From NCBI GenBank assembly GCA_021292105.1, contig CM037861.1, positions 45,446,310-45,510,309 on the forward strand: a stretch of 64,000 bases of DNA, written 5' to 3'. The translations under genes and the position numbers were made by a program. Positions 1 through 64,000 of this stretch are shown here, in pieces. How positions within the stretch are numbered: the first letter of the stretch is position 1; every line of letters begins with the position of its first letter. This stretch comes from Anadara kagoshimensis. Lineage: Eukaryota > Mollusca > Bivalvia > Arcoida > Arcidae. Under the pieces are notes generated by a model. The model was not told the DNA's origin and ran no database searches. It saw nothing but the letters and a program-made list of their open reading frames with translations.

Positions 1-211
1 AACAAATATCACCATTTTCATCTTTATCTTCAACTTGAGGATAAGAAACAATAAAAAACAAACATACCAATCCATGTCCACATCACAATCCCAAAGCAAA
101 GTAACAACTTTGAAACTGGCACATTAAGTTTTGAAAACTTGAACACGTGAACTTTCAACAGGCCGGATGTCATCTGTTCGGAATTCCACTCTATCTATTT
201 ATAGATCAGGC

Positions 212-464
212 ACCGGTTTCACAATCATTTCTTAACTTAAGATTTTTCTTAACTTAAATCTGGCAAATTAAAAACCTTTATAATTTTGTCAATTGTTAAG
301 ATTTTAGGGAATTAAAGGTGTCATTTTAAAGATTATATCAAGCTTATGACATCTGCATTTAGTTTTGACAAAAATATTTATTCGTAGTTCCAAAAAAAGC
401 TTGCCAAAATTTGCTAAATTTAAGTTAAGGAAAATCTTAGTTAAGGAATGATTGTGAAACTGGG
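212..464. repeat. MITE with ~55-bp terminal inverted repeats, copy 1
   Basis: GGTTTCACAATCATTTCTTAA at 215-235 is mirrored by AAGGAATGATTGTGAAAC near 443-460, and the match continues inward for about 55 bp (…TTCTTAACTTAAAT…). The roughly 140-bp centre is unrelated AT-rich sequence. There is no ORF. A second family member lies at about 47162-47372. This is a short non-autonomous inverted-repeat element of unknown superfamily. Confidence 0.75.
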
Positions 465-1068
465 TTCTGTACTACATAAAGCTGTTCATGCGTATTTTAA
501 TTAGGAACCATCCATTTTTAAAATCGCTGCTATGAGACTGCATATTATTAAATTTATTTAGGAATTGGAGGGCTGAAAGGGTGCTCCAAGCACAGGAAGG
601 AACCTCCATAGGAAGTAAACTCAAATAGAACGGAAGTAGATAGACATGTGGGTTTTTGCGTCATTTTGAATGTAGGTAATGGTGACCTTGCTCATATATT
701 TCAACAGGCCCGATAAGAAAACTAACCACCGTAAGTAAGCCCAGACACGTGGTTTGGGATGGGGGTTCGTAACATCGTGTTGCAAATTATTCGTGTAGCC
801 AAAGTGATCTACATCAATGTCGACTTCAGAATCACTGCCAGCTTCTTACAGCTGGGACCCTACACATACGGATAAGATGTGGATGGAATCAAGTCCCCGC
901 TTGAAAGATACCAAGTTAGGGGACAAATAATTTATGCAATATTGGGGCTCTACGATTGCAATTTTTTTCACTAGCCACAGCAATAATGTTACTAGCCATA
1001 ATTTTTTTTATAAATATAAATTTAAGGGTCATCTAAGTAGGAAAATTCAAGTGAAAACCATTTGGTTG
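465..1068. other. unannotated upstream region
   Basis: About 600 bp with no convincing coding region, RNA gene or repeat structure. Short ORFs here lack codon bias and family resemblance. Confidence 0.4.
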
Positions 1069-1972
1069 AAAAACGTGAAAAAGGGATGCAATTATGAAAT
1101 TACCTACACAAGTATGAAGATTTATAAATAAAAATAAAGCAGGAATTGATAATTTAAGAATTTTCAAAAGATATGTTGCATTTTTTATGGAAATTGTGCA
1201 AAAATACACGTGTTGGGGAAAGATGATTTTCACCTTGTGTAACGAATTCATTTTAAAAAATGAAAAGATATTAATATATTCAACGCCATAGAGCAGTGCA
1301 AAGGGCCAGAGTTTGTTAAAGAAACTACGAGTTTTTTTAAAACTCAGCAATTTACGGTTGAGGTTATCTACGATATATTTATCTTTTTTTCAAAATGTGT
1401 GTACCAGGCGTGATAGTTCATATTCTAAGGCTACCAACAATCCAAGGTACGATCATCAAAGCCAAGTTTCTTTATTACTTGATAATTGTTGTGGCATATT
1501 AAGCTGTATATAGTTCAGCATTGTTCGACCAAACAATATTCATCTCAAGTCAAATAGAACAGTATTGTGTGACCGTGCACTTTTTATGACGTGTTGTATT
1601 TTGGATTATTAGTAGCTTAGAATATAAATGTCACGCCTGGTAAACACATTTTTTAATAGGAAAATAAACTGTAGATAACCTCAACCGTAAATTGCTGAGT
1701 TTTTAAAAACCTCGTATTTCTTTAACAAACTGTGGCCACTTTGCACTGCTCTATGATGTTGGGTATATTAATATCTTCATTTATTAAATAAATCGTTACA
1801 CAAGGTGAAAATCATCTTTCCCCAACATGTGTATTTTTGCACAATTTCCATTACAAAATGCAACATATATTTTAAAAATATTTCAACTATCTATTCCAGC
1901 TTTATTTTTATTTTTAAATCTTCACACTTGTGTAGGTAATTTCATAATTGTACCCCTCTTTCACGTTTTTCA
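1069..1972. repeat. large inverted repeat, ~365-bp arms
   Basis: The left arm (about 1069-1434) and right arm (about 1610-1972) are diverged reverse complements. Paired landmarks include TACCTACACAAGTATGAAG with CTTCACACTTGTGTAGGTAA, CGGTTGAGGTTATCTACG with TGTAGATAACCTCAACCG, and ACCAGGCGTGATA with TGTCACGCCTGGT. The spacer is about 175 bp. Small indels between the arms show the duplication is not recent. Apparent ORFs on both strands are mirror images of one another in the arms, so they are not genes. Confidence 0.8.
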
Positions 1973-1974
1973 AA

Positions 1975-2116
1975 ATCACCATTGGCTACTAATTTCTGAA
2001 GAAATCTTTCAAAAAGTAATCTATTTTAGCAAATTTGTGGAAAAATACTATAAAAAGGACTATATTTTCACAAATTTTGGAGAATTTGGCTACTAATTTT
2101 AAATTTATTGAAACCT
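1975..2116 (-). repeat. GGTTTCCAT/TAGTAGCCAAA short element, diverged copy
   Basis: CATTGGCTACTAATTTCTG… to …TTTGGCTACTAATTTTAAATTTATTGAAACCTAGG is the reverse complement of the intact 168-bp insertion at 10213-10380. The copy abuts the right arm of the large inverted repeat and lacks one terminus. Confidence 0.6.
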
Positions 2117-3396
2117 AGGGAAGGTCACTGATTAAGGTTCAGAACTGGATTCGGCCAAGGACGCTTCCCTAAGGTATGCGGCTTACAACCTGTGCTGGTT
2201 CTGAACTAGCTGTATCAAGGATTACTGTGTTTTGTGGTACTAATAATTTGATGGGTGATGGGTAATAAACAATCATTTAAATCTCGCCTTAGATTTTTTT
2301 GTTACTTCACTTTCAAAAAAATAAATTACAACAAACTTGTATGCCCGAAATAGTGCTGTTGTTATATATCGTCATCACGATTATAGTCACCGAGGATTTG
2401 CTGATGGCAATATTGTGGAACAAAGCTTACATCAAGTTATTGCGGAATCTTATTACTCTTGAAATCATTGCATCACTTGTGTATTGATCGTGATTAAGCA
2501 GATGAAACATGTGGTTTTGTTGTGAACCACGAACAAATCACTGCTGACTGGTGATGTAATAAATATACAATGTATTAATGCATACCATAATCAATATATG
2601 TGTAAGGTAACTGCTAAAAAGCAAAAAAATCACATCTTTTGAGCATATTCATAGACGAAAACATTGCAATATTATGACGGTATCGTCAAAAGTTCAGAAT
2701 TATCATGATGCTTTTTTGTCTCGCCATTACAAAAAACAACAGAAGGTTAGAAAACTTTTGCACGTATTTGTGAAAATTTATTTTCTCAATTTTTCCTTCT
2801 CCCGAAAATAGTGAAAATAAATCACACATGAAAACAATTTGGTTTACAGTAATTGATTAAGTCAACTGTCTAAACTTCACATGAAGTATCTTCATGATAC
2901 AAAGGTGTGTCATGACCTTGTACCAAGGTCATATTGGAAAGGTCAAGCATGGTAAAACATTTAATGTTGGGGGCAAGGGGATAGCCAGTTCTAGTTATCT
3001 CGTGTAATTTTTGTTTTTTTTTTTTTGTTATCTGCAGATAATTACAAGAAAATGGTAACATTTGTCTAAGAGCCAGTGATCCACATACCAGGATAAAGCA
3101 GTTCTTTGGCAACATACAGTCAATGTTTTTTCATTAACATTATTTGCTGGTCTGATCAGTTGCCAGTTATATGCCAACCCAAAAGTAACATTCTTTGTTA
3201 GTGAATTATTGCAACAGTTACATATTTGTATGCCAACAAACCAACACTGTTATAGCCACAACATCACAGTAACTGCTGTTAATTTATTTAACTTGACAAT
3301 AGTGGTATGTTCTAAGACATCAAGTTAGTAAACAAGTTACTTGACCCTTGTCAGTTAAGTAAGTTGCCATTTGAGACAAGTTAACATTTAATAAAA
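2117..3396. other. 5' flank of TRMT10C
   Basis: AT-rich sequence with no ORF of credible coding character. The stretch 3110-3390 contains repeated TTGCCA/TAACAGTT-type words and directly precedes the start codon, so it probably holds the 5' UTR and promoter. No TATA box or initiator could be assigned with confidence. Confidence 0.35.
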
Positions 3397-3687
3397 ATGA
3401 CAATGTTTAGAGCTTTCAAATTTTCATCTGGACTGTTACGTCAACATTTATGTTGCTCAGAATCTGTTAAATTTCCTTATACAGGGAACAATTTTATTAG
3501 AACAGTACCTTCTCGTACGAATATGTTTAGTAGATTTAAAGATCCCAAAACACTGGAGGTTCCTATGACAAACCTCATCACAGACGAAGAAGCGAGCAAA
3601 TTTTTACAAAATCTTGATGAGAATTTTGTAGAAAAGTTAAAATTTTTACAGCTTCACCATAAAGTCCTTGCAGAAAGAGGTTGTAAG
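3397..3687 (+). CDS. TRMT10C: TRMT10C-like mitochondrial RNase P subunit 1, exon 1
   Basis: First coding exon, residues 1-97. The start at 3397 follows an A-rich leader (AAAAATGACA) and opens an Arg/Ser/Phe-rich, acid-poor N-terminus (MFRAFKF...LLRQHL), as expected of a mitochondrial targeting peptide. After about residue 55 the chain becomes acidic and helical (TDEEASKFLQNLDENFVEKL). The exon ends at AAG with donor GTAAGA at 3688, in phase 0, which matches the acceptor before 7650. In the known family this protein works in mitochondria with SDR5C1 and the nuclease PRORP, methylating position 9 of mitochondrial tRNAs and helping 5' processing. The N-terminus is poorly conserved in this family, so the exon call rests on splice phase, targeting character and position upstream of the clear domain exon. 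Confidence 0.8.
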
Positions 3688-3892
3688 GTAAGATTTTTGT
3701 ATATCTGTTTTGAAATATTTTTTTTTAAAAGACAGATATTATACTGTTATTATGGCATAGCACTGTCAGTTCATTTGAGCTAAAGATTGTTTTAGTATAG
3801 GCATGTACATTGGAATATTATAGGTATTAATACACAATCTTTTTGATATATAGATGAAGTTCACAGGTTAAAGATCAAGGTCACACACTAGG

Positions 3893-4292
3893 ACTGTGAC
3901 GGGTAGAGAATTCTGTACCCGGGTACCCAAAATCTTGTACCCGACCGGGTACCATGTTCCTGATGCTTTTCGACCTCTATGCATTTCAATTAAGAATCTA
4001 TTTCACAAACTGTGAATAAATAACCAGAAAAAACATATATTATGAAATAAATGATTATTAATCTATATAGATAATTTTAAAAACTGACAAGTATAAACAA
4101 TGTTCACGATTACCGATATGTGTCATTTTGAATGAAAGTTAAGAGTTTAATTAAAATTATATACATGTTATTTTAGGTATACAACAATGATACATGTACA
4201 TGCTTCAACGGGTAACAGGTAAACAATTTGTTACCCGGGTACAGTCATTACCCTAACCGCGAACTGGTACCCGGATACTCGTCACAGCCCTC
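3893..4292. repeat. inverted-repeat DNA transposon copy 1 (AGGGCTGTGACG family)
   Basis: It begins AGGACTGTGACGGGTA and ends TACTCGTCACAGCCCT, with subterminal GGGTACCC-rich sequence mirrored at both ends (GTACCCGGGTACC near 3926-3938; GGTACCCGGATACTC near 4268). It is about 400 bp, without an ORF, and lies in TRMT10C intron 1. It is the reverse complement of the longer copy at 6301-7068. A CT/CA microsatellite abuts its right end and obscures any target duplication. The superfamily is probably hAT- or MULE-like. Confidence 0.8.
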
Positions 4293-4355
4293 TCTCTCTC
4301 ACACACACACTCACACACATATATATGTATTTATATACACCTTATTTATCTCAAA

Positions 4356-4470
4356 ATCTATCAACTGTTTGTAGTCGCAGATGCAAAACAATACTGAAAT
4401 GGTTGATTATTTAAAAACTATAAACTTTTTGTATAGACATGTACATTAGAATATTGTAGGTTATTTAACC
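4356..4470 (+). repeat. isolated HINE-type array unit
   Basis: A single diverged copy of the ~145-bp unit (AAAACTATAAACTTTTTGTA, then ATGTACATTAGAATATTGTAG) found in arrays elsewhere in the window. It is a relic of a larger element in intron 1. Confidence 0.6.
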
Positions 4471-4506
4471 TCTTGAGGTGTATCTGTATATTGCACACAC
4501 TTAACG

Positions 4507-4649
4507 ATTGAACTGTTTAGAAATGCGGTTCATAGTCGATATGAACGCAATTGATATGCAAGCAAACTGAATAACGCGCTATGATTAGTTTGCCTTGCAT
4601 ATCAATTGCGTTCATATTGACTATGAACCACATTTCTAAACAGTTCAAT
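4507..4649. repeat. 143-bp hairpin, ~60-bp arms
   Basis: ATTGAACTGTTTAGAAATG…CGATATGAACGCAATTGATA in the left arm pairs with TATCAATTGCGTTCATATTG…CATTTCTAAACAGTTCAAT in the right arm, around a loop of about 20 bases (GAATAACGCGCTATGATTA). There are only a few mismatches. A fragment of the same arm (TTCATAGCCGATATGAACGC) recurs at about 5109. Confidence 0.85.
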
Positions 4650-4967
4650 TGTTATATTTACATTTAAAACTATTTTCTTTTCTTTTTCTTGGTTCAAAAT
4701 CATTTTAGAAAATTTTAATTCTGCGCTTTGTCAACAACGATTTTCGATTAACGGAACAGCTGATGGAACAGTAGATACAACTGATCAGCTGTGCAGATTG
4801 GCGCTAGAAATTCTAGGACAAAATAATGCATGGAAAAAACAACAAATTGCATACAAAATTTCTACGAAATTGTTCAATTTTTTATTAAATACAATTATTT
4901 AGGTAATAAATAATCACAATTATGCAAACAATTAATAAAAAGTTCCGGTTTTGTGTATTTCATATTG

Positions 4968-5090
4968 TATATTCATACGCCGATTGTTGTGAATGGAATT
5001 CCCGTGACGTCTCATACGCCGATTGTTGTGAATGGAATTCCCGTGACGTCCCATACGCCGATTGTTGTGAATGGAATTCCCATGATGTCA
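4968..5090 (+). repeat. 39-bp tandem repeat, three units
   Basis: Three almost identical units of TCATACGCCGATTGTTGTGA followed by ATGGAATTCCCGTGACGTC. Each unit contains a CRE-like TGACGTC and an EcoRI site. The array stays open in one frame, reading YADCCEWNSRDV three times, within a potential 84-codon ORF at 4922-5176. The ORF resembles no family I know and is probably a by-product of the 39-bp period being a multiple of three. Confidence 0.75.
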
Positions 5091-5329
5091 CCAAGGTAGA
5101 TCTTGCAGTTCATAGCCGATATGAACGCAATTGCTCTGAAACCTTGTGTAGAAGACAGAAAACAGACAAAATGTAAATATTCAAATGTAAATACAGGTAG
5201 CTCCTGATGTATCCAAGTGTTTTAATCCAGTAACTAGTTACACTTTAGACGATACATGCATGTCATAGACGCATCAACATGTTGACTGATGTAATTGAAA
5301 GCCATCTTGATGAAGAACCTCTTAATATT

Positions 5330-6235
5330 TGCTAACAATCATTTTGATTTATAGATGAAGTTAATTGTTGCAAAAGGTCAGTCTCGGATGCAAACAAATA
5401 CAGAAATTGTTAATTATCTGGGAAACTATCAACTTTTTGTATAGGCATGTATATTGGAATATTGTAGGTATTGGCCTAACGGTCATTTTGATATATGATT
5501 GAAGGTCATGAGTTAAAAGGTCAAGGTCACAGATGCAGAGAAATGCTGAAATGGTTAATTATCTTAGAAACTATAAGCACTTTGTATAGGCATATATATT
5601 GGAATATTACAGGCATTGTTTTTACTGTCATTTTGATATATGAATCAAGGTCAGAAGTTCAAAGGTCAAGGTCACAGATGCAAACAAATAGTGAAATGGT
5701 TCATTATCTCAAAATCTAAACATTTTGTATAGGCATGTATATTAGAATATTGTAGGTATTGACCTTACAATCATTTTGATATATGAATAAGGGTCATAGG
5801 TTCAAAGGTCAAGGTCATAGATGCAAATGAATACTTAAATGGTTAATTATCTCAAAAACTATCAACTTTTTGTTTTGGCATGTTTATTAGAAAATTGTAG
5901 GTATTGGCATAAGGATAATTTTTATATATGAATTAAGGTCAAAGGTTCAAAGGTCAAGGTCATAGATGCAAACAAATAATGAAATGTTTCATTACCGTAT
6001 TTAAAAAAACTATGAACTGTTTGTTTAGGGATATATATAGGGAAATGTAGGTATTGGCCTAGGGGTCATTTTGATATATAGATGGAGGTCATGGGTTTAA
6101 AGGTCAAGGTCACAGGTGCAAACAATCATTTCGATACTTATTATAAACTTTTTGTATAGGCATGTATATTAGAATATTGTAGGTATTGGCCTAATGAACA
6201 TTTTGATATATAGATGTTTTAGCTGTTTACAAATA
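5330..6235 (+). repeat. HINE-like element body: ~6-unit tandem array in TRMT10C intron 1
   Basis: Roughly six units of about 145-150 bp, each containing ACTATAAACTTTTTGTATAG, CATGTATATTAGAATATTG, ATTTTGATATAT and the block GGTTCAAAGGTCAAGGTCA. The array is followed by the conserved 3' sequence TTTTAGCTGTTTACAAATAA, which is then split by the insertion at 6301-7068. Similar arrays recur at 9.7-14, 20.1-21.3, 23.5-23.8, 56 and 61.9-63.3 kb. Confidence 0.85.
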
Positions 6236-6300
6236 ATGTATTGTAGCTAGACTTTAGATGTGTCATATGTAGCATACTTAGGACAAGTTATAATAAATTA

Positions 6301-7068
6301 GGGCTGTGACGAGTACCCGGGTACCCGTTCACAGTTAGGGTAATGACTGTACTCGGGTAACAAATTTTTCACCCGTTACCCGTTAAAACATTTATCATTG
6401 TTGTAGACCTAAAATAAAATGTATATAAGTTCCATTAAACTCTTGACTTTCATTCAAAATAAGACGACATGTCAGTAATCTTGAACATTGTTTATACTTC
6501 TGTCAGTTTGTGACACACGAGGTAAGTATCTGAACTTCTTGAGGAACTACATTCAACCCAAAAATACAAAATATGGTTCCGAACGGTGGTACTGATACTC
6601 TGGTAATATCCCTCTTATTATCGGGGAACCACTATAAGCAACATAAGAAAATCAGAAATTTAGAAATTACTTTATTTATTCAATAACATTAACAAAACAA
6701 TAAAAGTTATTGATTCTATTTAACCTTCAAGACAAAACCTTTGAAGTGTAACTCGTAGAAACATTGCACATGCTTTGTTAAGGTTTCACCACGGAAAGAC
6801 GGGATACACAATAATAAATAACATACAAGATGCCGATTTCTGCGGATTTATCTGCAATTTACTGCATTTGTTTACAGTAAAATCATCTATATAGATTAAT
6901 TATCATTTATTTAATAATATTTGTTTATTCTAATTATTTATTCACGGTTTGTGAAATAGATTCTTAATTTAAATGTGTGGAAGTGGAAAAGCATCGGGTA
7001 CTCGGTACCGGGTCGAGTACAAGATTTCGGGTACTTGGGTACAGAATTCTCTACCCGTCGCAGCCCTA
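6301..7068. repeat. inverted-repeat DNA transposon copy 2 with 10-bp target duplication
   Basis: The ends AGGGCTGTGACGAGTACCC and GGGTAGAGAATT…CAGCCCT (reverse orientation of copy 1) are flanked on each side by ATAATAAATT, a perfect 10-bp direct repeat. The copy is about 770 bp because an extra ~370 bp (about 6510-6880) is present that copy 1 lacks. There is no ORF. It sits within the 3' part of a HINE-like element, so it is the younger of the two. A target duplication of 9-10 bp is typical of MULE elements and 8 bp of hAT elements. Confidence 0.85.
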
Positions 7069-7523
7069 TAATAAATTTGCAAAAATCATTGCATATAATT
7101 GGCCGTTACTGCTGTCATTGACCATTGAACCTCTGCATGCATAGGTAACATGCTTTCAGAATTGTTTGGGGTTACCTCTAACTTGTTATGCCTTGATATA
7201 AGTGAAATAATCTTGAGTGGGAGAGTTAACCCCTATACAATTTTATCATAACTTAGGAGGGGCATATTTGCATACTGACTGGCACTTTACTCTTATTTTT
7301 ACTATCTTAACCATTAATATAATATAATGCAGCTCTACCTTAGATATTTAAGATATAGCATTCTATGGACAAGTTATGTATTAATTTGAAATATCTTTTC
7401 ATATTTGCCCTAACTGCTGAATAGTTAGATGTTCTCTTTGATTAATGCAATTGACCATTGAACCTCTGGATTACATTTGGGACATATTCTCATGTTCACA
7501 TTAAGGCCTATGGACCTCTTGTT
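7069..7523 (+). repeat. HINE-like 3' end sequences
   Basis: Two successive relics of the element 3' region: GACCATTGAACCTCTGCATG at about 7118, and ACCATTGAACCTCTGGATTA to TTAAGGCCTATGGACCTCTT ending near 7522. The latter is the degenerate GGCCCATGGGCCTCTTGTT terminus shared by other copies. A SINE-tail-like GATATAAGTGAAATAATCTT lies at about 7195. Confidence 0.6.
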
Positions 7524-7649
7524 GCATTGTTTTCTGTGTCTCTTAGATTTCAACACAGATTTTAACAAAACCTTATACCAGCATACAAGGGTGTGTCGTG
7601 AATGATGTTTAGTTATGTAGACTTTATGTTTATTATCTATCTGTTTAAG

Positions 7650-8344
7650 GTTCCAAGCGAAATAACAGATAAACAGTGGATAAGATTGCTCCAAGTTGAA
7701 ACAAAGACAGGATTTGAGAAAAGATTGAAAATGCTTCATAGGCTCGAATTTCATAAGAAACACAAAAAAGAAACAGCAGAAGCTAGAAAAGCACAGTTTG
7801 AATCGAGAAAAGAAGAAGTAGAGGAGAAAAGGGATTTTTTAAGACGTACTTTACGTAGACTGTCTCTCAAACATACTAATTATGTGCCTCGTCTTTTGAC
7901 AGCCATGCAATTTGGGCATCCATTAATTATAGATGTAGGCTATGATGAACACATGAGATGCTATGAAACAAAACTTACCAGTAGACAACTTATAGATGCC
8001 TATAGTTTGAATAAGATATACTGTAATCCGTTTCATTTGATGTTTTGTAACACCAACGGGGGCAGAAGGATAATGAGTGACGTATACAATGAATTGGAAA
8101 TCCCTGATAGTACAGATTTAATTGCTACTGTAACAGAGAAGAGTTACCTTGATTTAGTCCCAAGAGAAAAACTAGTATATCTAACACCAGATTCCAACAC
8201 TGTCTTGAGAAGGTTTAATCCTTCTGATGTTTACATTATTGGTGCCTTTGTAGATACATATGATGTTGGTCAGAAGATATCAATAAAAAAGGCACACTCT
8301 GATGGAATTCGCCATGCAAGAATAGCAGTTGATAGATATGTAAC
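7650..8344 (+). CDS. TRMT10C: TRMT10C-like tRNA m1R9 methyltransferase, exon 2 (SPOUT domain)
   Basis: Main domain exon, residues 98-328 plus two bases of codon 329. Acceptor TTTAAG is at 7644-7649 and donor GTGAGT at 8345. Residues 98-115 (VPSEITDKQW) match the linker seen in metazoan MRPP1. Residues 118-165 are a Lys/Glu-rich helix or coiled coil typical of TRM10 proteins. The SPOUT methyltransferase core follows: AMQFGHPLIIDVGYDEHM (182-199), NPFHLMFCN (223-231), TEKSYLDLVPREKLVYLTPDS (259-279) and DVYIIGAFVD (290-299), all family landmarks. Known role: SAM-dependent methylation of purine 9 in mitochondrial tRNAs as part of the RNase P subcomplex. The cytosolic TRMT10A/B paralogues are less likely because of the long targeting-type N-terminus and the QFGHPL motif. 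No frame breaks are visible. Confidence 0.93.
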
Positions 8345-8350
8345 GTGAGT

Positions 8351-9554
8351 ATTTTCTCTGTCACCAGTGGCGAGGGGGATGAAATAATACTCTTGTTCGT
8401 TTGTCAGTGATTTTGTTGCATTTTTTTAAAACACCCTTCTGTCATTTAAATTTGAAAAATTAAGAGTTCTGAAATACAGCAAACTGCATAAATAGCTTAT
8501 GATCCTCATTGCAAAGATGTAATATTGTCACAATATTCTAACATTTTGTGGGTAAGGACAAGTAGGCTTAATTTGCTAGTATATCACTGTTGTTTTGGGG
8601 AATTTTAATGAGCAAATTGGGAAATTTTAGTCATTTTTCCCCAGTGGAAACTAGCTTTATTTGGTAGTAATTTTAGGCAATCAAATCACTGTTTGTGTAT
8701 GTTTGTTTATTTGTGTGTGCATGGTTCTGTCTAGATTGGTTTCAATGGTTTTGAAAGAAATCCATACACCTGATTGAGCTGAAATTTGGTCATTGACAAT
8801 AATTGGTATGACAGGCTTCAAGTGTGTCCAATGGCAATTATTTATGGACTGATTTTTTTGAAATTTTCAAAAGAAATTGGAACTCTATATATTAAACAAG
8901 TAAAACTGGTAACAGGTTTATCTGTAAATTTGTTACTTTGCATAACATTCAGGGTTGCATCTACACTGCACAATTGCCAGATTTTGAAATTCGCATTCTA
9001 CAAATAATCTTGCAACTCTTATGAGATGGTGTGTGATTGTTTTGTGCAGAATTGTGATTTATAAATCATGCAAAAATGAATCCTATCTGCACACAGTATT
9101 AAGTTAAAATTGTTAATCTATTTATATTGACTTCCATGAACTTGTTAAAGTGCCTGGCAAATTATGCCACAGAGTACGAATCCTATGCAATATCATTTTC
9201 AGTTAAAAAAATGCCCAAAAAGATTGTGTGCTTGTGTTCTAACCCGAAACAGTCATTAATAGTCACCTGTTCTAGTACTCTATCATCACTGTAAAGGGGA
9301 GATAATTACAAGTAACAACGCACATGTAAAACTGTCAAAGCGAAATGCAAACAGATTTTTTTTTTTGCAAGTGGGATAAAATGGATTGAGACATGTTTTG
9401 ATGCATGTGCAAAGAATCAGTAGGCGTAGATTCAATGGATGCAGTTTAAAATCTAATAACATGTACATAGCCAGCAGCTAAACCTACTATTTATTTGTTT
9501 AGTCTATTTCGGAGAAAGCAAGATTGCAAAATACTCAATTCCAATACGACGTGT
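8351..9554. other. TRMT10C intron 2, 5' part
   Basis: AT-rich intron sequence without a recognisable gene. A GGGGAGATAATTACA word at about 9296, common in bivalve repeats, is the only landmark. Confidence 0.4.
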
Positions 9555-9725
9555 ACAAATCAATGATTCATTTACTTACATGAGCCGAGTCATAACTGAA
9601 AATTTATGTTTCGGTTCCATCTTTGCTTAATATATCATTTTATGCGCCAAAATATAACCTGGGTGGGTGTTTACAATGGTCTTTTTTACAAAATGGCGGG
9701 ATTCATTATGTTACGTAGTCATGCC
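9555..9725. repeat. half-copy of CATGAGCCGAGT inverted-repeat element
   Basis: Contains TTACTTACATGAGCCGAGTC, ATATATCATTTTATGCG, AAAATATAACCTGGGTGGGT and ATGTTACGTAGTCATG, all in the same order as 40945-41110. There that sequence forms one arm of a complete ~565-bp inverted-repeat element. Confidence 0.7.
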
Positions 9726-9729
9726 AAAA

Positions 9730-10798
9730 GAGTCTGCTAATTTTCTCAAATACTATAAACTTTTTGTATAGGCATGTATATTGGAATGTTGTAGGTTTGG
9801 ATACAACGATCATTTTGATGTATAGAAAAAGGTCATGGGTTCAAAGGTTAAGGTCACAGATGCAAAACAATACCAAAATGGTTAATTATCTCGAAAACTA
9901 TAAACTTTTTGTATAGGCATGTATATCAGAATGTTGTAGGTTTGGATACAATGATTAATTTGATGTATAGAAAAAGGTCATGGGTTCAAAGGTCAAGGTC
10001 ACAGATGCGAAACAATACTAAAATGGTTAATTATCTCGAAAACTATAAACTTTTTGTATAGGCGTGTATATTAGAATGTTGTAGGTATTGATACAACGAT
10101 CATTTTGATGTATAGAAAAAGGCTATAGGTTCAAAGGTCAAGGTCACAGATGCAAAACAATACCCAAATGTTTAATTTTCTCAAAAACTATAAACGTTAT
10201 GTATAGGCATGTCTAGGTTTCCATAAATTTAAAATAATTAGTAGCCAAATTTCCAAAATTTGTGAAAATATAGTTCTTTTTAAAGTATTTTTCCCCAAAT
10301 TTGCTAAAATAGGTTACTTTTTGAAAGAATTCCTCAGAAATTAGTAGCCAATGGCGATTTTGGCTACCAGGAATGGAAACATAGGCATGTATATTAGAAT
10401 GTTGTAGGTATTGATACAACAATCATTTTGATGTATAGAAAAAGGTCATGGGTTCAAAGGTCAAGGTCACAGATGCAAAACAATACTGAAATGGTTTATT
10501 ATCTTGAAAACTATAAAATTTTTGTATAGGCATGTATATTAGAATGTTGTAAGTATTGATACACAATCATTTTGATGTATAGAAAAATGTCATGGGTTCA
10601 AATGTCAAGGTCACAGATTGAAACAATACTGAAATGGTTAATTATCTTTAAAACTATTAGAATGTTGTAGGTATTGATACAATGTTATTATGATGTAAAG
10701 AAAAAAGTCATTGGGGTTTCAGTATTTATGATTTGTTTAAATCTATCAGCTAGCCATTAGTTATCAGGTGAGCGCATCAGGCCCATGGGCCTCTTGTT
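9730..10798 (+). repeat. HINE-like element, array plus 3' terminus
   Basis: About six units of the 145-150-bp repeat (variant with GATGTATAGAAAAAGGTCAT and TTGATACAACGATC), interrupted at 10213 by a short element. It ends with TTATCAGGTGAGCGCATCAG and then the palindrome GGCCCATGGGCC plus CTCTTGTT at 10798. Array sequence resumes in mid-unit at 10799, so one element is nested within another. Confidence 0.8.
10213..10380 (+). mobile_element. 168-bp short element with perfect 10-bp target duplication
   Basis: It starts CTAGGTTTCCATAAATTT and ends CAGGAATGGAAAC, giving short terminal inverted repeats (GGTTTCCAT/ATGGAAAC). ATAGGCATGT at 10203-10212 is repeated at 10381-10390. The uninterrupted unit elsewhere in the array has this word once, so this is a true insertion scar. 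A diverged relative lies at 1975-2116. It is too small to encode anything. Confidence 0.85.
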
Positions 10799-11035
10799 AT
10801 GTATAGAAAAAGGTCATGGGTTCAAAGGTCAAGGTCACAGATGCAAAACAATACCCAAATGGTTAATTATCTTTAAAACTATAAACTTTTTGTATAGGCA
10901 TGTATATTAGAATGTTGTAGGTATTGATACAGCGATCATATTTATGTATAGGAAAAGGTCATGGGTTCAAAGGTCAAGGTCACAGATGCGAAACAATACC
11001 GAAATGGTTAATTATCTCGAAAACTATAAATTTTT

Positions 11036-13217
11036 AGCTCACCTGAGCCAAAGGCTCAGATGGCTATTGCAATCTATCACCGTCCGTCCGTGCGTCGTCC
11101 GTCGTGCGTCGCCGTCGTGCGTCGTCCGCCGTGTGTGTAAACTTTACATTTTAATCTTCTCCTCCAAAACTACTGGGCCATATTTGATGAAACTTAGTGA
11201 TTATCATGCCTGGGTAGCAGCCTTTCAAAATTGTGTTCGGGGTTTGGCCACGCCCAACAAGATGGCCGCTGTTACTAAAAATAGCAAAAAGACAAAAAAA
11301 TCTTCTTCTCTGAAACCAAAAGGTGCAGGCAATTTTTGATTGGATATTTGGATTCAGCATACCTGGGAACATTAAAATTGTGTTTTTCATGAAAATTAGA
11401 CGAAAAATAGGTTACGCGTTTTTTGCGTAAAATTACGTAATTTTTAAAATGAGACATTTATTGTTATAACTTCATAACGGCTGAAGATAATTGTATGGAG
11501 TTTTCACTGTTGATCTTGTCTTGCAATTTTCTTCCAATTGATATCAAGGTCGAAGGTCAAGGTCATGTCCCAGTTTTTGACCTTTGATAAAAAATGCTAT
11601 TTTTTTAACATTTCTCATGAAATTGGCGTAGGATTTTCAGTTATTTGTAGGTATTAACATGAGGATCATTTTGATACATAGATCAGGGTCATGGGTTCAA
11701 AGGTCAAGGTCACAGATGTCCAAGAATACCAAAATAGTTAATTATCTCAAAAACTATAAACTTTTTGTATAGGCATGTATATTGGAATATTGTAGGTATT
11801 GGCCTAACGATAATTTTGATATATAGATAAAGGTCATAGGTTCAAAGGTCAAGGTCATAGACGCAAACGGATACTTAAATGGTTAATTATCTCAAAAACT
11901 ATAAACTTTTTGTATAGGCATGTATATTAGAATATTGTAGGTATTGGCCTAACGATCATTTTGATATATGAATAAAGGTCATAGGTTCAAAGGTCAAGGT
12001 CATAGAATTGAACGAATACTTAAATGGTTAATTATCTCAAAAACTATAAACTTTTTGTATAGGCATGTATATTGGAATATTGTAGGTATTGGTCTAACGA
12101 TCATTTTGATATATGAATAAAGGTCATAGGTTCAAAGGTCAAGGTCATAGCTGCGAACGAATATTTAAATGGTTAATTATCTCAAAAACTATAAACTTTT
12201 TGTATAGGCATGTATATTAGAATAGTGTAGGCATTTGCACAACAATCATTTTGATATATGAATGAAGTTCATGTAGGTTCAAAGATCAAGGTCATAGATG
12301 CAAACTAATACTTAAATGGTTAATTATCTCAGAAACTATAAACTTTTTGTATAGGCATGTATATTAGAATATTGTAGGTATTGGCCTATTGATCATTTTG
12401 ATATATAGATAAATGTGATAGGTTTAAATGTCAAGGTCATAGATGCAAATGAAAACTTAAAAGGTTAATTATCTCAAAAACTATAAACTTTTTGTATAGG
12501 CATGTATATTGGAATAAGGTATGTATTGGCCTAACGATCATTTTGATATATGAATGAAGGTCATAGGTTCAAAGGTCAAGGTTATAGATGCAAATGAATA
12601 CTTAAATGGTTAATTATCTCAAAAACTATAAACTTTTTGTATAGGCATGTATATTGGAATAAGGTACGTATTGGCCTAACGATCATTTTGATATATGAAT
12701 GAAGGTCATAGATTCAAAGGTCAAGGTCATAGACGCGAACGAATACTTAAATGGTTAATTATCTCAAAAACTATAAACTTTTTGTATAGGCATGTACATT
12801 GGAATATTGTAGGCATTTGCACAACAATCATTTTGATATATGAATGAAGGTCATAGGTTTAAAGGTCAAGGTCATAGATGCAAACGAATGCTTAAATGGT
12901 TAATTATCTCAAAAACTATAAACTCTTTGTATAGGCATGTATATTGGAAGACTGTAGGTATTGGCCTAATGCACATTTTAATATACAGATGTTTTAGCTG
13001 TTTATAAATAATATTTTGTAGTTAGACTTTAAATATGTTATATATAGCATACTTATATAATAATTATTATAATTAATTTGCAAAAATACTTGCATATTAT
13101 TGGCCCTTACTGCTGAAAATTTTGATATTCTGTTTTATTAATGTCATTGACCATTGAACCTCTGCATAAGATATGTACTTTCTTCAGGTGAGCGTTAAGG
13201 CCCATGGGCATCTTGTT
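11036..13217 (+). mobile_element. complete HINE/Helentron-like non-autonomous element
   Basis: The 5' end is AGCTCACCTGAGCCAAAGGC, carrying a GAGCC…GGCTC hairpin, followed by a CGTCCGTCGTGCGTCG-rich stretch, an AACTTTACATTTTAATCTTC body, then about nine ~145-bp array units (11640-12960), a 3' segment, and TCAGGTGAGCGTTAAGG-CCCATGGGCATCTTGTT. Subterminal inverted repeats (AGCTCACCTGA/TCAGGTGAGC), a central minisatellite and a 3' stem-loop before CTTGTT are the layout of Helentron-associated elements (DINE-1, HINE, bivalve pearl-like). The insertion lies in a T-tract without obvious target duplication. It encodes no protein. Confidence 0.85.
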
Positions 13218-13805
13218 TGTCTAGGCATGTATATAAGAATGTTGTAGTTATTGATACAACGATCATTTTGATGTATAGAAAAAGGTCATGGGTTCAAAGA
13301 TCAAGGTCACAGATGCAAAACAATACCAAAATGGTTAATTTTCTCAAAAACTATAAACTTTTTGTATATACATGTATATTAGAATGGTGTAGGTTTTGAT
13401 GCAACAATCATTTTGATGTATAGAAAAAGGTCATGGGTTCAAAGGTTTAGGTCACAGATGTGAAACAATACCGAAATAGTTAACTATCTCGAAAACTATA
13501 AACTTTTTGTATAGGCATGTATATTAGAATGTTGTAGTTAATGATACAACGATCATTCTGATGTTTAGAAAAAGGTCATGGGTTCAAAGGTCAAGGTCAC
13601 ATGTGAAATAATACCAAATAATACTGAAATGGTTAACTATCTCTAAAACTATAAACTTTTTGTATAGGCATGTATATTAGAATGTTGTAGGTATTGATAC
13701 AATGATCATTTTGATGTATAGAAAAAGGTCATGCGTTTAAAGGTCAAGGTCACAGATGTGAAAGAACTCTGAAATGGTTAATTATCTCAAAAACTATAAA
13801 TTTTT

Positions 13806-14166
13806 AGCTCATTTGGCTATAGCTTGCTTAGCTTTTGGCATGGTTAAGTGCTTTAAGTTTGATCTTCTAATCTTAAACCATGGGGCCAATTGAAACCAAA
13901 TTTGGTGTGGAAGGTTCCTAGCTAAACATTTGTACAAGGCAACCTTGTTAAAAATCTAAGATGGCCACTATTACTATAAATAATAAAATCACTAAAATGG
14001 CCATTGTGCATTCAACTTGCCACCAACTTTCTTTAAATTTGTAATATAGAAAGTAGATTCTTAGTCATATAACAAATGTAAAGGGTTTTTCGTTTACTTA
14101 AATGCTTATGCAAATTAGGTCAAATTTTGCCTGTTGAACATTACGGGCCTTTTTGGGCCTCTTGTT
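13806..14166 (+). mobile_element. short HINE-like element without array
   Basis: Begins AGCTCATTTGGCTATAGC and ends CGGGCCTTTTTGGGCCTCTTGTT, interrupting the outer element at the array T-tract. The 3' stem here is GGGCC-TTTTT-GGCCC-like. It is about 360 bp and a deletion derivative or distinct subfamily. Confidence 0.7.
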
Positions 14167-14935
14167 TACATTTGCGCATTTTTGTTTAGTATTTCAGCTG
14201 TTTATAAATTATATATTGCAGCTAGACTTTAGATATTTTAGTTGTAGCATTCTTTGAACAAAAATTTTGCATATTTGCCATAATTGCTAAAAATTTAGAC
14301 ATTCTTTTGATTAATGTAATTGACCGTTAACACTTTGCATGAGATATGTACACACCTTCAGGTGAGCATTAAGGCCCATGGGCTTCTTGTTACATAAAAT
14401 TAAAATAGAAAGTATTTATTCTTCCAGACAAAACATAAGCTGATTCTTTTATGAGAATTATTTTTACTACACATTCTCGTAAAGAAATGAATATTCAAAT
14501 ACCAGTTTGGCAAAATTTAAATAACACTAAATCTTTTTGTAATTGAATATTCAAACATTCGTTTCAGTTTTATCAATAATGAGTGGGAGAGTTAACTCCA
14601 TTTGATCAGTCTATCATTAATGAAGTTGGGGCATTTGTGTCATATTGACTGAAACTTTACTCTTGTTTTAAACCTATTTTCACATTACAAGTAAAATTTA
14701 AAGGGATCAAAATTATACCATATAACAGTTTTGTCATGAAAAAATGTAGATGTTTGAATCATTTTTAATAAGAAAAAACAAAACCAGGGTGTTCAAATGA
14801 TATAATACATATTATAAAAACTTGATTTTTGATCGAAAATGGTGTTCTAATTGAGGAGCTTGAATTATTAAGATGTTTACAATACCAATTGTAATGAAAT
14901 AAAGAGTTTTCATATGTTTTTTTAATTTCTTTCAG

Positions 14936-15107
14936 GGTAAAAAACAACATTTCTTTCACATTGGACCAGATGATGAAATTAATGATTGATTTCAAAGCAA
15001 ACATGAGTGTAGAGGATGCCGTTAAAGTGACCTATCCAAAAAGAAAGCAAGGGCCCCATGTATCCAATTTTTACAATAAAAAGTTCTCTAATCCTAATCA
15101 AATATGA
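14936..15107 (+). CDS. TRMT10C: TRMT10C-like protein, exon 3 (C-terminus)
   Basis: Final coding exon, residues 329-385, reconstructed by splicing because the reading is too short to stand out alone. Acceptor TTTCTTTCAG ends at 14935. The first base completes the Thr329 codon begun at 8343-8344, and the frame then reads VKNNISFTLDQMMKLMIDFK...VTYPKRKQG and stops at TGA 15105-15107. The FTLDQM and PKRKQG segments are the expected end of the TRMT10 SPOUT domain, which forms part of the SAM and tRNA-binding surface. A candidate poly(A) signal AATAAA lies near 15413. The total of 385 residues is close to the roughly 400 of vertebrate TRMT10C, so the gene is probably complete within 3397-15107. Confidence 0.92.
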
Positions 15108-16740
15108 TATATTACAGAGGATATATATGTTAATATGTCTAAACTGAAGTATGCTTCAGCTGGAAAAGAGAGGTCTCATAGACTGAGTTATATAAACAAC
15201 AGGCTGTTAAATACAGGAGTTTTTATTACAATGGTTGATTTCTTTATTTTTAACATTTCATAAAACATTACATTTCCAAAATGTAAAAGAAAAACAAAAC
15301 CAAATTGTTATATCTTGTACATTGTACACACTAGACTAGAAAAGGTAAAAAAAAATATGCCAGGGGTCTCACTGAAGCAAATTTGGCACCAAATTTGGCC
15401 CCATGCTCAATGCAATAAAGCATGTTTTTTTCTCAGTGGATAGTGGTTATAATATCAAATATATTTGCATGTTTTGTTTACATAAAACTGATATGTTTTC
15501 CCAATCAGTTTCTAAACCTTACCTCTCACAGACACAGCTAGAACATGCTGTAAATAAATTCAGAGGATTAAAACATAGAGAAATAGTATTCTAATTTGCA
15601 TTTTATTATATTTTATGACAAGTAAAAGTCTGTATGTAATGTTTATGCCTCTTGTTGAATTTTCCCAAACAATGAGAGAAAATGCCGCTTATTTTCCCAA
15701 TAACAAGGGCCCTGGCCCCATTGCAAAAATGGGATGATAGACCCCTGGATGCCATTATATATAGTAGGTGAAGTGTTAATTGATACCATTGTTTAACTTT
15801 TGGACAACATACTTCATGTTACATTTTAAATATTAAAATTTAGTTGTATGGTTATGCTATATATCTTCTTTATTTGAGCTCATTTGAGAGAGTGCTTAAC
15901 CCTTGCCTGTTCTGGATAAAATGTGAGGTTTTCATGGGATTTCAAGGGCGGTTTAACAAATGTAAATTACATGATAATTGAAAGGGACAATGCTATAGTG
16001 TGTAGCACCATTGTAGGGCATATATGATATATGTCAGGCAAGATTTTAAAATGATTACTGATTCTAAAATAGAAATTAGGTCACGTGATCTGGGGTAAAG
16101 GTCAATATAAATCATGATTTTTAGCAGAAAATAAGCTTTTTTCCGTAACAAATATCTGAATTCTGTCAGTCCTTTGTACAAATAGGGTGAAGTGGCTTGA
16201 TACTTAAAAACTATTTAGTCCTTAAAATAATACTTATGAAATTTTGCGACATTGCCCATATCAGTTAGAAGGTCAAAGATCACATGCACTTTTTTTACCA
16301 AATTTCATGCTCAAAATGTGTTATAATCAATGTAAAGTTACCTGTTAACTAAAACCAAAATAATTGTAATAATCTGATGTAGAGACTAAAGGTTGAGTTT
16401 CAGGAGACTTTCATGCAAAATGAGTTGTTCTAAAAATAGCATAAAAGGTCACGTGACCTTGGGTCAAAGGTCTAACTTAATTAAGCCTTTAAGAGAAAAT
16501 CATTCTGTCTTGCTACTTATTTGTCATTTATTAAACCAATGAGTAAAGAGAAGACCAGATGACTTGTAGATAATCAACAAGAATGAGTATTGAAGAATTT
16601 CAGGTTCTATTTTCATAATAACACAGTTTCCATGGCAACCAGAAGGTAAAAATTCCTGTTGTTTAAAAACTGCTGAGCTTGATTTGGATGTCAGATGGAC
16701 AATTTGAATAATCAATTAATTACATTGTTATACCTGTACC
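15108..16740. other. TRMT10C 3' UTR and downstream intergenic region
   Basis: The 3' UTR probably runs to about 15430 (AATAAA near 15413). Beyond it are two diverged segments about 365 bp apart, each carrying AGGTCACGTG (near 16079 and 16446) followed by TGGGGTAAAGGTC or TGGGTCAAAGGTC. No coding region is recognised; a 63-codon ORF at 15403-15594 has no family features. Confidence 0.4.
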
Positions 16741-16741
16741 A

Positions 16742-16990
16742 AGTGTTGCGTGGATGGCATTACACAGCAGGGTTCTTAAGTGTGTGGAGCCCATCGAGAC
16801 ACAAGACTTTGTTTATTTTAAGTTCCCATCCAAAAGAACTATGACTAACATTTCGTAATGCCTAGTGCTTGGCAAAAGAATAGTCAGTACCCATTTTCGA
16901 GTCTTGGGTCAGACCCGACTGAGGTTCGAACCCATAACCTCCTACTTATGGAGTGAGGGAGATTTAGTAGTAATTGTTATTTATAAAAAA
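16742..16990 (-). repeat. tRNA-derived SINE, copy 1
   Basis: Read on the minus strand it has a tRNA-like head with box B GGGTTCGAACCTC (near 16912-16924), then GTCGGGTCTGACCCAAGACT, a central TTTTGCCAAGCACTAGGCAT-TACG segment, TGGATGGGAACTTAA, and ACTTAAGAACCCTGCTGTGT. The copy at 37530-37905 has the same order of blocks in the opposite orientation. The arrangement fits bivalve SINEs with a conserved central domain (Meta/BivaMD type). Confidence 0.75.
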
Positions 16991-17696
16991 GCATAAGAGA
17001 ACACACAGGGCTTCAATTACTTTACTTGTCTCGTCTTGACGAGTGAAATGTGTACTGGGACGAGTGATGTTGTTATTGCACTCGTCGGTGTCTAGTTAAA
17101 ATTTATCAGACATATACATCATGGGCTTGTTACAATTAATAAACAGCAGACAATTTAGTGTAGGTCAGGAAAATTGTGTAAGAGGAGGTCAATTGTCGAT
17201 CCTGGTCCCTTTGTAAAAATCTTGACGTTCTGTTACAAGCGTTAATCAACAAAATCTTTGAACATTTGCATCATATGTGCAAACCGTTTCTCATTCGGCC
17301 AATTAATGTATCGTAAAATCCAACTGATGTTCTGAGTGTTTATATATTTACACATATCACCACTTGTGGACTGTGCCCAGTTAAATTTCCAAGTGCCAAG
17401 TGGTTTTCTTATTAAACTACGCACTGTGCCAAGTAGAATTAAAAATTCTATCTAAGGCCTGACACATGATTAGGGGTAAAAAATCACATGAATAATCTGA
17501 AATCAACTATACCGTTCGTTTGTACATATAGATGCATTGTTTTTTGTTCATCTGGGTCTTATTATTTTTAGTAGTAAATTATTTCTTTACACAGCAAAGC
17601 GGCTCAAATGGGTAGCGAATATACAGACATTTATTTCAGTAAAGGGCCACTTACACTAAATATTATATAATTTGATATATAAAAGATCCTATACTA
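16991..17696. other. intergenic, no feature seen
   Basis: Contains CTCGTC/GACGAG words near 17030-17090 but no convincing gene or repeat structure. Confidence 0.35.
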
Positions 17697-18109
17697 AAGC
17701 AACAGTCTGCTGCGGTGGATCTAGGGGCATGCATACACTCCTGCGTAGCACCTAGGATTATCAAACTTGGTATGTGGATGCATCATGGGAAGGCGATGTG
17801 TCGTGTACCAAATTTAGGTCACTGACCTCTATGATAGTAAAACATTGTGTATCTTCGTGTCCAGAACAGAACTTTTGAACCGTAACACCTAGGATTATCA
17901 AACTTGGTATGTGGATGCATCATGGGAAGGCGATGTGTCGTGTACCAAATTTATTTCACATTGACCTTGACCTCTATGATATGAGGGGTGCCTATTTTGT
18001 GTAATCAACTCCTCTTACAGCTTTTAACCAAGAAGTCTGAAACTTTGCAGAATGTTTCTATATACATTGAACATGTGCACCTCCTATTTGGTTGGATTAT
18101 ATAATTTTT

Positions 18110-21100
18110 AGCTCACCTGAGCCAAAGGCTCAGATGAGCTATTGCAATCTATCACCGTGCTTCGTGTGTAAACTTTACATTTAATCTTCTCCTCCAAAAC
18201 TACTGGGCCATATTTGATGAAACTTGGTGATTATCATGCCTAGGTAACAACCTTTCAAAATTGTGTTCGGGGTTTGGCCACGTCCAACAAGATGGCAGTG
18301 TTACTAAAAATAGCAAAAAGACAAAAAAATCTTCTCTGAAACCAAAAGGTGCAGGCAAATTTTGATTGGATATTTGGATTCAGCATACCTGGGAACATAA
18401 AAATTGTGTTTTTTATGAAAATTAGACGAAAAATAGGTTACGCGTTTTTTGCGTAAAATTACGTAATTTTTAAAATTAGACATTTATTGTTATAACTTCA
18501 TAACAGCTGAAGATAATTGTATGGAGTTTTCACTGTTGATCTTGTCTTGCAATTTTCTTCCAATTGATGTCAAGGTCGAAGGTCAAGGTCATGTCCCAGT
18601 TTTTGACCTTTGATAAAAAATGCTATTTTTTTAACATTTCTTGTGATAATGGCATAGGATTTTCAGTTATTTGTAGGTATTGACATGACGATCATTTTGA
18701 TACATAGATCAGGGTCATGGGTTCAAAGGTCAAGGTCACAGATGTCCAAGAATACCAAAATAGTTAATTATCTGCAAAACTATGAATTTTTAGCTCACCT
18801 GGCCAAAGGCCATGTGAGCTTTTGCCATCACTTGGGGTCCGTCGTCGTCGTCCGTCCGTAAACTTTTCACATTTTGACTATCTCCTCTGACACCACTGGA
18901 GCAATTTTAACCAAACTTTACAGGAGTGATGTATGGAAGGTCCTTTACTTAGATTGCCTAAATTTTTTTGATCTGCCAAAAGACATGGCTGCCAGCACAG
19001 AAGATAGTTTAACATTGGACCCTATGGGAAAAATGCATTTTTAACGATTTCCTCAGAAATGACTGAAGCAAATTTAACCAAACTTTACAGGAATGGTGTA
19101 AGGAAGGTCCTTTATTTGGATTGCCAAAATTTTTCTGATCCGTCAAAAAACATGGCCTCCAGCGCAGAAGATAGTTTAACATTGGACCCTATGGGAAAAG
19201 CATATATTTTCTATCTTCTTTGAAACCGCTGAGCTAATTTGAACCAAACTTTACAGGAATAATGTATGTGAGGTCATTTACTAAGATTGCCCAAATTTTT
19301 CTGATCCGCCAAAAAAAATGGCCACCAGGGCCAAACAAAGTTTAACATTGGGCCCTATGGGAAAACGCACATTTTGGCTATCTCCTCTGAAACGACTGAA
19401 GCGAATTCAATTAAACTTTACAGGAATGATGTATGTAAGGTCTTTTGCAAAGATTGCCGAAATTATTCTGATCATCCTAAAAACATGGCTGCCAGCGGGG
19501 AACATAGTTTAACATTGGACCCTATGGGAAAAGCATATATATGCTATCTCCTCTGAAGCTATTGAAGCAAATTGAATCCAACTTTACAGGAATGATGTAT
19601 AGAAGGTCCTTTACATAGATTGCCAAAATTTTTCTGATTGACCAAAAAACATGGCCGCCAATGCAGAAGATAGCTTAATATTGGACCCTATGGGAAAAGC
19701 ATATATATGCTATCTCCTCTGAAGCTATTGAAGCAAATTGAATCAAACTTTACAGGAATGATGTATAGAAGGTCCTTTACATAGTTTGCCAAAATTTTTC
19801 TGATTGACCAAAAAACATGCCATGATGGCTGCCAGTGCAAAAGATAGCTTAACATTGGACCCTATGGGAAAAAACGCATTTTTGACTATGTCCTCAGAAA
19901 TGACTGAAGCAAATTTAACAAAACTTCACAGGAATGATGTATAGAAGGTCCTTTACATAGATTGCCAAAATTTTTTTGATCTGCCATAAAACATGGCTGC
20001 CAGCGGAGAACGTTGTTTCACATTGGACCCTATTGGAAAAGCATATATACAAATTTGCTTTAAAAGCATTTTAGTCAGGTGAGCGATACAGGCTCATCCT
20101 GAGCCTCTGGTTTGTATAGGCATGTATATCAGAATATTGTAGGTAATGGCACAATGGTCATTTTGATATATGAATAAAGGTCATGGGTTCAAAGGTCAAG
20201 GTAAAAGACGCGAACGAATACTTAAATGATTAATTATCTCAAAAACTATAAACTTTTTGTATAAGCATGTATATTGGAATATTGTAGGTATTGGCCTAAT
20301 GATAATTTTGATATATGAATGAAGGTCATAGTTTTAAAGGCCAAGGTCATAGAATTGAACGAATACTTAAATGGTTAATTATCTCAAAAACTATCAACTT
20401 TTTGTATAGGCATGTATATTGGAATATTGTAGGTATTGGCCTAACGATCATTTTGATATATGAATGAAGGTCATAGGTTCAAAGGTCAAGGTCATAGCTG
20501 CAAACAAATATTTAAATGGTTAATTATCTCAAAAACTATAAACTTTTTGTATAGGCATGTATATTGGAATATTGTAGGCATTTGCACAATGGTCATTTTG
20601 ATATATGAATAAAGGTCATGGGTTCAAAGGTCAAGGTAAAAGACGCAAACGAATACTTAAATGGTTAATTATCTCAAAAACTATAAACTTTTTGTATAGG
20701 CATGTATACTGGCATATTGTAGGTATTGGCCTAATGATAATTGTGATATATAAATGAAGGTCATAGGTTCAAAGGTCAAGGTCATAGAATTGAATGAATA
20801 CTTAAATGGTTAATTATCTCAAAAACTATCAACTTTTTGTATAGGCATGTATATTGGAATATTGTAGGTATTGGCCTAACGATCATTTTGATATATGAAT
20901 GAAGGTCATAGGTTCAAAGGTCAAGGTCATAACTGCAAATGAATATTTAAATGGTTAATTATCTCAAAAACTATAAACTTTTTGTCTAGGCATGTATATT
21001 TGAATATTGTTAGTATTGGCCTATCGATCATTTTGATATATGAATGAAGGTCATAGGTTCAAAGGTTAAGGTCATAGATGCAAATGAATACTTAAATGGT

Positions 21101-21563
21101 TAATTATCTCAAAAACTATAAACGTTTTGTATAGGCATGTATATTGGAATATTGTAGGCATTTGCACAACAATCATTTTGATATATGAATGAAGGTCATA
21201 GGTTCAAAGGTCAAGGTCATAGATGCAAACAAATACTTAAATGTTTAAATATCTCAAAAACTATAAACTCTTTGTATAGGCATGTATATTGGAATATTGT
21301 AGGTATTGGCCTAATGCACATTTTAATATACAGATGTTTTAGCTGTTTATAAATAATATATTGTAGCTAGACTTTAAATATGTTATATATGGCATACTTA
21401 TATAATAATTATTATAATTAATTTGCAAAAATACTTGCATATTATTGGCCTTTACTGCTGAAAATTTTGATATTCTCTTTTATTAATGTCATTGGCCATT
21501 GAACCTCTGCATAAGATATGTACTCTTCCTCAGGTGAGCGTTAAGGCCCATGGGCCTCTTGTT
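18110..21563 (+). mobile_element. HINE-like element interrupted by another, with ~9-unit array
   Basis: The 5' end AGCTCACCTGAGCCAAAGGC and body are nearly identical to the copy at 11036. The first array unit is broken at 18791 by a second element, and the array resumes at 20113 and continues to about 21330. The 3' end is CTCAGGTGAGCGTTAAGG-CCCATGGGCCTCTTGTT. Units here carry AAGGTCATAGGTTCAAAGGT then CAAGGTCATAG. Its high similarity to the intron 2 copy points to recent activity. Confidence 0.85.
18792..20112 (+). mobile_element. inner HINE-like element with a different ~175-bp array
   Basis: Begins AGCTCACCTGGCCAAAGGCC-ATGTGAGC, passes a GTCGTCGTCGTCCGTCCG stretch, then about six units of roughly 170-180 bp (ACATTGGACCCTATGGGAAA, AAACTTTACAGGAATGATGT, GAAGGTCCTTTACATAGATT, AACATGGCTGCCAGCG). 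It ends TCAGGTGAGCGATACAGG-CTCATCCTGAGCCTCTGGTT. It has the same end architecture as the surrounding element but an unrelated array. Small ORFs in the array are frame shadows of the repeat. Confidence 0.8.
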
Positions 21564-22303
21564 TTCAGATTTTATGGGTAGTTGAACCAAGTCATTTTTC
21601 ATCAATATTCCATATGAAGGGTACCCATTTTGTGTATTCAACTCCTCTTACAGCTTTTAACCAAGAAGTTCAGACATATTTTTCTCTGAAACTACTGAGT
21701 CAATTGGAACCAAACTGGGCCACAATAGTCATCGGGTCTTTACATTTGGTATTTTAAAATAACATCTGCATTTAAAAATCAACTCCTGTGAAACCACTCG
21801 GCCAATTGCAATGATATTTGGTATGTATCTTAGTCTTGGAGAGTACATGTCAGTCTGCCATATTACTTTTGTCTTTGACCTAAACTTAACCCTACAGTGA
21901 CTATGATGAACTTTTTGGATTAGGTCAGTTTCTCTGAATCTCGAATACTACACATGATAGGTCAATGATATTTGGTATATAGCTTGATCTTGGATAGTAC
22001 ATCAGTTGGACTGCCTTATGGCTTTTGCCCTTAACCTTAATTTCATGGTCCATTAACCAGTTTTTAGATAAGGAAAATTTCTCAGGTATTATACATGAAA
22101 AGTCGATGATACTTGGTATGTATTGTCTCAAAATTTTGAAATATGGTTTAGTTTTGAAAGGAAATAATATTGAAATTTTGTGATAAAAATAAATATTGTG
22201 TAATAAATTTCAAGCATTTTTTTAAACATTTGACAATCTGTTGATTTTTATTCTGCAACAACTCTACCTAGGTGAGCTATACAGGCTCCTTGGAGCCTCT
22301 AGT

Positions 22304-23139
22304 ATGCAATAGTAATGTCTTGCTGTGCTTTATATAACTGTCTTATAATCTGAATGCTTGCGCATCTTCGTGTCCGGAACAGAACTTTTGTACCGTAGCA
22401 CCTAGGATTATCAAACTTGGTATGTGGATGCATCATGGGAAGGCGATGTGTCTTGTACCAAATTTAGGTCACTGTGACCTTGACTTTGACATTTGACCTC
22501 TATGATATGAGGGGTACCCATTTTGTGTAATCAAATCCTCTTACAGCTTTTAACCAAGAAGTCTAAACTTTGCAGGATGTTTCCATATACATTGAACATG
22601 TGCACCTTTTATTTTGGTTGGTTTATATATATTTTTTCAGATTTTACGGTTAGTTTAACTTAGTCATTTTTCAACAATATTCCATATGACGGATACCCAT
22701 TTTGTGTAATCACCTCCTCTAACAATCAAGTCTAAAACTTTACAGGATGTTTCTATATACATTGAACATGTGCACCTCCTTTTTTGGCTGGATTATATAC
22801 TTACTTAAAAGTGCCCCGAGGATATTACCAACTCAGTAGGCAATCATTTCGTATTATTGTCAGAAATATACTATAATTGTCTAAATTCCCTGCAAGTAAA
22901 AAATTGAAATTTCTCAAAAATTAAGGTTTACACCCTCATGCAAAGTATTTCCTTAGCTTAATTTGGTAAAAAATATTTTGGTCCTTTGGGTAGATATTCA
23001 ACATCTTCAAAATAATTTTGGTTTCATAATTTTTGTCAAAGCACTATTGATAAGGAATTGTATTCCGAAACGGCCGTCTAGTGCTGTAAAATTAAAACTG
23101 GTATAATATGTAATTAATAATATATGATACAATTATTTT
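22304..23139. repeat. diverged repeat blocks related to the 17.7-22.3 kb element
   Basis: GCACCTAGGATTATCAAACT, GGGTACCCATTTTGTGTAAT and CATTGAACATGTGCACC recur here, twice for the last two, in the same order as in the outer element. From about 22800 to 23139 nothing recognisable is seen. Confidence 0.6.
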
Positions 23140-24842
23140 AGCTCACCTGAGCTCAAAGCTCAGATGAGCTATTGCAATGGTCCACCGTCTGTCGTGCTCT
23201 AAACTTTGTGCATTTTTAACATCTCCTCTAAAACTACCACGCAAAATTTCCTGAAACTTAGTGATTATGATGCCTAGGTAAAGGCCTTTCAGATTTGCAC
23301 AAATGAAGGAGTTATGTCCCCTTGGGGCCTGAGAAAGGGGAAAATAGTGAAAATATTTAAAAAATCATCTCCTCTGAACCTACAAGAGACATAGCCTAGA
23401 TATTTCATGTGAAACATACTTAGGGCACTTAGTTTTAAGTTTGCACAAATCATCACTGTTGAGGCCAAAATGGGGAAATGGCAAGGTACTTGAGGGGAAA
23501 ATCACTAAAATTAATGTATTTGTCAAGATATCTTGAAAACTATAAACTTTTTGTATAGGCATGTATATTAGTATATTGTTGGCATTTGCACAACGATCGT
23601 TTTGATATATGAATAAAGGTCATAGGTTCAAAGGTCAAGGTCATAGCTGCAAACAAATATTTAAATTGTTAATTATCTCAAACTATAAACTTTTTGTATA
23701 GGCATCTATATTGGAATATTGTAGGTATTGGCCTAACGGTCATTTTGATATATGAATGAAAGTCATAGGTTCAAAGGTCAAGGTCATAGACACAAACAAA
23801 TACTTTTAAATGGTTATTATCAATGATGACATTCAGTACTGCTGAGCACTGCCGATAGTATGATGATGATGAAGATGGTGGTGATGATGATGATAGTGGT
23901 GATGACATTCAGTTCTGCTGCTGTCGATGATGATAATAATTCACGATGATGATGTTGATGATGTGACATAATGAAAATGATGATGATGATGACATTCAGT
24001 ACTGCTAATGCTGATAATGATGATGATGTCACCATGATTTTTATGTGACACGAAGAGCTATGATGATGATGATGTGACCACATTAATGATGTAACATGAA
24101 GATTTCTTAAAATGATTATGATAATGGTGGTGGTGATTGTCATGGCATGGGTTCTACTGCTGCTGCTAATGATGATGATGATGATGATGATGGTGATGAT
24201 ATCTTCATGTTGATGATCTAAATGTGATATGAGGAGTGATAATGATGATGATGGTGGTGATTACAGATCCAGTTTGGGTTTTCTTCCAGTCAATTGTGTT
24301 TTAGTGGAGTTACCGGGTATGCCCCTTTCACTTTGTGAATTTTATAAAAATGATGGTTTCTCTGGACTTTTTTTCCGTTACGCTTGAGATATTTCACTCA
24401 GATTTGGGGTCGGGTCTTTAGTAGCCTCTCTTGGTTTTTGAAAATTTGAATTTTATATTTATGTGAATTACTTTGTTTACTCAATTGATAAACATTGCGT
24501 GGCATGTCCATTTTGACCATTGTAACATATTGACATGTTAGAACCTAACAACTTGGATAAAAAGCAGACTTGTTGTTAGAGGCTTCCCAATCACAGTATC
24601 TATTATTTGCATGATTTTCATTTGTTACTGATTCATTAGACAAATCTCAGTTTCAAGTGCACATGTTTTTTATCAAATTGCTCAGTTTAGCTGATGCTTC
24701 AGTACTTTGATTTTTTTTACTTTTGTACTTTTGTATTCACTATTTTAGCCTCTACTATCGTTACTATTTTGAAAGATTTTGTCATTTGAATTCAAGCTAT
24801 TATTTATCAGGTGAGGATATCAGGCCCAATGGGCCTCTCGTT
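23140..24842 (+). mobile_element. HINE-like element with GAT-rich expansion
   Basis: 5' end AGCTCACCTGAGCTCAAAGC, a body with CTCCTCTAAAACTACC, about two 145-bp units (23530-23815), then a 450-bp degenerate GATGATGAT tract, and a 3' end TCAGGTGAGGATATCAGG-CCCAATGGGCCTCTCGTT. The trinucleotide tract appears to have replaced or expanded from the array. Confidence 0.75.
23820..24265. repeat. degenerate (GAT)n simple repeat
   Basis: About 450 bp dominated by GATGATGAT, with recurring ACATTCAGTACTGCT and GATGTGACA words, so it is partly a longer-period repeat. The His-rich minus-strand ORF across it (23820-24143) is produced by the ATC repeat and is not a gene. Confidence 0.85.
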
Positions 24843-25622
24843 TGTAATTGTCTTGCTATCAATTAAAGTTAATCCGGTTTATTTTTAAAAAAAAGTTTTC
24901 TAGCAATACCTAATTGATTATTAGTTTGAACTAATTACATAACATTAGTTGAAAGGTATCAAAATATCTATATTTAAGAGTTTAAAAATATGTTAATTTT
25001 CTTGTTTCTTGGGAACGAGTTGTCTAGAGTTGGGTGCGGGTTGTTATAATGTGGAGTATGGGTATGAGTTGTCTTGATACCTAGGTAGAGTTGTACATCT
25101 TGGTAGCTTTTTGGCATGGCTATTATCTATCTATTGTCCACTAGCTATCTTTATCCCGGTCACTCGGTAGCCCAGCGTCGACCTTTTTTCGTTTTTTTTT
25201 TCGTTAGCCCAATGTTAAACTTTAGACAAGTCTGTAATGCACTTTTATATCTAAATTACTGATACTCGGTACTCGCTGGTAGCCGTTCAACACAAATAAT
25301 AACATCATTAGCTGTTTGGATGCTTAGTTGATAGGTTGGATGTTGTTTTATGTCGCAGATGGTGCGACCTCTCAGTCCATTACACTAGAAATCTACGACA
25401 AGGACACATTTCTTTTTCACTTGCTTGACCCATCAAACCCATAGTCTCAGCTGTGAGAGGCCTTGAGTTTGAAGGCTAATGCCATGGCCACAATGGTCGC
25501 ATAAGCATTTTACATACTGCTTTTACTGTAACTGAGATTTTATATAACAGTTTCACTGGTATTTTAAATATTTGCCATGAACAGTGAACACAAAATCTTT
25601 TCAAACAGCAGTCCAATATGTT
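24843..25622. other. intergenic with SINE-like fragments
   Basis: TTCGTTAGCCCAATGTTAAA-CTTTAGACAAGTCTG at about 25201-25235 matches a terminus seen at 42165 and 44716. On the minus strand near 25433-25505 a tRNA-like stretch (GGCCTCTCACAGCTGAGAC, GGGTTTGATGG as possible box B) suggests a SINE head. The remainder shows no feature. Confidence 0.4.
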
Positions 25623-26350
25623 CGCTGTTTTACTATTTATTCACTATTTAGTGATATCCATAAATCATTTATGGATATCAATAATTCGATTTATTGATAT
25701 CAATAATTCGATTTATTGATATCCATTAATATTTAATGATATCAATAAATATCTATTGATATCAATAATTCGATTTATTGATATCTATAATTCGATTTAT
25801 GGATATCAATAAATCGAATTAGTGATATCTATTATTCGATTCATGGATATCAATAATTCATTTGTATTTATGGATATCACTAATTCAATTTATTGATATC
25901 ACTAATTCATTTATTGATATCAATAAATCGAATTATGGATATCACTTATTCGATTTATTGATATCCAAAAATAAGGACGAATTAGTGATATCAATAAATC
26001 GAATTATGGATATTAATAAATCGGAAAACTTAAAATAATTTCTCACTCTCCGCAGCGCCATAATGGGGAGAATTCGTTATTTTCAAGAATATTGCAAATA
26101 TTTTTTGATATCCATAAATCGATTTATTGATATCACTAATTCGTCCTTATTTTTAGATATCCATAAATCGAATTTGTGATATCAATAAATGAATTATTGA
26201 TATCCATAAATCCAATTATTAATATAAATAAATAAGGATGAATTAGTGATATCAATAAATCGATTTATGGATATCAAAAAATCGAATTAAGGATATCCAA
26301 AAATCGAATTATTGATATCACTAAATAGTGAATAAATAGTAAAACGGCGC
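25623..26350. mobile_element. foldback element built of ~20-bp GATATC units
   Basis: The ends are perfect inverted repeats, TTTTACTATTTATTCACTAT-TTAGTGATATC on the left and its complement on the right. Between them are dozens of roughly 20-bp units of the form GATATCAATAAATCGAATTA in both orientations, with a unique ~60-bp centre (TCTCACTCTCCGCAGCGCCA) near 26040. AGTCCAA occurs just outside both ends (25610; 26356), a possible target duplication. Long inverted arms of short direct repeats are the foldback (FB) layout. It has no ORF. Confidence 0.85.
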
Positions 26351-26692
26351 CCCATAGTCCAAAAGATCTTTATGACCCTTAAAATGTGTTACGGACGTAG
26401 TAGAAGACATGCGGCCGACACATTCATGAATACTTTGAACGTATGGTGACGGTATGCACGCACAGACTTTTCCATCGTTTTCCCACATGATTATTCTTGT
26501 TATTATTTAAGAAAAATGTTATTTTATTGTTATTGTATTGTATTTATTCTTATTTTCATCCCACAACACACGACTAGGATCCATTTCTTAGACAAATCCC
26601 GCTGTGTATCGAGGAAGTTCTTTACTTAAAATGGTCCATTTTCTTTTTCAATGAACTGTCTCAATCGACATTTTATTTACTGAAAATGATAA

Positions 26693-27852
26693 TACGAGGG
26701 GAAGTCAGAAAGTTCATACGCATAGAACAGCGTATTCAGCCAAGCGTAACTCACATTTTCTTTACTTATTTAGACAACACAACATTCCGCCATTTTAAAC
26801 ATATCAAGTTTATTTGTCACAACATATTTGTGTAATTCTCAAAATGGTCAGCATTAAAACGTGGGCGCACCTCACTGAAAGATGATCCACGGTCAGGTCG
26901 GCCAGCTGATGTCATCACAAAGGAAATTGTCACGTCTGTGGAGACCCTCATCATGACTGATCGTCGAATTAGGATTGATCGACATAGCAAGGGAGTGTGA
27001 CATTTCACATGGAAGTGTATGTACACGGTTATCCACGAGCATCTTGGGATGTCAAAAGTATCCGCAAGATGGGTCCCCAATAACCTTAATGTGCAGGATC
27101 GCTTTCAAAGACTCCAGTCAAGTCTGGAGCTTCTTGGCATTTATAATGATAACCCGGAGGGCTTTTATTTACGTTTAGTAACTGATGATGACACATGGAT
27201 TCATCATTGGGACCCAGAAACCAAAAAAGAGTCAATGCAATGGAAGCACCCTGGCTCACCCCCACCAGAGAAATTCAAAACCCAACCATCAGGTGGCAAA
27301 GTCATGGCCACTGTGTTTTGGGATTCTAAGGGTGTTCTGTTAATCAATTATAAACCTGTTGGAATCTCTATCACTGGAGCTTGCTATGCTGATCTAATAA
27401 AGCAGCTGAAAGCTGCTATTAAATTAAAAAGGAGGGAAAAGTTGAGCTGAGGGGTATTGCTTCTTCACGACAATGATCCTGTGCACAAGTCAAGGATTAC
27501 ACAAGCATTAATTCGTGAATGCAAGTTTGAACAACTTAATTATCTACCCTACAGTCCCGATTTGGCACCCAGTGATTATTTCCTATTTAGAAATTTGAAA
27601 TCCCATTTAAGTGGAATCAGATTTCCTGATGATGATGAACTTGAGGCTGCCACAGAGGCATAGTTTAAGGACCAAACCGAAGACTTCTATTTCAAAGGTA
27701 TAGACAGTCTGAAAGAAAAGTGGGCTAAGTGCATTGGGGTAAATGGGGACTATATATATTGAAATACATGTATAATAAAATAAATTATAAAATGCGTGGT
27801 TTGTTGCGGCAATATATACCCGTTCTGTGAACTTTTTTGACCTCCACTCGTA
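26693..27852 (+). mobile_element. mariner-family transposon, defective
   Basis: About 1.16 kb bounded by TA dinucleotides and ~28-bp imperfect inverted ends: TACGAGGGGAAGTCAGAAAG-TTCA at 26693 and TGAACTTTTTTGACC-TCCACTCGTA ending at 27852. It contains a broken DD34D-type transposase. Confidence 0.9.
26840..27762 (+). pseudogene. mariner transposase pseudogene
   Basis: Homology starts mid-protein (ALKRGRTSLKDDPRSGRP, about 26850-26905), so most of the N-terminal paired-type helix-turn-helix is missing. At least one frameshift occurs near 26970-27015, since IDIARECDISHGSV and VYTVIHEHLGMSKV are in different frames. The catalytic core is then readable: DDDTWIHHWDPETK (first Asp), LLLHDNDPVHKS (second Asp) and YSPDLAPSDYFLF (third Asp), matching the mariner DD34D pattern. 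A TGA follows REKLS (about 27448) and a TAG follows EAATEA (27661). Cut-and-paste at TA would have been its role; this copy cannot make transposase. Confidence 0.9.
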
Positions 27853-30800
27853 TAATAAATATTGTTTATTTCGGTATGAATTTTTCCCAGATTTATAGAA
27901 TATTAGATTTGCGGTTATCTTCAAAAATCGCGATAAGCAGTATATACAAGAAAGTAGCATAACGTAAATGTGCCATCTTTCCCAGTATTTTCAGAAAAAT
28001 ATTGCATCAGGGTCGCAACTTCACACGGCGATTCAAATGTGATGAAGACGGTGAAACCTATTCAAAATTATATCAAATGAAAGAGAAATTGGCGAATTTT
28101 CGGTACTGGATTTTGATTTCCCTATATATTTGGGGTTTCATTTATGAGAAAAATTCAACAAAATATTTTTTTCCATTTTCCGGCCGTGTAACCTGAAATT
28201 TCAACCTTGGAAAATATGACCGTTCTATAATTTCAGTTGTTATGACCCGGCTGATGATTTTTTTAAAATGAAAATTATATTGTTTAAACCCGTAAATTCT
28301 CGTGAATACCGTAATATACAAGTTTTTGATATCTGACTCTTATGTTTGGTATAATGACGAAGTGAGTAATCACTTTCTAAATCTATGTAAAATTACGACT
28401 CTCTCATGAAAAGTGAAGAAAATATTTCTTTGTCGGCGTTTTGAACTGTAGATTCTTTATTGAAAATGAAACGGTTTGAGGCGGTTTCATTTGGAAAATT
28501 ATACCATTGTTTTCTTCATGTAAATAGTATGTCGTTTCAAATATGACATCCCACGAGAAAATCGCTTCAGAAATATTCAGATTATCGCAGTTTTTCCATG
28601 ACGCATAGGCTGAAAAACGCCACCGGTCAAATGTGCAATTTGACAGGTACGAACGTTAAAGGGTTAAGGTTAGCTGTTTCTGTTCAAATAATTTTTTCTG
28701 ACATCTCTTGTCTATTGTGACTAGACTGCCATCTCGATTTCTACATTCCTATGAGAAATCTTTCAACACTTGGGAAAGGGTGGGTGGCATATTTCTTTTC
28801 ACACAAATACAAAACCTTGATAAATATGATTTGCCTCGCATCAAAAACTTTGTACCTCAATAATAACTCCCACCAAAGGCAATATTTGAAATTGCATTAC
28901 ATACATGACAAATAGCTTGATTTTAGTCTAGTTGCAAACTCAAGTGTTAATTATCCCCTCGCAAATAAACTATGGAGGGGATATAGGATTTGGTCAGTAC
29001 ATATGTTGTGCTTTTTGTATGGGGTTCACGACAGTGAAAGCGTACATTGCTATCGCTTTCTGTCAAGATCGGGCTTCTTTACTATGAAAAAGTATGCATC
29101 GAGAGGGGTAATGCATTTGGTTACATATGCACAATTGGAATAAATTTTCGCAATATATTTCGGAATCTAATGCGGATGCATTCAATAAGTTGTGCAGTCT
29201 GGCGAACTGATCTCGTATAATACAATGAAAAGAAGTCCGGGAAGTTTGCGACCTACAGTGTAAAAACATAACTTTTTATGAAATAAACAACGGCAGGTGA
29301 ATTTAACTAATTCTTTATGAAATCTGTGGTAATTTCAATTTATTTTTAAAGGATATAATAACATATTTTGATGTTAAGGTATTCTGTCGCATTTTAAAAC
29401 TGATTTATCTCCTTGAAAGGGAGATAAATCGTACAGTGCCGTGTGCAACTGAGCACATGGAATACAAATGTGGATTTTAAATACTTTACCGATTTAGAAG
29501 TAAAATTAACATAAAACGGGAAAATTGTGAGTGATAATCAGCAGTTTATTAAAAACCAGACTTAACAGCAAATGATCCAGTTACATACAAGCGCTAGAAT
29601 AAACCCCATCCTAAAGGCGGTCGGGTCTGCAAAAACCCAATTATCCAAAATGACAAACAACGATCAGGTACAATCTATAAAAGTTTATTAAATTTTAATT
29701 ACCAGGTTTGGGATCCACCCGAAACGGGGGGAAAATCGAAATCGCCCGATCGGAGGATAATGCGTCTAAACCTTTTTGTGACTATAACATCGCGCATGCG
29801 TATTTCATTTGTTTGCCTAGAAATGGGCTTAAAATCGAGTAAAAATAATTACTTTTAAAAACGGTCGCGGGGTTTCATTTCTACGTAGGGGGACTTGAAA
29901 TTTTGAGCAGTTATAGTAAACATAAATTTCTAAAGATCTGTCGTGCGGAAAAAAAGTTATAAGCTCGTAAAAATGCACTTTCGGTTATAAATGGTCCAGT
30001 TAAAAATGCATCGTAGTTACGGGTATAGAAATACTGAAAGAACTGTTTCTTACCTAGTGCAGATGCGTGCTAAGAACAAGAAAAACGGACAAATGCGCAA
30101 CGTATTGTTAATGTGCATTTTGTAACCAATTCTTTGAGGATATTCTTTAATTTACTGTCTGAATTCCGACTCCCCCCATTTCATTTTGGTCACATTATTT
30201 AGAGGTTCAATTTATGAATACATATACATGTATAGCAAGTCACTAATGACAAATCAATGTCATTATTTATTTGTTGACAATACCATCTGAATAAATTTAT
30301 GTGGGGTGATGAAATTATTTGTGCATTAAGGTGTAAACCAAACAATCAACAATCTCTATCATGTTTATGAAAAAAGTGCTTTCCTTAAAATGAATTTTGC
30401 TGATTTTTCAAAAATAAAAGAACTACATTGTATCTGTAATAACTAAGATGAGAGAAACGCATTTTGTATTGTACACTTGAATAGAATTCTGAAATGTTTT
30501 CCCCATCAATCTTGACCGACAATTTAGTTTGCTCTATGTTCTCATTACTTATTACATCACAATGCTTATTTATCACATTACAAGTGTGATACTCAAAAAT
30601 TGGAAGTTGCCTAATATGAATAATTTGCAAATTTTAATAATAAAAATTTAATTCAACAATAAAAAAAATCAATGGGCACCAGGGTGAACAAGTCGAGTTG
30701 CAAGTTCATATTCTACATGATGTGTGATTCACATACCAAATATCAATTAAATATCTGCAAGCATTTTGAAAAAAAGTCTGGAAAACTGCTATTTTTAAGC

Positions 30801-31010
30801 AGCCGGCATTAGGAAAAACTTCTGTAAATCTAAACTACACTTTGTAGTACTGAAGGTGTAACAATGCAAGTTAGTATTTTTTCTGTGAAATAAAACATCT
30901 TATTAATTCAGTGCATGTGTATTTGCAGACCAGTATGCAGTATCAGTGGAAAATCAAAATCACAAATCCGATATATAGTTTCAAATTAATTTAGCAAACA
31001 AGTATATAAT
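27853..31010. other. intergenic, mostly featureless
   Basis: No gene recognised in about 3.1 kb. A 64-codon ORF (28002-28196) and a 68-codon minus ORF (29063-29269) show no family features. A short hairpin GATTTATCTCC-TTGAAA-GGGAGATAAATC lies at about 29402-29430. CCCCTCGCAAATAAACTATG at about 28956 resembles the start of a repeat. Confidence 0.4.
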
Positions 31011-32293
31011 TAGTCTCCTACCGGCAAAAGCCGAAAGGGACTTTAGGTTTGCGCTCTGTCTGTCCGTCCGTCCGTCACGCCTAAGTTTTTCACACTTATT
31101 TTCTAAAATCTTTTAGATAATGAACTGATGTTTGGTATGTGAGTCTACCATGATGAGTTGCAGATCATTTTAGCGTTTCATTCTGGTCCGCAAATTTTTA
31201 CACGAGTTATGGCCCTTTGAACTTTGAAAATTCACCGAAATTTCAGTTTTTCGCTCTTTTTTTCTAAATCCTTGCAGAAATGGAACTAATGTTGGGTATG
31301 TGACTCTACCATGATGAGTTTCAGATCAAGTTTATGTTTCGTTTCCATCTGCTAATTTTTACGGGAGTTATGGCCCTTTGATCTTTGAAAATTCACAGAA
31401 ATTTTAGTTTTCCGCACTTTTTTCTACACGCTTGCAGAAATGGAACTCATGTTTGGTATGTGACTCTACCATAATGAGTTACAGATCAAGTTTATGTTTC
31501 GTTTCCATCTGCTAATGTTTACGGGAGTTATGGCCCTTTGAACTTTGAAAATTCACTGAAATTTCAGTTTTCCGCTTTTATTTTTCTAAATGCTTTCAGA
31601 TAATGATCTAATTTTTGGGTATGAGTCAACCATGATGAGTTACAGATCAAGTTTACGTTTCGTTTCTATCTGCTAATTTTTACCGGAATTATGGCCCTTT
31701 GAACTTTGAAAATTCACAGAAATTTTCGTTTTCCGCACTTTTTTCTACACGCTTGCAGAAATGGAACTAATGTTTGGTATGTGACTCTACCATGATGAGT
31801 TACAGATCAAGTTTATGTTTGTTTCCATCTGCTAACTTTTACGGAAGTTATGGCCCTTTGAACTTTGAAAATTCACTGAAATTTCAGTTTTCCGCTCTTT
31901 TTTTCTACACGCTTGCAGTTATTGAATTGGTTTTTTTGGTATGCAGGTCAACCATGATGAGTTACAGATCAAGTTTACGTTTCGTTTCATTCCACTAGTT
32001 TTTATTTGAGTTATGGCCCTTTGAACTTTGAAAATTCAATGAAATTTCAGTTTTTTGCACTGTTTTCTACACACTGTCACATATAGAAGGTTTTGGGAGA
32101 ATTAACCTATTCATGATTAAACTTAAAATTTTTGAGAACTCCATTGCTGGTTTTTGATTTTACTATGATTAAGTTGTGCTTTACATCTTGAACAACACGT
32201 ATAATTTATAACTATAAATCTTTGTACCATATAATAAGTTACATTTTACCTAAAACTTTGGGATTAGTGAAATATGCGACCGGTAGGGGACTA
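31011..32293 (+). mobile_element. second array-bearing element family (TAGTCTCCTACCGG ends)
   Basis: Starts TAGTCTCCTACCGGCAAAAG-CCG, with a CTGTCTGTCCGTCCGTCCGT stretch; ends GCGACCGGTAGGGGACTA, the inverted complement of the start. Inside are six ~160-bp tandem units (31100-32075): TGTTTGGTATGTGACTCTAC, CATGATGAGTTACAGATCAA, GAGTTATGGCCCTTTGAACT, TTGAAAATTCACTGAAATTT. The layout (subterminal inverted repeats, CGTCCG stretch, array) parallels the HINE-like family but with unrelated sequence. ORFs such as 31774-31998 are repeat shadows. Confidence 0.8.
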
Positions 32294-33505
32294 TGTATTG
32301 TTTTGCGATACTCTCAGAATGCTTGTTTAACTGATAATTCAACTGGTCAATTGACTCTCTGACTAAGAATTCATCTGTCCTAAGAACAACACTACTTAAA
32401 GGCCGGGGCTCAACTATAAAAGGAAACCAATTAGAAAAACATGGTAGAATTCAAATTTCTTGGCCACATTCAAAGTTGGGAAGGTTTTTTGAAAATACCT
32501 AAAGACTTAATGATTGTCTTAGTCTGAAATTTGGCACCAAAGTTAGATTACCATCATAGACTTTGTAGGGCAAACATAAAGTTGAACAAAAATGTTTTTA
32601 TTGAGTAATTTTATAAAATAAAACTTGAAGTGGACAGTGTTTTAGGGAAGATTGACGGGTAAATAGGCGGAGTTTGATGTTTGATACAGGTAAAGTTCAA
32701 TAAGTTATACCAAGCACATGGTTGCCAAAATGTAAACAAAATAAGTGATGTCTCTTACCTGTTTTTATCATTTTACAAATTAAATAATCCATGATATTTA
32801 TATTGCATCCTTTTTAATCATAACATTCCAATTCCAGTCTCATGTGTAACTAAATTTAAATAGGCCCACTAATAATTAGTATGTTATATTTTCCTTGTCC
32901 ATACCCCCCCCCCCTTGAAAAGTCATGCCATGTAGTAGCCTAGTAGCCTTAATTAAATGATTTTTGTCCCGAAAATTTTGGTCAAAATTTAATTTGTATT
33001 TTCAAAATCTGATCAACATTATTAAACTGTCAACTAATTTTGTCTTCTATTTTTCTTCTTGATTTTTCATACTGTATTGGCACATTGTCTTTCAATGACA
33101 CGGCTAATATTTCCATTCCAAGATTTAAACACATAAATCCAATAATTAGATATATTTCACACTTTTCTGTCCAGCTCAATAAACTTTTAAAATATTTCAT
33201 TAACATCACTCCAAAAAATCAGTTTGCTAAAAAGAAAAGCATTGCATCTTTATGTCCTTGCCAGGTTCAATGACTTTACAGCAAACATAAAATGTCTAAA
33301 ATCTGCCATTTTCACACATTTAGATTGTTAAAAAAATTAATAGGGTCAGATATACCCCAAGTCATCTGAGGCAAAATTAGGAAAATATCTATATAAAACT
33401 ACAGACATGCATGTTTGTTAATAATGAAGTTAACAAACCAAATACATGTAGTCGCTTCATAAAAATATTTAATAAATACTTAGTAAGACTAACTATATTA
33501 TACAA
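32294..33505. other. intergenic, no gene seen
   Basis: AT-rich, with a short poly(C) tract at about 32905. An open frame at 33040-33273 has no recognisable features. Confidence 0.4.
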
Positions 33506-33639
33506 TTATGGACTTTTTAGTGGTTGTATATGGTGTGATATTGACCCGAAAAATAAATATTGACCGAGGCTGGCGCCTCGGTCAATATTTATTTTTCGGG
33601 TCAATATCACACCATATACAACCACTAAAAAGTCCATAA
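33506..33639. repeat. 134-bp near-perfect palindrome at one end of the recombinase element
   Basis: The left arm (TTATGGACTTTTTAGTGGTT…TGACCGAGGC) and right arm (GCCTCGGTCAATATTT…AACCACTAAAAAGTCCATAA) are complementary over about 65 bp with a 4-base loop (TGGC). It could form a cruciform, or a long RNA hairpin if transcribed. Weaker complementarity (TATATTATA/TATTATATA) extends outside. The first half and stump of the second half recur at 46031-46105. Confidence 0.95.
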
Positions 33640-33831
33640 CTGTTTTATTATATAATTTCATCCCTGTGACACTTAGGTTGACAATGTTATCTATGCTTTA
33701 ATAATAATGATGTATGAATTTCTTCATTTTTATGTATTTAATAATCTTTAAACTTTTAAATACTAAAACAGAATTCTTAACAGAACAAATTGACAATTTT
33801 GGTAATTCTTAACAGAACAACAGAAATGTAA

Positions 33832-34547
33832 TTACTTTTGGTATATGTTGTAGTTTATAACTACATTCTGGGCATTAATTGTGGGCAATACGGGCTGAAA
33901 ACTTGACACTGCATTGAACGTTACAGTTTTTTGCTCGGCAACAGTCTGTTGACATAGTTCTTCCATAGGTAAATCGGACAACATTTTGTCAAATTCGCCA
34001 TCATCAAATTCTGATATTAAATTTTCCATTTGAGAATTTGACAAAGGTGACAAAACACACTCGCCAAACCGAAAAGGGGAATTTTTTGGTGTTGAAGGTT
34101 TCACAGCAGTTGAGTTATTAACATTTTCAGCACCAGGAATATTAAGTTTAACTTTAGCTGTACTGGTAATTCCAGTTCCATTACTAATAGTTTCAGACAT
34201 GTGTCTCTTAGTTGCAGCGTCTGTATAACCAGTATAGGTCTTTAAACTACTTTCTGCCTTATGACCTGTCACAGTCATAATGTGTCGAGAGGGGATTTTA
34301 GCGGCATCTAATAAATGAACGGACGTTGCTCTCAAACTGTGGTTCGTATACTTTTGTGAAAGTCTGAATTCTGTACTTAAGTCTGACATGATCTTTCCAA
34401 GTTTGTTGTGGCCCATTGGGACTCTGTCGAAATATAAACCTTCTTCATTTGGGTGTTTACGGGCTTTTGGAAACAAAAATATGTATCCAGGTGGTAACAT
34501 TCTTAAATATCTTACAAATGTTTTTACAGGACATTTCTCATCTGCAC
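33832..34547 (-). CDS. tyrosine recombinase (DUF3504/Crypton-type), exon 2
   Basis: Residues 231-468. The acceptor CATTTTAG ends at 34548, and the joined frame reads EIP-GADEKCPVKTFVRYLRMLPPG without a break. Catalytic residues are present: HxxR as H300-S-L-R303, the third-box His326 in VTGHKAESSL, and the nucleophile Tyr335 (or Tyr338) in SLKTYTGY. After about residue 346 the tail is Ser/Thr/Asn-rich and low in structure (NNSTAVKPSTPKNSPF), ending QNVVINYNIYQK. All catalytic positions are intact and there are no stops or frameshifts, so the gene may be functional. With the 344-bp intron removed the protein is 468 residues, within the range of Crypton recombinases. Confidence 0.88.
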
Positions 34548-34594
34548 CTAAAATGAAAGAAAAATAATTTTAGTGGAAGTTAATGATTTTTGAG

Positions 34595-34606
34595 AGAGAA
34601 AGAGAG

Positions 34607-34645
<39 letters not shown>
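34595..34645. repeat. (GA)n microsatellite in recombinase intron
   Basis: About 50 bp of GAGAGA with occasional A insertions; in the transcript it reads as a CT-rich pyrimidine tract roughly 50-100 bases before the exon 2 acceptor. Confidence 0.9.
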
Positions 34646-34649
<4 letters not shown>

Positions 34650-34891
34650 AGGGATTTATATTGTCATTGCTGATAACGCTTTAAAACACAGTCGTATGCA
34701 TACATACTCAAGTTCAGCTCGGGAATGTGGAGGAAACCAGTGTAACCTGAGAAAATCACCGACCTTAGCTATGTGTGACTAGCATGGTGAACTGAAAAAC
34801 ATTCTCGCACAAGGAGCCATGCTTCTCTAAACATGGTTACATGCTTCTGTGACATGGTGTGTGTGATCAATTTGTTAACTAGCCTACATAC

Positions 34892-35582
34892 CAGGAATTT
34901 CATACATCCTCCCACTGGCTGTATTGTTGTCCTCTCTGTGATTCTTTGTGAGTTCATCCTTTGTAAGGTAAATAAATTTCAATCCATTTGCATCTGTTGT
35001 GCATGCAAAATCTGACACCTGTAGTTCCCTTGCGTTTTCCCTGCCACGTCTTCCGAAATACAATAAAATGTCAACAAATACTTTTTTCTGTAGCGATTCT
35101 GGCTTAAATACGTCAAAAGAAGCATACAATTTCATCAAATCTTGCTTCTCAATTGGTGGGTGATGTTCAACTGCCCCGAGACCTTGTCTTTTTAATTCTG
35201 TTGTCATGGCAGTAAATGCGGTCTTAGATTTTTTAAAGTTTTGTCCACTAATAATGTCAACATCTCCAAGATACCTATTTAACCCATGCCTTAGTGCAAT
35301 TAGGGACGATCTTTTATACAGTTCGCCCTTTTTAGTACGTGCTTCCATATAAAACTTTGATAAAACCGAATCCAGTTCCACTTCACCATAGGAAAGTATA
35401 TCCTGAGACATACCCTTTTCTCTTAAATATGCCCTGAAAACATTTACCGCCATGTCCGTCGCCTTCTTCGTATTCCTGGCATCTTTGTCATCTATAATTT
35501 TGTTAACGTTGTCGTCCGTTAAAGCTGCAAATCGTTTCGGACAACTGTCGTCTGATTCAGCCGGCGATATTACCGCAGCCAT
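34892..35582 (-). CDS. tyrosine recombinase (DUF3504/Crypton-type), exon 1
   Basis: Residues 1-230 plus one base. The start ATG at 35582-35580 gives MAAVISPAES. The N-terminal half (about 20-135) has the helical SAM-like core-binding look: LTDDNVNKIIDDKDARNTKK, a segment around YGEVELDSVLSKFY, and SLIALRHGLNRYL. Residues 140-230 begin the catalytic domain, with VFVDILLYFGRRGRENAREL supplying the first catalytic Arg (178-181). The family catalyses strand exchange through a phosphotyrosine intermediate; related domains occur in ZMYM and other Crypton-derived host proteins. Donor GTATGT begins at 34891, phase 1. Whether this is a mobile-element gene or domesticated is decided by context; the mobile relative at 46 kb favours mobile. 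Confidence 0.88.
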
Positions 35583-35584
35583 AT

Positions 35585-35755
35585 TGTTTACTGTTGCGGT
35601 GGTGAAATGGGATTTCCAGATTCTAAAAATAGATTTTGATATTCACCGGATTTTCCGTGGTATATGATGTGAGATCTAATGGTCACGTGTTACCGTTTTA
35701 GCCAATCGTAGAGATGGAATTTATTAATTATATAATAAAAATGAATATTCTAATG
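35585..35755 (-). promoter_or_regulatory. conserved upstream/terminal region of recombinase element
   Basis: Contains CACGTG (E-box) in GGTCACGTGTTACC and CCAAT in TTTTAGCCAATCG, both kept in the gene-less relative at 46 kb (TTCACGTGTTACC, TTTTAGCCAATCA). Conservation in a copy without the gene suggests a terminal or recombinase-recognition role as well as, or instead of, promoter function. Confidence 0.5.
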
Positions 35756-36717
35756 CCAAATTTTATAAACAAGAGATACAAATCCCTGCTATACATCTTT
35801 TACATAAGGATTGTCATTCTTCATTTGGCGGGAGAAAATCTCATTGACTAACATAATAACTAAGTCAAGGGTGGATTTTTTTAATAGAACTGTTTACTTT
35901 TATTGTGTTTATTATACATTGATACAAGACTTTATTTTGTGGTGAATGGGAGTAGATCTAATGGCTATTGAAACATTTACAGATGTTTGTGGTTCTACAT
36001 CAACTTTATTTTAGATGAATACAGCCATGTGGATTTATTTATAAATTTATTTTTAACATGAGGTCAGCTAAGACACACATTTTTGACCATATAAGAGATA
36101 ATTGCCGTCCGTACGGATAATTAAATAGGTCACCTCCGGCCTTTAAGGAAAAGGCAATTATTGGCAATTCAAGTGTTTGTATATTATGTAACACTTTATG
36201 TAAATCTGGGGTAAAACCGTTATATTACTGATACTAGTTTGTGAAAAAGAATTTGGAAAGTGGGATATTTTTTTAGATTGAAATTTAAATACTTTTATCA
36301 ACAAATAAAAATACTACAGAAATGTTGAATGCCTGTGAACCACAAATATATAAAGCACATTCAAGCAATAATTACCAAATACACGTGTAATTTATACCAA
36401 TGTCTTAAGTCATCTGTCCTATCCTATTGATAAAACGCATTTCTTTTCAGAAATGACTTTAGTTATAAAGTTATTGTTATACATACAATTTAAAGGGATA
36501 TTAAGTTGAAATACGCCATTTGTATATTTAACAGATAAACACTAGTGGCGAATTTATTTTAAAACGATTAAAAGATTGTAGTACAAATGTATTTAATTTT
36601 TGAATTTGAACACGCTTGTAAATTCTATTTGAATTTAAACTTCGTGAGTCAACTTAACGACACTTGTCAACACGTACATAATTATTAATACAACATAAGT
36701 CCAATTACGATGCAGTT
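35756..36717. other. intergenic, no gene seen
   Basis: AT-rich. GCCGTCCGTACGGATAATTA at about 36104 is a small palindromic stretch. Nothing else stands out. Confidence 0.4.
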
Positions 36718-36795
36718 AGCCAAATTTACAAATTGCTCGTGTTTAAATGTATAATGAGCCAAATTTACAAATTGCTCGTGTTTAAATGTATAATG
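36718..36795 (+). repeat. 39-bp perfect direct duplication spanning the TM ORF start
   Basis: AGCCAAATTTACAAATTGCT-CGTGTTTAAATGTATAATG occurs at 36718-36756 and again, identically and without spacer, at 36757-36795. The upstream-most in-frame ATG of the following ORF lies in the second copy. Confidence 0.95.
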
Positions 36796-37589
36796 TTACA
36801 TATGTCATGGCGGATGTAATGCAGGATTCGCCATACTTTTATTGCATTTTTTTAGTTGTTATATACGGGATTATAGGAGCCTTTGGTATCATTTTGATTC
36901 TGAATATTTTAGTAAGTTTAATTCTTCAATGTAACAGTTTTGGACATGAGTGTGACAGTTTGTTGTATCTATACATAATACACTTGTTTGGGATGTCCTA
37001 TTCCATTTTCTGTTTATTAAATCTGATGGGCGTCACAAGTATACTCTGTTTTGATAATTACCAAATAGGAATTATCTCTAACATGGCAATTATATGTACA
37101 TTGACAGTTGCATTTATTAATAACAACGTGCGAGGTGAAAAGGAAAGAATAATGTGTGAAGCATTTGTGTTAATTATTGTTGTGTTATTTGTTTTAAAAA
37201 TACTCCCGGAAAATATACATATAGATGGTAAATTTGGTTGCAATATGCCTGACCAAGAAGATGGAACTGTCTTTATCTCCACAACCCGAGACGAACAATT
37301 CGACGCCGTCAAAACAGGAAAATTTCAAAGTATTGATCCAAAATATTTTGAAACGGGCATGTTGATATTGTCAAAAGTAGATTATAATTTTTGTCAGAAG
37401 GAGATTAAAGGTTGCGATGTTATTATAGAGGAGTATGTTTATCACCGTTTACTACTTACAATGATATTACTACTGATTCTTATAAATAAGTTGACAAGTG
37501 AGTATCATTTAACACTATTATACATTCCGAAAATGACAAAATGGAAGGTCGTGGAATCAAACCCCGTCCGGGTCTGGCCAAAGATATAA
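36786..37589 (+). CDS. predicted five-TM membrane protein, unknown family
   Basis: A 267-codon intronless reading with sustained coding character. Hydrophobic segments lie at about 17-47, 58-82, 93-111, 123-140 and 219-236. Between TM4 and TM5 is a ~78-residue polar domain with Cys152, Cys203 and Cys210, possibly disulphide-bonded outside the cell. The first ATG (36786) is inside a 39-bp duplication; Met8 at 36807 has a better context (GTCATGGCG) and is the likelier start. I do not recognise the family. From about residue 251 (TKWKVVESNPVRVWPKI) the frame runs into a SINE, so the natural C-terminus is lost or replaced. It could be a single-copy orphan, a retrocopy, or part of a larger spliced gene. 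Confidence 0.5.
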   Translation: MYNVTYVMADVMQDSPYFYCIFLVVIYGIIGAFGIILILNILVSLILQCNSFGHECDSLLYLYIIHLFGMSYSIFCLLNLMGVTSILCFDNYQIGIISNMAIICTLTVAFINNNVRGEKERIMCEAFVLIIVVLFVLKILPENIHIDGKFGCNMPDQEDGTVFISTTRDEQFDAVKTGKFQSIDPKYFETGMLILSKVDYNFCQKEIKGCDVIIEEYVYHRLLLTMILLLILINKLTSEYHLTLLYIPKMTKWKVVESNPVRVWPKI

Positions 37590-37905
37590 ATGTAGGTAGT
37601 GACTGTTCTTTCGCCAAGCACTCAGCATTACGAAATGAAAGTCGCAGTTCTTTCGGATGGCATTACGAAATGAAAGTCACAGTTCTTCGGATGGGAACTT
37701 AAACGAGGTCCCGTGTCACGGTATAGGCTTGGTACGATAAAGAACCCTGCTGTATAATCTATCGGCGCAACGCACAGGCAAAATTTATTCACCTTCGCCT
37801 ATAGCTAGTAGTATGCAGATATAACCACCTTCTTTACTACAACAGCTGGCGCCATCTCGATATAAGTGAAATATTCTTGACGGGGATGTTAAATACCATT
37901 ACCGA
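37532..37905 (+). repeat. tRNA-derived SINE, copy 2 (near full length)
   Basis: Head GGTCGTGGAATCAAACCCCG-TCCGGGTCTGGCC, then TTTCGCCAAGCACTCAGCAT-TACG, a small internal duplication of CATTACGAAATGAAAGTC, CGGATGGGAACTTAAACGAG, AAAGAACCCTGCTGTATAAT, and the tail TCTCGATATAAGTGAAATAT-TCTTGA. It is the opposite-orientation relative of 16742-16990. It overlaps and supplies the 3' end of the preceding ORF. Confidence 0.75.
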
Positions 37906-38332
37906 ACTCGACTCAGAAATGCCTTTTTCGTTATCGATACAAGTATATGAATAACGATGACCAGTTCAAATTGCATAACGTCGAAGCTGAACGTGGCACT
38001 GTTCACTTTGCTTTTAAAACTGTTTATAGTACTAGTGTCCGCATTGACTATTTTAGCACTTAGACTGTTCAAGTGGTCTGTAATCCTGTTGCTAAACATA
38101 TTTTTACATTTTTTCAGGCGTATTCGTTTTATGAACATTTTTTTATTGTGACCACTAGTGTTGTTAACTGTCAAGTTTGAATGGTATACTGTTTTTATTA
38201 TTATAAACACCCGGTATATGTCGACAAAGATAAAGTGGTACATCCGGGCAGTTAAGTGTTTATAAACAGTCTGTAAACACGGATGTTTTTAGGAAGACTT
38301 TCATTACATAAAATTATTAAGCAGGAGCATAT
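37906..38332. other. region with a short hydrophobic ORF
   Basis: A 64-codon plus-strand ORF at 37957-38151 has one or two hydrophobic stretches (LLKLFIVLVSALTILALRLF). It lacks homology I recognise and overlaps an antisense ORF. Real coding status is doubtful. Confidence 0.25.
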
Positions 38333-38415
38333 CTACAGAAGTGGCTCAGTGGTCTTAAGTTTTTGTGTTATCATGGAGTTTGTAAGTAACAGAGCGCAAG
38401 TTCGAATCCCAAAAA
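38333..38415 (+). repeat. tRNA-like SINE head or tRNA pseudogene
   Basis: Box A TGGCTCAGTGG (38342-38352) and box B AGTTCGAATCCC (about 38399-38410) are at suitable spacing for a leucine/serine-type tRNA with a long variable arm. I could not fold a good acceptor stem, and the flanks run into simple sequence, so a tRNA-derived SINE head is likelier than a working tRNA. Confidence 0.55.
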
Positions 38416-38489
38416 GTGTATACTTTTATTTTTATTTCGAATACTTTCATTTTCACAAAAGTTAATTTTCTCTATAAAATACATAAAAA

Positions 38490-40235
38490 TACATACACTT
38501 ACGAATAGTAACAATAGGTCTGATACACATACCCTATAATAACAATTGGACAGATACACTTACCAATAGTAACAATAGGGTTGATACACATGTCCGATAG
38601 TAACAATAGGGCAGATACACTTACCAATAGTAACAATAGGGCTGATACACATACCCGACAGCAACAATAGGTTTGATACACTTACCCGATAATAATAGGA
38701 CAGATACACTTACCAATAGTAACAATAAGACAGATACACTTACCAATAGTAACAATAGGGTTGATACACATACCCGATAATAACAATAGGACAGATACAC
38801 TTACCCGATAATAACAATAAGGCAGATAAACTTACCCGATAGTTACATAGGGACAGATACACTTACCGATAGTAACAATAGGGCTGTTACACTTACCCCC
38901 TAATAACAATAGGACAGATTCACTTACCCTATAGTAACAATAGGACAAATACACTTACCCGATAGTAACAATAGGGCAGATACACTTACTTACCGATAGT
39001 AACAATAGGACAGATGCACTTACCGATAGTAACAATAGGGCAGATACACTTACTTACCCGATAGTAACAATAGGACAGATACACTTACTAACCCGATAGT
39101 AACAATAGGACAGATACACTTACTTACCCGATAGTAACAACAGGGCAGATACACTAACTAACCCGATAGTTACAATAGGACAAATATACTTACCCGATAG
39201 TAACAATAGGGCAGATACACTTACCCGATAGTAACAATAGGACAGATACACTTACCCGATAATAACAATAAGGCAGATAAACTTACCCGATAGTTACAAT
39301 AGGACAGATACACTTACCGATAGTAACAATAGGGTTGATACACATACCCGATAATAACAATAGGACAGATACACTTACCCGATAATAACAATAAGGCAGA
39401 TAAACTTACCCGATAGTTGCATAGGGACAGATACACTTACCGATAGTAACAATAGGGCTGATACACTTACCCCATAATAACAATAGGACAGATTCACTTA
39501 CCCTATAGTAACAATAGGACAGATACACTTACCCGATAATAACAATAAGGCAGATAAACTTACCCGATAGTTACATAGGGACAGATACACTTACCGATAG
39601 TATCAATAGGGCTGTTACACTTACCCCATAATAACAATAGGACAGATTCACTTACCCTATAGTAACAATAGGACAAATACACTTACCCGATAGTAACAAT
39701 AGGGCAGATACACTTACCCTATAGTAACAATAGGACAAATACACTTACCCGATAGTAACAATAGGGCAGATACACTTACTTACCAATAGTAACAATAGGA
39801 CAGATGCACTTACCGATAATAATAATAGGGCAGATACACTTACTTACCCGATAGTAACAATAGGACAGATACACTTACTAACCCGATAGTAACAATAGGA
39901 CAAATACACTTACTTACCCGATAGTAACAACAGGGCAGATACACTAACTAACCCGATAGTTACAATAGGACAAATACACTTACCCGATAGTAACAATAGG
40001 GCAGATACACTTACCCGATAGTAACAATAGGACAGATACACTTACCCGATAATAACAATAAGGCAGATAAACTTACCCGATAGTTACAATAGGACAGATA
40101 CACTTACCGATAGTAACAATAGGGCTGATACACTTACCCCATAATAACAATAGGACAGATTCACTTACCCGATAGTAACAATAGAACAAATACACTTACC
40201 CGATAATAACAATAGGGCAGATACGCTTACTCGAT
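38490..40235. repeat. 31-bp minisatellite, ~55 units
   Basis: Tandem units of CCGATAGTAACAATAGGACA-GATACACTTAC, with variants GGGCAG, ACAAAT, ACATAC and AATAAC. A segment around 39012 recurs about 790 bp on (39802), indicating a higher-order duplication. On the minus strand nearly every unit has GGTAAGTG, a 5'-splice-site consensus. It does not keep an open frame for any length. Confidence 0.95.
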
Positions 40236-40680
40236 GCCAATCATTCTTCGATTTGTGATCCGTAGCTGGTAATGAGTTGCCAAGGCAGTTTTGCGTTAAA
40301 ATATTCCGCTTGGCAACCGAGTTCCATCAGGGGCTTTTGTCAACAATATATTTCTTGTAAACATCAGTTAGCATGGTTAGTTGTTTATCTTTACAGGTGT
40401 AGGATCTCTGGATATGAAGTTATTTAGAGCCAGCTGTCTGGTAGAAGAACCCCGGTGTTACTGCCACAATCTCAATAGGACTTTTTATATTGTTATATTT
40501 GTAAACGTTATTGTTTTGTTTCTGTGTCACCCATGTGTGATGCTATATTGTTTTTTAAACTCCTATTTATACACCGACTATCTCACAATATTTTTGAATA
40601 CATTTGTCTTTTCTTGCATTTGCTACAAAAATCTGATTTTATACCTACAATATGCCAACTAATGTATTTATTAATAAAAT
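40236..40680 (+). other. possible small hydrophobic ORF after the minisatellite
   Basis: Codons 40381-40662 give a 93-residue Cys-rich hydrophobic reading (FYIVIFVNVIVLFLCHPCVM…). TTTACAGGTG at 40390 could be an acceptor that would remove the start. GTTGCCAAG at about 40279 and CTTGGCAAC at about 40308 form a small inverted repeat upstream. No family recognised; coding status unresolved. Confidence 0.25.
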
Positions 40681-40939
40681 GATATAAGTACTTATACATG
40701 CATTATTTTACACTTAAATTAATGTCCAAAAATAATAGAATAAAACTAATATGCTAGCAAAGGATGTAGGAAATACTGTGAATGTTGCAAATAAACCGAC
40801 AAATACAAATCGGTTTGACAAAAAATACTTCAATCCCCTTAATCCCTATATCTCACGCCAAAGAAACCTTACTGTTTATTTAGCCTATAAATCGGACAAA
40901 GCAGGATATTTTATAGATTTCAAGATGACGGGTAGAAAT

Positions 40940-41508
40940 AAATTATTCTTTTACTTACATGAGCCGAGTGTTACTAAAACATCTTGTTTGGGCTCCATCC
41001 TTGCTTCATATATCATTTTATGCGACAAAATATAACCTCGATGGGTGTTTACAATGATAACTTTTTACGAAATGGTGGGATTCTTTATGTTACGTAGTCA
41101 TGACGAAAGAGTTGACTATTTACATAGGTTGGTGCATCTCAAGAACGGATTGATTTTTACGTAACTGGTATGACCAAAATTGATTTAATAATGTAATAAA
41201 GTAAACTACTTTTCTGCATTTTCAAACTTTTGAAAAAATTGACGTAAATTCAAACTTTTAAACTTAACCCGACCTTTGAGCTACCCTTCATTGTACCCCT
41301 TGCGAACCTACGTTATAATAAATTTTTCGTCATCATTACGTCACACGAAAGACACAGTCTGTAAAACAAAAATACTATTGCAAACACCCATCCAAAATAT
41401 ATTTTGGTGTATTGGTGTATTAAATGAGCTATAATGCATGGATTATATCGAAATAAGGAGTATTAGCAACGACTCGACTCATGTAATATATAAGTAAATG
41501 ATTAATTG
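40940..41508. repeat. ~565-bp inverted-repeat element (CATGAGCCGAGT family)
   Basis: TTTTACTTACATGAGCCGAG near 40950 is mirrored by CGACTCGACTCATGTAATAT-ATAAGTAAATGA near 41471-41503, and CAAAATATAACCTCGATGGG-TGTTT by AACACCCATCCAAAATATA-TTTTGG. Arms are about 110 bp. A half-copy is at 9555-9725. Confidence 0.75.
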
Positions 41509-41619
41509 ATTTTTAACTGGACCATTTAAATCTTTGAAATATTAGCGTTGTTCCTTTCTCTCTGAAGTAGAGTAGACAGATTGTATAAAAACGTAAAAGT
41601 AAAATACATCAGCCTTTTT

Positions 41620-41915
41620 ATCCCCTGCATTTCGAAGAAAGAAGGGGGTAACTAGTTTCAGACCGGCCTTCCTTCCGTCCGAAATTCCTGTCTGCGCAAA
41701 TTCTCTAAAACTATGAAGCATTATTTCGTGAAACTTGGTGCAAAACATCAACATTGGTAGAAGATGCGCATATCGTTAATCTGAGTTGGTATGCAGATTT
41801 TCCAGAGTGTTATTGTCCTTTGAACATATAAGTGCAAATCAGTAAAAAGAATATGCTGGCGGGGATCCTAATTCACTGAAATTACTTGTTACTATAACCT
41901 TTTTGTATTGCGTAA
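41620..41915 (+). repeat. dispersed repeat copy A (AAACTATGAAGCA body)
   Basis: Shares AATTCTC-AAAACTATGAAGCA, GAAACTTG-TGCAAA, GATGCGCAT and ATTCACTGAAATTAC in order with 42684-42930. The start (TTATCCCCTGCATTTCG, with CCTTCCTTCCGTCCG) resembles the 5' ends of array-bearing elements. Confidence 0.65.
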
Positions 41916-41999
41916 TCGGAATTCGGATTTTTTTAAGAAAACTTTTATAGAACCGATAACGGTCAGCGATTCATCATGTCATATACAGACAGTAGAGAT

Positions 42000-42192
42000 C
42001 TGTCGAAAGTTTAACAGTGGGCTAACGAAAAGTGGGCGAAGAACGGCTGTAAAGTGATCGACATTGGGATAGCTAATAGCCAAAAAGCTGTCAAGAGATA
42101 AATAGCAGCTGCTGAAAAGTTGTAGAGATATAGACAGAGATATGAGCTGTCTATTGGGCACAAATTCGTTAGCTTAGTGTTAAACTTAGAAC
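42000..42192. repeat. small inverted-repeat element (TTCGTTAGC ends)
   Basis: GAAAGTTTAACAGTGGGCTA-ACGAA at about 42005 is mirrored by TTCGTTAGCTTAGTGTTAAA-CTTAG ending near 42190. Single termini of the same sort occur at about 25201 and 44716. Confidence 0.6.
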
Positions 42193-42215
42193 ATGTGTGT
42201 ACTGTACAATTTTTG

Positions 42216-42679
42216 GATTACCTATCCGAAGGTCATGTAAGCTTCTGGTATAGCGCAGCGTGTGTTTGTACGTTTGTGTGCGTGCATGCGTCGTTTTTTT
42301 ACTTCTCTGAAACAACTGGACAGGTTTTAATTAAACTCAGAAATATTTATATAACCGGTCAATTTGATATATAGATGAAGGTCATTAGTTCAAAGGTCAA
42401 GGTCACAGAAGGGAAAGAGTATTGAAATGTTTTATTATCTAGAAAACTATTAACTTTTTGTAGAGGCATGTATATTAGAATATTGTAGGTCTTTATATAT
42501 AGATGAAAGTAATGAGTTCAAAGGTCAAGTTAACAAAATACTGAAGTGGTGAATGCTTCAAATATTGACTATATATAATGACTTTGACATTTGCAGGGTT
42601 TAAGTTTTTATGTATTCTTTAAATATGTAATGGCCATTATTAATCAGGTGAGCGTATCAGGCCCAATGGGCCTATTGTT
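42216..42679 (+). mobile_element. short HINE-like element
   Basis: A degenerate 5' end (GATTACCTATCCGAAGGTCA-TGTAAGC, compare AGCTCACCTGGCCAAAGGCC), about two array units with GTTCAAAGGTCAAGGTCACA, and a 3' end TCAGGTGAGCGTATCAGG-CCCAATGGGCCTATTGTT. Confidence 0.75.
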
Positions 42680-42683
42680 TAAT

Positions 42684-42930
42684 TATTCCCCGCCCTTTGG
42701 CCGGACACTTCTTTTCCGAAGTAATTCTCCAAAACTATGAAGCACTGTTTTTCGAAACTTGATGCAAAGCATAAACATTGTTAGGAGATGCGCATTTCAT
42801 TAACCTGGGTTGGTTAACTCATTTTTCTAGGAGTTATGGCCCTTTGAATATAAGTGGAAATCAATCACAAAAAGGACCTACAGGCAAGGGGAAGATCCAA
42901 ATTCACTGAATTTACATGTTATACCATTCA
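42684..42930 (+). repeat. dispersed repeat copy B
   Basis: Second copy of the 41620-41915 sequence, beginning CCCCGCCCTTTGGCCGG. The HINE-like element at 42216-42679 lies between the two copies. Confidence 0.65.
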
Positions 42931-43139
42931 ATACATTAAAAAATTGGTGTGTGACAATTGGAAATGCACACTGAATGGACTGCATAATTGTGATTGGTTG
43001 AATAGCCATTTTTTATAAGAGATCGTTTATTGGAAAACCTATATGAATCATATATCAAATGTATATAATAACTATGAAGCAGTTTAGTTGATCTGAAACA
43101 CTTACTTAGGATGACAATGTCTATCGAATCCAACTCGAG

Positions 43140-43300
43140 ACAGATTCCTTCTAATGTCGCTTGCCGGTTATCGGTGGTTTACTCCGTGTACCCTATTTTA
43201 TATCACAACCCTAAAATTGACTGCCTCGATATAAGTAAAAAAATAATTGAGTAGTGCGTAAAACCCCATTTTCCCCAAGGTGTCTTCTTTGATACAAACG
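43140..43300 (+). repeat. SINE 3' fragment
   Basis: GACTGCCTCGATATAAGTAA followed by TTGAGTAGTGCGTAAAACCC matches the SINE tail at 37848-37905. Confidence 0.6.
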
Positions 43301-44179
43301 TAGAGGAATAGTGAATGCGTCTCAATGCCTGCTTAATGTTGAGCATTTATAATCAAACACGTTTTCGTCATTCACATGAACAGTTATGACAGCGCTTCAA
43401 CCATTTACATTAATTACATGGATCATCAAAATTTCTATATAAAAATGATAGTAGTCCAAATAATTATTTTTTTCCAGTATTTTTATTTACTAGTGACCTT
43501 AACTTTGGTATTTGAGATATCACCGTTGTATCTACTGAAAAAGTTTTTATTATCGCGGTATAGGAAATTTAGACATATCCGCGTAGCTTAATTTTAGCGT
43601 TTGTAAAATATGCACTTTAACACAATAAGCATAATATAAATTTCGCTCGGTATTTTGTTACGCGCAAAACAAACGACCTAGAAATAAGCGAAAATCAGTA
43701 CACCCCGAAAATGAATACGCATACAAAATCTAAAGTTCTGGTCGTAGTGGGTAATGCCACTTACTTACTTACCACAGCAAATTATCTTTTATTTAGCTTC
43801 AATCCTTAATTCATAAAAAAATAATAATAATCGCACTTGAAATGCGAGGTAAGCGTCCTAATTCTTCCATTTTCCCTTTTCAATAATATTCCTTATGCAT
43901 TTAAAATGGCGCTTTAATTGAAAAATACTAATGTCTTTATTTTGAGTCAAAATAAATTAACTAGAATTGAACTACTTGTTAATAAATTAAGACAATACTC
44001 ATGAGTATATATTTACAGTACATTTGCTACAGGCTTTTCAAAAGTTTAATACTTCGCTAACGAATATTTATAAGTCTAAGATAGACGGTCGAGTGATTTG
44101 TGATTGACAAACTACTGAGGTTTAAATTTAGGTCGCAGCTATGAATAAATTGTCGAGAAAGGTAAGAAGGGCCGATATA
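43301..44179. other. intergenic with a short hydrophobic ORF
   Basis: Codons 43376-43591 read a 71-residue peptide with one hydrophobic stretch (IIIFFQYFYLLVTLTLVF) and a basic tail. No family recognised and nothing else is seen in the interval. Confidence 0.25.
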
Positions 44180-44716
44180 AGCTGCAGATTCTGCACTTCT
44201 GCATGGTTTTTATCCTTTATTTCTTTTAATTAAAAAATGTTTCCATTAAACTATCAATAAAATGCATTTAAAATGCACTGATCTAACCAAATTATATTTT
44301 TAATTAAAAACATTATTGTCATAGAGAAATTTTGCGAAAATTGTGGAAAATTGATCAAGTTTATACACCAATTGGGCCTTATTCAAAGTTACACCAGGGC
44401 ATTTAGGGTCAGGTAGATCATTGTTGCTCGGATTTTTCCCAGGTGTGATCATCATGAATATTCAAATTATGACATAACGTTTATAGCTGTTCCAAGAAGG
44501 GATAATTTTGACATAGTCATATTTGTTGTTTTGTTAAAAAGTTAAATGATTGCTCTATGTACAGATTTAAGTTCACTTTTTCATGAATAAAAATATTTTT
44601 CCCTATTACGTCAGTATATTTTGTATTAAGTTTTGACAATTTTTTGGGGGAGTTTGTTGGAAAACAGACTTTATTTTTGCATGTTCCATGTGCACTGAAT
44701 TTATGGAAATACAGCA
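44180..44716. repeat. ~500-bp dispersed repeat, copy 1
   Basis: TTATACACCAATTGGGCCTT-ATTCAAAG, GCATTTAGGGTCAGG, AAAGTT-AAATTGCTCTAT and TTGCATGTTCCATGTGCACT-GAATTT recur in the same order at 51120-51745, where an extra segment is inserted. Confidence 0.75.
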
Positions 44717-45219
44717 ATTCGTTAGCTTAGTGTAAAACTTTAGACAGGTCTGTATGTCTCACAGAATTTCATACACCAATAAACTAATTTAAAAGTTTCA
44801 ACACGTATATCTGGACCATAACTATGTACAAATTAAAATAATACTCAGGGGTGTACATATTTATACCTGACTAAAATTGCATGCACTGATAAACTGATTA
44901 AAAAATTACAACACGCATTATATAGTTGTTACCAACAATGACGAAACCATTAAATATTTACTGCTCACTTCCTATAATTCAAATTTTTTTCGATGGCTCA
45001 TTATTTTTATCACCCGATACCAACAATAGCCTTCTTTGCACTCAGTATATCTCCCTGAAACGTGACTGTGGTGACTACAGAAAACGTTATTCTCATCAGA
45101 CTTCAATATCCATGCAAGATTTTATTGTAGTCTGAGTTTTCACATCTTTTGAAAACATAACGTGTTTGGTTCCGTCGAAATTACAGAATAGTTTTGTTTT
45201 TATATCAAAGGTGACCGAC

Positions 45220-45300
45220 TATATGAAAATCCAAAACAAAACTGACCGCCTCGATATAAGTGAAAGAATCTTGATTTGGGCGTAAAACTCCATTTCTCCA
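45220..45300 (+). repeat. SINE 3' fragment
   Basis: ACTGACCGCCTCGATATAAG-TGAAAGAATCTTGATTTGGG-CGTAAAACTCC, the same tail as at 37848 and 43221. Confidence 0.6.
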
Positions 45301-45509
45301 GTCCACTCCAACAACGTCGGAGCTGCAAAGTTACTACATATTAGCTAATTTTTCAAAATACTGTCTATGACATTTTTGTTACTACATTGGTTTTATTTTA
45401 AGAACCAAATGCTTCAAACTGAAAAAATCGAGAAAAGGCCACACACTACACATACATTGTTGTAAGTATATATGTTTGATGGTACAGGATGCAATATAAC
45501 TTACTATTA

Positions 45510-45700
45510 CTTACTTATTAAATGCTGTCCTCCTTAGAAGGCACATAAGGCCGCAACGCTATCTTTTAATTTTTGTCTGTCTTTCGTTGCAGTTGCTTTG
45601 GTTATGTTCCAGCTATTCCATCCAGCGGCGTTTCTTTCCTTTTCCGTTGTTCTCCTCCATGTGTACTTAGGTCTCCCCCTTTTCTCTCTGATGTCTTGCA
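45510..45700 (-). pseudogene. LINE ORF2 C-terminal fragment
   Basis: The minus strand reads RGRPKYTWRRTTEKERNAAG and then ITKATATKDRQKLKDSVAAL-CAF before a stop. The GRP-TWRR…DRQ-W/L…V-ALC pattern is the typical C-terminal tail of many non-LTR retrotransposon polyproteins. No upstream reverse transcriptase remains, so this is a 5'-truncated, dead insertion. Confidence 0.7.
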
Positions 45701-46023
45701 GTCATCATTTGTTTAATTTTTTCCTTAGTATATGTCCAAGCAAGTTCTATTGCCTTCTCCTAATCTCACACAGGATGCAATATTTACACTCATAATAACC
45801 TCTAAATACTATTATTTTGAGCAAGTGGCATGTGCCATTTTTGAATGTTTATACAATAATGCAAATGTGCTACTTTGGATTGCATTATTTTATAAACAAT
45901 AATAGTAGCACATGACACTAGTATTTTATAGGTCGGATATAATAATTATTATATACATTGTATAAAAATATGGTTAGAATATGCTAAGCTAATGGAATCC
46001 GCCGCTGTTCACTTGATACCCTC

Positions 46024-46432
46024 TAACGTCTGCGTGGAACTATTTTAGTGGTTGTATATGGTGTGATATTCACCGAAAAATAAATATTGACCGAGGCGAT
46101 AGCCTCTGACTTTTTAAATCTGATTCTATGAAAAATTAAATGACATTCCGAATGAGACAAACATTTACAAACTAAATTGATGATGCCATAGCGTCAACGT
46201 TCTATGGAAAAAAAAACAGACATCCCGGATGAGACCCAATCACTTGCTCACACTTAATTGATGACGTACGCGAAAACATCAACAAAAATCGACGTACGCC
46301 GAATTTGATATACACCGGATTTTTTTTCAGAAATCCGTGATATATCATGTGAGATCCAATGTTCACGTGTTACCATTTTAGCCAATCATAAAGATAAAAT
46401 TTATTTAATATATAATAATGAATCATATCAGT
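46024..46432. mobile_element. gene-less relative of the recombinase element
   Basis: The left end TTTTAGTGGTTGTATATGGT-GTGATATT…ATATTGACCGAGGC equals the palindrome half of 33506-33639, followed by a short stump of the second arm (GATAGCCTC). The right end ATACACCGGATTTTTTTTCA…TATCATGTGAGATCCAATG-TTCACGTGTTACC…TTAGCCAATCATAAAGAT equals 35640-35740. The ~200-bp interior is unrelated to the recombinase gene and contains two diverged copies of GACATYCCGAATGAGAC. It is consistent with a non-autonomous element mobilised in trans. Confidence 0.8.
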
Positions 46433-46800
46433 CCACGTTTTCTAGTAAAGACGACGTTATTCTGCGAATTTGTGACGTGTACGCTTTCAAAAAACGTTCT
46501 GCATAAACGTTAAGGAGTGTTGATCAAGTAGTACAGCGGTGAATATGTATATGCTTTTAATAAACAATGCTTCATCGTGCAAATTATTGCTTTAAGTTGA
46601 TCTTGTAAAATACATTTTGGTCCATCTATATTTCTCATTTCAACATCTTAAAATTTCGGATGTCAACAGTTTTTGATCCGAATAGTTTTATTTCTAAGGA
46701 AATTCATTCCGAAATGGACATCCGGTGTTACAAGCTAAAGATTTAGTCACATTGAACCAGTAAGGTCAACGGCAAGGAATTTCAATTTTCCACATGTGGT

Positions 46801-46884
46801 CTTAGCGAGATTCGACTGACTCACAGCGGTGAGAGACCCTAGATTTGTAAACTGACGTCTTATCCATTATACCACCGGGGCCTC
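46801..46884 (-). repeat. tRNA-Arg-like SINE head
   Basis: The minus strand gives GGCCCCGGTGGTATAATGGA-TAAGACG (box A region), a TCTAGGGTCTCTCACCG stretch, and GTCAGTCGAATCTCGC (box B-like). It resembles an arginine tRNA at its 5' half but the acceptor and T arms are decayed. Confidence 0.6.
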
Positions 46885-47161
46885 CCCTTGTTAATAAATG
46901 GTATTTTACATGTTTTGAGAAATCTACTGTCGGGACAATCGTGTTTGTTACAGTGAGTATTAGAACATCTAATGAGTGAGTAATGTTTAATTACTTTCAA
47001 GATCCGAATAGAATTTGCTGTTTCAAATACGAGGAAACAGATAACAACAATGTTTTCACAGGTAAGAAACTAGCGCTATTGACAAAGAAATGTCACATGT
47101 TACTCTAGACCACATAGTTAAACAACTAAGTAGCATGCACTTGACAAGAACCTTGCATGTC

Positions 47162-47372
47162 ACGGTTTACCAATCATTCCTTAACTAAGATTTTACTCAA
47201 CTTAAAATTTAGCAAAATTAAAACCTGAATAACTTCATAATTTTTCAAGGTATTCATGTCAAACTTTCGACAACTGTACTCTATTTATCGAAAAATTGTT
47301 TTTCATGTTCCATAAAATTACTTAAATTCAAGTAAAGGAAAACCTTAGTCAAGAAATGATTGTGAAACCGGG
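47162..47372. repeat. MITE with terminal inverted repeats, copy 2
   Basis: GGTTTACCAATCATTCCTTA-ACTAAGATTTTAC at the left and AAACCTTAGTCAAGAAATGA-TTGTGAAACCG at the right match the ends of 212-464. The internal sequence is diverged. Confidence 0.75.
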
Positions 47373-47458
47373 ACCTGACCTGCTCTAAGATTTTTCTCGA
47401 CTTAAATCTGTAAAATTTTGACATTGTTTAATGGAGCTCAAAATTGGAAGTTTTCGTC

Positions 47459-48535
47459 AAACCACGCTATGAAAAAGCTCTTCATTTTACAACCTGTTGT
47501 GGTCCGTAACCCGAAATGCTATGAAGAAGCCAGGATTTTACAACCAGTGGTCCGTAACTAGACACTCTATGACAAGGCCTTCATTTAATAACATGTGGTC
47601 CGTAACCAGACACTCTATGAAGAACCTAGGATTTTACAGCCTGTGGTCCGTAACCAGACACGTTATAAAAAAACCTTCATTTTACAACCTTTAGTCCGTA
47701 ACCAGACCCTCTATGAAAAAAAAACTTCATTTTAAAACCTTTGGTCCGTAACCAGACACTCTATGAAAAAAAAACTTCATTTTAAAACCTGTGGTCCGTA
47801 ACCAGACACGTTATAAAAAAACCTTAATTTTACAACCTTTGGTCCATAACCAGACACTCTATGAAAAAAAAACTTCATTTTAAAACCTTTGGTCCGTAAC
47901 CAGACACTCTATGAAAAAAAACCTTTGGTCCGTAACCAGACACGCTATGAAAAAGCCTTGATTTGACCACCTTCTCTCCGTAACCAGACACGCTATGAAA
48001 AAGCTTTCATTTTACAACCTTTGGTCCGTAACCAGACACACTTTGAAATAGCCTACATTTTACAACCTGTGGTCCGTAACCAGACACACTTTGAATAAGC
48101 CTACATTTTACAACCTGAGGTCCGTAACCAGACACGTTATGGAAAAGCCTACATTTTACAACCTGTGGTCCGTAACCAGACACACTTTGAATAAGCCTAC
48201 ATTTTACAGCCTGTAGTCCATAACCAGACACTCTATGAAAAAAAACCTTCATTTTAAAACCTTTGGTCCGTAACCAGACACTCTATGAAAAAAACCTTTA
48301 GTCCGTAACCAGACAAGCTATGAAAAAGCCTTGATTTGACAACCTTCGCTCCGTAACCAGACACACTTTGAATAAGCCTACATTTTACAACCTGTGGTCC
48401 GTAACCAGACACGTTATGGAAAAGCCTTCATTATACAACCTGTGGTCCGTAACCAAATACGCTATGAAAAAGCTTTCATTTTACAACCCCTGGTCCGTAA
48501 CCATATACGCTATGAAAAAGCCTCAATTTTCAGAT
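47459..48535. repeat. ~48-bp minisatellite, about 22 units
   Basis: Units of TGGTCCGTAACCAGACACTC-TATGAAAAAGCCTTCATTTT-ACAACC, with length variants. Because many units are multiples of three, frames stay open on both strands: WSVTRHSMKKPSFYNL repeats on plus (47497-47694, 48368-48530) and VSGYGPQVVKCRLFQ repeats on minus (48007-48252). No start context, splice signal or family supports coding. Confidence 0.95.
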
Positions 48536-48539
48536 AACC

Positions 48540-49600
48540 ATGTCTATATTACATTTGAATATGCATTTTCTCTTAGCATACCTTGCTGTGTATCAATGCA
48601 ACTACACAATCAGGAGACAGTTGTTCAAACCTTTATTAGTTTAATCAGCCGATTAGTCAAAATTTGAGTTTTAAATAATGTCAAATATGTTGTGAAATTA
48701 CGATTGAAACTTTTAATAAAGAATTTCACAAATTTGAAGCAAATTGTTATGAAAATACCAATTTAATACCGATATGCTTATTTTAATCGTTACATATATT
48801 TCAAATTTGTGTAAATCATTAGCTTCGAACAACTGGCCAGAATGAACACTCAAACATCATTACAGTTTTTAGAGCAATTATTAGCAGTAGGTCGTATACT
48901 TTGTCTTACTTGATGAACATGTTAAATAAAATCAGGTTTGGTAAGATTTTGGTACTTATATAAGAAAACTGTATTGTTTTTGTTCCATCAAATTGTTCTG
49001 GTAAATTCATTTTCGTGTTTTAAAATTTGAGAAATTTCTAAAGATTTCGTCGGTTGGTTATCAACAAAATGGAAATAGAAAAGTTTAAATATGATCATGT
49101 TTTTCCCCCAATAACACCACGCGTATTAGGCACACACGCCCACTCATGTGCCATTATATAACATTTCTTGATTGTGACGCTACCTAGAATATAATATTCC
49201 CAATGTAAAGATGATTGCTTTGATGAGTGATGCTGTAAATAAAATGTATTATGTTTTCTTCTTCTTTTTTTTTTTTTTTGAAAAATAATTGCATATTTAA
49301 GTTACAACATGATATAAAACATTCCGGCATTTATTATCAAAATTTATTTATTATTATTGAATAATTTTATATCGTATAATTAACTGACATAGTCTCAAAT
49401 TAATTGTTAGTTCTGTTCCATTCATCCTTGATATAAAAAGGCGGATGTTATTACCACGTATTTTTATACCCATGTAACTTTATACATCGTTTGAATAGGA
49501 GGAAATAGTCCAATTATGAATTGAAACAGAATTTTAATGATATTTTTCAAAAAAGCTGCTGTCTAAATGATTGATGATTGATCTTTGATCGTGATGAACT

Positions 49601-49635
<35 letters not shown>

Positions 49636-50578
49636 GACAAAAATAAAATGGCGGATCTAAAACCGTTTTTACGTTTTTTATGAAAATAATCTATTATTTG
49701 TCACATATATGACAAATATCTATTAAATATACTTTAATTATCACTAAATTGATGTATTTATAGCCAATCATAAAGTTATAAAGCACATGTACATGTATAC
49801 TATAAAATACGTGTATAAAAAATATGTTGTAATAACACATTTGTTACTGACACGTACGGGGCAATAAGCACTTCGATAAAAAAGTCTAACATGGATATAA
49901 TAGAAAGAATAATTGGATAATGGAGAACTGGAATATAGAACTGTCGATTTCTTATTATCTATTTATGAACTTATGATTTCTAATATATTTTAACATCAGC
50001 AATCAATGGGTAAACACGGTAGATAAACATGAACTTGAATTGTTTTTACCATGAGTGACTTTTATATTAATATGTTAGTAACCAAACGCAGTTTTGCAAT
50101 TCAGTAAAATAAAATGAATTTTAATACTTTATCTATATTTTCGGCAAGAATAAAACCGATTTCATTAAACTGGTCAACCGAGGAAAATAAATTAGAAAAA
50201 AATAATCTAAAGTCCTTAAGTACTTCGAAATGATAATAAAAACTAACTACGATATCGGAAAGGACTAGTGTACTGATGTTGCGCCAGTGAAATTGTTCCA
50301 AAGGAGAATATTCACTTAAAATTTTGATCAAAAGTATATTTTCACTAGTTATTTTGTGACAGAGGATAGTATACACTAGTGATTGTATTTCAACGGATAG
50401 TTCTCAATAGTGATTTAGTGACAAATTGAATTAAAACCTCTTGATTAAACTTTTCATGTCGAAAACAAAATTAACTCACAATAGAATTAAATAATTCTTT
50501 ATTGGAAAAAATCCGGGAATTGAATTTTCTACAACCAATTTTTATCAAACTCTCGCACAAAAAACGTCAATTCAAAAA
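48540..50578. other. 5' flank of the PAN/kringle gene
   Basis: Very AT-rich, with T and A homopolymers at about 49267 and 49602-49631. No gene recognised. The last 100 bp before 50579 is the likely 5' UTR. Confidence 0.35.
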
Positions 50579-50914
50579 ATGCGTGATCTATTGAATAAGC
50601 GATCTATGTTCATTGTGTTTGCGATTACAATGGCGTTTTACTGGAATTCAAAGGTTTCAGCGGCGAATATGACATGCTTGGGGAATGAAATAGCAAAACA
50701 TGGAAAAACATTGCAATCCACAGCAATATATACTAAACAAATACTAGGATATCAACAATGTGCAAGAGAGTGTTATTTGTTGTCTGGTTGCTTATCATTT
50801 AATTATGATAGAATTACCTTGACATGTGAAATGCATAAAGATAACGAAAATAGCGTAGCGCTTAGTAATAGCAATGCGTATAATAGTTACACCGGGCGTA
50901 ATAACATACCACAG
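50579..50914 (+). CDS. PAN/apple-FOLN-kringle secreted protein, exon 1
   Basis: Residues 1-112. The start ATG is in the context AAAAAATGCG. Residues 8-28 (SMFIVFAITMAFYWNSKVSA) form a signal peptide, with cleavage probably after Ala28 or Ala29. Residues 33-108 fit a PAN/apple domain: Cys33, Cys61, Cys65, Cys71 and Cys83, with the family core QQCARECYLLSGCLSFNYD around residues 59-77. Such domains bind carbohydrate or protein partners outside the cell. Donor GTAAGC starts at 50915, phase 0, in agreement with the acceptor at 59880. In molluscs PAN-bearing secreted proteins are numerous and often lectin-like or mucus-related; the precise role here is unknown. Confidence 0.8.
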
Positions 50915-51119
50915 GTAAGCAAAAAAAATTATCAACAACGCCTGTACAGCATTTACTTTTAATTAATATTCTTGATTTTATTCATAATACTATTGTAAGT
51001 TTGATGTCTCTGCATCCGAAATTATCCTGGATCTATTTTGCGTTAAAAAATTCAATGTTTCTTTAAAAATTAGATTTTACACTCGACAGATGTAGCTACT
51101 GTATTTCCATAAATTGAGT

Positions 51120-51745
51120 GCACGTGGTTTTTATTATTTATTTCGTTTAATTGAAAATGTTTCCATTTAACAATCAATAAAATGAATTTAAGATGCACTG
51201 ACCTAATCAAATTAAACATCATTGTTCAGTTCTCTTGTACATAGAGAATTTTTACGAAAATTTTGGAAATTTGATCAATTTTATACACCAATTGGGCCTC
51301 ATTCAAAGCACCCGGCCTCACTTCCCTGGTGAAAGTTCACGTGTCTAACCTAATTTGTCAGTTCCAAAGTTTTTACTTTGCTTCTGGATTGTGATTCGGA
51401 AATGGATAAGTATGTTTGTTTTTGATTACATCAGCGTATTTAGGGTCAGGAAGGTTTGTTTTTTTTAAATGTTATAATCATGAATATTTTAATTATGACA
51501 TAACAATTATAGTTGTTCAGAGTAAAGAAGGGGTAATGTTGACATAGTTAAATGTGTCGTTTTGTAAAAAAGTTCAAAAATTGCTCTATTTACAGAATTA
51601 AATTCCTTTTTGGATAAATGAAAAAAAAATCCTATCAGGACAGTAGATTTTGTATCAGGTTGTGACAAATTCGTGTGAGTTTGTCGGAAAATACGACTTT
51701 ATTCTTGCATTTTCCATGTGCAATGAATTTGTGGAAATACAGTAG
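51120..51745. repeat. ~500-bp dispersed repeat, copy 2
   Basis: Same ordered blocks as 44180-44716, with about 110 bp extra at 51310-51420 (CCTGGTGAAAGTTCACGTG). Confidence 0.75.
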
Positions 51746-52592
51746 CTGTGCAGGAGGTGCGTACCCTTCTGTAACACACTGTGTTACTTTACTGGTAAAA
51801 GTTCACGTGTTTAACAAAATTTGCAACTTCTTAAAGTTTTAACTTAACTTTGATTATTGGATTTTGATATGAACATAGATTGGTATATTTGTTTTGATCT
51901 TTAACCGTTAGAATCCACAATCCCGTCTAAAATGTACCAGAGAACTGGACTTCATAAAAAAGTAACAATTATTATAATATATACATTCCCTGTGATAGTA
52001 CTATAACCACGACGACTACAAACGACTCTTTCTTTTCCTATCTGTTCAATGAATGAATGAATAATCTATTTTATGAGTATGAAGAAAGCTACAGCATGAT
52101 TTTATTAAGGTTTCCAAAAATGCTTCTAGGGTTGCTTTAATGATTTTTGACGTAGTGCATAATTTATAAGTTTCATCATTTGTCATTAGTCTGTCAATAA
52201 TGGGTTTTAACATGATTGTAATGTTTCTAATCTTATATGGATTTTAAATGTTTTAAAAATTGAGAGATGTAAATTTTTTGTTAAAAGCCAAGAACTGGTT
52301 GCGATTATCGTATTATAAATGTGTTCTATATATATAATTACTTTTTATCTTAAGGAATTTGTATCAATGTGTGCTTACGTAATTTTTCCATCTTATGATT
52401 CATGTATAGTAAGGCCAGTGGCGTAGCGTGCATATAAGCTAGTAATTTTGTGCTTCGACATAATTTGTTTTATATTTATCAAAATGAAGTGAAAAAGGCG
52501 GCTCTTAAATGAGCTTAGTAGAAGATTTAAGTGGCTATGGCTATTTAAAGTACATTTTCTACAATTTTTGTCTGAATAAAAACGGAGAAAAT

Positions 52593-52828
52593 CCTAATTT
52601 TAATTCTCTTTTAAGTCGTGTAAATATTATTTAAGAATGAAGGAAAATGCACCACATTGTTTCATTTTTTAAAACGTTTCCGGGGGAGCATGTACCTTGG
52701 ACCCCGTAAATTCGAATTTTAATTCTCTTTTTAGTCGTGTAAATATTATTTTAGAATGAAGAAAAATGCACCACATTGTTTCATTTTTTAAAACGTTTCC
52801 GGGGGAGCATGTACCCTGGACCCCGTAA
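52593..52828. repeat. ~117-bp tandem duplication
   Basis: AATTTTAATTCTCTTTTAAG…CCACATTGTTTCATTTTTTA…GGAGCATGTACCTTGGACCC is repeated once immediately after itself with about five differences, so it is fairly recent. Confidence 0.9.
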
Positions 52829-53983
52829 CGTGGACGGTCCTACGGCACATGTGATGCCTTTCACCATGTATACACATTCATTCTGGCTACACCACTACAT
52901 GGTTTCACAACATTGACCTGCCCCCTTGACCTTTCATTTAGAATATCCATATACGATGATCCACACAATACATGGATAGAGTTGAGATTGTCAGTTTATA
53001 CATAAAAACCAATGTTTCTCGTGATGTAGACAAAATAAACCCTTGTGTTCCTTATAAATGAATGTACTGGTTCAGAATAATTATTGAAATGAAAGGCCAA
53101 GCGAACATAATTTATATAATTGGCTATAATTTCACTATTTATATACATTTATGTAATTGGCTAAAAGCCGCTTCAAGAAGTGCTGATTAATATGAAAAAC
53201 GCAACATTGGCATGTACAGTTCTATTATGTTTCATCAATTTAATCCAGGAAACTAGCATCATCATATGTATTTTAGAAAAAGGTATCCGAAGGAATACTG
53301 CTGACTTAATTCGTCCATCTCACCATAGATGTGTATTTCATATCATTCTTATTTCAGAAATAGATAAATAAAATAATCCATCTAATTTTGTCAATATCAC
53401 CTCAAGAAGAAATTGGAGTTAAGATAATTTAATTTGTCCATTGCATCATAAATTTGTAGGTACAGGTCAAACCCAAACGTTTGGAGAACCAAACCCATGA
53501 CTGGACAACAGTTTTTAATCTATAACATATTTTGTCAGTTGACATATTTCATTTTGGGCATAAATTGGTATGTTTGTTTTTGACTCACATGCTACAAAAA
53601 CTTCTCTCATTTAACATGTCTTTTTCTGAAACTGGGTTATTGATTGTAAATACATCAATTTTATATATGTGAAATACTACTGTGCGACAACTCTTTGAGA
53701 AGGATACATATGTTACTGAGGAAATGTATCTTCGTTAAATAGGGGCTACCTTATTCAGCACCCGATCTTATTTCCCTAGTGAAAATGCAAATGTTTAACA
53801 GTCATGAACACTAACGGCAATTTTTACCTCGTTTTGACTACCCCATTGAGGTAAACTTAGTCCTAATTAGAAAACGTTTCGGTGATTAAATGCTCCTTTG
53901 ACCTAGAATAAAGTATTTTAAATATGAAATTTTCTAAATCCAAAAAATAATATTTGAAACTAATCTTCCAGGACTCTTGCCAA

Positions 53984-55400
53984 ATCTTATAGTCCGTGGG
54001 CTAGCTATAGGTGGACCCATCGTGCACCACCCTCAACCCCCCCTTCGGATCCTCCGACAACACTTTTTTATGTACCTTAGGGTGTCTAGTAATGGAATCA
54101 GAAAGTTCCCCAGGAAAAAAATTAGGTTACTCTTCATGCAAAACATCAATATTTAAGAGTACCTGAAGGGTTTCAGTACATTTCTCTATTAGGGGTAGGA
54201 AAACGTTTTTATGTTTGTTTTCAATAATATTATGCAGATATAGATCATATTTGGTATCATTGTAAAGGGAACATGTTAAGATTTAATAAAATACAAAGTT
54301 GAATGATGTAGCTGCTACTATGTCGTCACCATGATGTCATAAACACAAGCTTTAAGGAAAAATGCTATAAAATCGTGTCAATTTATCCTTTATAAAATTA
54401 TTTCTGTACAGTAGAATAAAATACATTAAGACAAAGTATGTTTTTCATTTACTGAATGAATTGTAGTTATAAATGATCATATATTCTCATCTTCAAGGAA
54501 AGACACCACTCTTTTAGCAAAAATATATCAAAGATACACATTTTTCAAAAAATGATGGAAACGGGGTAGGGGAACGTTTTTATCTTTGTTGTCGATGATA
54601 TTATGTAGATATAGATTATATTTGGTATCATTATAAAGGGAACAGCTTCAGCTTTTATATAGTACAAACTTGATTGGTATAGCTATTATTGTGACGAGTC
54701 CATGACGTCATAAACTCAATTTTTGAAGAAAAACGCTATAGAATCATTTAAAATTTTACTATAAGAAATTAATTCTGTACAACCCAATAAAACACATTGA
54801 GACACTGCATGCTTTCCATTTACTTCATAAAGTGTTGTTTTAAATGATCATAATTCTCATTTAAAAGAAAAGACGCCATTCTTTTAGGAAAAATATATTA
54901 ATTTAAAGATGCCCTTTTATTTAAAGTTGATCGAATTTTAAGATTTATTGTTTTCACGATTAAAGTGACCCAATATGTTTTTAGTATCATCATCATCATC
55001 ATCATCAATTTTTCATACATTCATGACAATACAAATTCACAAAATGCTCAACATCATCACCCATTATCCCATAGCTAACAAAAAGCTTAATTAATAATCT
55101 TAGTTTGAGAATGACTTTTAGTTAAAAGTATTACCAATGGTGATTTAGCAAGTGTTTTAACGGTAGTCATATGCCACAGTTGTTATATGCATCTAGAGCA
55201 GTGGAAACCTAACATGCGATTTCTGTCGTTGACTAGTTGTAGCGAATAGGAAACATTAAGAATAAATCTCTTTTACTTCATCCTACTAACCCAGGGTGAA
55301 TTTGTGCTAGATTTCGGAGCAGCTACAGTCCCAGAGATGCAGTTCCATCATTTTTGAAACAGTTATGAGCAAAATCATAGAAATTTTTTAAAGATATTTT
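53984..55400 (+). repeat. left arm of 5.3-kb inverted-repeat structure
   Basis: From CTTATAGTCCGTGGGCTAGC to ATCATAGAAATTTTTTAAAG; reverse-complementary to about 57885-59320. It contains an internal tandem duplication with a period of about 370 bp (AACGTTTTTAT…TTTGGTATCAT…TGACGTCATAAA at 54200 and 54570). Confidence 0.8.
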
Positions 55401-55544
55401 TTATCATCTTTATGCTTTACCACTACAATGAGGTACAGTATTTCCACACAAAATTGCCATAAAGTAACATCGGTATCACCAGAAAAAACATTGACCGTAT
55501 AACCAAAGAAAAAATGTAAGAGGGGTCTATACATTGTCAGGGCA

Positions 55545-57790
55545 ATGCATGGAGCAGATGTCAACTCGAACCACAAATTTATCATGACAAAGATAAAAAT
55601 AAAAGCAGCCAAACAAATCCTGGAAAAACAGAACATGAGTTTAATGTTAGAAAATTGAAACAACTGGAAAAGAAAGAAGAATTAGAAGAACACGAAATAG
55701 TAGCTAATGGGAGAAACACACAGGTAAACCAGCAAAAACAGAGAGATCCGTGTAAGGAAAGGTTGGAAAAAAGATCACAACAGAGGAAAGATGGGCTGAA
55801 CACTTTAACGATATACCAAAAAGACCACCTCCATAAGAAATATTAGACATAACACCAAAATCCTTTGATAATAAAAAAAGAAAATAGAAAAAAAAAGAAG
55901 AAATAAAAGAGGCCATGGGCCTGATACGTTCAGCTGATAACTAATGGCTAGCTGATAGATTTAAAGAAAACATAAATACTAAACCCCGATGACTTTTTTC
56001 TTTACATCAAAATAACCGATGTATCAGTACCTACAACATTCTAATATACATGCCTATACAAAAAGTTTATAGTTTTCAAGATAATTGACCATTTAATATT
56101 GTTTCACATCTGTGACTTTGACCTTTGAACCCATGACCTTTTTTATACACCAAAATGATCGTTGTGTCGATACCTACAACATTCTTATATACATGCCTAT
56201 ACAAAAAGTTTATAGTTTTCGAGATAATTAGCCATTTCAGTAATGTTTCGCATGTGTGACCTTGACCTTTGAACCCATAACCCTTTTTCTGTACATCAAA
56301 ATGATTGTTGTATCAATGCCTACAACATTCTAATATACATGCCTATACAAAAAGTTTATAGTTTTTTTTAGATAATTAACTATTTTGGTATTTTTTCGCA
56401 TCTGTGACCTTGACCTTTGAACCCATGACCTTTTTCTATACATCTAAATGATCGCTGTATCAATACCTACAACATTCTTATACACATGCCTATACAAAAA
56501 GTTTATAGTTTTCGAGATAATTGACCATTTAATATTGTTTCACATCTGTGACCTTGACCTTTGAACCCATGACCTTTTTCTATACATCAATAGGATCGAT
56601 GTATCAATACCTACAACATTCTAATATACATGCTTATACAAAAGATTTATAGTTTTAGAGATAATAATTATAATCAGAGGTAAAAACAAGAAGATGCCAA
56701 AACTGAAAACCCATGTCATTATCTGATCAGTTATAACAATTTGAAGCTATTTACGATTTTTTTCAAATTAAACGCAAAAACGCGTAACCCATTTTTCGAC
56801 CGAATTTCACGAAATGAACAAACTACAGGCTTAAGACCCTAGAGAAGCCAAATATCACATCAGATTTTTTTCTCTCATCGTCGGTTTCAGAGAAGAAGAT
56901 TTTTCAAGATTTTTGCACCCTTAGGTCACTGTGGCCTAGTTTTGGTAGCCATAGCAACGCCATGTACAAATCTAAATTGCACCGACCCAGACATGCTTCT
57001 GACCAAGTCTCGTTGAAATCTGCCAAGTACTTTCAGAGGAGAAGTCGAAAATGTGTGTTAACGACGCACGCACACACGCACTCACGCACGCACACATTCA
57101 CATACACACGCTGCACAATACCATAAGCTCACATGACCTTTGGTGAGGTGAGCTAAAAGTATAAATTAACTGGAAAAAAGAAAAGCTATAGGACCTACAT
57201 AAATATCTAAATTACTGTGCAACATCTGGATAAATTATTCCAACACAATGGGATATGGATTATCTCATTAAACTATTAAAAAGGGTAGATCATGGAGATG
57301 TAAGAACTTGAGAAGCACCATACTACCCAATGTACTGAGAAAGTACTGTCAAAGATCATCCTACATAGACTGAAAGATGAAATAAAAAAGGTACTAGGTG
57401 CTTTGAACAAAAGAAGCTGGTTTTAGGTTTTAGTTATAAATTAAGAGGTAATTGAGCTCTGTTACTTGGGGAGCATGATTGGTGCTGAAGAAGAAACAGA
57501 ACGGGGCACCAAAGCAAAATTAATAATATCCAAAAAAGGCATTTAAAATGATAAAGAAACATATGGAAAGCAAGTCTGCCACTAAGAACAAAAACCCAAT
57601 ATTCAATGCAAATGTAAAATCGTCCCTCTTATATGGTGTAGAAACAGTGAAACTGGATTAGACATACGCTCAGGAAACAACCACAGGGCAAGTGTTGGAG
57701 TGTAAGACAAAAGATCTTGGTGAAAAATAAAAGAGATGGAACAAAATCGCTTAAAATGAAAAATACTGTGGTAGCTATATATTGTTCAAG
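55545..57790 (+). pseudogene. degenerate LINE (endonuclease/RT) split by a HINE-like element
   Basis: At 55545-55650 the frame reads GADVNSNHKFIMTKIKIKAA, like the end of a LINE endonuclease (GAD-SDH-L…K-K-K, with the Asp of SDH altered). EERWAEHFNDIPKRPP follows with frame changes near 55790-55830. After the insertion at 55903-57154, traces of reverse transcriptase (DHGDVRT, ESTVKDHPT, KDEIKKVLGA) and thumb/C-terminal region (AFKMIKKHMESKSA, NVKSSLLYGVET) run to about 57660 with many stops. It is a dead RTE/CR1-like element. Confidence 0.65.
55903..57154 (-). mobile_element. HINE-like element, minus orientation
   Basis: On plus it begins AAAAGAGGCCATGGGCCTGA-TACG and ends ACATGACCTTTGGTGAGGTG-AGCT. 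Five array units (about 56000-56660) read CATCTGTGACCTTGACCTTT-GAACCCATGACC, followed by a body and a CGCACGCACACACGCACTCA stretch. It interrupts a degenerate LINE. Confidence 0.8.
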
Positions 57791-57884
57791 GAACTATCTG
57801 AACTATGTCAAAGTAAAGTAATTAATTACGCAGCCTGTTGTTTTATAATGCATTGTACTGATAAAGCATATTTAATAAGCATAA

Positions 57885-59330
57885 TGGATGACAATGTTAG
57901 AAAATTTCTATGATTTTGCTTATGAATGTTTGAAAACATGATGGAACTGCATCCTTGGGACTGTAGCTGTTGGGAAACCTCCCACAAATTCACCTACACA
58001 GTTTCTGAATGTTGCTAAGAGAAGGCACTGCAGGAGTATTGATAGTGAGGTAAAAGAGATTTATACCATATGTTTCCTTTTCGCTACAACAAGCCTACGT
58101 CAGAAATAACACGTATGTTATGTTTCCACTGCTCTAGATGCCTTTAACAATCCTGTGGCATATCTCCACCATTAAAAGAACTGCTAAATCAATTGGCAAT
58201 GATTAGAATTAAAGTCATTCTCAAACTAATTTTATTAATTAAGCTTTTTGTAAGCTATAGGATAATGGGTGATGGTGTTGAGCATTTTTGTGAATTTGTA
58301 CTGTCATGAATTAATAAAATTGATGATGATGATACAAAGAAACATACTGGGTCACTTTAATCGTGAAAACTATTAATCTTAAAATTCGATCAATTTTGAA
58401 TAAAAGGGCATCTTTAAATTAATATTTCTTTTCCTAAAAGAGTGGCGTCTTTTCTTTAAAATGAGAATTATGATTAAAACAACACTTTATGAAGTAAAGG
58501 AAAAGCATTCAGTGTCTCAATGTGTTTTATTGGGTTGTACGGAAATAATTTATATAGTATAATTTTAAATGATTCTATAGCGTTTTTCTTCAAAAATTTC
58601 AAAAAGTTATGACGTCATGGACACGTCACAGTAATAGCTACGCCAATCAAGTTTGTACTTTATAAAAGCTGAAGTTGTTCCCGTTATAATGATACCGAAT
58701 ATGATCTTAATCTACATAATATCACCGACAAGAAGATGAAAAACGTTTCACTACCCCATTTCCATCATTTTTAAAAAAAAATGTGTATCTTTGATATATT
58801 TTTTCTAAAAGAGTGGTGTTTGTTCTTGAAGCTGATGAGAATATATGATCATTTATAACTACCATTCATTAAGTAAATGAAAAACATACTTTGTCTTAAT
58901 GTGTTTTATGGTTCTGAAATAATTTAATAAAGGATAAATTTACACGATTTTATAGCGTTTTTCCTCAAAACTTGTGTCTATGACGTCATGGTGATGATAT
59001 AGTAGCAGCTACATCAAACAACTTTGTATTTTATAAAAGCTGAACATGTGCCCTTAACACTGATATCAAATATGATCTATATCCGCATACTATTATTGAA
59101 AACAAAGATAAAAACGTTTCCCTACTCCTAATAGAAAAATGTACTGAAAACCTTCATGTACTCTTAAAAATTGATGTTTTACATGAAGAGCACCCCAATT
59201 TTTTTCTGGGAAACTTTCTGATTCCATTACTAGACACCCTAAGGTACCAGAAAAAAGTGGTGTCGGAGGATACTGGGGGTGCACGGTGGGTCCATCTAGC
59301 CCACGGAGTATTAGATTTAACAACGATTAT
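57885..59330 (-). repeat. right arm of 5.3-kb inverted-repeat structure
   Basis: Mirror of 53984-55400: CTATGATTTTGCTTATGA…ATGGGTGATGGTGTTGAGCA…TGACGTCATGG…TGTCGGAGGATACTGGGGGT-GCACGGTGGG…AGCCCACGGAGTATTAGATT. Arms differ by many substitutions and small indels, so the inverted pair is old or has been evolving separately. The ORFs at 59093-59469 lie inside this arm and are not genes. Confidence 0.8.
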
Positions 59331-59879
59331 AGATTGTTGTGACATTATATTCGTAAGCACCCCGTCATTCGGAAAAATAATTACATCACTGATATATTTC
59401 TTACCTGTATGTCGTGTACGTATGGCACTGGATACTAACATGTGTATTTTTACCGTGGGTAAAATCTAACTTCATTAAAAACTATCAAAAGTTCAGATTT
59501 AGCAAGAGGCTGTTAAGATTCATTTCAAACATTGCTTCAATGCTTTTGTAGTTTTTGGGTGTTTCAATCTCTTTCAATTTCTTGGTAAAGGAGCAGAAAT
59601 TGACTACATTATTGTCTCCTTTAAACTGTGTATACAGTAACTAGTTAGTCACATTACACCCAAATCAACTTTTAGATCCATATACCGTTTAACTAAATTT
59701 GCCAGTTTTCAAAGTATTTATTTTGAAATTTTGGATTTATTTACCAAATATCAGTTTAATCATTCTTTTTACATTTTATTCGTTTCCAGAATGTGTTATC
59801 AAGATGTGTTGGTGTAGTTTTTTTTTTATTATTATTATTATTATACACGTATATCTCATTATTTGTTTTCTTATCTCAG
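59331..59879. other. PAN/kringle gene intron 1, 3' part
   Basis: No feature beyond the T/ATT-rich tract at 59818-59842, which forms the pyrimidine-rich approach to the exon at 59880. Confidence 0.4.
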
Positions 59880-59991
59880 AGTTTAGCATCGACGTCGGGA
59901 TGCGCTAACGTCGTTTGTCAACCGGAACATATTTGCGTGGAACTATCGGATGGCAGCACCACGTGTATGAGCACAGAGCCTGACATTCTCC
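59880..59991 (+). CDS. PAN/apple-FOLN-kringle secreted protein, exon 2
   Basis: Residues 113-149 plus one base, reading SLASTSGCANVVCQPEHICV and ELSDGSTTCMSTEPDIL. The acceptor TTATCTCAG ends at 59879 and donor GTATGT starts at 59992. The four cysteines (C-x4-C-x5-C-x9-C) and DGSTTC resemble the first half of an EGF-like or follistatin N-terminal (FOLN) module. It joins in phase 0 to exon 1 and in phase 1 to the kringle exon. Other exons could lie in the 9-kb intron, but frame agreement makes direct joining plausible. Confidence 0.72.
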
Positions 59992-60059
59992 GTATGTGTT
60001 CCAGAGTATGCAACTCTGTTATATATAAATTGTATAATATGTATATTATTCCATTTTGA

Positions 60060-60795
60060 ACATATTCATGGTTCTAAGATTTTCAAATGAACATTCAGTT
60101 TGAGCCTACAAATTAGATAGTTTTCTTTGAAAATAGAATACATTTACTATTGGTTATTCCTTTCATTCTTAATTTTAATCATACATGTGGCTTGTGTACC
60201 TAGCTAAACAGGACCAGTAGGTGCTTACCTTTCTGAATCACTAGGCGTCAATTCCCTAGTGGAAGTTCAAGTGGTAAACCTCATTTACCAGTTTCAAATT
60301 TTTCACTTTGCATTGGGATTTGGATTTGGACATGAATTTGTATATACACGTATTTGTTTTTGATTATAAGAAAAAGCAGAGGGTTTGGCTTTATGTCTAC
60401 ATATAACATGTTTGTTTTTACAAAAAAGGGATTTTCAAAAATATTTATATTACTTTAGTAGATACTTAGCATTTTTAACATAAGTCTTATTTAGTCACAT
60501 GGAAAAGCATATAAACTATACCACCAGATATAATTATACCTTTACCATTGTATCAAGTCGTTAGTATTACATCCTACTCGGTCAATATAATGCGTATTAC
60601 TTGCATATTTATCATTCTGGTTTATAACAAGTTGTAGTTCCCAACTGTGAATTTTACATGTACTATAACATATTTTTTTAAAAGAATTTATTTTTTTAAA
60701 TTTTTTATTTTATTTTATTTGTTTATTTATTTATTATTGCATTTATTAACATGTTTTATAAATGGTTTATTTTTTTCTATTACTTCATGGTTCAG
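60060..60795. other. intron 2 of PAN/kringle gene
   Basis: Includes a fragment of the repeat with TCCCTAGTGGAAGTTCAAGT at about 60250, then a long T-rich tract (60660-60780) leading to the kringle exon. The short ORFs here only matter where they run into the exon. Confidence 0.4.
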
Positions 60796-60993
60796 CATGC
60801 AGGATATCTGCAGCAGGGGGAGAATACCGAGGAAACGTATCGAGAAGTATCCGAGGTCATACATGTCAAAATTGGCTTAGCCCATATACACATAACTACT
60901 GCAGAAACACCAATAACAATGATATTTTACCATGGTGTAAAGCACCAACAGGGATTGGAAAAGATTATTGTGTGATTCCAGAATGTTTTCCAA
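60796..60993 (+). CDS. PAN/apple-FOLN-kringle secreted protein, exon 3 (kringle)
   Basis: A 198-bp exon in phase 1-1, coding about residues 150-215. The acceptor TGGTTCAG ends at 60795 and donor GTATGT begins at 60994. The frame has the kringle signature: CRISAAGGEYRGNVSRSIRG, HTCQNWLSPYTHNYCRN, ILPWCKAPTGIGKDYCVIPE-C. All six kringle cysteines are accounted for (C of CRIS, HTC, NYC, PWC, DYC, PEC), but the loop between CQNW and NYCRN is about ten residues shorter than in plasminogen-type kringles. Kringles are disulphide-bonded binding modules in secreted proteins. A symmetrical 1-1 exon is typical for shuffled modules. No protease domain follows in the window. Confidence 0.85.
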
Positions 60994-61315
60994 GTATGTA
61001 TAAAATATAATGTATAGGTCGTCCACGATCTTGACAAAGTATACAGGGAGCCTATGTTATAGTCCGATCACATTTTCAGTGAAAAAACTAGTTTTGAATA
61101 GGTGGTGTGATTCATCTCAGATATTTTACTTGATATAACTTCAATAGACTTGAAATTTCACATGTCTTTTAAGAATATATATTTTTTTTATATTTTGAAT
61201 ATTTTTGCAAATATTTCAGCTTTTTAAATCTTTTTCCTTTTAATTTTTACAAATAAATTTTAATAAACTTTTTTGATAAAAGTTTGTTAAGAAATAAATA
61301 CTTGTTCGTTTGCAG

Positions 61316-61326
61316 TCTTGTTTTAA
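61316..61326 (+). CDS. possible terminal exon of the PAN/kringle gene
   Basis: TTCGTTTGCAG at 61305-61315 is a good acceptor. In the kringle exon's phase it adds ILF and stops at TAA (61324-61326), giving a 218-residue protein. GTAAGT at 61329 is also a donor-like site, so this could be an unused exon or part of a longer gene continuing past the window. AATAAA near 61631 might serve for polyadenylation. Confidence 0.3.
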
Positions 61327-61782
61327 AGGTAAGTGTTTAAAAATACTATTTTTCTATTAACATGGTTAAATTTTTAATATTCACTTTAGTTATTGAGTTT
61401 TTGGGAGTTAAAATTTAGAAATAATTGAAAGGTAGCTGTTGTACCTCTGATATTTTGTTATGGCATATTCGACAGCTTCACTCATACAAGTCATTCAAAA
61501 CTGAGTTCTGATTGGCCAATACGTATTCACGCGATACGGGTTTATACAGGTGTTTCTTTTCCTAACCAGTATACGCCACAGACTAATCCATTGTATTTGT
61601 TTATGAATGGAAAAAAGAGCACAGACATCAAAATAAAAAAATAGAATTCATTTATTCACTTGTTTGGCCTGGAGCGACACAATCTTTTAATTTAATGTTT
61701 AAAAACTACAAAAATGAATTTTTTGACAATAAAGCATTTTACTACGTGATACGCACCATCTAAATTTAGATGTGTAGCTGAT
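61327..61782. other. 3' flank of kringle exon
   Basis: AT-rich, no recognised gene or repeat. GATTGGCCAATACG at about 61511 is a CCAAT-type palindrome. Confidence 0.35.
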
Positions 61783-63854
61783 AACAAGAGGCCCAATAGG
61801 GCCTGTACCGCTCACCTGGGCCGTTAACAGCACAAAAACGCAATAAATACTACATTTAAGGAGCAATAACTCTGATGTGGATATTTAGATATTTATGAAA
61901 CTTGCTACTCGCATCTGTGACCTTGACCTTCGAACCAATGACCATAATCTATATATCAAAATGATGACTGCATCAATACCAACAATATTCTAATATATAT
62001 GCCTATACAAAAAGTTTATAGTTTTCGAGAAAATGAATCTTTTTGGTATTGTTTTGCAACTGTGACTTTGGCCTTTGGACCCATGACCTTTTTCTATACA
62101 TCAAAAAGATTGTTGTAATAATACCTACAATATTCTAATATAAATGTCTATATAAAAAGTTTATAGTTTTCGAGATAATTAACTATTTTGGTATTGTTTT
62201 GCTAATGTGACCTTGACCTTTGGACCCATGACCTTTTTTTATACATCAAAATGATCGTTGTATCAAAACCTACAACATTCTAATATACATGCCTATACAA
62301 AAAGTTAATAGTTTTCAAGATAATGAACCATTTCAGTATTCTTTCACATCTGTGGCCTTGACCTTTAAACCAATTACCTAAATCTATATATCAAAATTAT
62401 TGTTACATCAAAACCAACAACATTCCAATATACATGCCTATACAAAAAGTTTATAGTTTTCAAGATAATTAACGATTTTGGTATTGTTTTGCTACTGTGA
62501 CCTTGACCTTTGGACCTATGACCTTTTCTATACATCAAAATGATCGTTGTATCAATACCTACAACATTCTAATATACATGCCTATACAAAAAGCTTATAG
62601 TTTAAAAGATATTGAACCATTTCAGTATTCTTTCGCATCTATGACCTTGACCTTTAAACCAATAACCTAAATCTATATATCAAAATGATCGTTACATAAA
62701 AACCAACAACATTCCAATATACATGTCTATACAAAAAGTTTATAGTTTTCAAGATAATTAACAATTTTGGTATTGTTTTACTACTGTGACCTTGACTTTT
62801 GGACCCATGACCTTTTTCTATACATCAAAATGATCGTTGTATCAATATCTACAACATTCTAATATACATGCTTATACAAAAAGTTCATAGTTTACAAGAT
62901 AATGAACCATTTCAGTATTCTTACGCATCTGTGACCTTGACCTTTGAACCAATGACCTTAATCTATATATCAAAATGATCGTTACATCAAAACCAACAAC
63001 ATTCTATAATACATGCCTATACAAAAAGTTTATAGTTTTCAAGATAATTAACGATTTTGGTATTGTTTTGCTACTGTGACCTTGACCTTTGGACCCATGA
63101 CCTTTTTCTATACATCAAAACGATCGTTGTATCTATACCTACAGCATTCTAATATACATGCCTATACAAAAAGTTAATAGTTTTCAAGATAATGAACCAT
63201 TTCAGTATTTTTCGCATCTGTGACCTTGACCTTTGCATCAATGACCTGAATCTATATATCAAAATAATCATTACATCAATATCAACAATATTCTAGTATA
63301 CATGCCTATATAAAAAGTTTATAGTTTTGGAGATAATAAATAATATTAGAAAGTTAAAAAAATAGGTCATGACCTTCATAATTGACCTTGACACCATTTT
63401 AAAGGTAATTACAAGAATATGTCAAAACTGAAAACCCCATGTCATTATCTGGTCATATAGTCAAGTTATAACAATTTAAAAATATTTTACGATTTTTGCA
63501 AATTTAAACGCAAAAACGCGTAACCTATTTTTTAACCAAATTTCATGAAATGAACAAACTTAAAGGTTAAGACTATGTAGAATCCAAATATCACAGCAGC
63601 TTTTGCCTCCAAAGAGTGGTTCAAGAGAAGAAGATTTTTTTAGGTTTTGTCTATTTTTAGTAACAGCGGCCATCTTGGATATTCGATCGTCGTGATTTGA
63701 ACAAACTATAGTTAGACTCTGCCAAGGACCTTCCATGGCAAATTTGGTTTTATTTTACGCCCAGTAGTTTCGGAGGAGAAGATTAAAGTTTACTGACGCA
63801 CGGACGCACGCCTCGCCATGCCATAAGCTCACGTGGTCTTTGGCCAGGTGAGCT
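61783..63854 (-). mobile_element. complete HINE-like element with two-unit higher-order array
   Basis: On plus it starts AACAAGAGGCCCAATAGGGC-CTGTACCGCTCACC and ends GGTCTTTGGCCAGGTGAGCT, the reverse complement of the 5' end of other copies. Ten array units at 61910-63340 alternate between type A (GCATCTGTGACCTTGACCTT, CCAATGACC-AATCTATATATC) and type B (CTACTGTGACCTTGACCTTT, CCCATGACCTTTTTCTATAC). The body after the array has CAAAAACGCGTAACC and CGGCCATCTTGG, matching the bodies at 11036 and 18110. Confidence 0.85.
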
Positions 63855-64000
63855 AAAAATGGGTTTTAATTGATTTTTAGACTTATTATAACAAATTAAC
63901 CAATTTTTTAGACTTTTAATAAAAAATTTAACTCATTTGTTACAACACATGTTGTAAAAATAATAGATCTACATATACCATTAATGACATTTGACGTAAG

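Follow-up and report, generated by a model that had tools for sequence, protein, structure and literature searches.

A probable Crypton-type DNA transposon with a probable left end in a 134-bp palindrome, and a recombinase-less relative, in Anadara kagoshimensis

A 64,000-nucleotide stretch of the genome of Anadara kagoshimensis (assembly GCA_021292105.1, contig CM037861.1, positions 45,446,310 to 45,510,309 of the forward strand; hereafter the window, in which all positions are counted) appears to carry a DNA transposon of the Crypton type that spans about 33506-35746 (~2.24 kb) and whose tyrosine recombinase gene is spliced and intact, and also, beginning 10.3 kb further on, a non-autonomous relative. 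We give this reading a probability of roughly 0.7. That the sequence is an element with two ends is well supported, and its membership among the Cryptons is probable.

Results

The recombinase gene lies on the minus strand. Its ATG at 35582 opens exon 1 (35582-34892), which encodes a QRICH1-like region and the R178/R181 positions. This exon is followed by a GT..AG intron of 344 bp (34891-34548; GTATGT...TTTTAG) containing a (GA)n stretch, and by exon 2 (34547-33832, stop included), which encodes H300, R303, H326, Y335 and a C-terminal tail. The spliced product, whose splicing was deduced from the sequence and not from transcripts, is 468 amino acids long and has no internal stop. The named catalytic tyrosine-recombinase positions (R178/R181, H300-x-x-R303, H326 and Y335) are present by position, and the intact two-exon recombinase with these Arg, His and Tyr residues described in the initial annotation is thus upheld. 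An AATAAA for this gene starts at 33649 and is one of five AATAAA/ATTAAA signals in the stretch examined. On the other side, CACGTG, CCAAT and a TATA-like stretch lie within 35632-35746, and we take them to be perhaps the promoter of the gene.

The kinship of the 468-residue protein to Crypton/DUF3504 families that the initial annotation proposed to look for was recovered in the domains matched, with each match falling slightly short of its curated cut-off: Pfam returned QRICH1 (E 8.6e-6), DUF3504 (E 1.1e-5, profile positions 21-160 of 162) and Phage_integrase (E 2.3e-5), besides a weak unrelated match (E 0.13). Based on this domain content, the gene product is probably a tyrosine recombinase of the Crypton/DUF3504 kind. 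The protein had no match in NCBIfam. In the PDB sequence search the whole protein had none up to E 1, and the exon 2 frame had a single one at E 0.95; the AlphaFold model of exon 2 alone reached a pLDDT of 30.6. Among the GTDB contigs, 19 stretches yielded one confirmed locus, a bacterial integrase-like protein with 31% over 75 residues at the last catalytic block. Scans of IMG/VR with the protein of each exon gave four and five candidate stretches, with none confirmed; two exact DNA patterns found no match there, and a plasmid search found none at E 0.01. Inside the element, the only further open reading frames of at least 80 amino acids are two (34319-34567 and 35407-35667, + strand), and both overlap the recombinase gene. 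The inventory of reading frames holds no reverse transcriptase, unlike DIRS/Ngaro elements, these two overlapping frames lying outside the family scan.

A palindrome of 134 bp in total (33506-33639) begins 193 bp beyond the stop codon of the gene. It consists of a perfect left arm (33506-33570, +) on the 3' side of the gene, a 4-nt loop, TGGC (33571-33574), and a right arm (33575-33639, -) that is the left arm inverted. The hairpin of ~65-bp arms and a 4-base loop noted in the initial annotation is therefore accurate, both arms being 65 nt long and perfect; with mismatches permitted, they grow to 74 nt at 96% identity. When arms of 14 nt upwards and loops of at most 30 nt were admitted, the 64-kb window had seven perfect hairpins, the second-longest arm being 20 nt, and in five simulated 64-kb Markov-1 sequences the longest arm was 11-12 nt. 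The palindrome is far beyond chance. As folded single-stranded DNA, its region reaches -78.2 kcal/mol (z -25.4); shuffled versions average -12.6, and none of 200 was equally stable. Elsewhere in the window, at 25652-26004, perfect hairpins of 14-20 nt are clustered and built on GATATCAATAAATCGAAT.

The limits of the element were derived from a second, recombinase-less copy at about 46034-46425 (+), hereafter copy 2. It is composed of the left arm (to 46097), a mini-hairpin GAGGC-GATA-GCCTC, an unrelated middle and a right end (46301-46425). In the BLAST alignments, the left arm of copy 1 matches 46043-46097 in 54 of 56 aligned columns, and 35632-35738 matches 46301-46418 in 94 of 118 columns. 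Two-copy profiles lengthen this homology on the left to about 33508 in copy 1 and 46034-46035 in copy 2, and on the right to 35746 and about 46424, respectively, so that BLAST and profile together place the common right end at 35632-35746 in copy 1. Eight of the nine outermost arm columns differ between the copies, which leaves an uncertainty of ~9 bp in the left limit. The perfect symmetry of copy 1 ends within ~9 bp of the end of the copy 2 homology. The extent obtained in this manner (about 33506-35746) nearly equals the interval of 33506-35755 first proposed. The two elements lie 10.3 kb apart, or 12.5 kb from arm to arm, and are the only two copies seen within the 64-kb window.

Their flanks are different: between flanks of ~1 kb, the best match is 29 nt long at 83% (E 0.019), and a tandem or segmental duplication as the origin of copy 2 was set aside for this reason. 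Because copy 2 bears the arm and the opposite end in different flanks, the element most likely has its left end in the palindrome arm and its far end just upstream of the gene; a single element with two ends is a far more probable explanation than two separate repeats that happened to land together twice. Given copy 2, the idea that the palindrome is merely an unrelated neighbour of the gene was set aside, and the earlier view of the palindrome as part of the element stands for its arm. A tblastn search for a recombinase remnant in copy 2 gave nothing significant (best match 9 residues, E 1.1), and its middle (46098-46300) has no match to any part of copy 1. A simple loss of internal sequence from copy 1 therefore does not account for copy 2, which is probably a non-autonomous relative, a recombinase-less copy with both ends as expected of a dispersed Crypton. 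At the place of the palindrome it folds into a 5-bp stem only, the second arm being absent except for its inner 5 bp. The two hairpin loops differ (TGGC at 33571-33574, GATA at 46098-46101), and the five flanking bases on each side are identical. Since copy 2 has one arm and this 5-bp stem, the full palindrome, present in one of the two copies, may be particular to copy 1.

Two subterminal motifs of the arm, A (GTATATGRTGTGAKAT) and B (TGATATTSACCSG), recur without inversion in the right end of copy 1, at 35660-35675 (+) and 35637-35649 (+), respectively. Within the palindrome, motif A lies at 33526-33541 (+) and 33604-33619 (-), and motif B at 33536-33548 (+) and 33597-33609 (-). In copy 2, motif A occurs at 46054-46069 and, with two mismatches, at 46340-46355, and motif B occurs with one mismatch at 46064-46076 and 46306-46318. 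All five window matches to motif A (at most two mismatches) and all five to motif B (at most one mismatch) fall in the ends of the two copies, a rarity that is partly circular because the patterns were derived from these very sites; for a shorter piece, ATATTSACC, the share was 7 of 10.

A less circular comparison set arm against right end, with a background of 1009 overlapping tiles of 115 bp drawn from the window beyond both loci. The right end of copy 1 was equalled by two tiles against the copy 1 arm and by one against the copy 2 arm. The right end of copy 2 was unremarkable, with 376 and 49 tiles as good, respectively, and against the copy 1 arm it scored higher in the reversed orientation (32 versus 29). 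The mean across the four comparisons was matched by 6 of the 1009 tiles; an earlier version with a single alignment had given 6 of 735 tiles and 40 of 1000 shuffles. Motifs A and B are candidate recombinase-binding sites, apparently doubled in inverted orientation by the palindrome, and this proposal is drawn mainly from copy 1.

Two further candidate features were dropped. Stronger conservation of the arm, as a sign of function, was seen solely on BLAST-trimmed alignments (substitutions in 1 of 55 arm positions and 13 of 107 right-end positions, p 0.036) and vanished on untrimmed ones (9 of 64 and 13 of 112, p 0.64). An inverted repeat of 15 bp (33643-33657, +, and inverted at 35726-35740), a weak candidate for terminal inverted repeats, is composed of A/T only, and 1 of 55 random window pairs had one equal or longer. 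By eye only, an imperfect direct repeat of this A/T sequence lies directly outside the left arm. No clear terminal direct repeat of the fungal-Crypton type, 4-6 bp long, was found at the ends of the element.

The window also contains a frame of the tRNA (guanine-1)-methyltransferase family at 7602-8348 (E 2.3e-14), probably a host gene, a mariner-type transposase fragment at 27001-27450 (Pfam Transposase_1, E 3e-22) and a PAN-domain reading frame at 50495-50962 (E 3.1e-7). The first two of these are in keeping with animal DNA. Tandem arrays with spacings of 31 bp and 48 bp occupy 38502-40261 and 47500-48619. Arrays of a 145-bp tandem repeat lie at about 5.3-6.1, 9.6-13.9 and 20.0-21.4 kb and, inverted, at about 56.0-56.7 and 61.8-63.4 kb, and they resemble the satellite-carrying oyster Helentrons described in part of PMC7492417.

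Discussion

We infer that the element is mobile, and that its recombinase would bind motifs A and B near each terminus and join the two ends, thereby releasing a circle that would insert elsewhere without a target-site duplication. In the parts of PMC3212892 that deal with Crypton boundaries, these are described as hard to characterise, and excision as a circle is proposed by analogy with prokaryotic elements. The palindrome at the left end of copy 1 would then represent an extra, inverted set of motifs A and B.

Concerning its origin, copy 2 may have lost a second arm, or the ancestral form may have had only a short hairpin, with copy 1 gaining its arm by fold-back copying. We lean towards the latter, in which the palindrome would have arisen by such copying at the short terminal hairpin GAGGC-loop-GCCTC. 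PMC8268682 cites a stem-loop mechanism, with the nascent strand turning template, for tandem repeats derived from a mobile element; its application to the present palindrome would be by analogy.

Another explanation, which we consider possible but unlikely, is that the palindrome itself serves in recombination: the recombinase would use the hairpin or palindromic end as its site, in the way that telRL is used by telomere resolvases and folded attC by integron integrases. The perfect 65-nt symmetry and the inverted repetition of the motif set agree with this idea, and the centre can be read as inverted arms that flank a short spacer, which is how PMC3212892 outlines tyrosine-recombinase sites in general. 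However, copy 2 retains just the 5-bp stem, and no telomere resolvase appeared among the Pfam, NCBIfam and PDB matches of the protein, single-sequence searches of this kind being prone to miss remote kinship. We regard as doubtful a more specific version in which the enzyme would act on the terminal palindrome either folded from a single strand, as with attC, or in the form of a hairpin end, as with telRL, and the element would move by way of a single-stranded or hairpin-ended intermediate. We know of no linear hairpin-ended form among Cryptons. The telomere resolvase/telRL systems of phage N15 and the Ectocarpus endogenous virus (PMC13236599) are comparable in that an integrated element has its palindromic site next to an enzyme that breaks and rejoins DNA. 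Unlike the palindrome described here, the telRL of N15 is an inverted repeat of 56 bp whose two strands are cut 6 nt apart, and the present recombinase has no sequence match to such an enzyme.

We judge it improbable that the palindrome is a product of misassembly or came from an independent foldback element that inserted 3' of the gene. Some sequencing methods can yield artefactual palindromes, and the missing second arm of copy 2 would fit either origin. Nevertheless, copy 2 pairs the left arm with the other element end, and a fold-back read should presumably mirror more than 65 bp, whereas here the sequence continues into the gene. Least likely of all is that the gene has been domesticated by the host, as a member of the DUF3504 group (KIAA1958, ZMYM, QRICH1), and lies next to an unrelated hairpin or MITE: the DUF3504 and QRICH1 models do match, and such genes are described in the abstract of PMC3212892, but DUF3504 there lacks most of the catalytic residues, whereas the named residues are present here, and the upstream end of the gene recurs jointly with the palindrome arm at a place without the gene.

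Returning to the Crypton reading, we compared the element with known systems. As in the animal Cryptons (CryptonA and CryptonI) treated in excerpts of PMC3212892, the only recognised coding region is a DUF3504-like tyrosine recombinase, and a recombinase-less copy with both ends exists, such copies being known there from Rhodnius and medaka. According to this 2011 survey, Cryptons have no terminal inverted repeats; the fungal ones described first have terminal direct repeats of 4 or 6 bp, and for animal Cryptons no terminal repeats were found. The present element, by contrast, has a 134-bp palindrome as one end, and the ends of copy 1 have subterminal motifs in common. The separate Crypton-like subfamily and the replication structure that the initial annotation suggested are at this stage conjectures. 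The same excerpts report TATGG termini in the majority of CryptonS, the group of oomycetes and diatoms, and the outer palindrome edge here reads TTATGG. The resemblance may be a coincidence, as TATGG is only five bases long and has no match at the corresponding outer place of copy 2 or, on both strands, in either right end. The non-autonomous Helentrons (HINE) of oysters also have a short palindrome near one end, according to part of PMC7492417, but HINE move by rolling-circle replication, whereas the enzyme encoded here is a tyrosine recombinase.

Cryptons are not necessarily rare among bivalves: a table in the hard clam study PMC8905726 gives 9,809 and 13,654 Crypton copies in two columns. 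A 2014 survey that included two molluscs (PMC4157794), by contrast, reports a single Crypton, from a sea anemone, besides a suspected contaminant. Among the literature matches listed, which leave most subscription journals outside their coverage, none announced in its accessible text a Crypton with a palindromic end, and such ends may already be known to curators.

To conclude, our work describes in 64 kb an intact element with a recognisable end, its recombinase-less partner and motifs at both ends, which together provide concrete recombination substrates for testing. If the palindrome is used by the recombinase, it would form a link between the eukaryotic Cryptons and the hairpin-using recombinases.
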